This document shows, one piece after another, positions 1 through 54,330 of a DNA stretch of 54,330 nt. Numbering within the stretch: the stretch's first letter is position 1; each line of letters starts with the position of its first letter. The position numbers were made by a program, and so were the translations under genes. This DNA is from Dehalococcoidia bacterium (GTDB lineage: Bacteria; Chloroflexota; Dehalococcoidia; JAUSIH01). The notes beneath the pieces are model-generated. The model saw nothing but the letters and a program-made list of their open reading frames with translations, had not been told where the DNA came from and made no database searches. The stretch is taken from NCBI GenBank assembly GCA_030648205.1, contig JAUSIH010000036.1, positions 1-54,330 of the forward strand. Reading direction: 5' to 3'.

Positions 1-188
1 GTCACGGCGCCAGTGGTGAGCGAGCGGCTCCAGCCGAACTCCTCGGACATGGGCTTGAGGAACACGCTGAAAAGGAACCCCGTGAGGCCCGCCTTAACGA
101 AACCGGCCAGGAACCCCACAAAAACGATAGCCCATCCGTGGTACACGCGACCGTGGACGACGTCGTCCAGCAGCGCCACGACTTTCAT
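1..188 (-). CDS. MFS transporter, N-terminal part (cut by window edge)
   Basis: The reading frame starts at the ATG complementary to 186-188 and runs off the left edge, giving about 62 residues. After a short cytoplasmic stretch comes a hydrophobic helix (about residues 19-41, starting HGWAIVFVGFLAG), then KPMSEEFGWSRS. This helix-loop pattern is typical of the first membrane segment and following loop of major facilitator transporters of the monocarboxylate/oxalate-formate type. It lies 29 bases downstream of the alpha/beta-hydrolase gene on the same strand, so the two are probably one operon, perhaps uptake and processing of an organic acid. No clear ribosome site is seen before this ATG. 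The substrate cannot be told from the fragment. Confidence 0.62.
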   Translation of the reverse strand, partial: MKVVALLDDVVHGRVYHGWAIVFVGFLAGFVKAGLTGFLFSVFLKPMSEEFGWSRSLTTGAV

Positions 189-217
189 GCCGCGCCAGCC
201 GTCCGCCCGACGCAGCC

Positions 218-1015
218 CTAGCCCACCGACCGCAGGAAGTCCAGCACCGCCTGGGCGCAGACGTCAGGATGCGTGTGCTGCACGAACCCACCCGCGCCCG
301 GCACCATGAAGAGCCGCGCGCCAGGGATGAGCTGCTGCTGCTCGCGGTAGACCTCCGAAGGATGGCCGACGCTGTCCCCCGGCGCGATGACAAGAGTCGG
401 CGCCTTGATGCGGCGGATCCGCTCGGTCAGGTCTTTCCCCTGCAGGTACCGCAACGTCTCCATAACCACCCAGGGCTTGGTGCGACTCATCTGCTGGGCG
501 TACCATTCGGCAAGGGCGGGGTTGGCGTCCTTTCCCAGACGCCTGCTCATGGACGAACGCGCCCACGCCTCCACGCCGTTCTTTTGGACGAAGTCCGCCG
601 ACTCCCTGTAGTAAGGGCCGAGGAACTTGAACGGCGATGTGCTGGTGGTCAGACTCTTGACGCGCTCCGGGTACTGGTACGCGAACTGAAGCCCGATAGT
701 CCCGCCCACTGTCTCGCCGACGAAGTGGACCTTCTGCACCTTCAGGTGGTCTAGGAGGCGCGCCACGTCCGTGGCGAAGCCCTCCACCGACCACGGATAA
801 CCCGACGGTGGCGCCGTGGAGTCGCCGAAGCCACGGGCATCCATCCGTATCACGCGGTAGTGGCGAGCCAGGATGGGCACCCAGGCCCACCAGAAGCGGT
901 GATTCTTGCCGTTGCCGTGGTGGAGAAGGACGGTGTCAGGCGTGCGCCAGGGATCAGTGAAATCGTCAACACAGAAAAACATCTCCAGGGCGTCATCAAT
1001 GCGGACGGTGGGCAT
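218..1015 (-). CDS. alpha/beta-hydrolase-fold protein with an atypical catalytic triad
   Basis: A 265-residue protein with the alpha/beta-hydrolase layout: oxyanion-type HHGNG (32-36), MDARGFGDS (58-66), a nucleophile-elbow position in FVGETVGG (98-105), a candidate acid Asp214 (APGDSVGHP) and a C-terminal GAGGFVQHTHPD (240-251). The elbow would normally be G-x-S-x-G; here the nucleophile position is Thr102. The usual Gly-His before the last helix reads Gly-Gly (Gly243), although His247 is close by. Either the enzyme uses a different chemistry or it is non-hydrolytic. The start is the ATG at 1015, preceded by a clear AAGGAGA ribosome site. It is probably co-transcribed with the downstream MFS gene. 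The fold is firm; substrate and activity are unknown. Confidence 0.85.
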   Translation of the reverse strand: MPTVRIDDALEMFFCVDDFTDPWRTPDTVLLHHGNGKNHRFWWAWVPILARHYRVIRMDARGFGDSTAPPSGYPWSVEGFATDVARLLDHLKVQKVHFVGETVGGTIGLQFAYQYPERVKSLTTSTSPFKFLGPYYRESADFVQKNGVEAWARSSMSRRLGKDANPALAEWYAQQMSRTKPWVVMETLRYLQGKDLTERIRRIKAPTLVIAPGDSVGHPSEVYREQQQLIPGARLFMVPGAGGFVQHTHPDVCAQAVLDFLRSVG

Positions 1016-1477
1016 AGAGGTCTCCTTTCAACCAAGTAGATGCGGGCCGCGCCTATGCTACATCAGCAGGCATCTGAGGGCAAGGCTTGGGCGAGGCGGA
1101 CGACGCATCCAACGTCGCTCTGTCCCGTGGCCGGGCGCGGTGGACGAGTCAGCGTATTTCCCAAAAAATTCCCCTGAAACTCGCTGGGCGCATAGCTGGA
1201 AAATTACACGATTGCGCTATAATAAAAAAAGAGCGTTATAAGACTCAATGGTCACCATCCTAAAAGAAAGCGGAGCAAACACCCCTGAAATGAGCAGGGA
1301 CACAATTGACCTCGATCACCAAAGCATCGTCTCTCCTCGGAATCTTCTCCGGCGGCGAGCATTTGTCACCGCTGTCGTCTTTTGCAAGTCCTCCATCTTT
1401 TCGGTCCCTGCTCAACCTCCCTGTAACTGGATGATTATTCCTTGACTCATCCTTATCACGAAAGGGGGTGACCCCAC
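1016..1477. other. intergenic region between divergent units
   Basis: 462 bases with no convincing gene. The 65-codon frame at 1248-1445 has no ribosome site and no recognisable composition. The AT-rich core at 1200-1250 carries a plausible minus-strand promoter, listed separately. It also carries a perfect plus-strand TATAAT at 1218-1223 without a good -35, which might serve the micro-gene at 1478. Confidence 0.5.
1219..1248 (-). promoter_or_regulatory. candidate promoter for the hydrolase-MFS unit
   Basis: Read on the minus strand, TTGAGT (1248-1243) and TATTAT (1224-1219) are separated by 18 bases. The start codon at 1015 lies about 200 bases further on, so the leader would be long. The match is moderate and was judged by eye. 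Confidence 0.35.
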
Positions 1478-1519
1478 ATGCCAGCAGCCAAGAAGGCCGC
1501 CAAGAAGGGCAAGAAGTAG
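1478..1519 (+). CDS. 13-residue Lys/Ala-rich basic micropeptide
   Basis: The frame encodes MPAAKKAAKKGKK and then TAG. It is preceded at 6 bases by GAAAGGGGGTGA, which differs from the full anti-Shine-Dalgarno complement at one base, one of the strongest ribosome sites in the window. A perfect 14-bp terminator hairpin begins 21 bases after the stop. Strong initiation, a complete tiny frame and a dedicated terminator together argue for a real gene. The composition resembles the basic tails of H1-like nucleoid proteins, so nucleic-acid or ribosome binding is possible; that is inference only. It could instead be a leader peptide or a small RNA that happens to be translatable. Confidence 0.6.
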   Translation: MPAAKKAAKKGKK

Positions 1520-1540
1520 CCCGACGCCCGGCGACCCAAA

Positions 1541-1577
1541 AGCAGAGAGACCTCGGCGGGAGGTCTCTCTGCTTTTA
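1541..1577 (+). terminator. intrinsic terminator of the micropeptide gene
   Basis: A perfect 14-bp stem (AGCAGAGAGACCTC at 1541-1554, pairing with 1560-1573) with a 5-base loop, followed by TTTT. It separates the micropeptide gene from the ECF sigma factor gene. Confidence 0.9.
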
Positions 1578-1682
1578 ATGAAGGAATGTACTCTGGCCTC
1601 GCTCGGAGCAGTTGTGGTAGCATAACGAACAAATTGGGGCCTGGCCCGGAAAACCGTCCGCAGTAATTCTGCGTACTCTCTA

Positions 1683-2297
1683 GTGAAGGCCGGGCCCGGC
1701 ACGAGGTTGCCGGTGGACTATACTCCGTTACAGGATGAAGACCTGGCGGCGCGCATCGCCCTGGGGGACCGAGAGGCGTTGGGCCTGATTTATGACCGGT
1801 ACGCTCGCTTGGTGTTTTCGGTGAGTCTGCGCCTGCTCAGAGACAGTACGGTGGCGGAGGAGACCACGCAAGAGGTCTTTGTAAACCTATGGCTCCACGC
1901 GGGAACGTATCATGCGGACAAAGGCAAGTTTTCCACATGGCTGCTGAGCATCGCGCACAACCGCGCGGTGGACCAGCTCCGCCGCATGATCCGGGAGGGC
2001 AAGACCGTGCCGCTGGAAGGCCCCGAGATGGATCATGCCGCCTCGGATGGGCCGGACCCCGCGCAGGAGACCGCGCTCCTGGCGGACCGCCGGGCCGTCC
2101 GGCGTGGAGTGGACCAGTTGCCGCCTTTGCAACGCGAGGTCCTGGTCATGGCCTACTATCAAGGCCTCACCCAGGTGGAAATCGCGAACCAGTTGGGAGC
2201 GCCACTGGGGACTGTCAAGACGCGTATGCGTTTGGGTCTGCTTAAAATGCGGGACTTGCTCAGGAACCTCAATAGGGAGGAGAGCGATTCACGGTGA
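1683..2297 (+). CDS. ECF-family RNA polymerase sigma factor
   Basis: About 204 residues with the two-domain ECF layout. Region 2 covers roughly residues 25-100, with IYDRYARLVFSVSLR, EETTQEVFVNLW and FSTWLLSIAHNRAVDQLRR. Region 4 covers roughly 140-195, with LPPLQREVLVMAYYQGLTQ and the helix-turn-helix LGAPLGTVKTRMRLGL. It would direct RNA polymerase to a small regulon, probably held inactive by the anti-sigma factor encoded immediately downstream, whose gene overlaps it by four bases (GTGA). The start is uncertain: GTG at 1683 has no clear ribosome site, and GTG at 1711 (VDYTPLQ) is an alternative. The pairing resembles the SigK/RskA type. Family assignment is firm; the inducing signal is unknown. 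Confidence 0.93.
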   Translation: MKAGPGTRLPVDYTPLQDEDLAARIALGDREALGLIYDRYARLVFSVSLRLLRDSTVAEETTQEVFVNLWLHAGTYHADKGKFSTWLLSIAHNRAVDQLRRMIREGKTVPLEGPEMDHAASDGPDPAQETALLADRRAVRRGVDQLPPLQREVLVMAYYQGLTQVEIANQLGAPLGTVKTRMRLGLLKMRDLLRNLNREESDSR

Positions 2298-3127
2298 TCA
2301 ACGGTAGACGTCGCAGCCCACTGATCACGTGCGAGGATATGGGAGACCTCCTGGCGCCGTATGTCCTGGGGGCGCTGGACGCACTGGACAGAAGGCCTGT
2401 CGAGGACCATATGCGGGCGTGCGCCCCCTGCGCTCAGTTGGCGCACGAGTACCAGACGATAGCGTCGTCCCTGGCGTACGGCGTGTCCCTGGTCGAGCCG
2501 CCCCCCTCGCTGAAAGAACGGATCATGGCGCAAGTCGCGGTCATGCCACAGGCTGCCCGACCGCCGGCGCCTCCCCTAAGTCGCTGGCAGCGCCTGCGGG
2601 AGGGGCTGGACGTGTTCCTTAGACCACACGCCGCGGCGGTGGCCATGGCAGGCGCTTTGGGCATCGTCGCGCTGGCCATCTGGATCAGCGTCCTGCAGAC
2701 GGAGATCTCCAACGGGCGCTCCGCAAACCAGGCGATGGCCTGGACTCTGGAGCAGCAGCAGCAAACGCTTGCCTGGGCCACCACACCCGCGGTGCGCAGG
2801 TACGCGATGGACGGCACCGAGTCAGCGCCGACCGCGTGGGCGACCATGCTGTATAAGCCCGCGCACGAAGAGGCCATGCTGGTGGCTGGAGACATGCCGG
2901 CCCTCCCTTCGACAAAGGTCTATCAGCTCTGGCTCGTCCAGGATGGAGTGCGCACGAGCGGCGGCACGTTTACCGTGGACGCCAACGGGCGTGGACAGGT
3001 GTTGGTCCGCGCGCCCCTGCCCATCACGTCATACCAGTCTATGGGCGTGACCGTGGAACCGATGGGCGGCAGCCCCGGCCCTACAGGCGCACGCGTGCTC
3101 AGAGGTCCATCCCAGAACAACCCATAG
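2294..3127 (+). CDS. RskA-like membrane anti-sigma factor
   Basis: A 277-residue protein. The N-terminal zinc-binding anti-sigma motif is H-x3-C-x2-C (HMRACAPC), in a helix following LLAPYVLGALDAL. One transmembrane helix lies near residues 113-135 (AAAVAMAGALGIVALAIWI). The C-terminal extracytoplasmic RskA domain contains KVYQLWLVQDG and GGTFTVDANGRGQVLV. It should bind and inhibit the sigma factor encoded just upstream, releasing it when the outer domain senses a signal or is cleaved. The GTG start at 2294 overlaps the sigma stop codon, so translation is probably coupled and the two proteins are made in fixed ratio. Confidence 0.92.
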   Translation: MINGRRRSPLITCEDMGDLLAPYVLGALDALDRRPVEDHMRACAPCAQLAHEYQTIASSLAYGVSLVEPPPSLKERIMAQVAVMPQAARPPAPPLSRWQRLREGLDVFLRPHAAAVAMAGALGIVALAIWISVLQTEISNGRSANQAMAWTLEQQQQTLAWATTPAVRRYAMDGTESAPTAWATMLYKPAHEEAMLVAGDMPALPSTKVYQLWLVQDGVRTSGGTFTVDANGRGQVLVRAPLPITSYQSMGVTVEPMGGSPGPTGARVLRGPSQNNP

Positions 3128-3225
3128 GAACAAGGCCTTATTCAAGGGAAACGAGGGCTGAAAACAGGGTGCGTGGCGGATGGCGGGCAGGTTCAGCGCC
3201 GTGACGAAGCGGAAAAAGGACGAAT

Positions 3226-3342
3226 ATGAGCTCGGGTAAAACGCGATGGCTTCTGGCAGCCATCGCCCTGGTGACGGCATTGCCCCCCGTTGTTGGTGTG
3301 TACCTCTGGCTCCAGAGCTGCGGGGCCAGGCAGCGCACATAA
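3226..3342 (+). CDS. 38-residue single-pass membrane peptide
   Basis: A short complete frame begins MSSGKTRWLLAAIAL, continues through a hydrophobic stretch (about residues 8-31) and ends QSCGARQRT. It has a basic N-terminus, one membrane segment and one Cys. An AAAAAGGA ribosome site stands six bases before the ATG. It lies between the anti-sigma factor and the DUF1802 gene in the same direction and may belong to that transcript. It could act as a small regulator of the membrane anti-sigma factor, but that is only a suggestion. A non-coding spacer with a chance frame is the alternative. Confidence 0.5.
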   Translation: MSSGKTRWLLAAIALVTALPPVVGVYLWLQSCGARQRT

Positions 3343-3421
3343 GGCCCACGAGCGCTTCCCTGGCTGGGCCGTCGCGCTTGTGCTACCATTGATGTCACGG
3401 CTAGCCGGGGAGGGACATGAA

Positions 3422-3997
3422 ATGCTCGCTGTCCAGACAAAGGCCTTCAAGGAATGGGCCATCACGATACAGGCGCTTAGCGAAGGACGTCAGGTCCTGC
3501 TCCTGCGCAAGGGCGGCATCTATGAGGCGGGCGGCCGCTTCCAGGTGACTTCCCCAGAGTTCTTCCTGTATCCCACCCTTGAGCACCAGCGCGCCGACTT
3601 GCTGAAGCCCGAGTACCAACCGTGGCTGGCCCGCCTGCTGGCTGAGGACAGAAGCGACGGCAAGACGGTGACGCTCACCCACTATGCACGGGTCACCGAC
3701 GTCTTTCAGGTCACCGAGCCGGCCAAGCTCAATGCGCTCGCTCCCTACCACATATGGAGCGACGCCTATGCGGAGGTCCGCCTCCACTGGAAACCGCGCA
3801 CGCCCGTTTACGTCATGGCGCTGCGGGTCTATCGCCTGGCGCGACCGGACACGCAGCCCATCCTGCCCGCGTATGCGGGCTGCACGTCCTGGCTGGACAT
3901 GGCGGATGGCATCACCCTGCAGGGCATGACGCCCGTCCTCTCCGACGACCAGTACGAGCAGCGAACACGCCAGATTAAAGAAGCCCTGGACGCGTAA
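3422..3997 (+). CDS. DUF1802 family protein
   Basis: About 191 residues starting MLAVQTKAFKEWAITIQAL. The pattern of an N-terminal KEW..TI.AL, LLLRKGGIYE and a phenylalanine-rich segment (FFLYPTLEHQ) is typical of DUF1802 proteins, whose function is not established. The ATG at 3422 is chosen over upstream in-frame codons because GGGGAGG lies at a suitable distance before it, and because the residues upstream do not resemble the family. A strong terminator follows the stop, so it is the last gene of the plus-strand unit. Confidence 0.8.
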   Translation: MLAVQTKAFKEWAITIQALSEGRQVLLLRKGGIYEAGGRFQVTSPEFFLYPTLEHQRADLLKPEYQPWLARLLAEDRSDGKTVTLTHYARVTDVFQVTEPAKLNALAPYHIWSDAYAEVRLHWKPRTPVYVMALRVYRLARPDTQPILPAYAGCTSWLDMADGITLQGMTPVLSDDQYEQRTRQIKEALDA

Positions 3998-4015
3998 TTC
4001 ACATCAGGACAACAC

Positions 4016-4050
4016 GAAGGCCCCCGACACGCGTCGGGGGCCTTCTCCTT
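4016..4050. terminator. bidirectional intrinsic terminator
   Basis: A 13-bp GC-rich stem (GAAGGCCCCCGAC at 4016-4028 pairing with 4033-4045) has a 4-base loop and is followed by TCCTTTT. It sits between the convergent DUF1802 and corA genes and can serve both strands. Confidence 0.85.
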
Positions 4051-4102
4051 TTGACCGTGATGAGCCGAATGAACACTGGAGTGGTCCCTGTTCGTTCGAC
4101 TC

Positions 4103-5050
4103 CTAAAGCCACCCTCGGCGTCGGAACAGGAGAAGCATCACCGCCGCGATAGCCCCGCCGACCACGAAGTGGGCCCAGAAGAGCCACGGTTCGCCCTGAA
4201 AGGGAAGCGGCACGTTCATCCCGTAGAGCCCTGAGAAGACCATGAACGGCAACATGACCGTAAAGACGATCGTCAGCACGCGCACGACTTCGTTGGTGCG
4301 CTGCACGTTCAACGTCATGTAGGTCTCGTTCAGACCCACGGTGACCTCCTTGGTGTCCTGAAGCTCCGCCCAGATGCGCTGGATGTGGTCAACCACGTCG
4401 TCAAAGTAGGCGGACAGGTCTTCATTCATGAAATCGAAGCGCTTGTGGGCCAGGTACTGGAGGACGGCCACCTGGGGCCGGATAATCCGGTGCAGGGCGA
4501 TGATGTCCCGTCGGAGGATGGAAAGCTCGCGCACCGTCTCTTGCGTGTCCGCCTTCAGGACCTGGTCCTCCACACGCTCCACGTTCGACAGCACCTTGTT
4601 GACGATGGGGAAGCAGTAGTCCACCAAACGGTCCAGAATCCGGTATACAAGGTAGCCCGTGCCGCGGCCCATGACGTGCTCGCGAACGCGATGCTCTTCG
4701 CGGCACTCCTGAAACAGGCGGACCAGGGGCTTGAGGTCGCCGGCGTGGACGGTGACCACGTAGTCGGCGCCGACGAACATGGTCACCTGGCTTGGCTGGC
4801 TCACCCGCGTCTTCTTGTTGAAGACGGGGAAGTGGAAGAGCAGCAGGACATAGTCGTCGTACTCGTCAATCTTCGGGAGTTGGACGCGGCTGACGCAGTC
4901 TTCAAGGGCCAGAGGATGAAAGGAGTGGCTATCCCGCAGATAGCCTATCTCCCGGCTGGTAGGGCGCTCGATGTTCACCCAAGTAATCCCATGCCACTTG
5001 ACGGACGGGAGGTTGGGGTGCCCCGCCTGAGCTTCCGTCGTGACCGCCAT
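4103..5050 (-). CDS. corA: CorA-family divalent cation transporter
   Basis: A 315-residue protein with the CorA layout: an N-terminal alpha/beta cytoplasmic domain (DSHSFHPLALEDC, DEYDDYVLLLFHFP), a long helical stalk (about residues 150-250), and two C-terminal transmembrane helices. The signature YGMN lies at the end of the first helix (GMN at 277-279), followed by the short periplasmic loop and a basic tail, FRRRGWL. The family forms pentameric channels for Mg2+, Co2+ or Ni2+; the ion cannot be read from sequence. It is a separate unit from the glucan genes upstream, with a 67-base gap. Confidence 0.93.
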   Translation of the reverse strand: MAVTTEAQAGHPNLPSVKWHGITWVNIERPTSREIGYLRDSHSFHPLALEDCVSRVQLPKIDEYDDYVLLLFHFPVFNKKTRVSQPSQVTMFVGADYVVTVHAGDLKPLVRLFQECREEHRVREHVMGRGTGYLVYRILDRLVDYCFPIVNKVLSNVERVEDQVLKADTQETVRELSILRRDIIALHRIIRPQVAVLQYLAHKRFDFMNEDLSAYFDDVVDHIQRIWAELQDTKEVTVGLNETYMTLNVQRTNEVVRVLTIVFTVMLPFMVFSGLYGMNVPLPFQGEPWLFWAHFVVGGAIAAVMLLLFRRRGWL

Positions 5051-5117
5051 GCTCGCCCTTGCCCCCTAGAGCCGCGTTTGCGCAATATCCATTCTAACAC
5101 GGGCACAAACAGGAGCA

Positions 5118-7154
5118 TCAGCCGCCGGAGTGAGCACGGGCCCTTGTGCGCAAAAGCCTCGTCTTCGCGACGTAGTCCAGCACCGTGCTCACGAACTCCG
5201 CATGGCTCCAGCTTAGAGGGGAGACGGACAGCGGCTCACGGGTGTACGGATTCATCTGCTCCCCCAGGACGCCGCTGGGCAAAGCGCAACCCTGGACCCA
5301 CTCCAGGATTTTGCGCGCCGCATCCAGGTCCGCCAGATCTTCCGCCCGGGCGATATAGTACTGGGCGAGCCAGAGGGTGCAGATGAACCAGGGATTGCCC
5401 GGCACATTGGTGATGTCCCCGCTCACCTGGTGAAAATAGTCGTTCTCGTAGCGGGCCATGCCACCCACAGGGGTCCGGACACGCAGACGGTCCGCGATCT
5501 GCTCGACGGTGCTGACGATCATGGGGTCCCGAGCCGGAAACATGCCGAAGAGCGTCAGTCCCAGGATGCTGGAGTCCAGAATCGGGTCGGCCTCAAGGGG
5601 CTTGTCTCCATCCACTTTAAGGGTGCGCACAAAACAGTTCCGTTTTCGGTCGAACAGGTAGTTGACGGCGGCGTTGCGGATTTCTTCGGCGGCGCGCAGA
5701 TACTTTTCGCTCAGGTCCTGGTCGCTCAGCATGTGCGCGAAACGGGAGGCCGCTTGCAGGCCCGCCCACACCGCTGCGACTGTCCAGGCGTGGATGCCCC
5801 GGCGTTCCTCCCACAGGTCATAGGACGGCGCAGGCAATCCCGTGCGCGGATCGCGGTAGGAAGCAAGGAAGTCGCCCGCCGTCTTGATGAGCGGCCGGTA
5901 GAATGGCCGCACGAAGTCCACGTCCTTGTAGCGCTGGTAGTGCCGCCACATGGCATACAGCACCAGGCCCGTCTCGTCCTCCTGAATGGGTAGCTGCTTC
6001 TTGCCCTGGGCGTCGGCCCACGGGAGCCAGCTTGACGCCACCGGTCCGGCGGGCGTGTACTTGTGCATGAAATAGCCGTCGCTGGTCAGCAGCGGGATGC
6101 AATACTCGAAGAACCGCCGGGTCAGCGTCACGTAGCCCGCCTTGTCCAAGGCGATGGTGGATAGCGCGGCGTCCCTCGGCCACACGTATGCGTAGGTGTC
6201 GCGCGCATACGACGCCACCTCCCAGTCGGTGGACGCGACGATGGCGCCTTTATTGTCCACGTGGCTGCGCAGAATCAGAAGGGAGCGTTTGTAGAAGGAC
6301 TCCAGAGCAGGAGAGAGTTCCGCCACGTTCTCCTCGTCCTTCCGGCACCATACCTGCCAGAAGTTCCGCGTGCGGCTGATGAAACTCTGCGGCCCGCGCG
6401 AGCGCACCAGCGTGTCCAGACTCCGCACGTCGCTGACGCTGTCGCCAACAGCGAGCCAATGGTACAGACCGCTAGTGCCGTGCGCGGGCAGCGCACAGCC
6501 AAAGGCGAGCGTGGCATCCACCGACCCCTGCGCGACGAGGCCTTGCTCCAGCTTGCCGTCCTCGGCGTCGCGCCACGTGCCCTCGCGCCCTCCGACCTCC
6601 GTGACGCCGATGGCCCAGCTGTCCACGCCGATTTTTCCCCCGCTGGCACCATTCATGAGGAAATAGCGCTGGCCCTTGAACGCCACCAGCGCTCGCACGT
6701 CGGGGTCGTAGTACACCGTATCTGCCACGCGCACGCCGTAGATGTGCAAGTCGTAGTGGAAGTAGAAGCGCAGGTCACGAGTGGCGTCCGAGCGGTTGGT
6801 AATCTGGACTTCCCTGAGGAACAGGTCACGGTCCAAGTCCACCACGTCGTGGAAGACGAGAGTGAGCTGTGCCTCGTCATTCACCGCCGTCACATGGGTG
6901 ACAAGGCTGTCCTCCACGTAGCGGATGTCTTTTTTCCAGGCGGGGTGCTCCATCCAGTAGAAGCGCCCATCCACCCAGATGCCCGTGCGGCACATGTCGC
7001 CCGCGGTGTGGTTCTCCTGCCCCACGTTGTGGTAGAAGATGTCCCGCAGGTTGTAGTCCAGGTCGAAATTGACCTGGAGCTTGCCGTTGCCGATGCTCAG
7101 CGATCTTGGCACGCGGACCTGCCTTTCCGGGCGGCCCTGGACAGACGGCCCCAC
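5118..7154 (-). CDS. GH15 glucoamylase-like glycoside hydrolase
   Basis: A 678-residue protein. The N-terminal beta-sandwich domain (about 1-290; LDYNLRDIFYHNVGQENHT) precedes an (alpha/alpha)6 barrel. It carries VWPRDAALSTIALDKAGY, the general-acid motif LWEERRGIHAWT (Glu449/450) and, near the end, the general-base motif SWSHAEFVS (Glu about 653). GH15 enzymes release glucose from alpha-1,4/1,6-glucans or cleave related alpha-glucosides. There is no signal peptide, so it probably acts on cytoplasmic glucan. The gene starts 8 bases after the GH57 stop codon. GTG at about 7121 (VPRSLSIGNG) is an alternative start that fits the family better. Confidence 0.9.
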   Translation of the reverse strand: MGPSVQGRPERQVRVPRSLSIGNGKLQVNFDLDYNLRDIFYHNVGQENHTAGDMCRTGIWVDGRFYWMEHPAWKKDIRYVEDSLVTHVTAVNDEAQLTLVFHDVVDLDRDLFLREVQITNRSDATRDLRFYFHYDLHIYGVRVADTVYYDPDVRALVAFKGQRYFLMNGASGGKIGVDSWAIGVTEVGGREGTWRDAEDGKLEQGLVAQGSVDATLAFGCALPAHGTSGLYHWLAVGDSVSDVRSLDTLVRSRGPQSFISRTRNFWQVWCRKDEENVAELSPALESFYKRSLLILRSHVDNKGAIVASTDWEVASYARDTYAYVWPRDAALSTIALDKAGYVTLTRRFFEYCIPLLTSDGYFMHKYTPAGPVASSWLPWADAQGKKQLPIQEDETGLVLYAMWRHYQRYKDVDFVRPFYRPLIKTAGDFLASYRDPRTGLPAPSYDLWEERRGIHAWTVAAVWAGLQAASRFAHMLSDQDLSEKYLRAAEEIRNAAVNYLFDRKRNCFVRTLKVDGDKPLEADPILDSSILGLTLFGMFPARDPMIVSTVEQIADRLRVRTPVGGMARYENDYFHQVSGDITNVPGNPWFICTLWLAQYYIARAEDLADLDAARKILEWVQGCALPSGVLGEQMNPYTREPLSVSPLSWSHAEFVSTVLDYVAKTRLLRTRARAHSGG

Positions 7155-7162
7155 CTAAGCGC

Positions 7163-9301
7163 CTATTTTACACCTTCAGATGCCCAGCCCATCTCGAAGG
7201 TCACGGAGACGCCAGGCGCCAGGTCCAGAGGGAACAGGGGCGCCAGGCACGTCCCCTGGTACAGCCGTTCCACGCCCGCCTCCGAATTAGAGACGCTCTC
7301 CACGGAGAAGCGCCACAGCCGGACACTCGCGCCGAAGCTCAGCCGCAGACGCACGCCCAGCCCTGAGTTCTGCACGACGACCTGCTCCACTCCGTCAGTG
7401 GCACTCCGGCCATCCAGTGCGTCCTTCGCGCCGCCGGGCAGCGTCTCAAAGGTGGCGAGAGGGTTGCATCCGCCCGCCAGCATGTTCAGGTTCCACTCCG
7501 GCGCGAACAGGGCGCGCAAAGTCGCGTCGCCGGCGTTGCTCACGCGATAGATAACGCGCCACGCCGCGGAGTCGGGCCGCACACGCAGCTCCTTACGGAT
7601 ATGCAGCGGCTGTACCCGGCCCTGGATAAGAACGCGGCCCCTTCGTTCCAGCGCGATGATCAGATCTCTCTTGCCCCGGCGTCGCGTCGCGCGATAGACG
7701 CCCGCGGCGAAGTCCCCCAACTCCTGGTACCGGCAGCGGGCAAAGTCCTCCAGCGTGGTGTCCTCCGGCAAAACGTGGTCAATAAGGCTGTAGCGCGGGT
7801 GGCGGTCATAGTCCAGATCCACGCGCCCGCCCATGTCCTTGACGCGCAGGCCCGCGTGGATGGTCTCCACCCGGACGGCGGGCTTCTCGGCCTCCTGGCG
7901 CAGCGCCTCTCGAAGCGCTGTGTGATAGGCCTCCGGACGCCGCGCCACGGTGCTCTGAACGTTCCAATCTCTGCCGCGCAGGTCCCACTCGCAAAGGCTG
8001 CCGCCCTCGGCGGGGCGCAGGTAGAGGCCCAGCGCGCGCGACTCCACCAGAAGCTCTTCGTGGCCGTCGCAATCGTAGTCGCTCTCCTCCACCTCCAGCC
8101 ACGACGAGGACTGCTGAAGGACGCGGTCGGCGGCGGACTCCGCGCGCAGCAGGTGGCGGTAGTTGGCCGAGCGAACGTCCGCAAGGTAAAGCCCGCCGAA
8201 GACGCCGTGCCAGTAGGGACAGTTGCATTGGCCCTTCCACAGGTCGTCCAGCGCATCCCTCCCCAATCCGAGCGCACGGGCCAGGTGCACCTTGGCATGC
8301 ACGCGGAGCATCTTCTTATGCAGAAGGTTGGCCTCGGAGTATTTCGCCAGGAACACCCGCCAGAAGCCGCCGCGCATGTATGCGAGGACGTCCTTGCGGC
8401 CCTCCGCCTCCAGAGCATGCGTCAGGCGGGCGAACTCCTCCGACTTCCGCGCGGGCAGCGCCCACTCCATCATCTCGGAGTAGGAAGCGGCGGGCAGGTA
8501 GGCCCTGCCGAGTGGCGGCTGCGCGGCGGCCCAGTCCCCCAGGCGGACCGTCTGAAGCCACTCCGCATTCTGCTCCAGCGCGGTGAAGAAGCGTTCCACC
8601 CAGCCGTTAGTCCAGCAGTGGTCGCGCGTGCCGGGCCAGAGGCCAAGCTTTTCGCCGTCGTCTCCCATCACCGCTATCTTCGCGCCGTCCTCCGTCGCCT
8701 CTGAACGCAGATAGGCGATGACTTCGTCCACGTCCCGCCAGGGGATCATGTAACGCAGGCGCTTGCTGGACGCGAAGAGCTTGAGGACGTAGCCTTGCTC
8801 CTCCGTCAGGTAGTAGCCGAAGAGGTCCGCCTCATCCAGGCCCACCATCTCGAAATGCGCGTCGTCCACTACTGTCCACCCGACGCCCGCCTGCGCCAGC
8901 GGAGCGGGCAGGCCCGGCTCCCAGACGCGCTCGGCGAGCCACAGGCCGGAGGCGCGCGCGCCGAAATGCCGCCGCACCGCCCGCGTCATCTTCCGCACCT
9001 GCCCCACCTTGTCCACGTCCGGGACGGCGGGCAGAACAGGCTCGTAGTAACCGCCGGTCATCATCTCCACCTGACCGCGGCGCGCCAGCTCCGCGACCCC
9101 GCGGACGAAGTCGGGGCGCTCGGCGAGCAGCCAGTCCAGCAGCGGCCCGCTGTAGTGCAAGGAGACCCGGATAGTGGGGTGGCGCTCCAGCGCATCCAGA
9201 AGAGGCAGGTACGCCTGGGCATACGCCCGCTCGAGCACGGAGGGGAAGTTCCCGACGGGTTGGTGGCTGTGGATGGCCAGGCCGAGGGCGATACGCTTCA
9301 T
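7163..9301 (-). CDS. GH57 4-alpha-glucanotransferase/alpha-amylase type enzyme
   Basis: A 712-residue protein of the GH57 amylase A/4-alpha-glucanotransferase group. It shows the N-terminal HSHQPVGNF, the nucleophile motif WLAERVWEP (Glu124) and the acid/base motif MGDDGEKLG (Asp214). These positions nearly coincide with Glu123 and Asp214 of the Thermococcus litoralis enzyme. The C-terminal half carries the DUF1925/DUF1926 beta-sandwich regions (ESDYDCDGHEELLVESRALG; HPRYSLIDHVLPED). It should rearrange or shorten alpha-1,4-glucan chains in the cytoplasm. It is followed directly by the GH15 gene, which would act on its products. Confidence 0.92.
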   Translation of the reverse strand: MKRIALGLAIHSHQPVGNFPSVLERAYAQAYLPLLDALERHPTIRVSLHYSGPLLDWLLAERPDFVRGVAELARRGQVEMMTGGYYEPVLPAVPDVDKVGQVRKMTRAVRRHFGARASGLWLAERVWEPGLPAPLAQAGVGWTVVDDAHFEMVGLDEADLFGYYLTEEQGYVLKLFASSKRLRYMIPWRDVDEVIAYLRSEATEDGAKIAVMGDDGEKLGLWPGTRDHCWTNGWVERFFTALEQNAEWLQTVRLGDWAAAQPPLGRAYLPAASYSEMMEWALPARKSEEFARLTHALEAEGRKDVLAYMRGGFWRVFLAKYSEANLLHKKMLRVHAKVHLARALGLGRDALDDLWKGQCNCPYWHGVFGGLYLADVRSANYRHLLRAESAADRVLQQSSSWLEVEESDYDCDGHEELLVESRALGLYLRPAEGGSLCEWDLRGRDWNVQSTVARRPEAYHTALREALRQEAEKPAVRVETIHAGLRVKDMGGRVDLDYDRHPRYSLIDHVLPEDTTLEDFARCRYQELGDFAAGVYRATRRRGKRDLIIALERRGRVLIQGRVQPLHIRKELRVRPDSAAWRVIYRVSNAGDATLRALFAPEWNLNMLAGGCNPLATFETLPGGAKDALDGRSATDGVEQVVVQNSGLGVRLRLSFGASVRLWRFSVESVSNSEAGVERLYQGTCLAPLFPLDLAPGVSVTFEMGWASEGVK

Positions 9302-9502
9302 GGCGACGGCCTAGCGCCAGAGGCCGCTCTTATGTGGCGGTTAGATTCAGACATGCTTAGTCATGCACATGGCTCGACATCGTGCGACGATGAAACGGCG
9401 TCCAGGAGCACAGCCATTCACCCGTTATTGACGATGACAAACGTGACAGCAAGGTGGGCACTCCTGAAGAGACTCGCGGGTCTGCTTACCTACTCTACCA
9501 CT

Positions 9503-10618
9503 CTAAGCAGTAGTCTTGTCCATTCCATACCGATAATAGGTCAGAGCAGGCGCGTTGTAGACCTCATAGGTCAACTTGGGATTGTTAGGAAAATCGTTCT
9601 GGATAACTTTCTTATAGCTACCTCTAATGGAGAGGCTCCTGACTGTGTTCCTCAATGATAGGCCCGCAAACCAGACGGCGGCCTTCATAGCGATGTCACT
9701 GGCGGCCTCAACAACAAGAAAGTTCACCACGTTATCATTACAGTCAAGCACAAGAGGAGCGCCTGTCTCATGGAACGATATTCCTACTGGAAAGGGGCCA
9801 TCGTCCTCCGTAGGCTCGTACTTCGGATCACCCGACTTGGCAAGGTGAGTGTACGAGTAGTCAAAGTAGTTGTTATCAGCAAACGTATTGACTACGATGC
9901 CACCATACACTATGTTCCTACTACTGATGAACTGAAAGAAGTTGTTTCTTGTGGCGGCTTCCTGGCCTTCTCCTCTTACCTCAAAGTTCCACCCCATATT
10001 GTCAATCCAGATGGGTCCAAAGTAGTTACCCGAAAACTCACCCCCTTTGGCCGTCCCGGAACACTGCATCCCAAGTACCCACGGCGCCCCGTTGGTAATA
10101 TAAATGGGCAGCGTATAGCTTTTTTGCAGGCTTCGGGGCCGCAAACCGATGATGTTGACCTTTCCACCCAGGTCCATCATGAAGTTCCCAAAGGCACAGT
10201 TTACAGCAGGAATGTCAGTCTGGTTTTGTAGTATCCCAGTGTCTTCAGTTGTGTTCGCTCCCACATATTTGAGCTTTGTTTTCCATCCCTGACCCACAAA
10301 GCTCATGTTGCTACGTGGATAGTCAATCAGCTTTTCCACAAGGAATTCGCCGTCACTGAGAACAATACCCTTATTCTCATCCGCCGCCTGCTTGAGAGCC
10401 TTGCTGAAGGTCTCATTGTGGAATCCACCCCCGCAAACATAGTCGGCCTTGGAGAAAAAGTCGGGAGAGGCATTGGGGGCTGCAATGATAATGTTGGCGT
10501 TGGAGGTTTTTTCCGAGGCGAATACCCGGGGAATAGAATACAGCGCCCCCATCCCAGCAACGGCACCCGCGCCGAGACCTTTGAGCACTTCTCTGCGAGT
10601 CAAACCCATAGTCGCCAC
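9503..10618 (-). CDS. Tat-exported beta-helix (pectate-lyase-fold) protein
   Basis: A 371-residue protein. The N-terminus carries a twin-arginine signal, TRREVLKGLGAGAVAG, followed by a hydrophobic stretch and a likely cleavage after VFASE. The mature part contains the start of a right-handed beta-helix pattern (TFSKALKQAADENKGIVLSD, followed by YPRSNMSFVGQG) and many short Asn/Gly-rich turns, as in pectate-lyase-like and tail-spike-like proteins. No catalytic residues can be assigned. Base composition is visibly richer in A/T than its neighbours and it splits the glucan gene block, so acquisition by transfer is likely. It could be a surface polysaccharide-binding or degrading protein. Confidence 0.78.
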   Translation of the reverse strand: MATMGLTRREVLKGLGAGAVAGMGALYSIPRVFASEKTSNANIIIAAPNASPDFFSKADYVCGGGFHNETFSKALKQAADENKGIVLSDGEFLVEKLIDYPRSNMSFVGQGWKTKLKYVGANTTEDTGILQNQTDIPAVNCAFGNFMMDLGGKVNIIGLRPRSLQKSYTLPIYITNGAPWVLGMQCSGTAKGGEFSGNYFGPIWIDNMGWNFEVRGEGQEAATRNNFFQFISSRNIVYGGIVVNTFADNNYFDYSYTHLAKSGDPKYEPTEDDGPFPVGISFHETGAPLVLDCNDNVVNFLVVEAASDIAMKAAVWFAGLSLRNTVRSLSIRGSYKKVIQNDFPNNPKLTYEVYNAPALTYYRYGMDKTTA

Positions 10619-10693
10619 TTCACAGCGGCAAGCAACACGACCTGCCTTATCTACCTTCCCGCGATGGATTATAGCGCGTGGGGACTGGGGGCG

Positions 10694-11926
10694 CTACGCG
10701 TGCACCAGTCTGTCCGTTATCTGGGCGCGCAGGTCCCGCGAGGCCGCGACCAGATAATAGGCCTCCCGGCGCACCGACTCGGCGCCGCTGCTGCACTCAA
10801 TAGCCTTGCACGCGTTCAGGATGACCTCCTCCTGCTCCAGAAGGCCCCGGTGCACCATGTTAATGTCCCACCCGGCGCGCTTGCTGGCCCACCAGAACTG
10901 GCAACTGTGGAGCGCGGGGTCCAGAAAGCCCCGCGCCAGCGCGGCAAACCGCTTGCTCGTCGCGTCGCTGGCCAGGCCCTCCGCTCTCTTCACAAGCTGG
11001 ATACAGATGTCCGTGTGCTCCCACTGGAGCCGGTGGATATCGTTGTACGGGGCCTTCCAGAGCGGGTACGGCACCTGCGCGGCGAGGTCATCGCGGGAGG
11101 TGCTCCACGACGAGGGGTGCGGCTCCACGGGCACGCCGCGCGGAAAGCTGTCAACTATCTCGCTGAGCGTGGCTGAACGCACAACGGGGGCTTCGTCCTG
11201 CGCCAGGCGGTCCGCCAGGGCGCTGTAAGCCTCACCCAGGAACAGCCGCTCCCAGCCCTTGTGATGATGGCCGAAGGTCTCCGCATCCATGGCGGTGACC
11301 ACATACGCACCACCGTTATACTGGGCCATGCTTCTCAAGTGCTCCACAAAGCCCCGGCCATCCAGCTTCCGGAAGCTGATCTTGTCGCTCAGGACATCGT
11401 CCCGGAACAGTACGGCCAGGTGGTCGAACCCTTGCCGAATCTCGTGGACCACCTGGGTGGGCCAGTCCACCGGACACGCCACACCGCTGGCGAGCACCCA
11501 CGAGTAGCGCGGCTCTATTAGCGGCGCCACCAGTCCCGGCCCATAGCACAGCTCTGGTGGGAAGAAGCCCAGGGGTCGGTACGCATCGCCCAGGAAGTGG
11601 CGATTTGTCACATGGTTAAGTTGAATCTGACGCCGCATCTCCGCGTCGGGTATCAGCGGCAGGATGGCGTGGTGCTTGGCGGAGCCGGTGAACTCAATCT
11701 GCCCCTTCGTCCCAAGCTCCCGCAGGCCGTCAAGGATGTCCCGAAAACCGTGCTCCCACAGCGACTCCGTCAGCACGCCGTTGATGTTCACGGTGACGCG
11801 CGCGTGCGGGTGCTGGCGCAGGACATCCAGCACGGGGCGGTAACACTCCTCCGTCACCTGGCGCAAGACGGAGTGGACCTGCGTCGGCGGCTGGTAGAAG
11901 TGCAGAAGGAGGCCCCAGTAAATCAC
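10694..11926 (-). CDS. GH57-family glycosidase, probable glucan-modifying enzyme
   Basis: About 410 residues beginning MIYWGLLLHFYQPPTQ. This start is a GTG whose last bases overlap the glgA stop (GTGA), in preference to upstream in-frame codons inside glgA. GH57 signatures are HFYQPP (9-14), the nucleophile region FFPPELCYG (Glu125) and TAMDAETFGHHHKG (Asp214). It lacks the DUF1925/1926 domains of the neighbouring GH57. The tight coupling to glgA suggests a role in building or remodelling storage glucan, possibly branching, as no glgB is seen here. The exact reaction is not determined by these motifs. Confidence 0.86.
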   Translation of the reverse strand: MIYWGLLLHFYQPPTQVHSVLRQVTEECYRPVLDVLRQHPHARVTVNINGVLTESLWEHGFRDILDGLRELGTKGQIEFTGSAKHHAILPLIPDAEMRRQIQLNHVTNRHFLGDAYRPLGFFPPELCYGPGLVAPLIEPRYSWVLASGVACPVDWPTQVVHEIRQGFDHLAVLFRDDVLSDKISFRKLDGRGFVEHLRSMAQYNGGAYVVTAMDAETFGHHHKGWERLFLGEAYSALADRLAQDEAPVVRSATLSEIVDSFPRGVPVEPHPSSWSTSRDDLAAQVPYPLWKAPYNDIHRLQWEHTDICIQLVKRAEGLASDATSKRFAALARGFLDPALHSCQFWWASKRAGWDINMVHRGLLEQEEVILNACKAIECSSGAESVRREAYYLVAASRDLRAQITDRLVHA

Positions 11927-13389
11927 TGCGCCGCGCCTCCGCGGTCCTCGGAAGCCCACTCCAGCGCTCTGCCGTACAGGTCCACGTACTTCCGCGCCGA
12001 GGCATCCCAGGAGAAGTCCAGACGCATGCCCTTCACCATCAGTTGCCGCCAGGCCTCGCGCTTCTGGTAGGCCTGGGCCGCGCGGCGGATGCAAGCGAGC
12101 AGGTCACCCGCGTCGTACCGCTCGAAGACGAAGCCATTGCCCCTGTCGAGCGACTCACCGCAGTCCTGCACCGTGTCCGCCAGGCCGCCCGTCCGGCGCG
12201 CCAGCGGGATGGCGCCGTAGCGCAGCGCGATGAGTTGTCCCAGCCCGCACGGCTCGAAACGGGAGGGCATAAGGAAGACGTCGCACCCCGCGTAGATGAG
12301 CTGGGCCATAGACGGGTCGAACCCTTCGACAAAGGCCGCCTTGTCCTTATGCCGGTCGGCGACCTCTCGCATCAGCTTGTGGTATTCGGGCTGGCCCGTG
12401 CCCAGGAGGACGAACTGCACGTCCATCTCCAGCACTGCTGGCAGCGCCTGCGCCAGGATGTCCAGCCCCTTCTGGTCGGCCAGCCGCGTGACCATGCCCA
12501 GGATGGGGATTTCCGCCTTCAGCGGCAGACCGGCGCGGCGCTGGAGAGCATCCTTGTTCATGGCGCGAGGCGCGCTGCGCTCCGCGCTGTAATGGACGGG
12601 CAGGGCCGGGTCAGTGGCAGGGTCAAGCTCCTGGTAGTCAATGCCGTTGATGATGCCGCACAGCCTGTCCCCCCGACTTTGCAGCAGCCGCTCCATCCCG
12701 TAGCCGTACTCCGGCGTCAGTATCTCGCGGGCGTACGTCTCGCTCACGGTGTTGACCGCGTCCGCGTTGGCGACGCCCAGGGCCAGCATAGAGTGGTTGC
12801 CGCCGCCGGCCAGGACACGGTCCAGCCCCAGCGTTCCGGCGTCCGGAATCGCTTGCCCCGGCCACTCCGGCCCGAAGTTGCCCTGGTACTGGACGTTGTG
12901 CATGGTCAGCACCGTGGCGGGTCGCGGCCCCGCGCGCGTGGCCCTCAGGCGGGCCACCGCCAGCGCCGAGTGCCAGTCATGCGCGTGCACTACGTCCGGT
13001 TGCCAGCCAATAGCCCGCGGCGCCTCCAGAGCGGCCAACGCGAAGAAGGCGAAGCGGTCCAGATCATCGGGCTGGCCGTAGATAGTGGGCCTCTGGAATT
13101 GCGGCGGGCTTTCGATGAAGTACACCGGTATGCCGTTGCCGCCCAGGATCTCTCGAAGCCCTACCTTCGTCCGCTGCCCCCGGTACGTCACGGCAAACTC
13201 GGCTCGCGCGCTGAGCTTGAACCGGGCCTCGTCAATGCTCGAGTAGCGCGGCAGCACCAGGCGCACGTCGTGGCCCATGCGGGCCAGCGCCTTGGGCAAC
13301 GCGCCCGCTACGTCCGCCAGACCGCCGACTTTGGCGTAAGGCACCGCCTCCGCCACAACAAAGAATACTTTAAGATGTGGAACAGCCAC
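11923..13389 (-). CDS. glgA: glycogen/starch synthase (GT5)
   Basis: About 488 residues. The start is taken as GTG at 13389 (VAVPHLKVFFVVAEAVPYAK), because AAGGAGG stands immediately upstream; a further GTG at 13410 has no such site. The N-terminal GT5 domain carries KVGGLADVAGALP, the variant of the KxGGL ADP-glucose-binding motif. The C-terminal GT-B domain carries GMVTRLADQKGLDIL and the MPSRFEPCGLGQL nucleotide-sugar site. It elongates alpha-1,4-glucan from ADP-glucose, which the adjacent glgC product supplies. The downstream GH57 overlaps it by four bases. Confidence 0.96.
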   Translation of the reverse strand: MAVPHLKVFFVVAEAVPYAKVGGLADVAGALPKALARMGHDVRLVLPRYSSIDEARFKLSARAEFAVTYRGQRTKVGLREILGGNGIPVYFIESPPQFQRPTIYGQPDDLDRFAFFALAALEAPRAIGWQPDVVHAHDWHSALAVARLRATRAGPRPATVLTMHNVQYQGNFGPEWPGQAIPDAGTLGLDRVLAGGGNHSMLALGVANADAVNTVSETYAREILTPEYGYGMERLLQSRGDRLCGIINGIDYQELDPATDPALPVHYSAERSAPRAMNKDALQRRAGLPLKAEIPILGMVTRLADQKGLDILAQALPAVLEMDVQFVLLGTGQPEYHKLMREVADRHKDKAAFVEGFDPSMAQLIYAGCDVFLMPSRFEPCGLGQLIALRYGAIPLARRTGGLADTVQDCGESLDRGNGFVFERYDAGDLLACIRRAAQAYQKREAWRQLMVKGMRLDFSWDASARKYVDLYGRALEWASEDRGGAAQ

Positions 13390-13433
13390 GGACCCTCCTT
13401 GCCGGCGCACCGGATTTCCTAAGCTAAAAAGCT

Positions 13434-13442
13434 ATTGTAGCA
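13434..13442 (-). promoter_or_regulatory. candidate extended -10 promoter for glgA
   Basis: On the minus strand the sequence reads TG-C-TACAAT about 45 bases before the glgA start codon. This is an extended -10 element without a recognisable -35. It would allow glgA and its downstream genes to be expressed separately from glgC. Confidence 0.4.
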
Positions 13443-13493
13443 TGAGAATTGCTGGCATACGCCTGGCAGACCGCGAGAGGCGTGCCGCGCGGT

Positions 13494-14780
13494 TCACACC
13501 CGGAATGGCGACGTCTGCGTTCTGGCCTCCACAGTGGCGCCGCTCTGGACAGACGGGCCGGGGAAGTCGCTCTCCCGCGCTCCAGGCATGACCTTGCAAT
13601 TGCGGCCAATGGTCTCATTCGGCGGAATGCGCGCGCGCTTCCCTACCAGGGTGATGCCGGAGAAGAGGTGCGTGGGTTCGTCCTGGTTGGGCGTCATGTC
13701 GTCGCCGTGGCCCACGCGCGCTCCCGCGCCCACCACGACCTCCTTGTCCACGATGCTCCGGTGCAGCGCGGCGTCCCGCTGGACCACCGTGTCGTCGAAC
13801 ACGATGCTGTCCTCCACGACGGCGCCCTCCTCCACCACCACGCCCGGCGACAGCACCGACCGCCGCACCGCGCCTCGCACAATGCAGCCGTGACTGATAA
13901 GGCTCTGGGATACTTGGGACGTGGCCAGGAACTTGGCGGGCGCGCGCTCGCTGGAACGGGTGAACACGGTGTCGGCTGGCCCCCAGAGGTCCAGGGGCGG
14001 CGCGCTCTGGAGCAGCTCCATGCTCGCCTTGAAGTATGAGTCCACCGTGCCCACGTCCCGCCAGTAGCCCTTGTAGCGGTAGCCGTACACGCGGTACCGC
14101 TTCATCATGGCGGCGACGACGTCCTTGCCGAAGTCATGGCTGGAGGTCTTGTTCTGGGCGTCCGCCGTCAGCGCCTCCAGCAGGGCCTCCCTTCGGAAGA
14201 TGTAAATGCCCATTGACGCGAGATTGCTCTTGGGTCGGGCGGGCTTCTCGTCGAACCCAACCACCGCATCGTCATCGTTCAGAGAGATGATGCCGAAGCG
14301 CGAGGCCTCTTCGATAGGAACCTCGATAGCGCCTATGGTCACGTCGGCCTCCGTCAGCCGGTGGTCGGCGATCATGCCGTCGTAGCGCATGGTGTAGATG
14401 TGGTCCCCCGCCAGGACCAGGACCTCTTCCGCGTCCATCTCCTGCACGAAGGACAGGTTCTGAAACACGGCGTCCGCGGTGCCCTTGTACCAGTCGGACG
14501 CCTTGCGGCCCATGTAGGGTTGGAGCAGGTGGACGCCGCCGCGTTCCCTGTCCAGGTTCCACGGCCTGCCGATGCCTATGTGGTCGTTCAAGGAGCGAGG
14601 ACGGTACTGAGTGAGAACGCCCACGTTGGAGATGCCGGAGTTGACGCAGTTCGACAGGGTGAAATCGATGATGCGGTACTTGCCCGCAAAGATGACCGCG
14701 GGCTTGGCCCGCTCCTCAGAAAGAATGCTCAGGCGGTCGCCCTGTCCGCCCGCCAGTATGAGGGCCAGCACCTTGTTCAT
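13494..14780 (-). CDS. glgC: glucose-1-phosphate adenylyltransferase
   Basis: A 428-residue ADP-glucose pyrophosphorylase. It has the N-terminal nucleotidyltransferase loop (LILAGGQGDRLSILSEERAK), IIDFTLSNCVNSGI, YKGTADAVFQN, LAGDHIYTMRY and YWRDVGTVDSY, then a C-terminal left-handed beta-helix of short repeats (about 290-390). It makes ADP-glucose from ATP and glucose-1-phosphate, the first committed step of glycogen synthesis. An AGGAGG ribosome site precedes the ATG. It is transcribed toward glgA with a 104-base gap that holds a possible second promoter. Allosteric control is usual for the family. Confidence 0.96.
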   Translation of the reverse strand: MNKVLALILAGGQGDRLSILSEERAKPAVIFAGKYRIIDFTLSNCVNSGISNVGVLTQYRPRSLNDHIGIGRPWNLDRERGGVHLLQPYMGRKASDWYKGTADAVFQNLSFVQEMDAEEVLVLAGDHIYTMRYDGMIADHRLTEADVTIGAIEVPIEEASRFGIISLNDDDAVVGFDEKPARPKSNLASMGIYIFRREALLEALTADAQNKTSSHDFGKDVVAAMMKRYRVYGYRYKGYWRDVGTVDSYFKASMELLQSAPPLDLWGPADTVFTRSSERAPAKFLATSQVSQSLISHGCIVRGAVRRSVLSPGVVVEEGAVVEDSIVFDDTVVQRDAALHRSIVDKEVVVGAGARVGHGDDMTPNQDEPTHLFSGITLVGKRARIPPNETIGRNCKVMPGARESDFPGPSVQSGATVEARTQTSPFRV

Positions 14781-14851
14781 GGCTTCCTCCTGTCCGGGCC
14801 GACGCGATAGCCATTTGCTACCTCGTCCAATCGGAGCGCTCCTCCACGCCC

Positions 14852-14880
14852 ATCTTAAGAGATGGACGCAGGTACGGCAA
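14852..14880 (-). promoter_or_regulatory. candidate promoter for glgC
   Basis: On the minus strand, TTGCCG (14880-14875) and TAAGAT (14857-14852) are 17 bases apart, about 70 bases upstream of the glgC ATG. Both hexamers match consensus at four of six positions. Confidence 0.5.
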
Positions 14881-14894
14881 GTGTGTGGCGGGCC

Positions 14895-14934
14895 AAAAAC
14901 ATGAAGGCCGCCGGCATACGCCCGCGGCCTTCAT
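14895..14934 (-). terminator. intrinsic terminator of the small gene at 14957
   Basis: An 11-bp stem (14901-14911 pairing with 14924-14934; ATGAAGGCCGC arms) is followed on the minus strand by GTTTTT. It isolates the small hypothetical gene from glgC. Confidence 0.8.
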
Positions 14935-14956
14935 AAGAAGACTCAACGCCCTTGTA

Positions 14957-15253
14957 CTAGCAGCCCGCCTTTTCTCCCTTAAGCAGAGTGCGCGCCTCTT
15001 CGCCCGTGCCCAGGTCCACGCAGTCGCAAAACGTGGAGAAAAGGACGTGCCGCACCGCCTTCACAAGCACAGGGTCCCTTGCCTCTTCAGGCTCCCTGCT
15101 GAGCGTTTCCTGAAGCTGCACAAGCCGGCCCAGTCGGAGGAGAAAGTACGCCTGCATGGGGCTGTAGGCCCGCACAGGCATCCGATCTCCCTCGGATTGG
15201 GCCACTATCTGGCTGGTCTGCTGTCCTACGCTTTCTCTGGACATATGCGCCAC
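14957..15253 (-). CDS. hypothetical protein, 98 residues
   Basis: Not recognised. The frame encodes a soluble, mostly helical protein. The middle (SPMQAYFLLRLGRLVQLQET) is amphipathic, and a C-terminal FCDCVDLGTGEEARTLL carries a C-x-C pair. A second ATG three codons in (MSRESVGQQ) lies closer to a GGGGGTG ribosome site and is probably the true start. A clear terminator follows the gene, and the protein-like composition supports it being real. No function can be proposed. Confidence 0.55.
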   Translation of the reverse strand: MAHMSRESVGQQTSQIVAQSEGDRMPVRAYSPMQAYFLLRLGRLVQLQETLSREPEEARDPVLVKAVRHVLFSTFCDCVDLGTGEEARTLLKGEKAGC

Positions 15254-15401
15254 CCCCTATCCGGTCTGTGGGTGTCTATGCCCGTTCTTCTCATGCCTTG
15301 CACTTATTATAACGCTGGACGCTCCCCAAAAGATGCATCGCCGGGAGGCAATTTCGATTGGGATAATTATTGCCGCATCCGCGGGCGAGCGCAAGGCAGG
15401 A

Positions 15402-15683
15402 CTAACCCCATTTCTGGACCTTAATGCGCTCCGTGCGCGGAGTATGCACGGGACACCCATCATGCGGCGGAGGCGCGTCCCCCTGCGTTGCGCTGCTGAT
15501 CCCTGAGGAGGAGCATGTGCAATACCACTGCTCCACCTTCTGGGCCGCAGCGATGATGCTGCCGAGGCCCCACAGGGGGAACGACACCTGCCGCGCCATG
15601 GAGTCGGAGATATTCACCAGGTCGTCCTGGACTACCATGTGGATATCCGCGGCATCCGGCGCCAGTTCTACATGCCAGCCCAT
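15402..15683 (-). CDS. hypothetical Cys-containing protein, 93 residues
   Basis: Not recognised. The ATG at 15683 has AAAGGGAG five bases upstream. The protein begins MGWHVELAPDAADIHMV and has a central helix (LGSIIAAAQKVEQ). It then carries WYCTCSSSG and, further on, a lone Cys in HDGCPVHTP, which together could form a metal or redox site. The good ribosome site and non-random composition favour a real gene. It stands alone between intergenic regions. Confidence 0.5.
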   Translation of the reverse strand: MGWHVELAPDAADIHMVVQDDLVNISDSMARQVSFPLWGLGSIIAAAQKVEQWYCTCSSSGISSATQGDAPPPHDGCPVHTPRTERIKVQKWG

Positions 15684-16226
15684 ATGCTCCCTTTCCCGAC
15701 ATCCTGAGCGGCGGGATGGTCTCGCGACGCTCCGATCGGTTGAACCCTACCATGTCCATGGTAGCACACGATGTACGCCTCGCCCAAGGCACGCGCGTCT
15801 TGGGGTTGGCGCCCCCACTCTAATAGGATACGGCCATGCTTTCAAGGGTACTGGCCCCTAACTGTCCCACAGGGCCTCCTGTACAACCTGGCCCGCATTG
15901 TCCCGCCCGCAGCATCGGCCCGTGCCCGCCAACAACCCACCAGCGCAAGGGCAATCGCGTCTAATCCCTTTCTACTTATGGACCCGGCAAACCACCAAGG
16001 GGCGTCCCTTTGTCTCTCCGGCGAAAGCCGGAGCCCAGGGACGCAAGCTCGCCTGCAACTGGCACGCTGGATTCCGGCCCCGTATCAGGTACGGGGCAAG
16101 CTCTCCGCCGGAATGACGGTGGTGAACTAGCGGGCTTTCCCCAGCATTTCTTCACAATCTCTATGGGACGGATGGGAATGAACGCCTACATTAAGGCGCG
16201 ATTGCCCTGCCGCCAGCACCCGCGCG
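15684..16226. other. gene-free region upstream of valS
   Basis: About 540 bases without a credible gene. The 119-codon frame at 15771-16130 runs through a palindromic repeat (listed separately), lacks a ribosome site and looks like repeat-derived noise. No tRNA, T-box or other structured RNA was recognised. Confidence 0.5.
16016..16117. repeat. intergenic palindromic repeat (CCGGAATGAC type)
   Basis: It contains a hairpin CTCCGGC-GAAA-GCCGGAG (16016-16033). A second, larger palindrome has outer arms ATTCCGG (16071-16077) and CCGGAAT (16108-16114), and inner arms CCCCGTA (16078-16084) and TACGGGG (16090-16096). Elements that end in GCCGGAATGAC next to GGCGAAAGCC hairpins are common dispersed, non-coding repeats in many bacteria. 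Only one copy of this type is in the window. Confidence 0.65.
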
Positions 16227-16255
16227 TTGACGTTCTTCGTAGCCATTGCTACAAT
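16227..16255 (+). promoter_or_regulatory. strong sigma70-type promoter for valS
   Basis: TTGACG (16227-16232) and TACAAT (16250-16255) are separated by exactly 17 bases. Transcription would begin near 16262, giving a leader of about 94 bases before the valS start codon. Confidence 0.8.
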
Positions 16256-16296
16256 GGGCCTTCAAGCGAGGTATCGTCAGAGGCCCCGCATTTTTC

Positions 16297-16327
16297 CGAC
16301 GCCCGCCCCCTTACGAGGCGGGCGTCG
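16297..16327 (+). promoter_or_regulatory. hairpin in the valS leader
   Basis: An 11-bp GC-rich stem (CGACGCCCGCC at 16297-16307 pairing with 16317-16327) with a 9-base loop lies between the promoter and the ribosome site of valS. No T-box sequence (AGGGTGGNACCGCG) is present and no U-run follows. It may stabilise the message or hide an attenuation signal; the role is unproven. Confidence 0.5.
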
Positions 16328-16355
16328 CGCCGATGCCACTCGGAAGGAGTCCCCG

Positions 16356-19040
16356 TTGCAGACCCCACGGGAAGAACTGCCCAAGGCCTACGACTCGAGC
16401 GCCGTGGAGCAGCGGCTCTACCAGACCTGGACTGAGCGCGGCTACTTCACGCCCCACATAGACAGATCGAAGAAACCCTTCGTCATCATCATGCCGCCGC
16501 CCAACGTGACGGGCGAGTTGCACCTGGGCCACGCCCTGACCGCCACCCTGGAAGACACGATGGTGCGCTGGCACCGGATGCTCGGCGAGCCGACCCTGTG
16601 GCTGCCGGGCACCGACCACGCCGGCATCGCCACGCAGGTGGTCGTCGAGAAGGAGCTGGCGAAAGAGAAGCAAAACCGCCACCAGATGGGCCGCGAGAAG
16701 TTCCAGCAGCGCGTCTGGGAGTGGGTGCGCAAGTACGGGAGCGCCATCACCGAGCAGCACAAGCGGCTCGGCGCCTCCTGCGACTGGTCCCGCAACCGCT
16801 TCACCCTCGACCCCGGCCCCAGCAAGGCCGTGCTCACCACCTTCGTCAACCTGTATCGCAAGGGCCTCATCTACCGCGGCGAGCGCATCACCAACTGGTG
16901 CCCGCGCTGCGCTACCGCCCTCTCGGACCTGGAGACAGACCACGAGGAGACCCAGAGCCACCTCTGGCACATACGCTATCCCCTGGCCGACGGCAGCGGC
17001 TTCGTGACCGTCGCGACGACGCGCCCGGAGACGCTGCTCGGCGACACGGCGGTGGCCGTGAATCCCAAGGACCCGCGCTACGAGGGCATGGTCGGGCGCA
17101 GGGTGGTCGTCCCCGCCGTCAAGCGCGAGATACCCATCATCGGCGACGACGCGGTGGACATGTCCTTCGGCACAGGCGCGCTGAAGGTGACGCCCGCCCA
17201 CGACCCCGTTGACTTCGAGATAGCCCAGCGCCACGGCCTGCCCGCCATCAACGTCATGCGCCTGGACGCCACGCTGAACGAGAACGCGGGGCCGTACCAG
17301 GGCATGGAGCGCTTCGAGTGCCGCAAGCGCATTGTGGCGGACCTGGAGCGGGACGGGCTGATGGTCAAGATAGAGCCGCACGTCCACGCGGTGGGCCACT
17401 GCCAGCGGTGCAAGACGATAGTGGAGCCTGTCCTCTCCAAGCAGTGGTTCGTGAAGATGGAGCCGCTCGCGAAGCCCGCCATCAAAGCGGTGGAGAGCGG
17501 CGCGACGAAAATTATCCCGGAGCGCTTCACCAAAGTCTATCTCAACTGGATGAACAACATCCGCGACTGGTGCATCAGCCGCCAGCTCTGGTGGGGGCAC
17601 CGCATACCCGTCTGGTACTGCGACGACTGCGCCAAGCTGACGGTGCAGGTGGAGACGCCGGAGCGCTGCACCCACTGCGGCTCGACGAAACTGGCCCAGG
17701 ACCCGGACGTGCTGGACACGTGGTTCAGCTCCGCGCTCTGGCCGCACTCCACGCTCGGCTGGCCGGACAAGACCGAGGACCTGCAATACTACTACCCCAC
17801 CGCGGTCATGGAGACGGGCTACGACATCCTGTTCTTCTGGGTCGCCCGCATGATCATGATGGGACTGGAGAACACAGGCAAGACGCCTTTCCAAACCGTC
17901 TATCTGCACGGCCTGATCCGCGACGAACAGGGCGACAAGATGAGCAAGGTCCGGGGAAACGTCATCAACCCCCTGACCACCACAAAGCAGTATGGCACGG
18001 ACGCCCTCCGCTTCGCGCTGACCACGGGCACGACGCCAGGGAACGACGTGCGCCTGGGCGCGCCGAGACTGGAGTCGGCCCGCAACTTCGCGAACAAGAT
18101 ATGGAACGCATCGCGCTTCGTCGTCATGAGCATTGACCAGCCTGTGCGTTTGGAACGCTTCGACACGCCGCCGTCCGGCCTGCATCGCGAGGACCGGTGG
18201 ATTCTCAGTCGGCTGAACCAGGTGGTGGCACGCGCCAACCAGCTCTTCGCCGAGTTCCAGTTCGGCGAGGCCGAGCGGGAGATGTACGAGTTCTTGTGGG
18301 GCGAGTTCTGCGACTGGTACATCGAGATGGCGAAGATACGCCTGCGCCAACAGGACGGGTCGCCCTCGCCGCTGCCCGTGCTTGTGCACACGCTGGAGAA
18401 GATGATGCGCCTGCTCCACCCGGTGATGCCCTTCATCACCGAGGAGGTCTGGCAGACCCTGGGCAAGCGCCTCCAGCCCGACCCTCAGCGGACGGAGTCC
18501 GTGATGATAGCGCCCTACCCCGTCGCGAACGAGCGCCTGGCGGACGCCGCCGCCGAACGCGAGATGACGCTCGTGCTGGACGTGGTGCGGGCCATCCGCA
18601 ACGCTCGCGCGGAGTACCGCGTGGAGCCGAACAAGACCGTGGACGCCATTGTGGAGGTGGAGGAGGGGCCGTCCCTCCTGGGAAGGACACTGGAAGACGA
18701 GTCGGCGGCCATGCGCGTTCTTGCGCGCGTCGGCAACCTGCGCGTCGTCGGCAAGGGCGAGCGCCCGCAGGACATGGGACCCGCGTTCACCGCGGTGCTG
18801 GCGTCGGCGGTGGTGTACGTGCCGCTGGCGGGCGTGGTGGACATTGACGCGGAGCGCGCGCGGCTGCACAAGGAGCAGGCGGAGACGCAGGAGGCGATGG
18901 CGCGGCTGGAGGGCCGGTTGAACAACGAGCAGTTCACGAGCAAGGCCCCCGCCGAGGTCGTCGAGAAGGAACGCGAGCGGCTGGCGTCGATGCAGGGCAA
19001 GGTACGGAACACGCAGGAACGGCTGCAGGAGCTGGGATAA
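16356..19040 (+). CDS. valS: valyl-tRNA synthetase
   Basis: About 894 residues, close to the usual 880. The start is taken as TTG at 16356 (LQTPREELPKAYDSS), which has GGAAGGAG six bases upstream. The longer frame would begin inside the promoter. Class I signatures are PPPNVTGELHLGHALT (HIGH motif as HLGH) and DKMSKVRGN (KMSKS motif). The CP1 editing domain (TTRPETLLGDTAVAVNP), the anticodon-binding domain (WGEFCDWYIEM) and a C-terminal coiled coil (about 830-894, ERARLHKEQAETQEAM) complete the family layout. It charges tRNA-Val and hydrolyses misacylated Thr-tRNA-Val. The LLM oxidoreductase gene follows after 23 bases. Confidence 0.97.
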   Translation: MQTPREELPKAYDSSAVEQRLYQTWTERGYFTPHIDRSKKPFVIIMPPPNVTGELHLGHALTATLEDTMVRWHRMLGEPTLWLPGTDHAGIATQVVVEKELAKEKQNRHQMGREKFQQRVWEWVRKYGSAITEQHKRLGASCDWSRNRFTLDPGPSKAVLTTFVNLYRKGLIYRGERITNWCPRCATALSDLETDHEETQSHLWHIRYPLADGSGFVTVATTRPETLLGDTAVAVNPKDPRYEGMVGRRVVVPAVKREIPIIGDDAVDMSFGTGALKVTPAHDPVDFEIAQRHGLPAINVMRLDATLNENAGPYQGMERFECRKRIVADLERDGLMVKIEPHVHAVGHCQRCKTIVEPVLSKQWFVKMEPLAKPAIKAVESGATKIIPERFTKVYLNWMNNIRDWCISRQLWWGHRIPVWYCDDCAKLTVQVETPERCTHCGSTKLAQDPDVLDTWFSSALWPHSTLGWPDKTEDLQYYYPTAVMETGYDILFFWVARMIMMGLENTGKTPFQTVYLHGLIRDEQGDKMSKVRGNVINPLTTTKQYGTDALRFALTTGTTPGNDVRLGAPRLESARNFANKIWNASRFVVMSIDQPVRLERFDTPPSGLHREDRWILSRLNQVVARANQLFAEFQFGEAEREMYEFLWGEFCDWYIEMAKIRLRQQDGSPSPLPVLVHTLEKMMRLLHPVMPFITEEVWQTLGKRLQPDPQRTESVMIAPYPVANERLADAAAEREMTLVLDVVRAIRNARAEYRVEPNKTVDAIVEVEEGPSLLGRTLEDESAAMRVLARVGNLRVVGKGERPQDMGPAFTAVLASAVVYVPLAGVVDIDAERARLHKEQAETQEAMARLEGRLNNEQFTSKAPAEVVEKERERLASMQGKVRNTQERLQELG

Positions 19041-19063
19041 TCGCCGCGCAAAGCCGAGGTGAC

Positions 19064-19939
19064 ATGATGCGACTTGGTGCTATTTTCCCTCAGACGGAGA
19101 TCGGCGCGGACCCGGGCGTCATCCGCGAGTATGCCCAGACGGTGGAGGGGCTTGGCTATCACCACCTGGGCGTCTATGACCACGTCCTCGGCGCCAATCC
19201 GGCCTCACGGCCCGGCTGGCAGGGCGCCTACACGCACAGGGAGATGTTCCACGAGCCGTTCGTTCTTTTCGGCTATCTCGCCGCCGTCGCGCCCAGGCTG
19301 GAGCTTGTCACGGAGATACTAGTCCTGCCGCAGCGCCAGACGGCGCTCGTCGCCAAGCAGGCCGCCGAGGTGGACATCCTCACCGGCGGCCGCCTTCGCC
19401 TGGGCGTCGGCATCGGATGGAACGCCGTGGAGTTCGAGGCCCTCGGCGAGGACTTCCACACTCGTGGACGCCGCGTGGAGGAGCAGGTGCGCGTGCTTCG
19501 CGCGCTGTGGACGAACGAGCTTGTGACGATCAAAGGGCGCTGGCACACCATCACCGACACAGGCATCAATCCGCTGCCCGTCCAGAGGCCGATTCCGGTC
19601 TGGATGGGCGGGACCGCGGACGCGGCGCTGAGGCGCATCGCGCGCATCGCCGACGGATGGTTCCCCCGCGAGGGGCCTACCGACAGGGGAAAGGCGCGAC
19701 TGGAGGCGTTCCGTGCGTATGCGCGCGAGGCGGGACGGGACCCCGCGAGCATCGGCGTAGAGGGCCGCATCAGCGTCGCCCGGCGCACGCCGGACGAGTG
19801 GATGGCGGAGGCGTCGGCGTGGCGCACCCTCGGCACGACGCATATCGCGGTCAACACCATGGGCGCGGGATTCCGGTCCGTCCGCGACCATCTGAACGCG
19901 CTGCGCCAGTTTAAAGAAGCAGCCACACCCCTTATCTAA
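19064..19939 (+). CDS. LLM-class (luciferase-like) F420-type oxidoreductase
   Basis: A 291-residue bacterial-luciferase-fold protein. It begins MRLGAIFPQTEIGADPG and has YHHLGVYDHVLG, AAVAPRLELVTEILVLPQR, GGRLRLGVGIGWNAVEFEAL and PIPVWMGGTADAALRRIARIADGWFP, the pattern of the F420-dependent TIGR03619-like subgroup. It would reduce or oxidise a substrate with a deazaflavin or flavin cofactor. The second ATG at 19067 may be the true start because GAGGTGA sits very close to the first. It follows valS closely but functionally fits the metabolic block downstream. The cofactor is inferred from family only. Confidence 0.88.
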   Translation: MMRLGAIFPQTEIGADPGVIREYAQTVEGLGYHHLGVYDHVLGANPASRPGWQGAYTHREMFHEPFVLFGYLAAVAPRLELVTEILVLPQRQTALVAKQAAEVDILTGGRLRLGVGIGWNAVEFEALGEDFHTRGRRVEEQVRVLRALWTNELVTIKGRWHTITDTGINPLPVQRPIPVWMGGTADAALRRIARIADGWFPREGPTDRGKARLEAFRAYAREAGRDPASIGVEGRISVARRTPDEWMAEASAWRTLGTTHIAVNTMGAGFRSVRDHLNALRQFKEAATPLI

Positions 19940-20036
19940 GAGCCGTCCCGAAAACCCTCCACCGGTCTTCGCTCAGTTTGGTACAGTGAAGGGGTTGAGA
20001 CCAGCGGGCCATCGCCACGTCGACCAGCGCCCAAGT

Positions 20037-20065
20037 TTGACAGGACGGCGGCGGGCGCGTAGATT
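20037..20065 (+). promoter_or_regulatory. promoter for the first UGSC selenoprotein operon
   Basis: A perfect TTGACA (20037-20042), a 17-base spacer and TAGATT (20060-20065). The selenoprotein ATG is about 82 bases beyond the expected start site, with GGAGGT just before it. Confidence 0.65.
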
Positions 20066-20152
20066 AGGTGCGGTTCCACAGGGGGGGCCTGACGCCGGTC
20101 GCGGGGCTGGAACAGGTGGCTCCGAGTCTCGTCGAAACCATCTGGAGGTAGC

Positions 20153-20752
20153 ATGGACAAGTTACGCATCCTTGATCCCGTGGTGGAGTCCCCGAAGGAA
20201 GACAAGGGCCTCGCGCCGCTTCTGGACAGCGTGGAGGGCAAGTCGGTTTTCTTCCGCATTCAGTGGGACGCCTATGACGTGTTCACGAACCGCTTTCGTG
20301 AGCTGCTGGAAGAACGCGCTCACCCGCGCGAGGTCACCACGCTGGACCTGCGCTACGAGTCGCCGGACTACGTGCCCTACGCCGACCGCCGCAATAAAGA
20401 GAAGTGGACGAAGAAATTCGACGGCTACGCCGCGAAGGCGGACTGGGCCGTCATGGGCCTGGCGGCCTGAGGCTCCTGCACGGCGTGGTGTATCCACGAT
20501 ACGATTGACATGCAGAAGCGCGGCGTGCCCACGGTGACGCTCGTCACCGAGCAGTTCGTCTCGCTGGCGAAGGCGGCCGCGAAGTCGCTCGGCTATCCGG
20601 ACATCCCGCTGGTCGTCGTGCCGCACCCGTTCGAGACGATGCCCCGTGACCGGGTGCGCAAGCTGGCGGAGCAGAAGTACGACGAGATTGTGGGCAAGGT
20701 GGTCAAGGCCACTCCTCATCGCGTGCCGGGGAAGCCAGAGGCGGCGCGATGA
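20153..20752 (+). CDS. UGSC-type selenoprotein 1 (in-frame UGA read as Sec106)
   Basis: The frame from ATG 20153 (TGGAGGTAGC upstream) reaches TGA at 20468-20470 and continues, in the same frame, to a TGA at 20750-20752, giving 199 residues if the first UGA is selenocysteine. The junction reads VMGLAA-U-GSCTAWCIHDTIDM, an exact UGSC motif. The second half (KRGVPTVTLVTEQF) has no start of its own that would give a full domain. The second UGSC gene at 24652 aligns on both sides of its own UGA, and a SECIS-like hairpin follows. UGSC (seleno)proteins are an annotated family without an established reaction; U-x-x-C suggests thiol/selenol redox chemistry. It overlaps the next gene by four bases (ATGA). 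Confidence 0.87.
20468..20515 (+). promoter_or_regulatory. bacterial SECIS-like element of selenoprotein 1
   Basis: A hairpin downstream of the UGA: CGTGG (20484-20488), loop TGTAT, CCACG (20494-20498), with a possible asymmetric lower stem CTGCA (20476-20480)/TGCAG (20511-20515). The apical loop starts 18 bases after the UGA and has G at its second position. This fits known bacterial SECIS rules (loop 16-37 bases from UGA, G among the first two loop bases). It would recruit SelB with Sec-tRNA. Confidence 0.72.
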
Positions 20753-21807
20753 GCGCCAGTGTCCACGAGGTTGACCAGGACATCGAGCAGGTCTTCGATT
20801 ACGCGTGCGCGCACGGCTGGAGCGACGGCCTGCCGATTATTCCGCCCACAGAGGAGCGGGTCGCGCGGATGCTGGCGGCGGCGGACCTGAAGCCGGACGC
20901 GGTGATCGCCCACCTGCCGCCGCGCAGGGGTGACGTGACGGTGGAGAAGTTGGCGGTGAATGCGGTCATGGCCGGGTGCACGCCGGCCTGCTTCCCCGTC
21001 ATCATAGCGGGAACGGAGGCGTGCGACGACCCGAACCTCAATATCTACTCCCTGAACACGACCACGAACTCCGTTGTCCCCGCGTTCATCATCAACGGCC
21101 CCATCCGAAAGGAGCTGGACATCAACTGCGGCTGGGGCTGCCTGGGGCACGGCTGGCGCGCCAATGCGACGATAGGCCGCGCGATGAGCCTGATCATGCT
21201 GAACGTGTCGGGGCGTATTCCGAAGCAGGTCTGCAAGAGCACGCACAAGCAGCCCGGCGCGTACGCCTTCTGCTTCGGCGAGTACGAGGAGCTCAGCCCG
21301 TGGGAGCCGCTGCACGTGGAGCGCGGGTTCAAGCGCGAGGACAGCACCATCACCGTGCTGGGGCCGTCGGGGACAACGAACGTGATTGACCACGACAGCC
21401 AAACGGGGGAGGATGTGCTGTACACCATAGCCTCGTCCTTGATGTGCATCGGCAGCAACAACTTCAGCCCGTACTACGGCGAGGGCGAGATGGGTGTGGT
21501 GCTGTGCCCGCCGCACGCGGACCTGATCGCCAAAGAATTTCCCACCAAACAGAAGGTGAAGGAGTTCCTGCTGCGCGAGACATCCAAGATTCCGTTGAGC
21601 TGGCTGCCGGAGCGCCGACGGAAGGCGCTGGTCAAGAAGAGCAGCGGCGGGCAGGTGCAGGGCGACTTCGCCCGCATGGCGGCCAGGGCGGACCAGTTCC
21701 TTGTCGTCGTCGCGGGAGGCCTGGGCGGCTACCACTCAGTCGTTTTGCCCACCTTTGGCACATACGCCGTGACAAAGCTCATCCACCGCCCAGCGCGAGC
21801 GGGGTAG
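20749..21807 (+). CDS. UGSC-partner protein A (unnamed conserved family)
   Basis: A 352-residue soluble protein, not assignable by me to a named family. It is clearly paralogous to the gene at 23511. Shared features are GWSDGLPIIPPTEERV (23511 copy: GWTDGLPVAPPTEERV), VEKLAVNAVMAGC, RANATIGRAMSLIMLN, STITVLG, SNNF and a C-terminal FGTYAVT. Cys residues cluster in MAGCTPAC and in INCGWGCLGHGW, the latter a C-x3-C absent from the other copy. No signal peptide or membrane segment. Its ATG overlaps the selenoprotein stop (ATGA), so the two proteins are probably made together and may form a complex. Function is unknown; a redox or lyase partner for the selenoprotein is inference. Confidence 0.82.
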   Translation: MSASVHEVDQDIEQVFDYACAHGWSDGLPIIPPTEERVARMLAAADLKPDAVIAHLPPRRGDVTVEKLAVNAVMAGCTPACFPVIIAGTEACDDPNLNIYSLNTTTNSVVPAFIINGPIRKELDINCGWGCLGHGWRANATIGRAMSLIMLNVSGRIPKQVCKSTHKQPGAYAFCFGEYEELSPWEPLHVERGFKREDSTITVLGPSGTTNVIDHDSQTGEDVLYTIASSLMCIGSNNFSPYYGEGEMGVVLCPPHADLIAKEFPTKQKVKEFLLRETSKIPLSWLPERRRKALVKKSSGGQVQGDFARMAARADQFLVVVAGGLGGYHSVVLPTFGTYAVTKLIHRPARAG

Positions 21808-21857
21808 CGTACCTTCATCCTTCTGGTCACGCTCCAGGGCGGCCTGGACAGGTCTTT

Positions 21858-21874
21858 GCCCCGCTTTGCGGGGC
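21858..21874 (+). terminator. possible terminator hairpin after partner A
   Basis: GCCCCGC-TTT-GCGGGGC, a 7-bp perfect stem with a three-base loop, 50 bases after the stop codon. No U-run follows, so it may only pause or stabilise the transcript. Confidence 0.4.
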
Positions 21875-22013
21875 CGTGCCCGTGGTAGAGTGCGCTGCTC
21901 TCCTTGACTGTTCAGCCCAGCGAGGAGACACACGCCACATGCCACACTGTGGCCGTGCGCCGCGCATCGGCGGGGCGAGACGGGCACAGATTATTTGAGC
22001 GACGAGGTGCGTT

Positions 22014-23384
22014 ATGAGCCTGGAAGCGCGTATCGCCAAACACGCCGCCGCGGTGCGATTCGAGGACTTGCCCAGGGAAGCAGTGGATGCGGCGAAGAAA
22101 GAAATACTGTGGGCGCTGGGCACCTCCGTCGCGGGCGCGGGCGCGACCGGCTCTGAGATGGTGCTGACAGTGGTGCGCGAGCTCAGCCGAGGTTGCACCG
22201 GCGACGCTACCATCATTGGGTACGAAGAGCGGGCGCCGGCGCTGCTGGCGGGCTTCGCCAACGGAGTGTTCGCCAAGGCCGTCGAATACGAGGACAAGCA
22301 CTGGTTTGGCAACACGCACGCCTACGCCATCGGCGTCGCGGTGGTGCCCGCGGCCTTCGCTGTTGGCGAGCATCTGGGCGGTGTTGATGGCAAGGCGCTG
22401 GTCAATGCCGTGGCGGTGGCGACGGATGTTCAGGCGCGCCTCGTCAATGGGGCGCCCAATGCCATCAAAACGCCCTTCAACGCCACCTATATGTTCTCGC
22501 ACTTCGGGGCGACTATCGCGGCGGCCAAGCTCCTTCGCTTGACGGAAGAGCAGATGATTGATGCCCTGGGTATCGCCTATACACAGGCGGCGGGCACCTT
22601 TCAGGCCCATCACGAAGGAACCCTGGCCGTCCGCATGCAGATGGGCTTCTGCGTTCGCAATGGCGTCTTCGCCGCGCTCATGGCGAGGGCCGGCATAGAT
22701 GGCCCCCACCAGTTCCTGACCGGGCGCAGTGGCCTGTACCCAAGCTTCTATAAGGAGTGCGCTGAAGAAGCCATCGTGAAAGACCTGGGGGCTATGTTCT
22801 GGGGAACGAGGCTGGGCTTCAAGGGCTATCCCTGCTGCGCCGCCATGCACCAGGCCCTGGATGCGATGTTCCAGGTGAAGCAGGCCCATAAGATCAGGCC
22901 GGAGCAGGTCGTGGCCGTTGACGTCTACGGCTCCCCCAGCATGGCTATTACCTGTGCACCAATTGAGGAGAAGCGGCGCCCACGGAATCACGTGGAGCAG
23001 GAGTTCAGCCTGCCGTGGGCGGCGGCCTGCGCCCTGACAGACGACCGTCTCGACCTGAGCCACTTCCAGGACGCCGCTCTGAAGGACGCGGCGAAGATGG
23101 CCCTCGCGCGGAAAGTCACCGCACACACAGACCCGAAGGACGCCCAAGTCTATGCGGTTGTCACGCTGACCGATGGCCGGAAGCTCACGTCGGCGCGCAT
23201 AGGCCCGCCAACGGGGCACCCCGATAAGCCGATTCCCCTTGCGGAGCTTATCAGACGCTACGACGACTGTGTGACATACAGCCCCCGGCCTCTGGCTCAC
23301 GAGAAGACAAAGCGAGCAAGAGACCTGGTGCTGGCGCTTCCGGACGTTCCGGACGCAACGGAGGCGATAAAGCTGCTTGCCTGA
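22014..23384 (+). CDS. MmgE/PrpD-family protein
   Basis: A 456-residue protein with the all-helical N-terminal MmgE/PrpD domain and the alpha/beta C-terminal domain. Typical segments are LPREAVDAAKKEILWALGTSVAGAG (residue run split here: EILWALGTSVAGAG), GFANGVFAKAVEYEDKHW, AYAIGVAVVPAAFAVGE, GTFQAHHEGTLAVRMQMGFC and GFKGYPCCAAMHQALD. Known members are 2-methylcitrate dehydratase and cis-aconitate decarboxylase; many are uncharacterised isomerases or dehydratases. It lies between the two mirrored selenoprotein modules, so a shared pathway for an organic acid is likely but unproven. GAGGTG precedes the ATG. Confidence 0.9.
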   Translation: MSLEARIAKHAAAVRFEDLPREAVDAAKKEILWALGTSVAGAGATGSEMVLTVVRELSRGCTGDATIIGYEERAPALLAGFANGVFAKAVEYEDKHWFGNTHAYAIGVAVVPAAFAVGEHLGGVDGKALVNAVAVATDVQARLVNGAPNAIKTPFNATYMFSHFGATIAAAKLLRLTEEQMIDALGIAYTQAAGTFQAHHEGTLAVRMQMGFCVRNGVFAALMARAGIDGPHQFLTGRSGLYPSFYKECAEEAIVKDLGAMFWGTRLGFKGYPCCAAMHQALDAMFQVKQAHKIRPEQVVAVDVYGSPSMAITCAPIEEKRRPRNHVEQEFSLPWAAACALTDDRLDLSHFQDAALKDAAKMALARKVTAHTDPKDAQVYAVVTLTDGRKLTSARIGPPTGHPDKPIPLAELIRRYDDCVTYSPRPLAHEKTKRARDLVLALPDVPDATEAIKLLA

Positions 23385-23441
23385 GGATTGCCTGTCTGGA
23401 CCGCCACGCGCGGGACAAACACCCGCCAATATGCACCAAAG

Positions 23442-23470
23442 TTGCCCCGTCACGTGCGAGGGAATATAAT
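23442..23470 (+). promoter_or_regulatory. strong promoter for the second UGSC operon
   Basis: TTGCCC (23442-23447), a 17-base spacer and a perfect TATAAT (23465-23470). Transcription would start near 23477, about 34 bases before the ATG, which has TAGGAGG upstream. Confidence 0.75.
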
Positions 23471-23510
23471 CGCACCGCGAAGTTCCAGCGCGTCCCCATA
23501 GGAGGCTGCC

Positions 23511-24632
23511 ATGACCTCAGGCCAAACCTCAGCCAAGGTCCTCGAATTCACCGATGCCTGGGACTGGCTTGACCACGCCTATCAGAACGGATGGACCGAT
23601 GGCCTGCCAGTCGCGCCACCCACGGAGGAGCGCGTCGGCGCAATGGTCGAACACGTAAAGCGCCGCCCGGACGAGCTGCTCGGCCTCATTCCGCCTATGC
23701 AGGGCAAGGCGACCCTCGAGAAGGTCGCCATCCAGGCCGTGATGGCGGGCTGCGCGCCCGAGCACTTCACGGTCGTCCTCGCCGCACTGGAGTGCATGCT
23801 CTGCGAGGAGGACAAGGAGCACTTCAACCTCAAGGGAGTGCAGGACACCACGAACCCCGTCACGCCGCTGGTCATTGTCAGCGGCCCGGCGGTCAAGCAG
23901 CTTGGCTTCCACTACAAAGAGAACGCCTTCGGCGGCGTCTCCCGCGCCAACGCCGCGGTGGGTCGGGCCGTGCGGCTTATCCTGTGGAACCTCGGCGGCG
24001 CCCGCCCCGGACAGACGGACATGACGCATCTGGGCCATCCCGGCAAGTACTCGTTCTGCATCGCCGAGAACCCGGACATGGAAGAGAACCCGTGGACGAA
24101 GCTGAACGTCGAGTGGGGCTACCCCGCCGACCAGAGCACCGTCACCGTCTTCGGCTGCGAGGCGCCGCGCAACGTCCTGACGCTCACCTCCGTGGGCCGC
24201 GAGGGCAACCCCGGCCCGGAGCGCGCTCTGCGCTTCATCGCCCGGAGCATGTCCACGCCCGGCTCCAACAACTTCCACTTCATGGGGCAGGTACTGGTCA
24301 CCTTCGGCCCGCGCACCGTTGCGCAGTTGCACCAGGCGCGCTATACCAAAGAGACCGTCCGCCGCTTCCTGTTCGACCAGGCGCGCAACCGCCTCGGCGA
24401 CCTTATCCGCGACGGCTTCTACAACCCCGCCGTGGGCAATGACACGTGGCGGGACTACGCCCCCTGGGTTGACCAGACGAACCCGCAGACGATGGTGCCC
24501 ATCGTCGAGCGCGAGGCGAACATCCATATCACCGTCACCGGCGCGGCGAGCCTGCCCTGGAACTCCGTCTGCCACGGTTGGGGCAACTTCGGCGCGTACG
24601 CGGTGACTCGGCCCATCAAGTTCCCCAAGTAG
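23511..24632 (+). CDS. UGSC-partner protein B (paralogue of partner A)
   Basis: A 373-residue soluble protein, the second member of the unnamed family. It shares GWTDGLPVAPPTEERV, LEKVAIQAVMAGCAP, SRANAAVGRAVRLILWNL, STVTVFG, SNNFHFMGQ and the C-terminal GNFGAYAVTRPIKFP with the copy at 20749. Differences are informative: it has ECMLCEE (C-x2-C) and lacks the CGWGC segment, and it carries an extra region near WRDYAPWVDQTNPQTM. It starts its own transcript and is followed after 19 bases by selenoprotein 2, the reverse order of the first module. A complex with the selenoprotein is a reasonable guess; no reaction is known to me. Confidence 0.82.
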   Translation: MTSGQTSAKVLEFTDAWDWLDHAYQNGWTDGLPVAPPTEERVGAMVEHVKRRPDELLGLIPPMQGKATLEKVAIQAVMAGCAPEHFTVVLAALECMLCEEDKEHFNLKGVQDTTNPVTPLVIVSGPAVKQLGFHYKENAFGGVSRANAAVGRAVRLILWNLGGARPGQTDMTHLGHPGKYSFCIAENPDMEENPWTKLNVEWGYPADQSTVTVFGCEAPRNVLTLTSVGREGNPGPERALRFIARSMSTPGSNNFHFMGQVLVTFGPRTVAQLHQARYTKETVRRFLFDQARNRLGDLIRDGFYNPAVGNDTWRDYAPWVDQTNPQTMVPIVEREANIHITVTGAASLPWNSVCHGWGNFGAYAVTRPIKFPK

Positions 24633-24651
24633 TTGAAGGAGGCAAACCGTC

Positions 24652-25233
24652 ATGATGAAGCTTCGAGTCCTCGACCCCACGGGTGAGGCGGCGCAGCCGG
24701 AGAGCAAGCTGGCGCCGCGCCCCACGGACCTCACCGGCAAGGTGCTGTGGTTTGTGGACGGCCGCGGCCATGTGGAGAACAGCGTGCCGGGAATGAACCG
24801 CATCTTCCGCGTCTGGAAGGAGCGACTCCAGAAGGAGTACAAGCTCGGCGACGTGCGCTACGTGCGGACGGACAACATCGCCTCGCCGTTCCGCCACGGC
24901 AAAGAGACGTTCGAGGAGATCGTCCGGACGGCAGACGTGGTCGTCAACGGCGTTGCGCTCTGAGGCGGCTGCACGTCGTGCAGTGTGCACGATGCAGTCC
25001 AGATGGAGCGGCGCGGCGTGCCGACCGTCACCCTCGCCCACGACGTCTTCGAGAGGGCCGCGCACGCCCAGGCGAAGGTCATGGGGGCGCCGGACCTGCC
25101 CATCGCAGTCGTCTCCCAGCTCATCTACAACCGTGGCACGGACGAAGAGGTGAAGAAGGCGGCGGACGCGCTATACCCGCTGGTGGTGAAGAGCCTGACC
25201 TCCGGCGTCGCGAAGCCTCTGCCGCAAAGGTAG
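24652..25233 (+). CDS. UGSC-type selenoprotein 2 (in-frame UGA read as Sec104)
   Basis: From ATG 24652 (GAAGGAGG upstream) the frame meets TGA at 24961-24963 and continues without shift to TAG at 25231, giving 193 residues. The junction reads NGVAL-U-GGCTSCSVHDAVQM, a UGGC variant that also forms U-x2-C-x2-C. It matches selenoprotein 1 on both sides: KLRVLDP at the N-terminus, then HDxxxMxxRGVPTVTL after the Sec. The compact hairpin after the UGA is listed separately. U-x2-C-x2-C recalls the redox centre of glycine-reductase-type selenoproteins as I remember it, but there is no other similarity to claim. A coding-like tail follows the TAG. Confidence 0.87.
24961..24997 (+). promoter_or_regulatory. 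bacterial SECIS-like element of selenoprotein 2
   Basis: An upper stem TCGTGC (24976-24981), loop AGTGT and GCACGA (24987-24992) is stacked on a lower stem CTGCA (24969-24973)/TGCAG (24993-24997) with a 2-base bulge. The loop begins 18 bases after the UGA, exactly as in selenoprotein 1, with G at its second position. Confidence 0.8.
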
Positions 25234-25296
25234 GCCGCGCGGCGGGATCTGACCAAGCTGTACGAGGAGGTCTTCCGCGGCACGCCGCGCGCTTGA
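25234..25296 (+). pseudogene. coding-like tail after the UAG of selenoprotein 2
   Basis: Directly after the TAG, in the same frame, 20 codons read AARRDLTKLYEEVFRGTPRA and then TGA. The composition is that of an ordinary amphipathic protein helix. It could be the original C-terminus cut by a nonsense mutation, a remnant of a decayed paralogue, or chance. The terminal TGA lies inside the -35 box of the next promoter. Confidence 0.4.
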
Positions 25297-25320
25297 CACG
25301 GCGCAGGCGCGGGATATAGT
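25293..25320 (+). promoter_or_regulatory. promoter of the toxin-antitoxin operon
   Basis: A perfect TTGACA (25293-25298), a 16-base spacer and TATAGT (25315-25320), about 45 bases before the antitoxin start. Such operons are usually repressed by their own products; no clear operator palindrome was identified. Confidence 0.75.
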
Positions 25321-25370
25321 GACGGCGTAGGGAGTGGAACTCAGAGAAAGCGGCTCAAAGGAGTTCGGCC

Positions 25371-25622
25371 ATGACCCTGAAAGAAGAAATTCACCGGCTG
25401 ATTGACGTGCTGCCCGAGAAAGAGTTGCCGACAGTGCGTCGTTTCGTGCAGTACGTCCGGCTCCTCCATGAGGACCCCGTTTTCCGCGCGCTTCTGGAGG
25501 CGCCTCTGGACGACGAGCCGGAGACCCCGAAGGAAGCAGCCGCCGTACGCGCAGCGCGGCGCGCGTTGAAGCGCGGCGATGTCGTCGCGGACGCCGACCT
25601 CGCCCGCGAGCTGGGGCTGTGA
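25371..25622 (+). CDS. type II antitoxin (partner of ParE/RelE-type toxin)
   Basis: An 83-residue acidic protein beginning MTLKEEIHRLIDVLPEKEL. The helical N-terminus (LPTVRRFVQYVRLL) resembles the DUF2281-like/RHH-like antitoxins. The charged C-terminal half (ALKRGDVVADADLARELGL) would wrap the toxin. AAGGAG stands before the ATG. Its stop overlaps the toxin GTG by four bases, typical of antitoxin-toxin pairs. The family is assigned mainly by position and size. Confidence 0.8.
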   Translation: MTLKEEIHRLIDVLPEKELPTVRRFVQYVRLLHEDPVFRALLEAPLDDEPETPKEAAAVRAARRALKRGDVVADADLARELGL

Positions 25623-25876
25623 CTTGGCGCGTCATCTGGACAGGCCCGGCCGCTCACGATATGCGCCGGCTGGACCGCCAGATAGCGAAACGCATCCGCG
25701 ACAGGGCCCTGCGCTTCGCCGAAACGGGACAGGGGGACATCAAACGGCTGCAAGGACATGAACAGGAGTGGCGCTTGCGCGTCGGAGACTGGCGCGTGAG
25801 GCTGACCTTCGACGTCCACGACGGAACAATGAACATCCTGCGGATTCACCATCGCAGCGAGGGATATCGGAAATAG
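25619..25876 (+). CDS. ParE/RelE-superfamily toxin
   Basis: An 85-residue basic protein starting at GTG 25619. It has the RelE/ParE fold pattern: WRVIWTGPAAHDMRRLD, GDIKRLQGHEQEWRLRVGDW and VRLTFDVHDGTMNILRIHHR, ending EGYRK. RelE members cut mRNA at the ribosome and ParE members poison gyrase; which applies here cannot be read from sequence. It is co-transcribed with the antitoxin just upstream. Together they form a small addiction module next to the selenoprotein block. Confidence 0.88.
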   Translation: MTWRVIWTGPAAHDMRRLDRQIAKRIRDRALRFAETGQGDIKRLQGHEQEWRLRVGDWRVRLTFDVHDGTMNILRIHHRSEGYRK

Positions 25877-25907
25877 AAAAGGAGCAGTCGTAATCGCAGG
25901 AATATGA

Positions 25908-26027
25908 CGGCCGCTGGACGAAGGCGTCCCGCCGAACGAGGCGGTGGCGCGCGTGGTGCGGGAGACGGGCCTACGGCGTCGCGACGTGTACGCGCTGCGG
26001 ATGCGGATGGGGAAGGGGCGCGGATAG
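25908..26027 (+). pseudogene. rsmI C-terminal fragment
   Basis: A 39-residue open stretch without a start codon. It ends DEGVPPNEAVARVVRETG and LRRRDVYALRMRMGKGRG before TAG. This matches the C-terminal helix-turn-helix segment of RsmI (16S rRNA 2'-O-methyltransferase; typically EGLSPKEAVKEVA-type). The catalytic domain is absent upstream, where the toxin gene ends only 31 bases before. It therefore looks like the tail left behind after insertion or rearrangement. Assignment is by pattern memory only. Confidence 0.6.
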
Positions 26028-26092
26028 GCGCGAGACTCCGCGGCGAAGGGCGGACGACGGATAGACCTTTGTATTCCAAAAGAAGCGGATAT

Positions 26093-26755
26093 ATGGATGA
26101 TCTAGACCCCGTTCTTGTTGCCAAATTCCAAAAGATGCTTAAGATACTTGAATACCACCTATGGGCAGCAAATACGCATCTCAACATCTGGCAAGCGCTT
26201 ATGTCGTCGCCTGGAAAGCTGCGCCTGTGTCACACCTATACCGGTTTCTTCTATTGGACTAGGGATGCACATATTGACCGTTTGGTGATAAAGATATGCG
26301 TTGCCACCGACGACCGCGATAAAGATCAGCCAAGCATACACAAGCTCTTGAGGCTCGCTAAACGCCATCCAAAACTGGCCGAAACCCTGGACACCTCTGC
26401 AATTGAGAGCAAGCTGACGCAAATCAGTACAGAACTAAAAGCGATCCTAGACGTAAGGGACCAACGCAGTGGCCATTGGGATATGAAGAAAGACCCGCCG
26501 CTGCCTAATGCAGAAGATATTAAGAAGGTGCTGGCCATTTTAGGTGAGATCTACAACGACATTTACAATGCGCATCACCCTCCACCGCCCAAGGTGGACT
26601 TTCCCTTTCCGCAAGGTTTTTCCATTCCGCAAGAAATGACACTATCCCCACGGCACTTAACCCCGTTGGATAAGGAAGGGACAACCCATACTGATTATGT
26701 CATGAATGTGCTTATTAAGGCTCACCCACACCTGAAGGAGACGAAAGGCGAGTAG
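26093..26755 (+). CDS. HEPN-domain protein, AbiU2-like
   Basis: About 220 residues from ATG 26093 (MDDLDPVLVAKFQKMLK). The open frame extends upstream, but that part overlaps the rsmI remnant. It contains the AbiU2-like pattern: RDAHIDRLVIKICVATD followed by SIHKLLRLAKRHP, and then ILDVRDQRSGHWD, where Arg122-x5-His128 fits the HEPN R-x(4-6)-H RNase motif. AbiU2-type proteins are linked to phage abortive infection. The gene is much richer in A/T than its neighbours, pointing to recent transfer. It stands beside a toxin-antitoxin pair, as in a small defence hotspot. No partner nucleotidyltransferase is adjacent. Confidence 0.75.
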   Translation: MDDLDPVLVAKFQKMLKILEYHLWAANTHLNIWQALMSSPGKLRLCHTYTGFFYWTRDAHIDRLVIKICVATDDRDKDQPSIHKLLRLAKRHPKLAETLDTSAIESKLTQISTELKAILDVRDQRSGHWDMKKDPPLPNAEDIKKVLAILGEIYNDIYNAHHPPPPKVDFPFPQGFSIPQEMTLSPRHLTPLDKEGTTHTDYVMNVLIKAHPHLKETKGE

Positions 26756-26853
26756 TCCTTCCAACAAATGGGCTGACGCGCATTCCGTCATTCTGCGGTA
26801 CAATAGACAAGCCACTCACGTTGCCGCACATTCTATCAATCTGGAGTTGAACA

Positions 26854-28185
26854 ATGGACGAACTACGGAAAGCTCAGCCTCTCTACGGCGTACGCGTTTT
26901 AGACTTTGGACAGGCGTACGCTGCGCCGTGCGCCGCGCGCCTCCTCGCGGACATGGGCGCGGATGTGGTCAAGGTCGAGCCGCCCAGCGGCGACTTCTGC
27001 CGCCTCAGCGGTCGCGTGGAGGGCGACAGCGCCGTCTTCCTCGGTCTCAACCGGGGCAAGCGCAGCATATCGCTGGACCTCACCACCGATAAGGGCCGCG
27101 CGGTCGCCATAAAACTCGTGAAGAAGGCGGACGTGCTCGTCGAGAACTTCCGGGTCGGCGTGCTGGACAAGATGGGGCTGGGTTACGAGGCCACCAAGAA
27201 GCTGAACCCGCGCCTCATCTACTGCTCCATCTTCTCCTATGGAAGCACCGGCCCGTGGGTCCGCCGTCGCGGGGGCGACCCGTGGGCGCAGGCCGTCAGC
27301 GGCATCGTCGCCAGCATGGGTGTCAAAGGCCAGCCGCCGCAGATGATCGGGCACTCCGTCATCGACTTCTCCATCGGCGCCATGACGGCGTTCGCAATCA
27401 TGAACGCGCTGTTTCAGCGTCAGGTTACGGGCAAGGGCACGCGCGTGAGCACCAACCTGATCCACGCGGCCCTCTTTCTGCAGGAAGGCGCGTTTCACGA
27501 CTACACGGTGGACGACGTCCTGCACGTCAAGTGGGGACGCGGCCTTCGCGGCCTGTTCCCCTTCGGCCCGTATCCGGCCAAGGACGGAGACGTGCTGACC
27601 ATCTACGGCCAGGACGACGTGGAGTGGGCGGACATCTGCTCCATCCTGGGCATCGAGCACCTCCTGGCGGACGAGCGGTACGACACGCTGGAGAAGCGCA
27701 TCGAACGCAAGCCCGAGTTGTACCCAATTCTGGACGAGGCGTTCAGGAAGAAGACGCGCGAGGAGTGGAAGGACGCGTTCCGGGCGCGGAACTACCGGTG
27801 CGATCCGTGCCTCAACTACCAGGAACTGATGGAGACCGAGCAGTTCAAGGCGAACAATATGCTGCTCGACGTGGACCACCCCACGGAGGGCAAGCTGCGC
27901 CTGCTGGGCAACCCGGCTCAGGTAAGCGAGAACAGCGAGTGGCGCGGCGACACGCGGCACCCTCCGCTCATCGGTGAGCACTCGCGCGAGGTCATGAAGG
28001 AGGCCGGCTACACCTCTGCGCAGATCGAAGCGCTCATGTCGGAAGGTGTTGCCGTTGAACCGGAGCCCGCCTCCATCAAGATCAGAGGCCGCGACAAGTC
28101 CATGCGGTCGGCCACGCAAGTCTCCGACAAGAGCCGCATGCAAGCGCAAGCGCAGGCCAACCAGGACCAGCTACAGCGGAAGTAA
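26854..28185 (+). CDS. CaiB/BaiF family CoA-transferase
   Basis: A 443-residue class III CoA-transferase. Signatures are GVRVLDFGQAYAAPCAARLLADMGADVVKVE (shown in part: ADMGADVVKVE), LNRGKRSISLDL, ADVLVENFRVGVLDKMGLGY and the catalytic-Asp region RRGGDPWAQAVSGIVASMG. The last 40 residues (from about 405) are a hydrophilic, Gln/Ala-rich tail beyond the usual family end. Members move CoA between carboxylic acids. Its place after the selenoprotein/MmgE block suggests activation of the organic acid handled there; this is inference. The gene has its own start 98 bases after the HEPN gene, with a TACAAT at 26799-26804 but no good -35. Confidence 0.93.
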   Translation: MDELRKAQPLYGVRVLDFGQAYAAPCAARLLADMGADVVKVEPPSGDFCRLSGRVEGDSAVFLGLNRGKRSISLDLTTDKGRAVAIKLVKKADVLVENFRVGVLDKMGLGYEATKKLNPRLIYCSIFSYGSTGPWVRRRGGDPWAQAVSGIVASMGVKGQPPQMIGHSVIDFSIGAMTAFAIMNALFQRQVTGKGTRVSTNLIHAALFLQEGAFHDYTVDDVLHVKWGRGLRGLFPFGPYPAKDGDVLTIYGQDDVEWADICSILGIEHLLADERYDTLEKRIERKPELYPILDEAFRKKTREEWKDAFRARNYRCDPCLNYQELMETEQFKANNMLLDVDHPTEGKLRLLGNPAQVSENSEWRGDTRHPPLIGEHSREVMKEAGYTSAQIEALMSEGVAVEPEPASIKIRGRDKSMRSATQVSDKSRMQAQAQANQDQLQRK

Positions 28186-28192
28186 CGGCCGG

Positions 28193-28227
28193 GCGGGAAG
28201 CGGCTCTTGACTAACGCCGCTTCCCGC
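28193..28227 (+). terminator. hairpin after the CoA-transferase gene
   Basis: A perfect 12-bp stem (GCGGGAAGCGGC at 28193-28204 pairing with 28216-28227) with an 11-base loop begins eight bases after the stop codon. No U-run follows, so termination would be imperfect or Rho-assisted. Confidence 0.6.
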
Positions 28228-28620
28228 CGCTTGGTCCACCCGTCAGTTTCGCAACTACGGGTTTCGTCCTCGTATACGCCTCCCGCCAGACCACGGGCTG
28301 CCGCGCAAGGCTCTAGCTCTACTAGCTGAACCAGCAGCGGATAAGCGGAGTTCGGCGTTCATGGCGCATTTTACGATCGAAGCCTCACCCCTATGAAGCC
28401 CCTGTATTTAGGCAATTGGAGCCGCCTGTTTGCGCCTTTCGGTAGCTCAAATGGCTGCTGGCTGCTTCCCGTCAATTAATCAGGCTGCGTTCGGCGGATG
28501 ATTGCCATCACCTCCTGTCTGGACTCCGAACCGCGTAGGCCCAGGCCTCAACCACTGGACAGAACGCCCTGACTAGCGGTATCCTGTCTGTCCAACCTGC
28601 TCGGTGGTGAAGGAGGGCAC
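28228..28620. other. gene-free region before the MoxR gene
   Basis: About 390 bases with no credible gene and no promoter I can defend. A short segment near 28440 (GGTAGCTCAAATGGC) recalls a tRNA D-arm but no acceptor, anticodon or T-arm can be built around it. The end carries AAGGAGG for the next gene. Confidence 0.5.
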
Positions 28621-29571
28621 GTGGAGACACCCAAGGATATCGCCGCCAGGATCATCGCCAATGTCCAGAAGGTCATCATCGGCAAAGACCAGGAGGTGGA
28701 ACTGGCCCTCATCGCCCTGCTGTGCCAGGGCCATGCCCTGATTGAGGACGTGCCGGGCGTCGGCAAGACGACGCTGGCCAAGAGCATCTCCCGGTCCATG
28801 GGATGCACCTTCAAGCGCATCCAGTTCACGCCGGACCTTCTCCCCAGTGATATCACCGGAGTCTCCGTTTACAATCAGAAGACGGGGACATTTGAGTTCC
28901 GAGCGGGGCCGGTCTTCGCTCAGATCGTGCTGGCCGACGAGATCAACCGGGGCACGCCCAAGACCCAGTCTGCCCTGCTGGAGGCGATGGAGGAGCGGCA
29001 GGTCACGGTGGACGGCCTGACCCACAAGATGCCCCGCCCGTTCCTGGTGCTCGCCACGCAGAACCCCATCGAGTATGAAGGGACGTTCCCATTGCCCGAG
29101 GCCCAGCTCGACCGGTTTCTGCTCCGCATCACCCTTGGCTACCCTTCGGCGGCCGACGAGGTCACCATCGTCCAAAAGCAGCAGATTACACATCCCATTG
29201 ATGCGCTGGACCAGGTGGCATCCCCGGAGGAACTCGTGGAGCTGCAGGATGCGATCAAAAAAGTCTACCTGGACCCCATCCTGATCCAGTACATAGTCAG
29301 TCTGGTGGATGCCACGCGATCCCATTCGTCGGTGTACTTGGGAGCATCGCCGCGCGGCTCTCTGTCCCTATCGAAAGCAGCCCAGGCGCACGCTCTGCTG
29401 CGGGGCAGGGCGTTTGTGCTGCCGGACGACATCAAGGGCCTGGCGAGCCCCGTGCTGGCCCACAGGATTATCATTGGCGCGGCGGCCCGGATGAAAGAGG
29501 TGACCGTGAAGCAGGTGGTGGCTGAAGTGCTCAACAACGTTCCGGTCCCGGGCGCCCGGGTCCAGCGCTAG
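28621..29571 (+). CDS. MoxR-family AAA+ ATPase
   Basis: A 316-residue protein starting at GTG 28621, with AAGGAGG just upstream. It carries Walker [11 protein letters not shown], Walker [10 protein letters not shown], the MoxR segment [22 protein letters not shown] (in part: [18 protein letters not shown]) and sensor-2 [20 protein letters not shown]. MoxR ATPases act as chaperones that help assemble or activate protein complexes, often with a DUF58 partner. Here the DUF58 gene follows 24 bases later and a transglutaminase-like membrane protein after that, the common three-gene arrangement. Confidence 0.94.
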
Positions 29572-29595
29572 AAGCCCATCACAGAGAGAGATCCC

Positions 29596-30846
29596 ATGCG
29601 AGGAAGCAAGGCGGCCCTCATCATTCTAGCCTCCACGATGGTCTTCGCGCTGGCCACGGGGTTTCCCCTGCTCACTCGCTTCATCTACGTCCTGATCCTG
29701 GGCATGGGACTCACGTTTCTCTGGACATGGTTGAGCCTGCGCGGGCTGCATGTAACGGTTGACCGCCGCACCTCCCGCACCCAGGTAGGCCGACAGGCGG
29801 ATGAGACTATCACCATCCGCAGCGACAGTGTCCTGGGGAAGCCCTGGCTGGATGTCCAGGAAGCGACCACCATGCAAGGGCAGCGCACAGGCGCCGTTGT
29901 TTCTCTGGGGCCGAAGAGCGAACACACCTGGGACCTGCAACTGGAGTGCCTGCGTCGGGGTGTGTTCACCGTGGGGCCGGTGCGCGTGGCCACAGGCGAC
30001 CCGTTTGGCCTTTTCCGGCTGGAGCGCTCGATGGGTGGCACGCATACGCTCATAGTGTACCCGGCCACGGTTGACCTCCCCAATCTGACCCTGCCCCCCG
30101 CGGACCTGCCCGGCACTGCCGCGTTCTACCGTCGCAGCCTGCATGTCACCCCCAATGCTTACGGCGTCCGCGAGTACGTGGCCGGCGACAGCTACAACCG
30201 CATTCACTGGCCTACGACGGCGCGTGTGGGGCGGCTCATGGTGAAAGAGTTCGAGATGGAGCCCACCAGCGATGTCTGGATTGTGGTGGACGGCCAATCC
30301 GCGGTCCAGGCAGGGACATGGCCGGACAGCACGGAGGAATACGCTTGCACCGCGGCTGCGTCAGTCGCGCGCAAATACCTTGAGAATAACTACACTGTCG
30401 GCCTGCTGGCGCACGGGGCGGAGGCGCACATCTTGCCCGCCGACCGGGGCGACCCCCAGTTCACGCGTATCCTGGAGGCCCTGGCGCTGTTCCAGGCCCG
30501 CGGCTCCGTGGGCCTGGGAGATATTCTCGCCGCCCGCGGAGAGCGCTTTGGCCGCCACACGACGGTGGTGCTGATCACCGCCGCAGCCGACCACGACTGG
30601 CTTGCAGCGGTGCGCTTCCTCGTTCGCCGCAAGGTCAAGGCAGCGGCTATTTTGCTGGACGCATCCACCTTTGGCGCCCGAGGGAGCGTGCAGCCCGTTG
30701 TGAGCGGGCTGGCGGCGCTGGGCGTCCCCGCATGCACCGTAAAGAGAGGGGAGCCTCTTTCCACCGCCCTTCGGCTGGAGATGACGACGGGGACGAGGCC
30801 CATCGCCCGAGAGCAGTACGTGCCCAGGCGGGAGGCGCGCCCATGA
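29596..30846 (+). CDS. DUF58 domain protein (MoxR partner)
   Basis: A 416-residue protein. Two N-terminal membrane helices (about residues 5-45: ALIILASTMVFALATGFPLL, then FIYVLILGMGLTFLW) precede a beta-rich segment, the DUF58 motif RVGRLMVKEFEMEP and a VWA-like domain (VWIVVDGQSAV). AYGVREYVAGDSYNRIHWP is characteristic. It probably anchors or presents a substrate for the MoxR ATPase at the membrane. Its stop codon overlaps the next start (ATGA). Confidence 0.92.
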   Translation: MRGSKAALIILASTMVFALATGFPLLTRFIYVLILGMGLTFLWTWLSLRGLHVTVDRRTSRTQVGRQADETITIRSDSVLGKPWLDVQEATTMQGQRTGAVVSLGPKSEHTWDLQLECLRRGVFTVGPVRVATGDPFGLFRLERSMGGTHTLIVYPATVDLPNLTLPPADLPGTAAFYRRSLHVTPNAYGVREYVAGDSYNRIHWPTTARVGRLMVKEFEMEPTSDVWIVVDGQSAVQAGTWPDSTEEYACTAAASVARKYLENNYTVGLLAHGAEAHILPADRGDPQFTRILEALALFQARGSVGLGDILAARGERFGRHTTVVLITAAADHDWLAAVRFLVRRKVKAAAILLDASTFGARGSVQPVVSGLAALGVPACTVKRGEPLSTALRLEMTTGTRPIAREQYVPRREARP

Positions 30847-33314
30847 CCATGGGGGCCATCTGGACCCGCGGCGTCCGTCCGCCCGCCGAGGCGCCGGCGC
30901 CGGTGCGTGGCCTCAAACGCCTTCTCTCCTGGGAGGGCTGGCTTACCTTGGGCCTTGAGGCGATCGTATTGCTCAGCACCGTGTGGTCGGTGGAACAGGC
31001 CCAGTGGGTGCCCGTGCTGCCTTCCCTCAGTCTCATCGCCGTGCTGGGCATGGCCGCCGCCGCGGGGATTGAGCGCGCGCGCTGGCATACCGCCCTGGGG
31101 ATGCTGGCGGGTCTGGCGCTTATTGGCATCCCGGTCGTGCTCTGGCAGAGCGCAGCCGCTCTCCCGAGCACCGCATGGGATGCCCGTTTTGGCGAGTTGC
31201 TCACGCGTATGGCCAAGTGGTGGGAGCTGGCCCGCACGGGTGGCATCAGCATAGACCCCCTGCCGTTCGCCGTGGCGCTGGCCTTTCTGGTCTGGGCCTT
31301 AAGCTTCACATCCACCTGGTTCCTGCAGCGCCGCCTGAACATGTGGTGGGGCATCCTGCCCGCGGGGTTCTGCCTGCTCACCAACCTCAGCTATCTGCCA
31401 GAGAGCTACTACGGCTACTTCTGGACATACCTCCCCGCCGCCATGCTCATCATGATGCGGACCAATGTGCTGCGGCTGCAGAAGGGCTGGCGGGAGAATG
31501 GCACCCGCGTCCCGCGAGGCCTGGGCATCACCTTCCTGATGCACGCCGGATGGTTCTCTCTCCTGGTCGTCGGCATCGCATGGGTGCTGCCCCTGCAAAC
31601 GGCCACGGTCGTGCCGCTCCGCGCCGCATGGGAGGCGGTGCGCGCCCCCTGGGCTGACATGGAGACCGAGGTTGGCCGGCTCTTTTCCTCCCTCCCCGCG
31701 CGAAAGGCAGTCCCCCTGCACGCCTTCGGCCGCGCCATGCCTTTCCGTGGCGCTATCAACCTGGGAAACGAGGTGGCCTTGCTGGCCCAGGCGGACCACG
31801 CGGGTTACTGGCGCGCCAGGGTCTATGAGGTGTACTCCGCCGAGGGCTGGCTGATAGGAGACAGGAATGCCTCGGACCTTTCCGCGGCCTCGCTCAACTC
31901 CCGCGAGGCCAGGGGGGCTGTCTACCGGGCGCGCAAAACAGTCACCCAGCGGGTGGAGGTCAACTTCTCCACCGATACGCTCTTCGCCCAGGGCCAACCT
32001 CTGGAGGCCAACATCCCCGCCCTGATGGAGACTGCCCCGGCAGGGGTCTACGGCATATCGCTGACCGACGGCGCTGGCGCTCAAAACCTTCCCTTTGACC
32101 TTCGGAGGCTATCGGGCAATTTGCGCCAGGCCCTTCAGGCCCAGGGGTCCCTCAGCCGGGACGAAGTCCTGCGACTTCTGCCCTCCGGTGTGCGGCTCAA
32201 GGATGTGCAGGAAAGCGGCGGCCATGTTGTGGCGGTCCAGATCACGCGTGAAGCCGAAACATCGGACGTGCTGGGCCTCCGCAGCCCCAGCCGGTCCCTG
32301 GGCCCGCGCGGCTACCAAATGGTGTCGTCCGTCTCTGTGGCGTCCGCGAGGGAGCTGCGCGCATCCGGCGTTTCCTTCCCACGATGGGTGACCGATCGCT
32401 ATCTGCAGTTGCCGTCCGGCATCCCGGACCGGGTGCGCCGCCTGGCGCAGGAGGTCGGTCGGGACGCGCCCACGCCTTACGACAAGGCGGTCGCCATCGA
32501 GGCGTACCTGCGGCGAATCCCCAACGCCACCGATATTGAGGCGCCGCCACCGGGCGCGGACGGCGTGGACCACTTCCTGTTCTCTGTACGCCGCGGCTAT
32601 AGCGATTACTACGCGTCAGCCATGGTGGTTATGTTGCGCTCAGCCGGCGTCCCCGCGCGATTGGCGGTGGGCTACGCCACGGGACAATGGGACGACCAGA
32701 CCAAGGTCTATGTAGTCAGGGAGCGCCATGCACACGCCTGGCCGGAGGTTTTCTTCAACGGATACGGATGGGTGGAATTCGAACCCACAGCCGGGCACGA
32801 AGCCTTTGCCCGCGGAGACCAGTCGGAGGAGGCGTCAGCCTCCAGCAACGACACGACGGGCGATGAGTACCCGGCGTTCGACGATGACCTCTTAAGCGAG
32901 ATGGATGGAGCCGACCTGAGCGACTTTCGCGATGACGCAGGCCCGTGGGCAGCAGTGGCCCGCGTGACCAGCGTTACGTTCTTCGTCGGCCTGCTGGCTC
33001 TGGCCGCGATGTGGCTGGTGTGGATGCTGAGCTTCCGCGGCCTGCGTCCCGCCATGGCCGCGTATGAGAAGATGGCGCGTCTTGCGGGCCTCTCCGGTCT
33101 TGCGCCAAAGGTCCACGAGACTCCTTCCGAGTACGCGGGGACGCTGACACAGGTCTTGCCGTCTCAGAAGGACGCCATCCAAACGATCACTCACGGCTTC
33201 GAGCGGAGCCAGTACGGCAAGCAGTCTCTGAGCCCTCAGGACGAGGAGGAGATTAGTTCCGCCTGGCGCACAATCCGGTCCCGGCTGCTGCGGCGCGTAC
33301 TCCGCCGCCTGTAA
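30843..33314 (+). CDS. TgpA-like membrane transglutaminase-fold protein, altered triad
   Basis: About 823 residues from ATG 30843 (MTMGAIWTRG), overlapping the DUF58 stop by four bases. Six or more membrane helices fill residues 30-270, then an extracytoplasmic region, the transglutaminase core and a last membrane helix near 710 (TFFVGLLALAAMWLVWML), with a DUF4129-like C-terminus. In the core the expected Gly-Tyr-Cys reads RRGYSDYYASAM, so the nucleophile position is Ser587. The His is kept (HAHAWPEVFF, His631), and the Asp of the usual FDPT is Glu647 (FEPT). The protein may therefore be inactive or non-classical. The MoxR-DUF58-TgpA set is linked to envelope processes. Confidence 0.9.
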   Translation: MTMGAIWTRGVRPPAEAPAPVRGLKRLLSWEGWLTLGLEAIVLLSTVWSVEQAQWVPVLPSLSLIAVLGMAAAAGIERARWHTALGMLAGLALIGIPVVLWQSAAALPSTAWDARFGELLTRMAKWWELARTGGISIDPLPFAVALAFLVWALSFTSTWFLQRRLNMWWGILPAGFCLLTNLSYLPESYYGYFWTYLPAAMLIMMRTNVLRLQKGWRENGTRVPRGLGITFLMHAGWFSLLVVGIAWVLPLQTATVVPLRAAWEAVRAPWADMETEVGRLFSSLPARKAVPLHAFGRAMPFRGAINLGNEVALLAQADHAGYWRARVYEVYSAEGWLIGDRNASDLSAASLNSREARGAVYRARKTVTQRVEVNFSTDTLFAQGQPLEANIPALMETAPAGVYGISLTDGAGAQNLPFDLRRLSGNLRQALQAQGSLSRDEVLRLLPSGVRLKDVQESGGHVVAVQITREAETSDVLGLRSPSRSLGPRGYQMVSSVSVASARELRASGVSFPRWVTDRYLQLPSGIPDRVRRLAQEVGRDAPTPYDKAVAIEAYLRRIPNATDIEAPPPGADGVDHFLFSVRRGYSDYYASAMVVMLRSAGVPARLAVGYATGQWDDQTKVYVVRERHAHAWPEVFFNGYGWVEFEPTAGHEAFARGDQSEEASASSNDTTGDEYPAFDDDLLSEMDGADLSDFRDDAGPWAAVARVTSVTFFVGLLALAAMWLVWMLSFRGLRPAMAAYEKMARLAGLSGLAPKVHETPSEYAGTLTQVLPSQKDAIQTITHGFERSQYGKQSLSPQDEEEISSAWRTIRSRLLRRVLRRL

Positions 33315-33355
33315 GACACGGAGTCCCTGTTCCTCTGGGAGGCACTGGTGAATAC

Positions 33356-33391
33356 AAAGAGGCCGCCACCGACATCGGTGCGGCCTCTTCA
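33356..33391. terminator. bidirectional terminator hairpin
   Basis: AAGAGGCCG pairs with CGGCCTCTT, and an inner CACCG/CGGTG stem closes a short loop; one base is bulged. It lies between the convergent transglutaminase and DUF2007-like genes, with T-rich flanks on both sides. Confidence 0.75.
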
Positions 33392-33464
33392 TTTCCGGCT
33401 AGGCGCCTTCCGCAGGAGAGCAGCGGCGCTCAGCCCCGGACGGAGTCTGTGGGCGTGGCGCTGG

Positions 33465-33693
33465 TTACTCGCCGTCTTCGGCAATGCGGAGCGCGCCTAA
33501 CTCAGCCAGAAGGGCCATCGCCTTTGGCTCGTACTCGTTCAGCGCCATCACGCGGCACGGTATCGGCGTCACGCCCAGGAAGCCGAAGGTGTCCTCGGCG
33601 CGCACCTGCGCGGGGACACCCTCCTGCCGCAGCAGGTCCACCCACATCTCGGCGGTAATCTGGTCCGGGGCGGTCGCCACGTACACCCACTTC
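33465..33693 (-). CDS. DUF2007-like small protein 1
   Basis: About 75 residues from ATG 33693 (MKWVYVATAPDQITAEMW). The open frame continues 10 codons upstream (MYFRDRTPG) but those residues are atypical. The pattern 'WVxVATAPD...A...LRxxGVxA' is that of the DUF2007 putative signal-transducing fold, a small alpha/beta domain of unknown role. It is similar to the gene at 33865: VYVATAPDQITAE here and VSVATAPDLQAAE there. The palindromic repeat at 33731 lies between the two. An alternative start at 33722 cannot be excluded. Confidence 0.72.
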
Positions 33694-33730
33694 ATGCCTG
33701 GTGTCCTGTCCCTGAAATACACCTATGAAT

Positions 33731-33837
33731 TGTCATTGCGAGGACTCCGGCAAGCCGGAGGGCGAAGCAATCTGGAGGAGGGGTGTACCCCGCAACCAGA
33801 TTGACACGCCCCGATTTCATCGGGGCTCGCAATGACA
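33731..33837. repeat. nested palindromic intergenic repeat (TGTCATTGCGAG type)
   Basis: A 107-base element bounded by TGTCATTGCGAG (33731-33742) and its complement CTCGCAATGACA (33826-33837). Inside are further palindromes: CTCCGG/CCGGAG, AATCTGG/CCAGATT, GGGTGTACCC and CCCCGATTTCATCGGGG. Elements with these ends and an inner GCGAAGCAATCTG are known as dispersed repeats in many unrelated bacteria. This one separates two related small genes. Confidence 0.75.
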
Positions 33838-33864
33838 TTGGCAACGAACTTCGGAGACGCCCCA

Positions 33865-34095
33865 CTAGCCGCCGTGTCCGTTCCGCCGTCCGCTACGCTC
33901 CAACGCGGCCTTCGCCGCATCCTCCTGGCCCTTTCGCACCACGACCTGAAAAGACGCGCTCCAGCCCGCATCCCACGGGCCCGATTGAGATGGGCTAAGC
34001 ATCGCCTCAACCCCCGCCGAACGCAGCGCCCGCACGATTGCCTCCGCCGCCTGCAGGTCGGGCGCGGTCGCTACGGACACCCATTCATCCGGCAC
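33865..34095 (-). CDS. DUF2007-like small protein 2
   Basis: A 76-residue protein starting at GTG 34095, with AGGAGG eight bases upstream. It begins MPDEWVSVATAPDLQAAEAI and continues RALRSAGVEAMLSPSQSG, then SFQVVVRKGQEDAAKAALE. This is the beta-alpha-beta-beta-alpha pattern of DUF2007. It lies 33 bases downstream of dnaE on the same strand and may share its transcript. Function is unknown; the fold is sometimes called a putative signal-transducing domain. Confidence 0.72.
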   Translation of the reverse strand: MPDEWVSVATAPDLQAAEAIVRALRSAGVEAMLSPSQSGPWDAGWSASFQVVVRKGQEDAAKAALERSGRRNGHGG

Positions 34096-34128
34096 AGTCA
34101 GCCTCCTGGGTCACGTTGCACACGGCCA

Positions 34129-37100
34129 TCAAGGAATCACGGACGGTGCGGCAGGTCCGCTGTCCACCGTGACTCCCCCCTCGCCGAGCATGCGCGCCAG
34201 TTCCAACCGCAGATCGTCGCACAGTCCAGTCGTGAGACCCGGCAAGTCCAGTTGCTGTGTCTCCGAGCCAAGCTGCCGCACCACGATGCGCACACAATCG
34301 CGGCCTGGGAACCGCCGCAGAATTGCGACCAGGCTCTGTAGAAACGCAATGTCCTTCGCTGAGTCCTCTGTCTCCGCTACGGCAATCGTGATGGAGCGGG
34401 ACGCGTCGGGCGCGGGCCGAGACAACTCGTCCAGTTGTTCGGACGGCGCGAGCACAGGCTCACTGAGGGCCTCCTGGACCCCTTCCCCGGAGTTTTCCGC
34501 TTCAAAAGGGCGAACGTCGTCACAGGACAGCGAGACTCGGTCGGCCCGCACGCGCACCCGGCCCCGCACCATCAAGACAGATCCCTCGCGCCAAAGCTCC
34601 ATAGTCCGCTGGTAAACGTCCGGCCAGACAGCCACCTCGACGCCGCCCGTTGTGTCCTCCAACTGCGCAATGACAAAGGCGCGCCCATCTTTTGTGAGAA
34701 GGGAGCGCATGCTTCGGACAAAGCCCGCCGTCTGAATCACCTCGCCGTGCAGCCCCGGCGTGCTCTCCACCAACTCCGGTGTTATCTCCGCGGGCAAGTA
34801 GTCCACCTGCCCGCGCAGGGCCGCCTGCGCCCGGCTAAACGGGTGCTCGGAGAGGTAGCCGCCGACAAGCTCACGCTCCCATTCCAGTTTCTCGGTCGGC
34901 GAGACGTCGCCACCGGACAGTTCGATGCCTGGTAACGGAGTGGACACGGCAACGCCGAACATGTCAAACATAGTCGCCTGGCCCGTCTCGCGAAGCTTTG
35001 CCTCCCGCTGGGCCTGGCCCGTGATCTTCTCCACCACCGCCAGCAGCCCGCCGCGCGGGCCGAGCGTGTCCAGAGCGCCTACCTTGATAAGGCTCTCCAT
35101 CGCCCGTCTGTTCGTGTTCCGCAGGTCCGCGCGGCGTATAAAATCGGAAAGGTCTTTGTACGCACCGCCCTTTTCGCGCGGGGCTATAATGCCCTGCACC
35201 GCGGATGCGCCAACATTCTTGATGGCCCCCAGGCCGCAACGAATGCCGCGACCGGCCCCGGGCGATACCTCTATGGCGAACTCAACGCCGCCGTGGTTCA
35301 CGTCGGGCGGCAGCACGGGAATGCCCAGGTGCCAGCACTCGGCGAGCATCGTCGCAACCTTTTCTTCCTTGCCTATGAAGGCGTTCAGGGCGGCGGTCAT
35401 ATACTCCTCGGGATAGTTCGCCTTGAGATACGCCGTCCAGTAGGAGATGAGGGCATAGCTGACGCTGTGCGCCTTGTTGAAGGCATAACCCGCGAATGGC
35501 AGAATGAGGTTGAAGACGGCGACAGCGGTCCCCTCGTCATACCCGTTCCCGACGGCGCCCGCGATGAACTTCTCCCGCTCCTTCTCCATGACCGCGGGGA
35601 TCTTCTTGCCCATCGCCTTGCGGAAGATGTCCGCCGCGCCCAGCGTGTATCCCGCGAACTTGCGCGCTATGTGCAATACCTGGTCCTGATAGGTGATAAC
35701 GCCGTACGTTTCGTTCAGTATCTCCGACAGCGCCGGATGAGGATGACGGATAGGCTCCTCTCCGTGTTTGGCCTTGATGAACGTTTTAATGTGCTCCATA
35801 GGGCCTGGCCGGTAGAGCGCGATCATGGCGGACAGATCCCGGACCGACCCTGGACGAAGCTGCTTGATATACTGCCGCATGCCGGGGCTTTCAAGTTGGA
35901 AGATGCTGGTTGTCTCTCCGGAGGAAAGGAGGTCAAAGGTCTTCCTGTCGTCAAGTGGAATCTGGAGAAGGTCAATCTCACCGCCCCGCGACCTGGACAC
36001 CAGGTCCCGCGCCTTTTGCAGAATGGTGAGGTTGATTAGACCAAGGAAGTCCATTTTCAGCAGGCCCATCTCGGCAATCGTCTCCATGGAGAACTGGGTG
36101 ACCACGACTCCGCCGCCGCTCTCCTCGGCCTTCTCCACCTTGGTGGGCCGCTGCAACGGCACATAGTTGCTAAGCGGCTCGTCGGAGATGACAACACCCG
36201 CCGCGTGGGTGCTCGCGTTCCGGGCTATGCCCTCAAGCTGCCTGGCCGTGTCAATCAGCTTCCGCAGGATATCGTCCGCCTCGGAGACGGCGCGCAACTC
36301 CTGGCTCGCCTTCATGGCTTCATCCATGGTCTTGGCGTCGAACGGCACCAGGCGGGCGACCCGGTCCACGTCCCCGTACGCCATGCCGAGGGCGCGGCCC
36401 ACGTCCCGGATGGCGGCCTTGGGCCCCAACGTGCCAAAGGTGATGATCTGGGCGACGCGGTCGGCGCCGTACTTCTGCACGACGTAGCTGATGACCTCGT
36501 CGCGCCGATCATCTTGGAAGTCCATGTCAATATCAGGCATCTCCTTGCGCTCCAGGTTAAGGAAGCGCTCGAAGACGAGATTGTAGTCCAGGGGGTCCAC
36601 GCTGGTCACGCCCAGGCAGTAGAGCACAAGGCTGGCGGCGGCGCTTCCCCGAACGCCGAAGAGGATGCGCCGCTCCCGCGCGAACCGGGTGTAGTCCCAC
36701 ACCACCAGGAAGTAGTTCGCGAAACGCGTCTTCCTGACGACGTCCAACTCGTACTCAAGACGTCGCCGTATTTCGTCGGTCACGTGGGGAAAGCGACGGT
36801 CCAGGCCTTGCCAGCACAGCTCGGCCAGGTACTCGTCCGCGGGCTTGCCGCCGGGCGTTGGAAACTGGGGCAGGTGCAGCTTGCCGAACGTCAGCGAGAC
36901 GTCGCACATGTCAGCTATGCGCTGCGTGTTGACGACGGCCTCCGGCAGGTGCGCGAAGGCGTCCGCCATCTCCCGCGGGCTGCGCAGATAGAAGGAGTCG
37001 TCGGACATCTTCATCCGCTTCTCCTCTTGCACGGTGGCGTTGGTCTGAATGCAGAGGAGCACGTCCTGGATGCCCGAGTCCGCGCGGTTAGTGTAATGGA

Positions 37101-37716
37101 CATCGTTCGTAGCCACCAGAGGCAGGCCGATCTCCTGATGGAGGCGCAGCAGCTCCTTGTTCACCTGGACCAGCTCGGGGATGTTGTGGTCCTGCAGCTC
37201 CAGGTAGAAGTCGCCGAAGACCTCCTTATACCAGAGGGCCGTTTGCCTTGCCTCATCGTGACGGTTTTCCAGGATGAGACGCGGCACCTCGCCGTTCAGG
37301 CAGCCGGACAGGACGATAAGGCCCTCATGGTGCTGCTCCAACAACTCGTGGTCCATGCGCGGCTTGTAGTAGAAGCCCTCCAGATGGGATTTGGTGGAGA
37401 GCTGGATGAGGTTCTTGTAGCCCGTGGCGTTCTTGGCTAGCAGCAGGATGTGGTAGGAGTTCTTGTCGGCGGCGCCGCGGCTGAAGCGGCTTCCGACGGC
37501 CACGTATCCCTCAATGCCGAGGATGGGCTTCACGCCCTCCCTCTTCGCCTCTCGATAGAAATCGATAACGCCGTAGAGGGCGCCGTGGTCGGTAATGGCC
37601 ATGGAGTCCATCCCCATCGCCTTGGCCTGCTGGATGAGGTTGGGAATGCGACAGAGGCCGTCCAGAAGGCTCAGCTCGGTGTGGAGGTGGAGATGGGTGA
37701 ACTGAGCGGCGGCCAT
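34129..37716 (-). CDS. dnaE: DNA polymerase III alpha subunit
   Basis: About 1195 residues, the usual DnaE size. The start is ATG 37716 (MAAAQFTHLHLHTELSLLDG), with GGGAGG just upstream. Domains in order are N-terminal PHP (HLHLHTELSLLDG; TDHGALYGVIDF), the polymerase palm with catalytic acids in PDIDMDFQDDRRDEV, fingers and beta-binding region (GYAFNKAHSVSYALISYWTA, in part: FNKAHSVSYALISYW), helix-hairpin-helix, and an OB domain (GFVRSMRSLLTKDGRAFVI). It is the replicative polymerase. The last 100 residues are poorly conserved. Two DUF2007-like genes follow. Confidence 0.97.
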   Translation of the reverse strand: MAAAQFTHLHLHTELSLLDGLCRIPNLIQQAKAMGMDSMAITDHGALYGVIDFYREAKREGVKPILGIEGYVAVGSRFSRGAADKNSYHILLLAKNATGYKNLIQLSTKSHLEGFYYKPRMDHELLEQHHEGLIVLSGCLNGEVPRLILENRHDEARQTALWYKEVFGDFYLELQDHNIPELVQVNKELLRLHQEIGLPLVATNDVHYTNRADSGIQDVLLCIQTNATVQEEKRMKMSDDSFYLRSPREMADAFAHLPEAVVNTQRIADMCDVSLTFGKLHLPQFPTPGGKPADEYLAELCWQGLDRRFPHVTDEIRRRLEYELDVVRKTRFANYFLVVWDYTRFARERRILFGVRGSAAASLVLYCLGVTSVDPLDYNLVFERFLNLERKEMPDIDMDFQDDRRDEVISYVVQKYGADRVAQIITFGTLGPKAAIRDVGRALGMAYGDVDRVARLVPFDAKTMDEAMKASQELRAVSEADDILRKLIDTARQLEGIARNASTHAAGVVISDEPLSNYVPLQRPTKVEKAEESGGGVVVTQFSMETIAEMGLLKMDFLGLINLTILQKARDLVSRSRGGEIDLLQIPLDDRKTFDLLSSGETTSIFQLESPGMRQYIKQLRPGSVRDLSAMIALYRPGPMEHIKTFIKAKHGEEPIRHPHPALSEILNETYGVITYQDQVLHIARKFAGYTLGAADIFRKAMGKKIPAVMEKEREKFIAGAVGNGYDEGTAVAVFNLILPFAGYAFNKAHSVSYALISYWTAYLKANYPEEYMTAALNAFIGKEEKVATMLAECWHLGIPVLPPDVNHGGVEFAIEVSPGAGRGIRCGLGAIKNVGASAVQGIIAPREKGGAYKDLSDFIRRADLRNTNRRAMESLIKVGALDTLGPRGGLLAVVEKITGQAQREAKLRETGQATMFDMFGVAVSTPLPGIELSGGDVSPTEKLEWERELVGGYLSEHPFSRAQAALRGQVDYLPAEITPELVESTPGLHGEVIQTAGFVRSMRSLLTKDGRAFVIAQLEDTTGGVEVAVWPDVYQRTMELWREGSVLMVRGRVRVRADRVSLSCDDVRPFEAENSGEGVQEALSEPVLAPSEQLDELSRPAPDASRSITIAVAETEDSAKDIAFLQSLVAILRRFPGRDCVRIVVRQLGSETQQLDLPGLTTGLCDDLRLELARMLGEGGVTVDSGPAAPSVIP

Positions 37717-37745
37717 GCAGCCTCCCAACGGGCAAAGTTCACGCC

Positions 37746-37751
37746 ATTATA
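37746..37751 (-). promoter_or_regulatory. candidate -10 element for dnaE
   Basis: A perfect TATAAT on the minus strand, about 30 bases before the dnaE ATG. The best -35 is TTGGTG at a long 19-base spacing. Confidence 0.5.
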
Positions 37752-37783
37752 GCCCGGCGGACGGCTGAGGCACCAAGAAGGAG

Positions 37784-38449
37784 CTATTGCTCCTGGATAG
37801 TAATATTGAGGATTTTCTCGCCAGGCGGCGCGTTGGGACTGCGCGAGGGGTCGCGCGGCGCGAGGGCGTTCAGGACACTCTGGCCCTCCACAACCTTGCC
37901 GAACACGCTGTGGCGGCCGTCCAGCCAGGGCGTGGGCACGTAGGTGATGAAGAACTGGCTCCCGTTGGTGTTGGGGCCTGCGTTGGCCATGGAGAGGATG
38001 CCTGGGCTATCGTGCTTGAGGGTGGGACTGAACTCGTCCCCGAACTCGTAGCCGGGGCCGCCCGCGCCGGTGCCGGTGGGATCGCCGCCCTGGGCCATGA
38101 AGCCGGGCAGCACGCGATGAAAAGTAGTGCCGTTGTAGAAACCCTGCCTGGACAGAAACACGAAGTTGTTGATTGTCTTGGGAACCTGCTTGGCGAACAG
38201 TTCAACCACCATCTTGCCCTTGGTGGTTTCAATTGTAGCGGTATACCGTTTGTTGGGGTCAATGGTCATGGGAGGCGGCGCGTCCCATCGCATCGCGCGC
38301 GTCTGTGTGGGATTCGAGCGTGGCGTGGGCGATGGAGGCGGCGCGGGCGTAGGTGTAGGAGGAGGCGGGGGCGGAGCGCACGCAGCCAGAAGGAGGGGCG
38401 TGCCAAGGACGAACGGAAGTATGCGGACAAAACGCGTCAAGCGTGACAT
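37784..38449 (-). CDS. cyclophilin-type peptidyl-prolyl isomerase lipoprotein
   Basis: About 221 residues. From ATG 38449 ([16 protein letters not shown]) there is a lipoprotein signal ending LLLAAC, then a Pro/Thr-rich linker (about residues 23-50). The cyclophilin domain follows: [39 protein letters not shown] and [22 protein letters not shown]. The catalytic-type Arg of FHRV, and the Phe and Gln of MAQGGD and SQFF, are all present. It would catalyse proline isomerisation outside the cytoplasmic membrane. An upstream ATG at 38473 is possible, but its ribosome site is too close. Confidence 0.9.
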
Positions 38450-38574
38450 GTAGTCGAAACTCCTTTTATTCATCTCTCCAGAGAGAGCGACAGACCAATG
38501 CGCGCGGTCTGCCCCGCGGCGCGCAGACATTTGTTCCCTATATCATTTCGTTCCAATACGCCCGCGCAGGCAAG

Positions 38575-39297
38575 CTACGGGGACCGCGGACGCGCCATGG
38601 GTGGTCGCGCCTCGACAACAGGCGAGCGTTGGACGCTTTCGGCGCCTCTGCGCGGAACGATGACCACCTTGCGGCCTTCGCCGTCGCCGACGCTCTGCGT
38701 CGTCACGTCCGGGTGCTCCGCCAGGGTCATGTGCACGATGCGTCGCTCCCGAGCAGGCATAGGCTCCAGCGTGATGGGGCGGCCACTAGCTTTGACGCGC
38801 TCCGCCATGCGGCCGGCCAGCCCCTTCAGCACCTCCATGCGGCGCTCGCGGTAACCCTCCACGTCAAGATTCACTATCACCTTTGTCCTGAGCTTGCGGC
38901 TCAGCATGAAGTTCACCAGGAACTGGAGAGACGAAAGGGTTTCGCCCCGCCGCCCGATAAGCAGGCCGGCGTCTTCCCCGCTGATATCAAACGAGACGGC
39001 GGTCTGCTCCGGAGAGACAGGCTCCGCCGACGGGCGCGGCGTCAGCGTGACGTTCACGGACATTCCCTTGAGGAGAGCATCCAAAGTTTCCCGCGCGGCC
39101 TCCGCGACGTTGGCGGGAGGTTGGGCAGCGCGAGGCGTTACTCGGACACGGGCTGGCTCAGCCCCCAGCCCCAGAATCCCCTTCCTCCCTTCGCTCAGAA
39201 CGACGATCTCGACCTCGTCCTTGCTTACCCCCAGTTGTTTTAGGGCTTGGTCTATCGCTTCGTCCACCGTCTTGGCTGTCACTTCCAGACTGTCCAT
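38575..39297 (-). CDS. jag: Jag/KhpB RNA-binding protein
   Basis: A 240-residue protein. The N-terminal Jag-N domain is MDSLEVTAKTVDEAIDQAL with GRKGILGLGAEPARV. A KH domain follows (about 95-160; GEDAGLLIGRRGETLSSLQF) and then an R3H domain (PMPARERRIVHMTLAEHPDV). It binds RNA and acts with KhpA on cell-envelope functions. It starts inside yidC, overlapping it by 140 bases in another frame; AAGGAG lies ten bases before its ATG. It closes the rpmH-yidC operon. The C-terminal 25 residues are a basic, Pro-rich tail. Confidence 0.94.
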   Translation of the reverse strand: MDSLEVTAKTVDEAIDQALKQLGVSKDEVEIVVLSEGRKGILGLGAEPARVRVTPRAAQPPANVAEAARETLDALLKGMSVNVTLTPRPSAEPVSPEQTAVSFDISGEDAGLLIGRRGETLSSLQFLVNFMLSRKLRTKVIVNLDVEGYRERRMEVLKGLAGRMAERVKASGRPITLEPMPARERRIVHMTLAEHPDVTTQSVGDGEGRKVVIVPRRGAESVQRSPVVEARPPMARPRSP

Positions 39298-40081
39298 CGC
39301 TCACCAACTCCTTCGCCGGCGAAGAGGCCGGGGCCTGAGCGGGCGCAGTCTGGAAAAGAGGGAAGAGACTGCCCCACCCGGTAATGAAATACTGAAAAAC
39401 TACACCGACAAGGTTAGATACCACCCAGTACAACGCGAGGCCGCTGGGGAATTGAAAGGTGAAGAAGGCGAACATGGCGGGCATCATCCACAGCATCATC
39501 TGGTTCGTCTGGGCCTGCTGTGGGTCCGTAGATGGCAGCATTGTCATCTTTTGCTGCACCCACATCGTGACGAAAACCAGGATCGGCAGGACAGGCAGAG
39601 CGTCCGGCACTCCCAGGTCCATCCACAGGAACCGGCTGTGCACCGGGATTGCCTGGTGCACCATAGGCAACCAGGGATACAGGTGACTCGACACGTCTAT
39701 CAGCCCCTCGGGCGCGGGCGGCATAGCCTGGATGATGGCCTGGTACAGGCCTATCCAGATGGGGAATTGGACGACTATAGGACCCAGACAGCCCAGTGGG
39801 TTGATACCCGCTTCCTTGTACAAGCGCATCGTTTCCTGAGAGATGCGTGCACGGTCCTTGGGGTACTTGCGCTGAAGCTCCTGCAGACGCGGCTGCAGAG
39901 CGGACATCTTCTTGGTGGAGTACAACTGCTTGATCGTCAGGGGAAGCATGACCGCGCGCACCAGCAGCGTGAACAGGATGATGGCGACGCCGAAGTTGCC
40001 AAACACGGTGTACAAAAACACCACCGTGTTCAGCATGGGGCCGAAAACGACTACGTTCCAGATTGTCGCCAGGAATTCCAC
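39158..40081 (-). CDS. yidC: YidC/Oxa1 membrane protein insertase
   Basis: A 307-residue protein of the short YidC2/Oxa1 type, without the large periplasmic domain of proteobacterial YidC. It has five likely membrane helices: FGNFGVAIILFTLLVRAVML; then GPIVVQFPIWIGLYQAIIQA, after the coiled segment SALQPRLQELQRKYP; then LPVLPILVFVTMWV; MMPAMFAFFTFQFPSGLALY; and WVVSNLVGVVFQYF. The conserved groove Arg is in LLVRAVMLP. It inserts and folds membrane proteins with or without Sec. The hydrophilic tail beyond about residue 260 is encoded in the stretch that overlaps jag. Confidence 0.95.
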   Translation of the reverse strand: MEFLATIWNVVVFGPMLNTVVFLYTVFGNFGVAIILFTLLVRAVMLPLTIKQLYSTKKMSALQPRLQELQRKYPKDRARISQETMRLYKEAGINPLGCLGPIVVQFPIWIGLYQAIIQAMPPAPEGLIDVSSHLYPWLPMVHQAIPVHSRFLWMDLGVPDALPVLPILVFVTMWVQQKMTMLPSTDPQQAQTNQMMLWMMPAMFAFFTFQFPSGLALYWVVSNLVGVVFQYFITGWGSLFPLFQTAPAQAPASSPAKELVSDGQSGSDSQDGGRSDRPSPKTTGGKQGRGRDRRSERREEGDSGAGG

Positions 40082-40089
40082 CGGTACTC

Positions 40090-41226
40090 CTACTTCACTT
40101 CCGTCTTGATGGTAACAAGCTTGTTGCCCGCCTTGACGTCCAGGGCAACAATGTCCTTATTCAGCGCACTCGCATATACGGCCTTGCCATCGGTGGCAAG
40201 CGGCGCGTACACGGGCGAGCCAAGCGCCGTGTCCCAGCGCTGGTCCCCCGTGCGCGCGTCAACGGCGAATACGCGCCCGTCAACGTCGCTGAAAACGACC
40301 AGCCCATCGGTCAGGACGGGCCAAGCCCGCAGAGCGCCCGGGGGCTTTACGGTGGCGGAGGGAGCGGAGGGAAATCTCCAGCGCACCTGTCCCGTGGCGG
40401 CGTCGAAAGCATAAAGCCGCCCGTCCATGCTCGTGGCGTACACAGTGGCGCCCGACGCTACGGGCCGCGTCCAAAACCAATTGTCGGACTGATGCCGCCA
40501 TTTGACCTGGCCGGTCTGGGCGTCCAGCGCATAGAAGGTGCGGTCGAACGAGCCGACGTACACGGCGTCCTTTGTGACCAGGGGCGGCGCCGCGATTGCG
40601 CCTCCGGCCTTGAATGACCAGACGCGGGCGCCGGTGGCCGTCTTGAGCTTGAAGAAGTCCCCGCTCATGGTTCCCACGTAGACCGCCTCGCCGTCCAGCG
40701 CGGGGCCGGCCCATATCCTGTCACCCGCGGTGAACTCCCATGCCTTGATGCCGTCTTGCCTCTGGAGGCTATAGAGCTTGCCGTCCTCGGATCCCGCGTA
40801 CACCCTGTCGGCGTCAACAGCCACATCTCCGACGATGGGCTTGCCGGTCGAGAACTCCCATTGCTTCAAGCCCGTCTTCACGTCCAGGGCGTACACTTTG
40901 CCGTTGTAGCCGCCGTAATAGACACGGTCGCTGGATATGACGGGCGTCGAGTAGACGTGGCTGACGAAATCTGTTCCTCGGGGGTATTCCCAAGTCACTT
41001 TGCCTGTTTGCTGCTCCACCGCAAGCATTTTGCCGTCTCGAGAGCCGATAAAGAGCGTACCGTCGTTAAGAACGGGGCCGGACCAGCCCGCGGGAGGGCG
41101 TGGAGCCTGACCGCACGCGGCCAGGAGGAAGACAAGGCCGAGGAGAACGCAAACGAGGACAAATCTCTTATCGAAACGGTGTCCAGCTATACGGAGGGTA
41201 TCAGAGAACCGGCGCTGTAACGTCAC
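40090..41226 (-). CDS. PQQ-like beta-propeller lipoprotein
   Basis: A 378-residue protein. The N-terminus carries a lipoprotein signal (FVLVCVLLGLVFLLAAC). The rest is seven or eight repeats of the WD/PQQ type, with recurring YALDVKTGLKQWEF, LYSLQRQDGIKAWEF, YALDAQTGQVKWRH and LYAFDAATGQVRWRF. This is the BamB-like propeller pattern, with no enzymatic metal site evident. It would sit on the outer face of the membrane as a scaffold. It is inserted between yidD and yidC, only 8 bases before yidC, so a role in membrane-protein biogenesis is plausible but unproven. Confidence 0.9.
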   Translation of the reverse strand: MTLQRRFSDTLRIAGHRFDKRFVLVCVLLGLVFLLAACGQAPRPPAGWSGPVLNDGTLFIGSRDGKMLAVEQQTGKVTWEYPRGTDFVSHVYSTPVISSDRVYYGGYNGKVYALDVKTGLKQWEFSTGKPIVGDVAVDADRVYAGSEDGKLYSLQRQDGIKAWEFTAGDRIWAGPALDGEAVYVGTMSGDFFKLKTATGARVWSFKAGGAIAAPPLVTKDAVYVGSFDRTFYALDAQTGQVKWRHQSDNWFWTRPVASGATVYATSMDGRLYAFDAATGQVRWRFPSAPSATVKPPGALRAWPVLTDGLVVFSDVDGRVFAVDARTGDQRWDTALGSPVYAPLATDGKAVYASALNKDIVALDVKAGNKLVTIKTEVK

Positions 41227-41267
41227 GCTAACTCACACATCCGCCCCCTCGGGAGCGGGTCGAAAAT

Positions 41268-41477
41268 CTAAGGGACCGGGTCGTAGCCGCTTACGACGAA
41301 GGGTGTGCACCGAGCCAGGCGCTTCAACGCCAGCCATCCGCCGCGCCAGACGCCGTGACGCTCGACCGACTCGCAGGCATACTGTGAACAGGTCGGCAAG
41401 TACCGGCAACTGACCGGGCGGAACGGAGAGACAGCCCACTGATAGCCATGAATGAGACCCAGCACAATGCGTTTCAT
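41268..41477 (-). CDS. yidD: membrane protein insertion efficiency factor YidD
   Basis: A 69-residue protein with the full family pattern: [33 protein letters not shown] and a C-terminal HPF-like segment reading [12 protein letters not shown]. The three conserved Cys (CRYLPTC and YAC) are present. It is thought to aid YidC-dependent insertion at the membrane. Its ATG overlaps the rnpA stop (ATGA). Confidence 0.95.
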
Positions 41478-41842
41478 ACACGTCCAGTTGATGTGATTCC
41501 CTCTGGATGCCTGTCATCCAGAGCCCGCGCGCGCCGCAGCAAGTCGCTTACGGTCTGAGCGAGCCTGGTGTACGGGGCCTCCGCGACGCCGACGCGCGCG
41601 ATAAAGACCAGGTCCCACCCCGGCGCAACGCCCGTCAAACGTACCGTCTCCCTGATACGCCGGCGAACCAGGTTCCGGACCACCGCTCCCCCGATCCTCT
41701 TGCTGACTACGTAGCCAAACCGGCTGTGCGGAAGTCCGTTGCTCAACGTCCGCAGAACGAGGAAGTTGCTGTTCCAGCCCCTCCCCCGCTTGCGGACTGC
41801 GTCAAACTCAGATTCCTTGCGAAGGCGCTGCTCCCGCCGCAT
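41474..41842 (-). CDS. rnpA: ribonuclease P protein component
   Basis: A 122-residue basic protein. It has [37 protein letters not shown] and the signature [18 protein letters not shown], the RNR-type RNA-binding helix. It binds the RNase P RNA and supports 5' maturation of tRNAs. It follows rpmH after 19 bases and overlaps yidD by four, the usual bacterial order. Confidence 0.95.
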
Positions 41843-41861
41843 GGGCGTGAACGCCCGCCGT

Positions 41862-42002
41862 CTATGTAGTTACCGCGCGCCAGCGACCCTTGAGCCGGCG
41901 CCGCTTCAGCACCTTTGCGCCATCCGCGGACGACATGCGCTCAAGAAATCCATGCTTGCGCCGTCGAGATATATGCTTAGGTTGGTACACGCGCTTGGTC
42001 AT
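41862..42002 (-). CDS. rpmH: 50S ribosomal protein L34
   Basis: A 46-residue highly basic protein, [19 protein letters not shown] followed by [20 protein letters not shown], a full match to L34. The ATG at 42002 has GGAAGGAA upstream. The longer open frame upstream runs through the promoter and is not used. It is the first gene of the rpmH-rnpA-yidD-propeller-yidC-jag unit. Confidence 0.97.
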
Positions 42003-42033
42003 GAATTGTTCCTTCCGAAGTCCGACTTGGCAC

Positions 42034-42062
42034 ATTGTAGCCCACCCGTACCTATATGTCAA
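42034..42062 (-). promoter_or_regulatory. near-consensus promoter of the rpmH operon
   Basis: On the minus strand, a perfect TTGACA (42062-42057), a 17-base spacer and TACAAT (42039-42034). The start site would be near 42027, about 25 bases before the rpmH ATG. Confidence 0.88.
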
Positions 42063-42090
42063 TCTCAGCAACCGTGAAGAAGAGCGGTGT

Positions 42091-42096
42091 TACAAT
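42091..42096 (+). promoter_or_regulatory. candidate -10 element for tlyA
   Basis: TACAAT on the plus strand, 17 bases before the tlyA ATG. No good -35 is seen. The two start regions are divergent and only about 30 bases apart, so tlyA and rpmH expression may be linked. If used, the transcript would be nearly leaderless. Confidence 0.4.
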
Positions 42097-42112
42097 ATGC
42101 AAGCAGGTAGAT

Positions 42113-42844
42113 ATGGCGAAACAACGTGCGGACGTGCTGCTCGTGGAGTGCGGGCTTGCGGAGAGCAGGGAGAAGGCCCGGGCCCTCCTGCTGGCCGGCC
42201 AGGTCCGGCTCGGCGAGCGCGTCGTTGACAAGCCCGGCGTGCTGCTGCCGGAGGGCGCGCGATTGCGCGTGCTGGCGAAGGCGCCCTATGTCGGACGAGG
42301 GGGCGTGAAGCTGGCCCACGCCCTGGATGTCTTCCGCCTGGACGTGAGCGGCATGACCGCCCTGGACGTGGGAGCGTCCACCGGCGGCTTCACCGACTGC
42401 CTGCTGCAGCGGGGCGCCCGCAAGGTGTACGCGCTGGACGTAGGCAAGGGGCAGATAGACTACCGGCTGCGCACCGACCCGCACGTCGTCGTGATTGAGG
42501 GTGTCAACGCCAGATATCCCTTCGCACTCCCCGAGCAGGCGGACATGGCCACGGTGGACGTCTCCTTCATTTCTCTCACCCTCGTGTTGCCGAACGTCCT
42601 GGCGATGGTGAAACCCGGCGGCCCTGTGGTGGCCCTGGTCAAGCCTCAGTTCGAAGCGGAGCGGAAGCAGATCCAGCGAGGCGGGCTGGTCAAAGACCCC
42701 GCAATCCATGCACAGGTGCTGGGACGTATCATTATTTGGGTAGTGGAGCACGGCGCGCGACTGCGCGGGCTGACCGCATCCCCTATCCTTGGCGGCGATG
42801 GCAACAGGGAGTTCTTTATCCACGTGGAGACCACAAAGGACTAG
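42113..42844 (+). CDS. tlyA: TlyA-family rRNA 2'-O-methyltransferase/hemolysin-like
   Basis: About 243 residues from ATG 42113 (MAKQRADVLLVECGLAESRE). The longer frame would begin in the rpmH promoter. An N-terminal S4 RNA-binding domain (about 1-60; ALLLAGQVRLGERVVDKPG) is followed by an FtsJ-like methyltransferase domain with GRGGVKLAHAL, SAM-binding ALDVGASTGGFTDCLLQRGA, VDVSFISL and ALVKPQFEAERK. The K-D-K-E type residues are visible. Characterised relatives methylate 16S and 23S rRNA riboses; a hemolysin role is historical. The PD40 lipoprotein gene follows 10 bases after the stop. Confidence 0.93.
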   Translation: MAKQRADVLLVECGLAESREKARALLLAGQVRLGERVVDKPGVLLPEGARLRVLAKAPYVGRGGVKLAHALDVFRLDVSGMTALDVGASTGGFTDCLLQRGARKVYALDVGKGQIDYRLRTDPHVVVIEGVNARYPFALPEQADMATVDVSFISLTLVLPNVLAMVKPGGPVVALVKPQFEAERKQIQRGGLVKDPAIHAQVLGRIIIWVVEHGARLRGLTASPILGGDGNREFFIHVETTKD

Positions 42845-42854
42845 CGACGATCCT

Positions 42855-44162
42855 ATGGGAACCCGCTCACGTCTGCACGCGCAGCTACTGGCCCTCGTGG
42901 TAGCGATGTCCACGCTCACCGGTCTTGTCGCCGGATGCAACGTGCGCGGCGAGGATGCGGCGAGCCGCATTAACCGCATTCTTTACGTTGACACAGAGGG
43001 GCGCATCCTCACTGTCCTGCCGGACGGCTCGGACCGTCGGCAACTCACGCCCGCGGGCGACGTGTTCACCTCCGCCGGCATGGGCATCCAGGGGCAACTG
43101 CAAGTCCTATCTGACTGGTCTCTGTGGTCCCCAGACGCACGACTTGTAGCCTACACGCGCCAGGAGATGGACGGCTTGTCCCGACTCTCGCGGGCACTTT
43201 ATGTCATGCAGGCGGATGGCTCGCGCCCCGTGAAGCTGTTCGAGGACGCGCAGTCAGTCCCCTTTTTCATGTACTGGTCCCCGGACAGCCAGTGGCTGGC
43301 ATTCTTTTTGTCCGACTCCCGAGAGCAGCGCCTCATGGTGGTTCCCGCGGACGGGTCACGGCCCGCATCCGTCCTGGCTTCCGGCGCGCCCGCCTACTTT
43401 GCCTGGTCGCCGGACAGCCACCGCATCCTGCTGCATCTGGGCGGAAGCACGCAGCGGAACCCCGCCGCGCGTCTGACCGCTATCAACCTGGATTCTCGCC
43501 AGAGCGAGGTCATTGACCAGAAGCCTGGCGAGTTCGGGGCGCCCGCGTGGTCGCCGGATGGTCGGCGCATCGCGTACGTGGTACATGGCCCAGACGACGA
43601 CAGCCTGTGGACCGCGGACGCTCAAGGCGAGGCGCGCCAGCTCGTCGCGACTCTTCCCGGCGGTGGCTCTCTGTCCTGGTCGCCGGATGGAGCACGGCTG
43701 GGCTATCTGAGCGGCGCGCACCCGGATGCGCCCTTCGGGTTCCTGGCCACCTACGATCTGGCGGCGCGCGTGGAGACCGTGCTGGCGCGCGGGCCGTTAG
43801 TCGCGTTCTTCTGGTCGCCGGACGGCAAGCGCATCGCCTATATCACGGCGGACACGGGAAAGAGTCAGCTTGTCTGGCACGTGGCCGAAGTGACCGGCGG
43901 CCAGGAGCGCGTCATCTCTACTTTTGCCCCCACGGCGCACCTGGACTTCCTGTTAGACTTCTTCGACCAGTACGCCCTGTCCATGTCCTTCTGGTCGCCG
44001 GACAGCCGCTACCTGGTCTATCCCGCGCTTGGCAACGGCGAGACGCTGAGTCCAAGGGGAGCGTCTACTTTCGGCGATGTGGTGTATGTGGCGCCAGCCG
44101 ACGGCGGCGCGCCGCCTCGCGCTATCGCGGAGGGCCGTTTCGCTTCCTGGTCGCGCAAGTAG
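42855..44162 (+). CDS. TolB/PD40-type beta-propeller lipoprotein
   Basis: About 435 residues from ATG 42855 (MGTRSRLHAQLLALVVAMS); upstream in-frame codons lie inside tlyA. The lipoprotein signal ends LTGLVAGC. The rest is at least seven PD40/WD40-like repeats with the hallmark 'SPDxxxxAY/WLAF': YWSPDSQWLAFF, AWSPDSHRILLH, AWSPDGRRIAYV, SWSPDGARLGYL, FWSPDGKRIAYI and FWSPDSRYLVYP. It would be an outer-face propeller protein, perhaps a sensor or scaffold. It appears to be co-transcribed with tlyA. No enzymatic motif was seen. Confidence 0.9.
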   Translation: MGTRSRLHAQLLALVVAMSTLTGLVAGCNVRGEDAASRINRILYVDTEGRILTVLPDGSDRRQLTPAGDVFTSAGMGIQGQLQVLSDWSLWSPDARLVAYTRQEMDGLSRLSRALYVMQADGSRPVKLFEDAQSVPFFMYWSPDSQWLAFFLSDSREQRLMVVPADGSRPASVLASGAPAYFAWSPDSHRILLHLGGSTQRNPAARLTAINLDSRQSEVIDQKPGEFGAPAWSPDGRRIAYVVHGPDDDSLWTADAQGEARQLVATLPGGGSLSWSPDGARLGYLSGAHPDAPFGFLATYDLAARVETVLARGPLVAFFWSPDGKRIAYITADTGKSQLVWHVAEVTGGQERVISTFAPTAHLDFLLDFFDQYALSMSFWSPDSRYLVYPALGNGETLSPRGASTFGDVVYVAPADGGAPPRAIAEGRFASWSRK

Positions 44163-44194
44163 CACCAAGTTGCAAAAAAGCACGGTGTGAAAAG

Positions 44195-44227
44195 CCGCTC
44201 ATGGTTCGACAGGCTCACCATGAGCGG
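44195..44227. repeat. palindromic repeat (GTTCGACAGGCTCACCATGAGCGG type)
   Basis: A perfect 10-bp stem CCGCTCATGG (44195-44204)/CCATGAGCGG (44218-44227) encloses TTCGACAGGCTCA. The sequence is a third dispersed repeat type known from many bacterial genomes. Placed just after the PD40 gene, it could also act as a transcription terminator. Confidence 0.7.
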
Positions 44228-44355
44228 GCCTGGGGCGAACCTGGTGTACGCGAACGTACGCAACCGAGCAATAGCCAGGGCCGCCAATGAACAGACCTGC
44301 AATTGGCCGCTGTCGTAGCTGCCGCACCGCGTCGCACTACGCGGGGAAACGCGGC

Positions 44356-44385
44356 TTGCATTGAGGACTGCAACACGCCTATAAT
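44356..44385 (+). promoter_or_regulatory. promoter of the ABC importer operon
   Basis: TTGCAT (44356-44361), an 18-base spacer and a perfect TATAAT (44380-44385). The start site would be near 44392, giving an 82-base leader that ends in GGAGGAGGTAG before the ATG. Confidence 0.75.
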
Positions 44386-44473
44386 CGAGCTTCATATTTG
44401 CGTCAAGGGCCAAACAAGAGGACTCTTTATTCCGCTTGAGGCTATCGTACGCCGGCGGAGGAGGTAGGCGACT

Positions 44474-46141
44474 ATGCGCAGGCACACACTGATTGCACGG
44501 GCGCTCGCCGTGTTATTTGCCCTCGCCCTGGTGGCTTCGGCCTGCACGGCGCCGGCCCCCTCGGCGCCAGCTGCACCGTCCGCCACGCAACCGTCCGCGC
44601 CGGCCCCGGCCCAGGCGGTGGGCGCGCCGTCCACGGGCGCTGGCAAGGGCGGCACCCTCCGTCTCCTCTGGGATGACCCGCCCTCCCTCGACCCTGCGCT
44701 GGCCTCGGACACCACCTCCTCAGGCATCATCCTAGAAGTGTTCAGCGGGCTTGTGTCCTTCACCCCCGACCTGAAGCTTGTCCCGGACTTGGCCGAGAGG
44801 TGGGAGGTCACCCCGGACGCCAGGACTTACACGTTCTTCTTGCGGAAGAACGCCAAGTTCCACGACGGCAAGCCAGTGACCGCCCGCGATTTCAAATACT
44901 CCTGGGACCGTATCGCCAATCCGGCTACCGAGTCCACGACCGTGGATATTTATCTGGGCGACGTCGTGGGCGTGAGCGACGTCGTGCGCGGCAAGGCCAA
45001 GGAGATATCGGGCATCAAGGTGATCGACGATTACACCTTCCAGGTGACCATTGACGCGCCCAAGGCGTACTTCCTAGCAAAGCTGACGCTCCCCGCCGGG
45101 TTCGTCGTTGACAAGGCGAACGTGGAGTCAAGCAAGAACTGGACGCGCAACGCCAACGGGACGGGCCCCTTCACGCTGAAGGAATATGCCATTGGCAAAC
45201 AGATCGTCCTAGCTCGCAACGCCAACTATTATCGCGAGCCCGCACCAAAGCTGGACCAGGTCCTTTACAGCCTCTCCGGAGGCACGCCGGCCACCATGTA
45301 CGAGAACAACGAGATTGACGTGAGCGGCGTGAGTCTCGCCGACCTTGACCGGGTACGGGACCCCAAGAACCCCCTGAACAAGGACCTGGTCGTCTCTCCG
45401 CCCGAGTTTGCCCTGTACTTCATTGGCTTCAACGTGAACAAGCCGCCTTTTGATGACGTGAAGGTCCGGCAGGCCCTGACTCTCGCAGTGGATAAGGACG
45501 CTATCACGAAAAGCGCTTTCTCCAGCCTGCGTGTGTCCGCCTACGGCATCCTGCCGCCGGGCATGCCGGGGTTCAACAAGGACTTGAAGGGGCTGAGGTA
45601 CGACCCTGCAAAGGCAAAGCAACTTCTAGCAGAGTCCAAGTACGCGGGCAAGATGCCGCGCATCCTTCTTAACGTGCCAGGCACGGGTGGCTCCGTGGGC
45701 CTGGACGACGAAGCGATGATTGAAATGTGGAGAAAGAACCTGGGTGTCACGGTGGAAATCCAGCAGTCCGAGTGGGCCACCTACCTCCAGGACCTGAACG
45801 CGCGCAAGTACCAGATGTGGGGCGGCTCCGGCTGGATCGCCGACTTTCCGGACCCGCAGAACTTCCTGGAGGTCCTTTTTTACAGCCAGAGCAACAAGAA
45901 TGATGGTAACTACAAGAACCCGGACGTGGACAAACTGATTGAGCAGGCCAGGACATTGCAGGACGTGCAGAAGCGCATGGCCATGTACCAGCAGGCGGAG
46001 GACATCATTGTCAACGAAGTGGCAGTCCTGCCCGTTTGGCACGGAACGGAAAGCAACCGCCTGGTCAAGCCGTGGGTCAAGGGGTTGACCTTCCCTCCCA
46101 TGCCCGTCCCGCGCATGCAATATGTCGCGATAGAGAAGTAG
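44474..46141 (+). CDS. ABC importer substrate-binding lipoprotein (family 5)
   Basis: A 555-residue protein. It has a lipoprotein signal (LFALALVASAC), then a Pro/Ala-rich linker to about residue 55. The family-5 extracellular solute-binding fold follows: GGTLRLLWDDPPSLDPALAS, LAERWEVTPDARTYTFFLRK, FHDGKPVTARDFKYSWDRI, VRQALTLAVDKDAI and GKMPRILLNVPG. Relatives bind peptides, nickel or other small solutes; the ligand is not predictable. It is the first gene of an importer operon with two permeases, and the strong ribosome site suggests high expression. Confidence 0.95.
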   Translation: MRRHTLIARALAVLFALALVASACTAPAPSAPAAPSATQPSAPAPAQAVGAPSTGAGKGGTLRLLWDDPPSLDPALASDTTSSGIILEVFSGLVSFTPDLKLVPDLAERWEVTPDARTYTFFLRKNAKFHDGKPVTARDFKYSWDRIANPATESTTVDIYLGDVVGVSDVVRGKAKEISGIKVIDDYTFQVTIDAPKAYFLAKLTLPAGFVVDKANVESSKNWTRNANGTGPFTLKEYAIGKQIVLARNANYYREPAPKLDQVLYSLSGGTPATMYENNEIDVSGVSLADLDRVRDPKNPLNKDLVVSPPEFALYFIGFNVNKPPFDDVKVRQALTLAVDKDAITKSAFSSLRVSAYGILPPGMPGFNKDLKGLRYDPAKAKQLLAESKYAGKMPRILLNVPGTGGSVGLDDEAMIEMWRKNLGVTVEIQQSEWATYLQDLNARKYQMWGGSGWIADFPDPQNFLEVLFYSQSNKNDGNYKNPDVDKLIEQARTLQDVQKRMAMYQQAEDIIVNEVAVLPVWHGTESNRLVKPWVKGLTFPPMPVPRMQYVAIEK

Positions 46142-46169
46142 CGGTCGGTAATGGCAGGGAGACACGACG

Positions 46170-47102
46170 ATGTTTGCCTACATTGTCAAGCGCCTGCTCT
46201 GGACACCGTTCCTGCTCCTGGCGGTGTCCTTCATCACGTTCTTCCTGTCGCTCTACGGGCCGGGCGACCCCGTCCAAGTCCTCCTGGGGCAGCATCAGAA
46301 CCCTGAGGTGCTGGCCCGCATCAAAGCGCAGCGCGGCCTGGACCGTCCCTTCCTGGAACAGTATGGCCGCTATATCTGGAACGCCTTCCAGGGCGACCTG
46401 GGAGAGAGCCTCAAGTTCCGTGGACAGCCTGTGGGCGAACTGCTGGCAGGCAAGGTCTGGACAAGCTCCAAGCTGGCCGTCGTCGCCCTGGTCATCGGAC
46501 TTGCCGTTGGCATCCCTCTCGGTCTCGTCGTCGCCAACAAGCAGGGCACGGCGATGGACCCTCTCATCGTCAGCGTCTCGCTGTTCTTCTCATCGCTGCC
46601 CGTTTTCATCACGGCGCCGGCCTTGCTCCTCATATTCGTTATCTGGCTCAAACTGATGCCCAGCGCGGGATGGGCCGGCGACCTGGCCGACCCGCGCCTC
46701 ATCCTCCCCGCCCTCGTGATGGCTCTCCCCTCCATATCGTCCATCATCCGGCTCATGCGCGCGAGCACCCTTGAAGTGCTTGGCCAGGAGTTCGTCCGCG
46801 CGGCGCGCGCCAAGGGCCTGACGGAGATGGCTGTCCAGAGCAGGCACGTGGCGCGGAACGCCCTTATCCCCGTCATCACCGTGGTGGGGATGTCGCTGGG
46901 GACGCTGGTGGAAGGAGCGTTCATCACGGAGACCATCTTCGGCATTCCCGGCGTGGGGCGGCTGGCGGTGGACTCGCTCTTCGCGCGAGACTACCCCGTC
47001 ATCATGGCGATGACATTACTCATCGCGGTGTCCTTCGTCATGGCGAACCTGCTTGTGGACATCGCGTACGCGTTCCTGGACCCGCGCATCCGCTACAGCT
47101 AG
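46170..47102 (+). CDS. ABC importer permease, DppB/OppB type
   Basis: A 310-residue protein with six predicted membrane helices. It has the N-terminal pattern MFAYIVKRLLWTPFLLLAVS and then LYGPGDPVQVLLGQH, and GRYIWNAFQGDLGESLKFRG. The permease EAA-type loop is FVRAARAKGLTEMAVQSRHVARNALIPVI (in part: RAARAKGLTEMAV, RHVARNALIP). It forms half of the membrane channel for the substrate bound by the upstream lipoprotein. It starts 28 bases after that gene. Confidence 0.95.
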   Translation: MFAYIVKRLLWTPFLLLAVSFITFFLSLYGPGDPVQVLLGQHQNPEVLARIKAQRGLDRPFLEQYGRYIWNAFQGDLGESLKFRGQPVGELLAGKVWTSSKLAVVALVIGLAVGIPLGLVVANKQGTAMDPLIVSVSLFFSSLPVFITAPALLLIFVIWLKLMPSAGWAGDLADPRLILPALVMALPSISSIIRLMRASTLEVLGQEFVRAARAKGLTEMAVQSRHVARNALIPVITVVGMSLGTLVEGAFITETIFGIPGVGRLAVDSLFARDYPVIMAMTLLIAVSFVMANLLVDIAYAFLDPRIRYS

Positions 47103-47117
47103 CCAAAAGGAGGCCGG

Positions 47118-48125
47118 ATGGCCCAGTCCCGGCGGGAACCCACGGGCGGCGGCAGTCAAACGGACGTCGCGCATGCCGATGTCGGCGTGAGCGCGCGTCA
47201 AATTGGCCGCAGCTTGTGGAACCGAGCATGGCATCGCCTGCTAGGTAAGCGGATTGCCGTTGGCGCCATGGTCGTCCTAGGCATGCTCTACCTGGGCGGC
47301 ATTCTGGCCCCCGTCCTCTCGCCGTACGACTATAACGCGCAGGACTTCGCCATCCGTAATCAGGGGCCGTCGTTCGCGCATCCCCTCGGCACCGACTGGC
47401 TGGGGCGCGATCAGTTCACCCGTGTCCTGTGGGGCCTGCGGACGACCGTTATTATTACGGTCACCTCCGTCCTGAGCGGGGCCTTGCCCCTGGGTCTGAT
47501 CATCGGCACGGCCTCCGGCTACATGGGCGGGAAGTTCGACAATGTCGTGATGCGCATCGGCGAGGTGTTCCTGGCCTTCCCGGGCCTCCTGCTGGTCATT
47601 CTCCTGGCGGCGACGGTGAAGCCACGGGTGGTGGACCTAGCAAGGGCCTTTGAGGACTGGGGCAACTTCAGAGGGCTGGTGGCGAGCGGGTTTCCAGATT
47701 ACCTTGTTATCTTTGGGTCACTGGCCATCTTCGCGTGGGTGGGCATGGCCCGGCTTGTCCGCAGCCAGGTGCTCTACCTGCGACAGTCGCAGTTCGTTGA
47801 CGCCGCCCGCGCGGCGGGCGCCAGCCATTGGCGCATCATGATCGTGCACATCCTGCCGAACTGTCTCGGCCCGGTGATTGTGTCCGTCTCCATGGGGATG
47901 GGCGCCGCCGCCGGCTCAGAGGTGGTGCTGAGCTGGCTCGGCATCGGCATTCAGCCGCCGCATCCAAGCCTGGGGCGCATGCTCTATGAGTACGGGAGCA
48001 TCAGCATCCTGCGCCAGTACCCCCACATGATCATCTTCCCCGCGGCCGCCGTGTCCATCATCATCTTCGCCTGGAACCTGTTGGGCGACGCGCTGAACGA
48101 CGTGTTCAATCCACGGACGCGGTAA
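47118..48125 (+). CDS. ABC importer permease, DppC/OppC type
   Basis: A 335-residue protein: an N-terminal cytoplasmic extension, then helices with GAMVVLGMLYLGGILAPVL and SPYDYNAQDF, the OppC-type HPLGTDWLGRDQFTRVLWGLR, AFPGLLLVILLAATVKP, and the EAA-type loop ARAAGASHWRIMIVHILPN, ending LLGDALNDVFNPRTR. The last motif is typical of DppC. It pairs with the preceding permease. No ATPase genes follow, so the two nucleotide-binding subunits must lie elsewhere or be shared. Confidence 0.95.
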   Translation: MAQSRREPTGGGSQTDVAHADVGVSARQIGRSLWNRAWHRLLGKRIAVGAMVVLGMLYLGGILAPVLSPYDYNAQDFAIRNQGPSFAHPLGTDWLGRDQFTRVLWGLRTTVIITVTSVLSGALPLGLIIGTASGYMGGKFDNVVMRIGEVFLAFPGLLLVILLAATVKPRVVDLARAFEDWGNFRGLVASGFPDYLVIFGSLAIFAWVGMARLVRSQVLYLRQSQFVDAARAAGASHWRIMIVHILPNCLGPVIVSVSMGMGAAAGSEVVLSWLGIGIQPPHPSLGRMLYEYGSISILRQYPHMIIFPAAAVSIIIFAWNLLGDALNDVFNPRTR

Positions 48126-48137
48126 GCAGCGCACCGC

Positions 48138-48153
48138 TGTCCCATGAGGGACA
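48138..48153. terminator. short hairpin between convergent genes
   Basis: TGTCCC-ATGA-GGGACA, a 6-bp stem lying between the convergent permease and peptidase genes. There is no U-run; a weak terminator at best. Confidence 0.3.
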
Positions 48154-48187
48154 CAACACCTCAGTTCAAGCTAAGGCATTCCTTCGG

Positions 48188-49567
48188 CTAGCGACGGCGC
48201 AGGACGAGCAGCAGGCCGGGCAGCGCGAATATGGCGATGGCCGCCGGGTCAACCGTCGGCTCTCCCACGCGGGGGTTGCACGCCAGTCCGCCTGACGCGC
48301 CTTGTCCGCCCTGGGCAGACGCGGGCGTGGGTCCCGCAGCCGCGGGCTGGGCAGACGCGGCCGCCAGTGGAATCAGGGGCGAGACCGGCGGCCCGCTGAA
48401 CGGCGCCATTGTGGGGATCGCCACCACCGTCGGCAAAACGGTGGGCGTGGCGATGAGCACGAGCCGTGCGTTGATGGACTTGCGCCAGGTGTTGTCCAGT
48501 TCGTCTATGCCCATGCCATAGACCTTCTGGAGGGCGTCGGTGATTTTCAGTCCGTCGTCAAGGGCGCGCAGCAACGTGGCCATCTTCGGCCCGCCGTACG
48601 TCTCTATCATGAACCGGACGACGCTCCTGCCCTCTCCATACATGAGGATGACGTCGTCAGGGCTGCCGGGCCGTGACCCCAGGTCACGCAGCGGAATCAG
48701 AGTGTTGGTCACCTGACGGCGCGCCAGCGTACGGTCGTACTCAGCCCCCGGCTGGATGTTCCCGAACTCCGCCAGGCCCTCGTTCAACCAGGGTGGTATC
48801 TGGGCCAGCGGACTGGGCGCCGCCTGATGCACAAGAAGGTGCGTGGCTTCATGGGAGGTTACGCCGCGGATGTTGGGGTCGCCGCCAAAGAGCAGCAGAA
48901 CGCCCTGCTCGGAGTAGGCCTGACCCTCGGTCAGCAACGCGGTCTCGTAGGTGGTGCTGACGAAGGGCAGCGCCGGGCCCATGTCCGAGTACAAGTTATA
49001 CGCGATAAGGCGAATAGGCTCCTTAAGCTGCGTCTCCAGCACGCCGCCCATCGTTTCCATGGTCTGCCGCGTCACGGCGAGAATCGAGTCGGCGCGAGCG
49101 CGCTGGCCGCCGTGATAATAGACCGTGATGAACCCGTCCGAAACGGTTTCCCACTTTATGCGTGGGTCCAGGTAGGTGTGGGACTGGGTCGGCGTGTCCA
49201 GCGCGTTGCCCGCCTCGTCGGTGATGCGATACGAATACGTGACATCCTGCCCCGGCGGGTAGTAGCGGTTCGTGCCGATGCGCCGGTGCGTGTAGTCCGT
49301 GGCGATGGTCGTGGCGCCCTTGTCAAAGGCGGGCTGGGCCACCACCTGCCCCCGCGAGCCGCGTATCATCATCCGCAGCTCCACCGACTTGATGGCGCGC
49401 TCCGATTTGGCCTCCAGGGTGAACCGCATGCCATCCGGAAACGTGTCCGTCACCGCTTCCTTCACCACGATGATCGGCTGGCCCTGCGCGCCGACCAGCG
49501 GCGGCAAGAGGGCGACGATCATCGCCAGTATGATGAGAATGGCGACTATAAGGGACACAGTACGCAT
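48188..49567 (-). CDS. peptidase-MA-like secreted protein with C-terminal anchor
   Basis: A 459-residue protein. A signal peptide or anchor occupies residues 5-27 (SLIVAILIILAMIVALLPPL). A beta-rich region follows, then a gluzincin-type metallopeptidase domain: HEATH (239-243) is the HExxH zinc motif and LNEGLAEFG (261-269) should supply the third ligand. After a Pro/Ala-rich linker (about 350-425) comes GGLACNPRVGEPTVDPAA, a hydrophobic helix and a terminal RRR. That ending resembles sorting signals of the GlyGly-CTERM or similar type. It probably acts as an envelope-anchored protease; substrates are unknown. Confidence 0.85.
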   Translation of the reverse strand: MRTVSLIVAILIILAMIVALLPPLVGAQGQPIIVVKEAVTDTFPDGMRFTLEAKSERAIKSVELRMMIRGSRGQVVAQPAFDKGATTIATDYTHRRIGTNRYYPPGQDVTYSYRITDEAGNALDTPTQSHTYLDPRIKWETVSDGFITVYYHGGQRARADSILAVTRQTMETMGGVLETQLKEPIRLIAYNLYSDMGPALPFVSTTYETALLTEGQAYSEQGVLLLFGGDPNIRGVTSHEATHLLVHQAAPSPLAQIPPWLNEGLAEFGNIQPGAEYDRTLARRQVTNTLIPLRDLGSRPGSPDDVILMYGEGRSVVRFMIETYGGPKMATLLRALDDGLKITDALQKVYGMGIDELDNTWRKSINARLVLIATPTVLPTVVAIPTMAPFSGPPVSPLIPLAAASAQPAAAGPTPASAQGGQGASGGLACNPRVGEPTVDPAAIAIFALPGLLLVLRRR

Positions 49568-49624
49568 ACGGGGCCTCCTGTCCGCCTTCCATTCTAGCGG
49601 ACTTGCGCGGCGCTGCCAAGCTCC

Positions 49625-49654
49625 TTGACACGTGCATCAGACAGACGTTATAGT
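49625..49654 (+). promoter_or_regulatory. promoter of the CxxC-protein/MaoC unit
   Basis: A perfect TTGACA (49625-49630), an 18-base spacer and TATAGT (49649-49654), only 20 bases before the TTG start at 49675. The leader would be about 14 bases long. Confidence 0.75.
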
Positions 49655-49674
49655 CCAGGACAGGGGTTGCGGGC

Positions 49675-49941
49675 TTGAAAGACCACATCCACACATTCGC
49701 ACGTCAAAAGAGCGGCCTCCTGCGTTGCTGGGAGTGCGGCCAGGAGTTCACGGACATCCAGGCGCTGTCCTACCGGCGCCAGATACTCTCCGCCTACGCC
49801 TGCGTGGTCTGCGGCGAGCCCGCCGCCTACCAGATCGGCGAGAAGACGCTATGCGACTTCCATGTGCGCGAGCAGGTGGACAAGGGCGTGGCTGAAGTCA
49901 TGCGTAGAAAGACCAAGCAGGAGAAGCCTGCGAAGGAATGA
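49675..49941 (+). CDS. zinc-ribbon-like CxxC protein, 88 residues
   Basis: Starts at TTG 49675 (MKDHIHTFARQKSGLL) with a weak ribosome site. The body carries CWECGQEFTD, ACVVCGEPAAYQIG and TLCDFHVREQ, so four to five Cys in two CxxC pairs and a C-x2-H. This would bind zinc. The tail is basic (MRRKTKQEKPAKE). It overlaps the MaoC-like gene by four bases (ATGA). Not a recognised named family; it may be an auxiliary subunit like the zinc-ribbon OB proteins that accompany thiolases and MaoC enzymes, though no OB domain is seen. Confidence 0.75.
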   Translation: MKDHIHTFARQKSGLLRCWECGQEFTDIQALSYRRQILSAYACVVCGEPAAYQIGEKTLCDFHVREQVDKGVAEVMRRKTKQEKPAKE

Positions 49942-51098
49942 GGTATAAGAGCATGCCGCAAGAGTATGGAAAAGTTACCGAAGAGGGGCTGGCCTATTTG
50001 CGGGCCAAGATCGGCCAGGAGCGCCCTATCACCGACCCCTACAACGAGTTCGTAACAAAGGATGGCATCAAGCACTTCGCCCGGTCCATCGGCGACCCCA
50101 ACACCATGTGGTTCAACGAGGACTATGCCCGTAAGACACGCTGGGGCGGGATGATCTCGCCGCCGGGCTATCTGTACAGCATGAGCTGGGGAAGCTGGGA
50201 CCTCCGCCGTGGCCGCGGCCTGGCCGGCGTTCACGGTCTCCACTCAGGCGACACATGGGAATGGTTCAAGCCCCTGCGCCTTGGCGAGAAGCTCACCACG
50301 TCGCACCACCTTGTGGACCTCGTGGAGAAGAAAAGCTCCTACGCGGGACGCATGTTTCACCAGATAGAGCAGGTGACCTTCCGCAACGAGCGCAAGGAGA
50401 CCGTCGCCACATGGCAATTCTCGTCCATGCGCGTGGAGCGACATGAAGGCGCTTCCCGGGGCAAGTACCTGAAGACCAAGCTGGCCAAGTACACTCCGGA
50501 CGAGATGAAGAAGATAGAGGCCGACTACGACGCGGAGGAGGTCCGCGGCGCGACGCCGCGCTACTGGGAGGACGTACGCGAGGGCGATGCGCTCACCCCT
50601 GTCGTCAAGGGTCCGCTGACCACCCAGGACATCATCGCATGGGTCATGGGCGCGGGGTCTCCCCACATTCGCGCCTTCCGGTTCTTCCTGGAGTACCGCC
50701 GCAGGACGCCCGCGGTGGCCGTCACCAACCCGGAGACCGGAGTGCCGGAGCCTATCGAGCGTGTCCACTGGGACAACTGGATGGCTGCGGAGATCGGCAT
50801 GCCCGCCGCCTATGACTACGGCTCGCAGCGAGGCGCATGGGCCAGCCATCTGCTGACCAACTGGATGGGCGACGACGCCTGGCTCCGACGCATGGCCGTC
50901 GAGTACCGCGGTATCAACTTCCTGGGCGACACGGTCTGGCTCAAGGGCAAAGTCGTGCGCAAGTACGAGGAGGGCAACGCCCTCCTGGTGGACATTGATA
51001 TCTGGGGCGAGACACAGCGGGGCCAGATTATCGTGCCCGGCAAGGCCACCATCGCCCTGCCGAGTCGCACGACCGGCCTGCCGAAGGTGGCGGAATAG
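49938..51098 (+). CDS. double-hotdog MaoC-like acyl dehydratase
   Basis: A 386-residue protein with two hotdog halves. The N-terminal FAS1-type half has IGDPNTMWFNEDYARKTRW, MISPPGYLYSMSWG and GLAGVHGLHSGDTWEWFKPL. The C-terminal MaoC-like half starts near residue 205 (YWEDVREGDALTPVVKGPLT), has QDIIAWVMGAGSPH and ends GDTVWLKGKVVRKYEEG. The family hydrates or dehydrates acyl-CoA thioesters; the substrate is unknown. An inner ATG at 49953 is an alternative start. It is translationally coupled to the CxxC protein. Confidence 0.88.
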   Translation: MRYKSMPQEYGKVTEEGLAYLRAKIGQERPITDPYNEFVTKDGIKHFARSIGDPNTMWFNEDYARKTRWGGMISPPGYLYSMSWGSWDLRRGRGLAGVHGLHSGDTWEWFKPLRLGEKLTTSHHLVDLVEKKSSYAGRMFHQIEQVTFRNERKETVATWQFSSMRVERHEGASRGKYLKTKLAKYTPDEMKKIEADYDAEEVRGATPRYWEDVREGDALTPVVKGPLTTQDIIAWVMGAGSPHIRAFRFFLEYRRRTPAVAVTNPETGVPEPIERVHWDNWMAAEIGMPAAYDYGSQRGAWASHLLTNWMGDDAWLRRMAVEYRGINFLGDTVWLKGKVVRKYEEGNALLVDIDIWGETQRGQIIVPGKATIALPSRTTGLPKVAE

Positions 51099-51106
51099 GC
51101 GGCCCG

Positions 51107-51727
51107 GTGCGGGGCGCTCCTCCGCCTGACGGCGGCAGTCTGCGCGGTGAGCTGTCAGGCGGCGAAAAGGTCCTGTGGGAGGGAAAGCCGGTACGCTGGT
51201 TTTTCCAGTTCGTAGGCTCGCCCGCAGGGCTGTTCGTCGCCGCCTTCAGCTTGCTCTGGTTCTTTCTTGGCCTGCTGCTGTTCTACACCATCTGGATAGC
51301 GCCGCCGGAGGACGAGGCCCCGCACTTTGTCATACAGTTGCTTGCCCTTTTATTCCTCCTAGCAGCCTGCTACTTCGCGTTCGGGCGTTACCTGCTGGCC
51401 GCGGGGGAATGGCGCAACACCTCGTACCTTCTGACCGACCGACGGGTGCTGCTCTCCGCAGGCGCCATCGGCAAGGGGACGACGAGCGTGGACCTGGCGT
51501 CGCTCCGGCAGATACACGGCATGGTGCTGGCGCCGGGCCTCGGGGACATCTACCTCGGAGGCGCACCCCCCTTCAAGGGGCTGGTCGGACGGGTGCCCGG
51601 CTGGCTGCCCAGCGGCTTGCAAAGCCACATACCGACCCTGCAGTCGGTGCGCGACGTGGAGGCCGTGTACCAGGCGATTCTCGACGCCGCGCGGATGGCC
51701 CGTCCGCCGCAAGACGCCGGGGGCTAG
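51107..51727 (+). CDS. bacterial PH-domain membrane protein
   Basis: A 206-residue protein from GTG 51107. After LSGGEKVLWEGKPVRWFFQF come two membrane helices (about 38-60, FVAAFSLLWFFLGLLLFY, and 75-95, FVIQLLALLFLLAACYF). The bacterial PH-like segment follows: TSYLLTDRRVLLSAGAIGKG and SVDLASLRQIHGMVL. This is the YdbS/YdbT-like layout; function is unknown. It lies eight bases after the MaoC-like gene, so it is likely in the same transcript, but a functional link is not evident. Confidence 0.8.
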   Translation: MRGAPPPDGGSLRGELSGGEKVLWEGKPVRWFFQFVGSPAGLFVAAFSLLWFFLGLLLFYTIWIAPPEDEAPHFVIQLLALLFLLAACYFAFGRYLLAAGEWRNTSYLLTDRRVLLSAGAIGKGTTSVDLASLRQIHGMVLAPGLGDIYLGGAPPFKGLVGRVPGWLPSGLQSHIPTLQSVRDVEAVYQAILDAARMARPPQDAGG

Positions 51728-51733
51728 CCCTTC

Positions 51734-52231
51734 CTACCGCAGGCGCATGACGGCGATGTAAATGCCGAAGCCTACTGCCGCCAGGCTCCACAGACCGCCG
51801 AAGTAGAAGCGCAGCAGAGCGCCGCTGACAGCGAAGCTCAGGAACACGCTCAGCCCGCCGATGACCGCCAGACCCGTGCTGCGCTTGCGGTTGACCGCGA
51901 GGCTCATAAGCTCGCCGGTGAGAAAGCCGATGCCCACAATGGCGGCCATTCGGAGGTACGGCAGCAGGAACGTAATGAAGAAGACGAAGGGTAGCTCCGT
52001 CTCCAGCACGTACCAGCCCACTCCCGTGCCCACGGCGAATCCAAGACCCACGACCGCCCCGATGATGTAGTGACGCGCGCTCACCTGAAAGGTGGGCAGG
52101 CGCTTGAGCTGGGCGCAGGCGCGACAGCGCGTGCCGACGGGCGTATGGACGAGGCACTTGGGACAGATGGGCGTCCCACACTTGCCGCAGCTCAGGTTTG
52201 TCTCAGTCTTGGGATGAGCGGCACATTGCAT
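51734..52231 (-). CDS. B-box-type zinc finger membrane protein
   Basis: A 165-residue protein. The N-terminal Cys/His cluster (MQCAAHPKTETNLSCGKCG, then PICPKCLVHTPVGTRCRAC) has the B-box-like zinc-finger spacing seen at the N-terminus of some rhomboid-type proteins. Four hydrophobic helices follow (about residues 55-160; IIGAVVGLGFAVGTGVGWYV, FVFFITFLLPYL, TGLAVIGGLSVFLSFAVSG). No rhomboid GxSG site is present. Function is unknown. It converges with the PH-domain gene. Confidence 0.85.
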   Translation of the reverse strand: MQCAAHPKTETNLSCGKCGTPICPKCLVHTPVGTRCRACAQLKRLPTFQVSARHYIIGAVVGLGFAVGTGVGWYVLETELPFVFFITFLLPYLRMAAIVGIGFLTGELMSLAVNRKRSTGLAVIGGLSVFLSFAVSGALLRFYFGGLWSLAAVGFGIYIAVMRLR

Positions 52232-52304
52232 GGCGAAAGCCTTTTTCAGAACTCAGGGGTAAGCGACCAGACGGCTGAACGCCAGTTGGGCTGACGCCCG
52301 CTCG

Positions 52305-52754
52305 TTACCGCTTGGTCACGTCGTCCGGGCTGACGAGAGCGAAGATCAACTCGCCCTCCGCGACGACCTGGCCGTTCACTTCGGCCCTGGCGGCGCCCTT
52401 GCCAATAGGCCCACGCATCTTCGTCAGCGTGACCTCCAGACGGAGGGTATCGCCGGGTATGACGGGCCTGCGGAAGCGAAATGCGTCAATCCCCGCAAAG
52501 AGGCCAAGTTTACCCTTGTTCTCTGGCATGCTGAGAATCGCTACCGCGCCCACCTGCGCCAGCGCCTCCACGATCATCACACCGGGCATCACGGGGTTGC
52601 CCGGGAAGTGGCCCTGGAAGAAAGGCTCGTTCACCGTCACGTTTTTGATGCCGACGGCCTTCTCTCCCTGCCGGACCTCGACAATGCGGTCCACCAGCAA
52701 GAAGGGGTACCGGTGGGGAATGATGCCCATGATGTCCTTCGCTTCAAGCGTCAT
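52305..52754 (-). CDS. fabZ: 3-hydroxyacyl-ACP dehydratase FabZ
   Basis: A 149-residue hotdog-fold protein. It has [20 protein letters not shown] (catalytic His in PHRYPF) and [21 protein letters not shown] (catalytic Glu in MIVEAL), the FabZ signature. It dehydrates 3-hydroxyacyl-ACP in fatty acid synthesis. Its start overlaps the end of the PHP gene by four bases. No other fatty-acid genes are in the window. Confidence 0.95.
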
Positions 52755-53605
52755 CTGCGCGCCCTCCCTTCCACGGAAGGGCGGGCCATCTCCATGAGGC
52801 GCTCCGCGACCTCCATAGGCGGCCCCGCGTTTCCCGGCTCCGTTTCTCCCTCCTGGCCCAGGGCATGGTAGTCAGTGCCGCCGCAGGGCAGCAGGCCGTG
52901 CGCCGCCGCCATCCGCGCCAGCCTCTCCATCTTTTCGGGAGGGTAGTTATTGTAGTGGACTTCCATGCCCACCATGCCTGCCTGCTTCAGCTCCGGCAGG
53001 ACCGCATCCAGGTTGTCCACCTCACCTGGATGAGCGATAACAGGCAGCGCGCCCGTGCGACGGAGGAACCGGACCGCTTCGACCGGCGTCAGCTTCTCAC
53101 GCTCGGCATAGGCGGGGCCGTTCCGGCCAATGTACTTATCGAAGGCCTCCTTGATGCTGATTACATGCCCCTGCTCCACCATCGCCTGGGCCACGTGCGG
53201 ACGGCCCACGGACCCCCCTTTCGCCAGCTCCAGCACCCGCTCCCACGGTACGGGCATTCCAAGCGCAGCCAGCTTTTCCACCATACGCCGCCCTCGACCG
53301 ACGCGAGAGTCCCGCATCTGGGCAAGGAAGGACTCAAACTCCGCGTTGCCTCTGTCCACAAAGTACCCCAGCACGTGGATTTCGCCGCCGGGCACATCCG
53401 TGCTCAGCTCCACCCCGGAGATAAGCTTCAGATGCGGATGGGCGCGGGCGGCCTCCAGGGCGACGGGCAACCCGTCCGTCGTATCGTGGTCCGTGACGGC
53501 GATGATCCTGAGTCCTCGTGACACTACCAGGGCCACAAGCTGCTCCGGGCTTAAGCGCCCATCGGATGCGGTGGTATGGAGGTGCAAGTCAACAAGATGG
53601 TTCAT
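52751..53605 (-). CDS. PHP-domain phosphoesterase (RnaAM/YciV-like)
   Basis: A 284-residue protein with the PHP metal motifs [15 protein letters not shown] (HxH), [30 protein letters not shown] and GGTDYHALG. The layout matches the 3',5'-nucleoside bisphosphate phosphatase/5'-3' RNase group (RnaAM, YciV). It would use a cluster of divalent metals to hydrolyse phosphate esters. It overlaps fabZ downstream and ymdB upstream by four bases each, so the three genes are tightly coupled. Confidence 0.9.
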
Positions 53606-54330
53606 TCCACGCCTCTGTCCAGACGCTGGATGCTACGGGCGCGCCCCGTCCCGTCGTCCGTCTCTATCAGGACCGAGTTAAACGTGACCGGCCCCTTGGC
53701 TACCTCAAAGCGCGCAGGCATCTGCGTAAGGAACCGGTGCAGCACACCCTGCACATCCACTCCGATGACGGAGTCACGCGGGCCTACCATGCCAATGTCG
53801 GTGACGAAGGCGGTGCCGCCGGGCAGAACGCGAGCGTCCACTGTGCCCACGTGGGTGTGCGTGCCGACGACGGCGCCCACCCGTCCGTCCAGATACCAGC
53901 CCATCGCCTGCTTTTCGGACGTGGCTTCGCCGTGGAAGTCCACGATGACCACTGAAGGCTTGGGATTAACGTCGGCCAGGATGCGGTCCGCGGCGCGGAA
54001 CGGGCAATCAATGTCCGCCATGAATGTCCGCCCCATAAGGTTGATGACCAGGACGCCGTTCTTCTGGATATAGCCCCGCCCCGGCACGCCAGGGGGGTAG
54101 TTATAGGGACGCACAATGGGTAGCTCGCCGTCCATGTGCTGAACGATGTCCTTCTGGTCCCACACATGGTTCCCAGTGGTGACCACGTCCACGCCGCACT
54201 CCAGGAACTCCTGCATGTTCTCCAGTGTGATGCCGAACCCGCCCGCCGCATTCTCCCCGTTGGCGATAATGAAGTCAATGTGGTGCTCCTTGCGGAGCTG
54301 GGGCGCGAGCATGCGGACGGCACGGCGCCC
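53602..54330 (-). CDS. ymdB: YmdB-like metallophosphoesterase (cut by window edge)
   Basis: The frame runs off the right edge. The visible N-terminal residues GRRAVRMLAPQLRKEH fit a few codons after the family start. It has FIIANGENAAGGFG (metal-binding Asn), GNHVWDQKDIV, VDFHGEATSEKQAMGWYLD and GTHTHVGTVDARVL, the full metal-site set of the TIGR00282/YmdB family. Characterised members are 2',3'-cyclic phosphodiesterases. Only about 20-25 N-terminal residues are missing. It overlaps the PHP gene by four bases. Confidence 0.93.
   Translation of the reverse strand, partial: GRRAVRMLAPQLRKEHHIDFIIANGENAAGGFGITLENMQEFLECGVDVVTTGNHVWDQKDIVQHMDGELPIVRPYNYPPGVPGRGYIQKNGVLVINLMGRTFMADIDCPFRAADRILADVNPKPSVVIVDFHGEATSEKQAMGWYLDGRVGAVVGTHTHVGTVDARVLPGGTAFVTDIGMVGPRDSVIGVDVQGVLHRFLTQMPARFEVAKGPVTFNSVLIETDDGTGRARSIQRLDRGVE

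Follow-up and report, generated by a model that had tools for sequence, protein, structure and literature searches.

To our knowledge, no reaction is known for the UGSC family of selenoproteins. As a family, UGSC is already established (PF24696 in Pfam, NF041046 in NCBIfam). A 2008 ocean survey ranks it with the selenoprotein families most abundant in metagenomes from aquatic habitats, assumes a thioredoxin-like fold, and describes a fusion of UGSC with a domain termed 'Unknown_1' (PMC2398784). The locus presented here belongs to the same family; it has the same selenocysteine (Sec) motif and the same kind of hairpin.

The second group of closely related systems comprises GrdB of glycine, sarcosine and betaine reductase and PrdB of D-proline reductase. 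Like UGSC, and at the same position, these proteins carry Sec in a beta-Sec-helix-'GIPTV'-beta segment and have a second subunit. The similarity to GrdB/PrdB (PF07355) is remote, however, and the UGSC partner is, by profile comparison, unrelated to GrdE.

As for numbers, the bacterial maxima so far are 57 selenoprotein genes in the Olavius delta 1 symbiont and 63 in a Methylomirabilota MAG, both known as selenoprotein-rich genomes (PMC13188914). The 96 selenoprotein genes of Emiliania huxleyi were in 2020 called the largest set of any organism (PMC7539508). The bacterium investigated here and one of its relatives likewise possess unusually many selenoprotein genes. The published figures comprise all selenoprotein families of an organism (25 families in E. 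huxleyi), whereas ours, 41 and about 140, refer to a single one.

The UGSC genes of the window and their UGA codons

The window, i.e., the whole stretch of 54,330 nucleotides which was analyzed, contains two UGSC genes. The initial annotation had recognized the first; it did not mention a second copy in the window, a partner gene, the expansion across the genome or any link to GrdB. UGSC gene 1 extends from 20153 to 20752 on the forward strand and codes for 199 residues with Sec at position 106. A Shine-Dalgarno-like GGAGG is located upstream of its ATG. As had been claimed, the frame has one interruption only, the TGA at 20468-20470 (forward strand), and the surrounding residues, initially given as AA-U-GSCTAWC, read GLAA-U-GSCTAWCIHD. 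The expectation that automated calling would split the gene is borne out as well: standard ORF calling cuts it into 20153-20470 and 20510-20752. Because gene 1 also ends at a TGA (20750-20752), the same triplet denotes both Sec and stop within one gene.

The suggested search against UGSC profiles had a divided outcome. PF24696 matches residues 6-182 of the gene 1 protein with 115 bits (E=4.7e-33) at a gathering cut-off of 25 bits. With the NCBIfam equivalog NF041046 the proteins of the window score 93 and 88.5 bits, respectively, below its curated cut-off of 125 bits. Of note, this cut-off leaves out both proteins in spite of their clear membership in the Pfam family; NF041046 may have to be revised.

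UGSC gene 2, a UGGC form, is located 4.5 kb downstream on the same strand (24652-25233; PF24696, E=1e-39) and has its own partner. Its TGA at the UGGC motif (24961-24963, forward strand) is predicted to be read as Sec. Automatic ORF calling divides this gene into 24652-24963 and 24985-25233.

A hairpin of the bacterial SECIS type had been proposed for gene 1, and its position and shape are as described. CGTGG-TGTAT-CCACG occupies 20484-20498 of the forward strand (CGTGG 20484-20488, loop TGTAT 20489-20493, CCACG 20494-20498), starts 13 bases past the UGA and has a G at loop position 2. By itself it is weak evidence, with a z of -1.3 over 50 nt and 20 of 200 shuffles folding equally well. Over 160 distinct Sec-encoding relatives the evidence from the alignment is strong. 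The five pairs, 17-31 to 21-27 when numbered from the T of TGA, are all formed in 83% of them; in 1000 synonymous-codon resamplings full pairing averaged 22% and reached 31% at the highest. Pairings slid out of this register score much lower. Compensatory changes occur at two pairs (G21-C27 to C21-G27, G18-C30 to C18-G30), and loop position 2 is a G in 84% of the relatives. The hairpin of gene 2, CGTGC-AGTGT-GCACG (24977-24991, forward strand), displays a compensatory change with respect to gene 1. A SECIS-type hairpin just after the UGA is thus indicated by covariation. An Rfam scan of the whole window at gathering level returned no matches.

Might the TGA be an ordinary stop, a sequencing error or the mark of a pseudogene, and the gene two genes? 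The two frames from standard ORF calling and the weak fold of the lone gene 1 hairpin would fit. Yet all 41 complete paralogues in this genome have exactly one in-frame TGA, in the same aligned column, which is without exception the U of UG[S/A/G/V]C. Because conservation runs across the UGA in these 41 paralogues, two separate proteins, which had been named as a refuting outcome, are very unlikely. Homologues point in the same direction. Outside this genome the column is Sec in nearly all loci, and Cys takes its place in Natrialba asiatica (locus L152), a Sphingomonas MAG (L135) and two others (L195, L198); the first position of the motif is Sec or Cys in these homologues, and the in-frame UGA aligns with Cys. 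Finally, the genome encodes three parts of the machinery which the initial annotation had proposed to look for: SelB (351 bits, cut-off 242), SelA (564 bits) and a tRNA-Sec with the anticodon TCA (69 bits). The two other refuting outcomes named there, a genome devoid of SelB or tRNA-Sec and a lack of homologues with Cys or Sec at this site, therefore do not apply. The reading as an ordinary stop is already contradicted and can be practically dismissed.

The numerous read-through genes could also be taken to indicate that TGA is a sense codon genome-wide. Against this, gene 1 stops at a TGA, in-frame TGA is restricted to one column, and the genome has a tRNA-Sec and a SECIS hairpin with covariation. 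This reading is contradicted, too, and retains next to no probability. Sec machinery, the TGA column of the paralogues, Sec/Cys homologues and hairpin covariation agree with the original proposal: on the evidence of these sequences gene 1 is a UGSC-family selenoprotein translated through UGA.

Two observations concern the Sec machinery. The gene for SelA (C1:29744-31084; locus L038, C1:29690-31100) is divergent from and adjoins a UGSC gene (C1:28985-29485), and tRNA-Sec lies about 1.5 kb from another one (contig C102, locus L051), which suggests that machinery and family are transferred together or co-regulated. Further, the haloarchaeon Natrialba asiatica has a Cys-form UGSC-partner pair, i.e., a form usable without Sec machinery.

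The partner protein and the multiplication of the pair

The partner is a protein of about 350 residues without a match in Pfam; a cysteine in its sequence MAGC is invariant. Partner protein 1 (20749-21807, forward strand; 352 residues, Cys77 in MAGC) overlaps the stop of gene 1 in ATGA. Partner protein 2 (23511-24632, forward strand; 373 residues, likewise no Pfam match) is co-directional with gene 2. The genome has 57 partner matches. Of 35 separate Sec UGSC genes 34 adjoin a partner and are co-directional with it; six more are fused. UGSC is thus adjacent to or fused with a partner in 40 of 41 cases. Fusions recur in Betaproteobacteria and Chloroflexota, and the 'Unknown_1' domain of PMC2398784 is presumably this partner. 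Pairing and fusion, as read from the genes, support a two-subunit organization.

Invariant in 50 full-length partners are Cys77 (MAGC), Gly117-Pro118 and Arg144. Comparison of the partner profile with that of UGSC indicates no relation. Three UGSC-partner fusions of this genome have no UxxC (C16:17933-18349, C43:1739-2233 and C14:12468-12986, with DHRP, ENRP and HAG-V). All three retain Cys77 of the partner; Glu66 is gone in two.

In the genome of 2.69 Mb we find 46 UGSC-family matches, which consist of 41 complete Sec forms, two fragments at contig ends and the three motif-less fusions. The closest pairs of paralogues are at most 65% identical, hence co-assembled strains do not explain the 41 copies. 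For a genome of this size, so many Sec paralogues from a single family are exceptional. In a class-wide sample two thirds of the genomes have no UGSC and most of those with any have 1 to 4. Because 8 candidates per genome were scored (this genome has 50 candidates, a relative termed G027 has 207), the count shows only that these two genomes stand out.

G027, a member of the same class (5.0 Mb, 96% complete, 7% contamination), exceeds even these numbers. It showed 208 UGSC candidates; 150 were scored and all 150 matched. From 138 stretches covering most candidates, with two overlaps removed, we counted 141 distinct UGSC domains in which a TGA falls on a UxxC-like site; in 140 the motif is UGxC or UGxU. 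Any two of these domains are less than 90% identical. One domain (G027:C101:30937-31443, locus L109) has two Sec codons in a single motif, UGTU. The checked count of about 140 is above the published maxima of 63 for bacteria and 96 for any organism. If the counts hold, a single family makes these two genomes the richest in selenoproteins among the published genomes compared. Known UGSC members differ from those described here in this scale, and also in that the gene 1 protein falls below the NCBI equivalog cut-off.

A tree of the partners indicates not one recent import but a number of bursts, each specific to a lineage, both in this genome and in G027; the genome's own copies need 11 changes compared to 36 when shuffled. 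The expansion by paralogy, like Sec decoding and the pairing with the partner, is documented by the gene sequences themselves.

Fold and kinship with GrdB

AlphaFold2 predicts five beta-alpha units for the UGSC protein of gene 1 (pLDDT 91, pTM 0.83) and places Sec106 between a strand (98-104) and a helix (107-122). The structural neighbors of the model, with Z of about 10 or less, are generic Rossmann/flavodoxin-like proteins, and because they are generic the match names no specific family. For a fused UGSC-partner homologue the prediction is a single body of high confidence (pLDDT 92, pTM 0.92); the Foldseek list for this model is taken up by the UGSC domain. When the profiles of UGSC and of the partner were searched against solved structures, chance matches only or none resulted, and a solved GrdB structure was not found.

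These models bear on the view that UGSC is a general thiol/selenol oxidoreductase of thioredoxin-like fold, acting for instance in peroxide or disulfide defence, with the partner as its redox client. UxxC indeed resembles CxxC, and PMC2398784 gives a likely thioredoxin-like fold and conserved Cys in the fused domains. The confident model, however, has the element order (beta-alpha)5 instead of the beta-alpha-beta / beta-beta-alpha order of thioredoxin, and its best structural neighbors are Rossmann/flavodoxin-like. Among the neighbors listed there is no thioredoxin, an absence that carries no weight in itself. Moreover, profile comparison points to GrdB, and some 40 to 140 paralogues that have diverged, and of which many adjoin solute-binding proteins, are more in keeping with substrate-specific enzymes than with a single redox housekeeping protein. 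We consider a thioredoxin-like oxidoreductase distinctly unlikely; the predicted model supports a (beta-alpha)5 sandwich that is not a thioredoxin fold.

The relationship to GrdB emerges from profiles. The Pfam GRDB model (PF07355) ends right before Sec and finds no match in this genome. We obtained the Sec segment by reading through UGA in class-mates. With hhalign, UGSC matches the Sec-bearing C-terminal domain of GrdB/PrdB at 93% (E 3e-7), Sec aligned on Sec. Controls gave at most 0.6% over 30 column shuffles and 1.6% for a reversed profile, and with the eight motif residues masked the match is still 78%. When 309 single sequences were ranked, 15 of 17 GrdB-type proteins scored above all 292 unrelated ones, and the top 15 were all GrdB-type. 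Profile evidence thus supports a remote homology of UGSC to the Sec domain of GrdB/PrdB. The class-mates also contain small GrdB-like selenoproteins (L209-L218), mostly with U-P-x-C; Pfam GRDB covers the pre-Sec part only.

The partner was also compared with a small profile of GrdE, which in glycine reductase is the pyruvoyl subunit. At 0.1% the two are unrelated, i.e., there is no sign of a GrdE-type pyruvoyl subunit. Because of this, UGSC with its partner would not be simply another glycine reductase, and the chemistry is not directly transferable.

Neighboring genes and a proposed enzyme

A co-directional LLM-class F420-dependent oxidoreductase precedes gene 1 (19064-19939, forward strand; TIGR03619, 271 bits), an MmgE/PrpD family protein lies between the two UGSC-partner pairs (22014-23384, forward strand) and a CaiB/BaiF-type CoA-transferase of family III follows downstream (26854-28185, forward strand), the latter two identified by Pfam profile matches. 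A pair of short frames that overlap each other (83 and 85 aa; 25371-25876) resembles, by sequence only, an antitoxin and a RelE/ParE-type toxin.

Genome-wide, the leading neighbors of UGSC genes are SBP_bac_5 receptors and permeases, MFS transporters, CoA-transferase III, enoyl-CoA hydratases and LLM monooxygenases. Of the 55 SBP_bac_5 genes, 19 are located no more than 5 kb from a UGSC gene, where 7.5 are expected (p=7e-5); when the distance is limited to 2 kb, no excess is seen. The neighbor family met most often in other phyla is that of the TctC receptors (24 of 128 neighbor proteins scanned). The enrichment of binding proteins is moderate and, because these families are large, supporting evidence only; an association of UGSC with transporters is supported.

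We propose that UGSC and its partner constitute a family of two-subunit GrdB-like selenoenzymes, two copies of which are in the window, which attack imported small molecules reductively, each pair probably with its own substrate; we consider this about as probable as all other readings together. In the analogy with glycine and D-proline reductase, the roles of GrdB and PrdB are those given in PMC13188914. The small subunit, UGSC, would be the GrdB/PrdB-like alpha/beta domain in which Sec opens the helix after the third strand, three residues ahead of the conserved Cys of UxxC. The partner, as the large subunit, would pack on it and complete an active site common to both, contributing the invariant Cys of MAGC, Glu66, Arg144 and a Pro-Trp/His segment. 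The partner would hold and activate the imported molecule and the selenolate of UGSC attack it. By analogy, a C-N, C-O or similar bond may then be cut reductively as in glycine and D-proline reductase. Selenium would be freed through the neighboring Cys of UxxC, and a thiol or NAD(P)H system would reduce it again. Probably each paralogous pair handles a different small molecule, imported by the solute-binding transporters encoded nearby.

A two-subunit selenoenzyme need not be a reductase. Sec or Cys might serve as the nucleophile of an isomerase, hydrolase or lyase, as in enzymes of the Asp/Glu racemase type. Features that would suit such an enzyme are the place of the nucleophile, where a helix begins within an alpha/beta sandwich, the invariant Cys of the partner and neighbors such as CoA-transferase III and MmgE/PrpD. 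But the nearest sequence relatives found are GrdB-type reductases, the conserved pair in UxxC implies a redox step, and a search for PF01177, the Asp/Glu racemase family, gave no match in the genome, not even among the UGSC genes. We therefore regard non-reductive chemistry as rather improbable, and return to the reductive two-subunit enzyme.

Four points were not found in the UGSC literature searched and appear to be new: how far the family has expanded, its near-obligate partner, the relation to GrdB and the non-thioredoxin fold. Because ordinary ORF calling breaks the genes at UGA, UGSC families and their pathways are largely invisible. With a defined partner, a probable kinship to GrdB and 41 to 140 paralogues beside transporters, the chemistry of UGSC becomes directly testable. 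On balance, it is an even call that UGSC and its partner represent a new superfamily of two-component GrdB-like selenoenzymes, which, having radiated into dozens to well over 100 paralogues per genome in Chloroflexota, would make up the largest selenoproteomes known and may serve a selenium-dependent catabolism of dissolved organic matter that is diversified by substrate.

Follow-up and report, generated by a model that had tools for sequence, protein, structure and literature searches.

Two gene pairs in the window, the whole stretch of 54,330 nucleotides analysed here, each join a UGSC-family selenoprotein to a partner protein of an unnamed family. They count among about 45 diverged versions of a single selenoenzyme, made of two proteins, that the same genome encodes. 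The near-constant linkage of the two families, their natural fusions, the modelling of a fusion as one unit, and their co-duplication establish the UGSC protein and its partner as a real recurrent module.

Results

All features described here lie on the forward strand. Selenoprotein 1 (20153-20752; 199 aa), with an SD sequence of GGAGG, carries Sec106 in the motif UGSC, encoded by its single in-frame TGA (20468-20470), and ends in the TGA at 20750-20752, sharing the four bases ATGA (20749-20752) with the start of partner A (20749-21807; 352 aa). Partner A was assigned by family profile and residue conservation (invariant D26, C77, N139, R144, and E178), and its AF2 model reached a pLDDT of 94.2. 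An MmgE/PrpD family gene (22014-23384; 456 aa) follows, assigned by Pfam with both domains present (PF03972, 1e-48, 166 bits; PF19305, 2e-25, 90 bits) and without PrpD equivalog status (25 bits against a cut-off of 950); it is a neighbour only and no constant component of the module. Partner B (23511-24632; 373 aa) belongs by family profile to the family of partner A, at an identity of about 33-35%, and by tree to a different clade. It is followed by selenoprotein 2 (24655-25233; 192 aa), with Sec103 in the motif UGGC and its Sec codon at 24961-24963. The ATG at 24652 is another possible start for selenoprotein 2. The gene order, the four-base overlap, and the grouping of both partners into one unnamed family and of both selenoproteins into another, here the UGSC family PF24696, thus stand as the first-pass annotation had described them. 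Its claim that each module has a promoter of its own holds in that a sigma-70-like match to 10 of 12 consensus positions lies 5' of module 1 (20037-20065) and of module 2 (23442-23470), but a consensus match is not proof of function; by consensus matching only, the region contains 3 such matches against 0.7 expected.

Both selenoproteins exceeded the PF24696 gathering cut-off of 25 bits by a wide margin (115.2 and 136.9 bits) and scored below the 125-bit cut-off of the NF041046 equivalog (93 and 88.5 bits), which places them, judged by profile scores, in the UGSC family in the wide sense and outside the curated equivalog. In both, a U-G-x-C motif at the UGA is accompanied by a bacterial SECIS-like hairpin, located at 20483-20499 in selenoprotein 1 (core CGTGG-TGTAT-CCACG) and at 24976-24992 in selenoprotein 2 (TCGTGCAGTGTGCACGA). 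A fixed-register covariation test across 120 homologues served as the SECIS evidence: the hairpin covaries at a common position, nucleotides 16-32 after the T of the TGA, with a GU loop, and its pairing exceeded that of every slid register and of codon-preserving shuffles (0/500 reached the observed value). Single-sequence folding energy proved to be poor evidence (mean z of -0.9 in the genome's own genes). The UGA codons are beyond chance because 41 UGSC genes of this genome contain one in-frame TGA each, giving 41 TGA contexts inside UGSC domains. The genome also encodes tRNA-Sec (69 bits) and SelB (351 bits), and a SelA match was found among the pair neighbours (PF03841, 4.8e-135). A presumed placement of SelA next to tRNA-Sec on C102 was wrong, the open reading frame there being an MFS protein. 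Both window selenoprotein genes are real, as members of selenium-containing pairs.

The pairing extends far beyond the window. The 2.7 Mb genome has 56 partner genes alongside 46 UGSC genes, of which 41 contain UGA; in genome G027, 85 of the best 94 UGSC genes are linked to a partner. Across 80 loci of other organisms, UGSC genes adjoin 79 of the 95 non-edge partners in other phyla, so the partner family does not usually occur free of UGSC. Natural UGSC-partner fusions are common (30 flagged by script, of which 26 clean ones were carried into further analysis), and one of them was modelled as a single ordered unit (pLDDT 94.8, pTM 0.94). Our mirror-tree analysis of 41 paralogous pairs revealed congruent distance matrices for UGSC and partner (r = 0.667; 0/2000 permutations), and all of these pairs come from one genome, which therefore leaves no species-tree confound. 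Linkage, fusions, fusion model, and co-duplication together bear out the earlier proposal of a UGSC-partner unit, and neither of the two outcomes named there as refuting it, a partner family mostly free of UGSC genes or incongruent paired trees, was observed.

The idea that the mirrored block forms a single system centred on MmgE/PrpD is not supported. The window pairs have opposite gene orders and fall into separate supported clades (99 and 98% SH-aLRT), and because of these different clades a local inverted duplication is ruled out. Among 113 neighbours of pairs in this genome, MmgE/PrpD occurs in the window only, and in other genomes it was found in 2/125 positions beside pairs versus 3/125 further away. 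LLM oxidoreductase and CaiB/BaiF genes, whose flanking position had been read as a sign of a degradative pathway, are about as common in control regions of the genome as beside pairs (4 versus 4 for LLM; 6 beside pairs versus 4 for CaiB/BaiF), which rejects a conserved operon with these three families, and most other loci of this genome hold related pairs with none of the three as neighbours. A single pathway in which the two modules, MmgE/PrpD, LLM, and CaiB/BaiF together degrade an activated organic acid is thus highly improbable: the genes are physically close in the window and all belong to catabolic families, yet the three neighbour families show no enrichment by pairs, the modules stem from separate clades, and each module has its own promoter-like site. 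We infer instead that the window pairs are two enzymes with different substrates that lie near each other by chance, not halves of one pathway.

What is enriched beside the pairs is solute receptors. In other phyla, TctC receptors occurred in 30/125 positions beside pairs versus 9/125 further away within the same loci (p = 0.0004); in this genome, SBP_bac_5 receptors occurred in 11/113 beside pairs, and control regions had no more than 1/112 (p = 0.005). The known ligands of TctC are small carboxylates. This composition weighs against selenium, metal, or metalloid handling (cf. the SAO/Tso selenoproteins), in which UGSC and partner would bind or reduce metal species delivered by NikA/Opp-type receptors: one SBP_bac_5 neighbour did have NikA-type profiles as its top matches, with scores under the cut-offs, and Cys/Sec is conserved, but the other phyla are enriched for the carboxylate-binding TctC type, and dozens of paralogues are hard to account for by metals, leaving this explanation improbable. 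Quinolinate has been reported as a TctC ligand (PMC11452294).

Profile comparison shows the UGSC protein to be a remote relative of the Sec domain at the C-terminus of glycine/D-proline reductase (GrdB/PrdB), which supplied its best non-self profiles. The homology is short and remote, extending over 70 columns that surround the Sec motif (94% probability and E 1.3e-7 by hhalign); TIGR01917 was matched by 20/40 UGSC proteins (best 1.3e-4) and PrdB by 8/40. Shared with GrdB/PrdB (PF07355) are a Sec-x-x-Cys between strand and helix and a subsequent E-x-x-G-(I/V)-P segment, whereas the N-terminal domain and substrate-binding context of GrdB are absent from UGSC. No PF07355 match above cut-off was found in this genome, the holder of all 46 UGSC genes, and the pyruvoyl subunit GrdE/PrdA (PF09338) was matched in 0/5 genomes in a search without a positive control. 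The predicted UGSC domain is alternating alpha/beta, and in it a strand leads into a helix that begins with Sec; its 50 best PDB fold matches were all weak, included flavodoxins and receiver domains, and contained no thioredoxin fold, so a Trx-like fold was rejected.

These features make it unlikely that UGSC acts generally as an oxidoreductase on thiol-disulfides or peroxides, a Trx-like housekeeping protein with the partner as client or reductant. The UxxC motif is present, and most UxxC selenoproteins are thiol oxidoreductases, which counts in favour of that function. A Trx-like fold was also assumed in the 2008 GOS study (PMC2398784). Against it are the predicted alternating alpha/beta fold with no thioredoxin in the top 50, nearest profiles that are GrdB/PrdB and not Trx, and 40-150 diverged, co-duplicated pairs with adjoining receptors, which housekeeping does not explain.

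The partner family has no relative among Pfam, NCBIfam, and PDB sequences, and 0/58 members gave a Pfam fumarase match. As a candidate GrdB N-terminal domain or GrdE, the partner was rejected, having no profile relation to GrdB, no Pfam match, and no PDB sequence relative. Its closest PDB folds, class I fumarase and the "Toblerone" hydrolases, match weakly (TM about 0.2), and neither is a reductase; the best Foldseek match, to class I fumarate hydratase (E 2.7e-4, TM 0.23, rmsd 18), falls short of a shared fold. In addition to the five invariant residues, Cys175 is 90% conserved, and since Cys77 is invariant, a Sec facing a Cys-lined pocket is plausible on conservation grounds. At least four fused copies that lack the Sec/Cys motif keep the invariant partner residues, and for this reason the partner may catalyse a reaction by itself.

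A stronger form of that idea, in which the partner is the real enzyme (a hydratase, lyase, or hydrolase whose acting residues would include C77, D26, and E178) while UGSC serves in regulation or structure, its Sec being a redox switch or metal ligand, appears rather doubtful, although less so than the thiol-oxidoreductase function. The partner residues are conserved in 84/84 cases, including copies that have lost the UGSC motif, lone partners exist (16 non-edge in other organisms; 56 partners versus 46 UGSC in this genome), and the best partner folds are those of class I fumarases and cyclic amide hydrolases. However, Sec/Cys-x-x-Cys is retained in 75/79 linked cases and in 41/46 genes of this genome despite the cost of Sec, and this near-constant retention argues for catalysis by UGSC.

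Discussion

We propose, with confidence a little short of even, that each pair is a two-subunit selenoenzyme, a substrate-diversified, GrdB-like reductase for imported small molecules. The UGSC protein carries the Sec-x-x-Cys centre on its predicted alternating alpha/beta domain, and the partner would bind an imported small organic molecule, probably a carboxylate or similar TctC/Opp-type ligand. Sec and the resolving Cys, possibly with C77/C175 of the partner, would then carry out a nucleophilic reductive step like that of GrdB/PrdB in which a C-X bond is cleaved, after which a thiol donor would re-reduce the Sec centre; paralogous pairs would differ in substrate. GrdB-like proteins can take non-amino-acid substrates, since a GrdB-like operon of Cloacibacillus has been linked to the splitting of the C-F bond in fluoroacetate (PMC10838667), a reductive cleavage acting on a small acid; according to that paper the operon is related to true GrdB, and it is not described as UGSC.

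Previous descriptions of the UGSC family (PF24696/NF041046), which the window selenoproteins resemble in passing the Pfam cut-off, in their UGSC/UGGC motifs, and in the SECIS-like hairpin, present it as no more than one uncharacterised redox protein. A UGSC/"Unknown_1" fusion in the GOS survey (PMC2398784, Fig. S1A) joins UGSC to a conserved-Cys domain of unknown function that is probably the partner family; in its available part, that fusion alone is noted, with no report of linkage, expansion, or co-duplication. A constant partner and a mass expansion of UGSC were not found described in the literature searched. The partner, the fusions, the GrdB link, and the adjoining receptors make the function of this orphan family, known at least since the 2008 GOS survey, directly testable.

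The related groundwater bacterium JACPQD01 carries at least 146 UGA-bearing UGSC genes. These alone exceed the published whole-organism maxima, namely an upper bound of 63 selenoprotein genes in bacteria (2026 review, PMC13188914) and the 96 selenoproteins of E. huxleyi, which in 2020 stood as the highest number for any organism (PMC7539508). The expansion does not stem from assembly duplication, because 30 copies from G027 have diverged to a median identity of 37% (maximum 74%). Ancient expansions of catabolic paralogues have been described for the SAR202/Dehalococcoidia lineage (PMC5395668, PMC10444878), and by term counts the SAR202 papers searched do not mention UGSC or selenoproteins. The expansion suggests a large, unstudied selenium-based chemistry, and the family points to a whole chemistry diversified by substrate. 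It is possible, although on the unlikely side, that UGSC-partner represents a new kind of enzyme that cleaves bonds reductively by means of selenium, uniting a Sec domain of the GrdB type with a novel substrate subunit. Groundwater Chloroflexota of this taxonomic class would then have multiplied it to between tens and hundreds of versions, each specific for a substrate, in the way that Dehalococcoides expanded its reductive dehalogenases, and would hold the largest selenoproteomes among known organisms. At least 41 UGA genes in 2.7 Mb and the still larger set in JACPQD01, all from a single family, overturn the view that this lineage makes little use of Sec.

Results and discussion

Our survey revealed that UGSC-family selenoproteins (PF24696) and the unnamed partner family coded beside them form a real module. 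The genome carrying the window holds 46 UGSC and 56 partner genes, and, with two contig-end fragments set aside, only one UGSC gene (on contig C102) lacked an adjoining partner. This lone selenoprotein gene (16143-16643) lies 1.5 kb from tRNA-Sec and adjoins an SBP_bac_5 receptor gene and an MFS gene. Across 80 loci from other organisms (Beta-, Alpha- and Gammaproteobacteria, deltaproteobacterial lineages, Rokubacteria, Binatota, Nitrospinae and a haloarchaeon), 79 of the 95 partner genes away from locus edges lay no more than 600 nt from a UGSC gene of the same strand, bearing out the linked unit proposed in the first-pass annotation; the motif in these linked cases carried UGA in 72, a Cys codon in 3, and was unrecognisable in 4. 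A script flagged 30 true in-frame UGSC-partner fusions; the 26 that were clean went into later analysis. The AlphaFold2 model of a 571-aa fusion (pLDDT 94.8, pTM 0.94) positions its two domains with confidence relative to each other. UGSC and partner distances were correlated over 41 own-genome pairs (r = 0.667; permutation maximum 0.336, n = 2000), supporting the anticipated co-duplication, and a shared species tree cannot explain this value because all compared pairs are paralogues from one genome. It is very likely that the two proteins act together. The Cys-form pair of the haloarchaeon Natrialba asiatica (L088) grouped with Sphingomonadales Cys forms, which suggests transfer of a Sec-free version.

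Three tests point to the window UGAs as Sec codons, with Sec insertion predicted. The genome codes for tRNA-Sec and SelB, with a SelA match among the genes neighbouring the pairs; 41 TGA contexts were recovered from its UGSC domains, and each of 41 UGSC genes contained exactly one in-frame TGA. A hairpin with a GU loop begins 16 nt downstream of the UGA's T, and its pairing in 120 homologues (87.9% of cells) exceeded that of slid registers (at most 54%) and codon-preserving shuffles (82.0 ± 0.6%; 0/500 reached the observed value). G-C/C-G exchanges occurred at two stem positions in these homologues, and a related genome displayed more compensatory changes (for example CGTGG..CCACG, CGTTG..CAACG, CATGG..CCATG). 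A second tRNA-Sec-like match above the Rfam cut-off was located on contig C40 (2765-2856; 52.8 bits), the main one on C102 scoring 69 bits.

In the window, selenoprotein 1 (20153-20752; UGA at 20468) shares ATGA at its 3' end with the 5' end of partner A (20749-21807), and partner B (23511-24632) lies upstream of selenoprotein 2 (24655-25233; UGA at 24961), with an MmgE/PrpD gene (22014-23384) between the pairs. Both selenoproteins matched PF24696, scoring under the narrower NF041046 cut-off, and a promoter-like site precedes each module. The positions, order, overlap and common family described at first pass all stand. The proposed mirrored system around MmgE/PrpD does not: in a tree built from the partners of 114 UGSC-linked pairs, pair 1 belonged to a clade of five selenoprotein-first own-genome pairs (99% support) and pair 2 was one of nine pairs, most of them partner-first, in another clade (98%), with only about eight gene-order changes, indicating from sequence that the modules are old, separate paralogues. 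Among 113 mechanically called neighbour ORFs of own-genome pairs, MmgE/PrpD adjoined a pair in the window only, and elsewhere it was not enriched (2/125 adjoining versus 3/125 further off). The LLM and CaiB/BaiF genes, previously read as suggesting a degradative pathway, occurred as often beside own-genome pairs as in control regions drawn from that genome (4 versus 4 and 6 versus 4). Directly 3' of selenoprotein 2, a ParE-type toxin gene (PF05016, 4e-9) and a small upstream gene (25371-25622 and 25619-25876) form a probable toxin-antitoxin pair, followed by a gene for a HEPN/AbiU2-like protein (25904-26755; PF18734, 7e-9).

UGSC was detected in 42 of 400 genomes (MAGs) of the phylum, mostly in 1-8 copies (with no more than 8 candidates scored per genome), the outliers being the genome of the window and the 5.0-Mb 'Chloroflexi bacterium NC_groundwater_644' (JACPQD01, identified through exact 200-base matches; loci L133-L162). 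The latter has SelB, at least 150 partners and, of 208 candidates scored, at least 150 UGSC genes, 146 of which contain an in-frame TGA; the 30 copies checked each had one UGA at the motif and a hairpin, with a median pairwise identity of 37%. Contamination (7%) was ruled out as the source of this expansion, since 13 of the best 94 copies lay on one long contig. With Sec predicted, these 146 or more UGA-bearing genes of one family exceed the published selenoprotein maxima for any whole organism, 57-63 in bacteria (PMC13188914) and 96 overall (PMC7539508).

The partner had no relative in Pfam, NCBIfam or PDB sequences, and its AlphaFold2 model (pLDDT 94.2) resembled known folds only weakly (TM about 0.2), the closest being class I fumarase and the cyclic amide hydrolases of 'Toblerone' type. 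Residues D26, C77, N139, R144 and E178 were identical in 84/84 sequences and C175 in 73/84. This conservation persisted where the UGSC domain of a fused copy no longer has Sec or Cys, so the partner appears to be the body that binds the substrate or performs catalysis. Fusions with neither Sec nor the Cys pair but with the partner invariants occurred at L027:614-2269, L039:4834-6456, L040:4872-6620 and L055:3048-4736, the L040 and L055 lineage being common to two genomes.

TctC solute receptors were enriched next to pairs in other phyla (30/125 ORFs versus 9/125 further off at the same loci; p = 0.0004), as were SBP_bac_5 receptors next to own-genome pairs (11/113 versus at most 1/112 in control regions; p = 0.005). 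The substrates of the enzyme are thus probably small molecules taken up from outside, and the expansions appear to reflect diversification of substrates. Profile comparison aligned UGSC with the C-terminal Sec domain of GrdB/PrdB, the Sec proteins of glycine and D-proline reductases (probability 94%, E 1.3e-7, 70 columns), and GrdB was a weak non-self match for half of 40 UGSC proteins. UGSC is, judging by these profiles, linked to GrdB yet not itself one, because PF07355 (GrdB/PrdB) had no match anywhere in the genome of the window and the N-terminal domain of GrdB is absent. The partner would hold the substrate while the Sec of UGSC attacks or reduces it, and a Sec-Cys selenylsulfide would then form and be reopened by a thiol donor. 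By analogy with GrdB/PrdB and the GrdB-like system that handles fluoroacetate (PMC10838667), the likely reaction would be reductive cleavage of a C-X bond, and we propose such reductive, GrdB-like chemistry tentatively, at slightly under an even chance. Small GrdB/PrdB-like proteins with an in-frame TGA just after a 'VDAVLLTP'-like segment were also present in relatives (L179, L180, L182-L184, L186-L188, L190 and L194); these are probable Sec PrdB-like proteins with the motif UPxC, some bearing an extra C-terminal domain.

Follow-up and report, generated by a model that had tools for sequence, protein, structure and literature searches.

An in-frame UGA interrupts P0002, a gene encoded by a Dehalococcoidia bacterium (assembly GCA_030648205.1, JAUSIH01), and it provokes two questions: is this codon read as selenocysteine (Sec), and, if it is, what kind of enzyme results? 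The window analyzed here is the whole 54,330-nucleotide stretch of contig JAUSIH010000036.1, and its pertinent features are collected in Table 1. The P0002 frame opens with ATG at 24652, closes with TAG at 25231-25233, and contains a single in-frame TGA, at residue 104; read through, it specifies 193 amino acids, and the product begins MMKLRVLDP...VNGVAL-U-GGCTSCSVHDAV...LPQR. Modeled alone, the protein yields a good structure (pLDDT 87.0, pTM 0.84) in which the Sec sits between a strand (residues 96-102) and a helix (residues 105-120).

Table 1. Coordinates of the UGSC genes, their partners and neighboring features in the window.
Feature	Position	Strand	Remarks
Luciferase-like monooxygenase family gene	19064..19939	+	PF00296 7.6e-49; upstream of cluster, candidate cluster member at most
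P0001, first UGSC selenoprotein gene	20153..20752	+	PF24696 4.7e-33
TGA read as selenocysteine, U106 of P0001	20468..20470	+	Motif U-G-S-C-T-A-W-C; column of the 41 family TGAs
SECIS apical hairpin of P0001	20484..20498	+	Stem CGTGG 20484-20488 / CCACG 20494-20498; loop TGTAT 20489-20493
P0003, partner gene of P0001, 352 aa	20749..21807	+	ATG overlaps TGA stop of P0001 (ATGA); 33% identity to P0004
P0005, MmgE/PrpD-family gene between both UGSC/partner pairs	22014..23384	+	PF03972 9.6e-49; PF19305 1.6e-25
P0004, partner gene of P0002, 373 aa	23511..24632	+	Ends 19 bp upstream of P0002; no Pfam/NCBIfam match
P0002, UGSC-family selenoprotein gene	24652..25233	+	PF24696 1e-39, 136.8 bits vs cut-off 25; translated with TGA=U; AAGGAGG at 24636-24642 before ATG
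TGA read as selenocysteine, U104 of P0002	24961..24963	+	Motif U-G-G-C-T-S-C; common column with all 41 family TGAs
SECIS apical hairpin of P0002	24977..24991	+	Stem CGTGC 24977-24981 / GCACG 24987-24991; loop AGTGT 24982-24986
CoA-transferase family III gene	26854..28185	+	PF02515 1.2e-108; downstream of cluster, candidate cluster member at most

Both P0002 and its paralogue P0001 (115.2 bits) score far above the PF24696 cut-off, which places them in the UGSC family. This family corresponds to the "UGSC-containing protein" of Zhang and Gladyshev (2008), for which the available text of their Global Ocean Sampling selenoproteome study (PMC2398784) gives 255 Sec and 21 Cys sequences. The window proteins share with the published family its sequence, its U-G-x-C motif, a bacterial SECIS directly after the UGA, and the occurrence of Cys homologues elsewhere; unlike the members of the NCBIfam equivalog NF041046 (UGSC_fam), they score below its cut-off of 125 bits (88.5 and 93 bits). 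One of the two also has a CGGC-like motif and a weak score against the CGGC domain (PF08821), but at 14.3 bits it falls short of the cut-off of 27. P0002 is very probably a selenoprotein of an already known, uncharacterized Pfam family. The part that merits follow-up is its context: a near-constant unnamed partner, gene fusion, a copy number above that of published selenoproteomes, and a link to GrdB.

Is the codon in P0002 the equivalent of the others in its family? In the window genome (2.69 Mb, 95% complete), PF24696 has 46 matches, 41 of which contain exactly one TGA, and when all 46 are aligned a single column holds all 41 TGAs. The UGAs of P0001 and P0002 therefore align, as the sequence-only reading had claimed. 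That reading had also placed the two genes 4.2 kb apart and called P0002 a second selenoprotein; the start-to-start distance is 4.5 kb, and P0002 is one of about 41 from one family in this genome. The other five matches comprise three fused copies that lack the motif and two that are cut or fragmentary, and none has Cys at the Sec column. Among the TGA copies the motif is U-G-S-C in 27, U-G-G-C in eight, U-G-A-C in five and U-G-V-C in one. Cys at +6 occurs in three of the 41, fewer than the 13 in which Trp is followed by Cys at +7. The UGGC variant and the U-x2-C-x2-C spacing of P0002 had been taken to suggest a distinct redox role. This idea finds no support, given these counts and the fact that UxxCxxC is also a motif of GrdB, GrdF and GrdH in the available text of PMC6778437.

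The proteins P0001 and P0002 are 34% identical over 196 aligned columns. In a tree of 189 UGSC domains they fall into separate supported clades, P0001 among 11 rows (support 99) and P0002 among 17 rows (support 96), and the two window copies thus represent old, separate lineages. The row nearest to the P0002 clade comes from a related genome, JACPQD01 (support 90). A phage collection searched with P0001 gave no match. Farther along the window lie a ParE-type toxin gene (PF05016) preceded by a short gene where an antitoxin would be expected (25371-25876), an AbiU2 HEPN-domain gene (PF18734; 25904-26755), and a MoxR-type AAA ATPase gene followed by a DUF58 gene (28621-30846).

The hairpins downstream of the two UGAs were examined with respect to selection. 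The loop lies 18 bases 3' of the UGA in both paralogues, and the hairpin of P0002 is the stronger (minimum free energy of the 39-nt segment, -19.7 vs. -8.5 in P0001); both points agree with the earlier claims. Across the 41 paralogues, the total folding energy of these 39 nt is not special (mean z -0.39; 11 of 41 below -1), and we dropped it as SECIS evidence. Because an Rfam scan of the window at gathering thresholds returned no match, the SECIS was tested on the paralogues themselves; because the hairpin region is also coding, stem pairing was compared against synonymous-codon shuffles. In this layout, the bases at +14 to +18 after the TGA pair with those at +24 to +28, enclosing a five-base loop. 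The five-base-pair stem has on average 4.32 pairs, against 3.35 in the shuffles (sd 0.12, maximum 3.68 in 500); all five pairs form in 26 of the 41 paralogues, and four or more in 33.

Covariation gives the same picture. The covariance analysis proposed for the two hairpins was run on all 41 paralogues: 21 cells show compensatory double changes, compared to 7.1 in the shuffles, and none of the 500 shuffles reaches 21. The stem covariation score is 0.338, and sliding the partner strand brings it to no more than 0.104. At codon 8, where Val leaves the third base free, that base tracks base 18: GTC accompanies G seven times and GTG accompanies C nine times, with GTG and G together twice (Fisher p 0.002 for these three kinds) and GTA with C once as exceptions. 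The stem recurs in 77 copies from JACPQD01 (best register, with a one-base shift allowed, 4.90 vs. 3.67 in shuffles, sd 0.10) and likewise at 64 TGA sites from the named loci (4.75 vs. 3.61, sd 0.11). At six Cys sites, a small sample, there is no excess over shuffles (2.67 vs. 2.55, sd 0.34).

The window genome also has the means to use such an element. SelB (351 bits), SelA (564 bits) and SelD (366 bits, with one TGA of its own) are all over their cut-offs, and a tRNA-Sec is found at C102:18137-18230 (69 bits), with a second match of 52.8 bits on contig C40. On contig C1, SelA and a UGSC match are separated by about 260 bp, and on C102 the tRNA-Sec is about 1.5 kb from another. On the latter contig, positions 2171-7493 of locus L088 bring together the tRNA-Sec, a thioredoxin gene and the one full UGSC copy without partner, along with SBP_bac_5-type and MFS genes. 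The UGSC proteins of this genome show the marks by which bacterial selenoproteins are recognized: homology that continues past the UGA together with Cys relatives, a selected SECIS directly downstream, and SelA, SelB, SelD and tRNA-Sec in the genome.

Could the UGA nevertheless mean something else? UGA is a stop by default, and P0002 might then be a truncated 103-residue protein or a decaying pseudogene. Existing annotations of Acidovorax sp. T1 and Paracoccus ferrooxidans do break the gene at this codon; they do so because the UGA was called a stop. This reading is very improbable, as all 41 TGAs occupy one column with continuous homology on both sides, Cys relatives run through the position without a break, the SECIS is under selection at synonymous sites, and the Sec machinery is complete; on the same evidence, the earlier preference for read-through over pseudogenization stands. 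A general code change that assigns UGA to another amino acid, such as Trp or Cys, would leave the frame open like any other reading of UGA, and nothing specific speaks for it. It, too, is highly unlikely: UGA terminates P0001, the UGSC genes at C48:8284, C26:14444 and C20:12708, other UGSC genes, and P0005, and there is thus no general reassignment in this genome. Further, the fixed-distance stem is specific to Sec, and the relatives carry Cys, not Trp. From the sequence evidence, we conclude that the UGA of P0002 very likely encodes Sec.

Forms of the protein with Cys in place of Sec occur in Natrialba, Candidimonas, Parapusillimonas, two Mycobacterium genomes and one Binatia genome, and the UGSC tree places the Cys rows within groups of Sec rows at two or more separate points. 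Whether Cys replaces Sec where Sec is lacking, as the sequence-only reading had asked, has a divided answer in four Cys-bearing genomes. In Natrialba asiatica and Candidimonas nitroreducens, neither SelA nor SelB exceeds the cut-off; both are present in Mycobacterium gordonae and Parapusillimonas granuli, and loss of Sec alone therefore does not account for Cys use. SelA and SelB are both present in three genomes with many Sec copies, JACPQD01, JACQGN01 and CANKAJ01. Eleven plasmid loci were fetched, with seven Cys forms, two Sec forms and two copies without the motif. The Sec-form UGSC genes of Acidovorax sp. T1 plasmid p2-T1 (L257, 8446-8964) and P. ferrooxidans pFER4 (L262, 7444-7935) are annotated as truncated or split hypothetical proteins, and pFER4 has an annotated selB about 4.5 kb from its UGSC copy.

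If P0002 is a selenoprotein, does it act alone? Next to each window copy is a gene (P0003 or P0004) whose product matches nothing in NCBIfam up to E 0.1 and no Pfam family above its cut-off. The two products are homologues of one another, and they also share homology with the C-terminal half of UGSC frames of 570-618 amino acids. In the window genome, 35 of the 37 unfused UGSC matches have such a partner of about 350 residues on the same strand within 600 bp, and nine more UGSC matches are fused to it. The other two are a fragment at the end of a contig (C87) and the copy adjoining the tRNA-Sec (C102). Conversely, the UGSC loci of this genome hold 52 partner frames, more than there are UGSC matches; some partners therefore stand alone. 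A scan of genome contigs with P0002 alone found no relative. With the partner alignment, a scan of the species-genome collection gave 574 relatives, of which 80 were kept; UGSC lies within the fetched flanks in 68 of these named loci, and several of the other 12 are cut by contig ends.

The partner is also strongly conserved: its near-invariant residues include Asp30, Gly31, Gly80, Cys81, Asn147, Arg152 and Glu186, with Cys81 present in 177 of 181 sequences. A fused UGSC-partner protein is modeled as one confident structure (pLDDT 93.8, pTM 0.93). Sequence searches of the PDB found nothing for P0002 or for the partner profile, and three weak, unrelated rows for the UGSC profile. A fold search of the PDB with the UGSC domain returned only generic Rossmann-type rows (best Z 10.8, rmsd 5.0, 165 aligned). 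Since the fused model drew rows that align almost exclusively to its UGSC half, no new fold is claimed for the partner. Taken as a whole, the pairing and fusion make it highly likely that UGSC and partner form one enzyme.

What chemistry might such an enzyme perform? Around the motif, the window UGSC proteins weakly match glycine reductase selenoprotein B in NCBIfam (0.0025 and 0.031). GrdB-/PrdB-like genes of related genomes, with their TGA read through, contain ...LTGT-U-GTGTRCGATLTKEMERAGIPGV, and a profile of ten such sequences aligns to the UGSC profile with an hhalign probability of 90% (E 1.7e-6, 141 columns), with the Sec columns aligned; with only the three full-length sequences the probability is 56%. 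The two groups have in common an alignable C-terminal domain around the Sec, a U-G-x-x-T pattern and a later E-x-x-G-[IV]-P, a two-subunit layout and, in some UGSC members, linkage to trxB or trxA. UGSC differs, however, in lacking the N-terminal GrdB domain, and its partner is unrelated to GrdE by profile. On TIGR01917 the window proteins reach 16.8 and 13.2 bits vs. a cut-off of 602.2, and PF07355 has no match in the window genome. These profile comparisons provide moderate support for a putative kinship between the Sec domains of UGSC and GrdB/PrdB. The partner was considered separately as a GrdE homologue: against a GrdE homologue (itself PF09338, 1.5e-111) hhalign gave 0.05%, and neither P0003 nor P0004 matches PF09338. 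The idea that the partner matches a GrdB-type profile likewise found no support. Two genomes of the same bacterial class (G018 and G006) contain full-length GrdB-like selenoproteins (L221, L239 and L222), with U-G-T-G-T-R-C or U-G-T-S-T-R-S; in these, one or both Cys of UxxCxxC are missing.

Genes near UGSC were surveyed for hints of function. On plasmids, UGSC/partner pairs are found in clusters that look catabolic, together with CoA-transferases, transporters and regulators of the LysR or IclR type. For a comparison with control regions, the scan covered 108 ORFs out of 149 near UGSC and 108 out of 122 in the control; they derive from random picks of 110, in which one antisense ORF was swapped for the P0005 frame, two antisense ORFs were dropped and the last two control ORFs omitted. 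SBP_bac_5 appeared 11 times near UGSC and three times in the control, CoA_transf_3 eight and three times, and MFS_1 five times near UGSC but not among the first 25 control entries listed; these differences are suggestive, and no significance is claimed for them. Phosphosulfolactate synthase genes near UGSC pairs on an Arthrobacter plasmid (L260, 5671-6459) and a Natrinema plasmid (L266, 2853-3320) may hint at sulfonate chemistry.

A trxB gene is close to the pair on plasmids of Variovorax SRS16, Roseovarius THAF8 and Arthrobacter ERGS1:01, the last of which also has trxA, and Candidimonas has a trxB relative near its pair. Within the fetched flanks, this linkage is seen at four of 13 Cys-type loci and at none of the Sec loci examined. 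Glycine reductase clusters contain trxB and trxA as well, according to the text available from PMC2897892 and PMC6778437. The presence of trxB at Cys loci supports thiol recycling for the Cys form.

These observations suggest the following scheme. The SECIS hairpin would bring SelB and tRNA-Sec to the message, and Sec would be placed at the UGA of P0002. In a two-subunit enzyme, P0002 would then supply the nucleophile and P0004 would be the other subunit; elsewhere in the family, both are joined in a single fused chain. The partner would bind an organic substrate, presumably with the aid of the near-invariant Asp30-Gly31, Cys81, Asn147 and Arg152. By analogy to glycine reductase component B and proline reductase, the Sec selenolate could attack this substrate and drive a reductive cleavage. 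The Sec might subsequently bond to the Cys at +3 (UxxC) as a selenenyl-sulfide, which thioredoxin or another dithiol would reopen. The many diverged paralogue pairs may serve different imported organic compounds.

We lean toward this reading, in which P0002 belongs to a thiol-reduced, two-subunit selenoenzyme that works like glycine reductase component B; GrdB-like reductive chemistry of UGSC and its partner is, by analogy, somewhat favored. A different possibility has to be weighed: a genuine paired selenoprotein might reduce peroxides or disulfides instead, or use its selenolate as the nucleophile of a non-reductive transfer or lyase reaction. UxxC is widespread as a thiol-redox motif, the neighbors are of many enzyme types with no single pathway, and the fold matches are generic. 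In addition, the three fused copies that lack the motif still keep their frame, and part of the fold may thus work without it. Against this stand the strong conservation and repeated fusion of the partner, the transporter and CoA-transferase neighbors, and a similarity that points to GrdB/PrdB and not to thioredoxin-fold proteins. We regard such a non-GrdB-like enzyme as rather unlikely, albeit one that deserves serious consideration.

How widespread are these proteins? Of the 393 genomes of the class, 132 have the family. A fuller scoring of 60 genomes (the window genome included) found UGSC in 23, mostly in one to eight copies; G045, G044 and G021 have 17, 15 and 12, and JACPQD01 (G027) is an outlier. 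This 5.0-Mb MAG ("Chloroflexi bacterium isolate NC_groundwater_644_Ag_B-0.1um_60_123") has at least 150 UGSC matches, all 150 scored candidates of 208 having been positive. One TGA is present in 143 of these 150, two in three and none in four, for at least 146 TGA-bearing copies. In 336.5 kb of this genome there are 79 UGSC domains, of which 78 have the TGA at the motif and 63 are fused to the partner; among the matches listed, single contigs of 359 and 350 kb hold at least 18 and at least 20 copies. In one copy on the minus strand (L138:5488-7213, contig C101), the motif Cys is also encoded by TGA (U-G-T-U-T-S-W), which could represent a double-Sec UxxU active site. Outside the Chloroflexota, the betaproteobacterial MAGs JACQGN01 (G403) and CANKAJ01 (G404) have 32 and 34 copies.

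Published maxima for a bacterial selenoproteome rose from 39 to 57 and then 63 genes in the available text of PMC5029168, PMC9312934 and PMC13188914, and the last of these, a 2026 review, warns of co-assembled strains in such counts. Strain co-assembly was considered as a cause of the high copy numbers and rejected: nearest-paralogue identity is at most 90.7% in JACPQD01 (median 71, 79 domains) and at most 70.7% in the window genome (median 52, 41 copies). In the available text of open-licence PMC papers, preprints excluded, we found no mention of the partner, the fusion, the 41 to 146 or more copies per genome, or the GrdB link.

About forty copies in one genome and at least 146 in a related one, nearly all beside or fused to a single partner, point to a large unstudied class of selenium-dependent enzymes. 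This one family accounts for 41 selenoproteins in a genome of 2.7 Mb and for 146 or more in one of 5.0 Mb, and the latter figure would more than double the largest selenoproteome that we found in print (63). Sec is costly and usually sparse in proteomes. The copy numbers of UGSC thus raise the question of why Sec pays so often in one fold. The near-constant partner offers a tangible starting point for working out the role of UGSC proteins, and carriers of the Cys form in culture (Natrialba, Parapusillimonas, Variovorax and others) make function testable at the bench. Our tentative proposal, for which we claim less than even confidence, is that UGSC and its partner constitute a new superfamily of two-subunit reductases, dependent on selenium and recycled by thiols, that diverged from the GrdB/PrdB Sec domain and took on a different substrate subunit. 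In some groundwater Chloroflexota it would have multiplied to between 41 and at least 146 diverged enzymes per genome, which would make for the largest known selenoproteomes and, perhaps, a toolkit for the reductive breakdown of many dissolved organic compounds.
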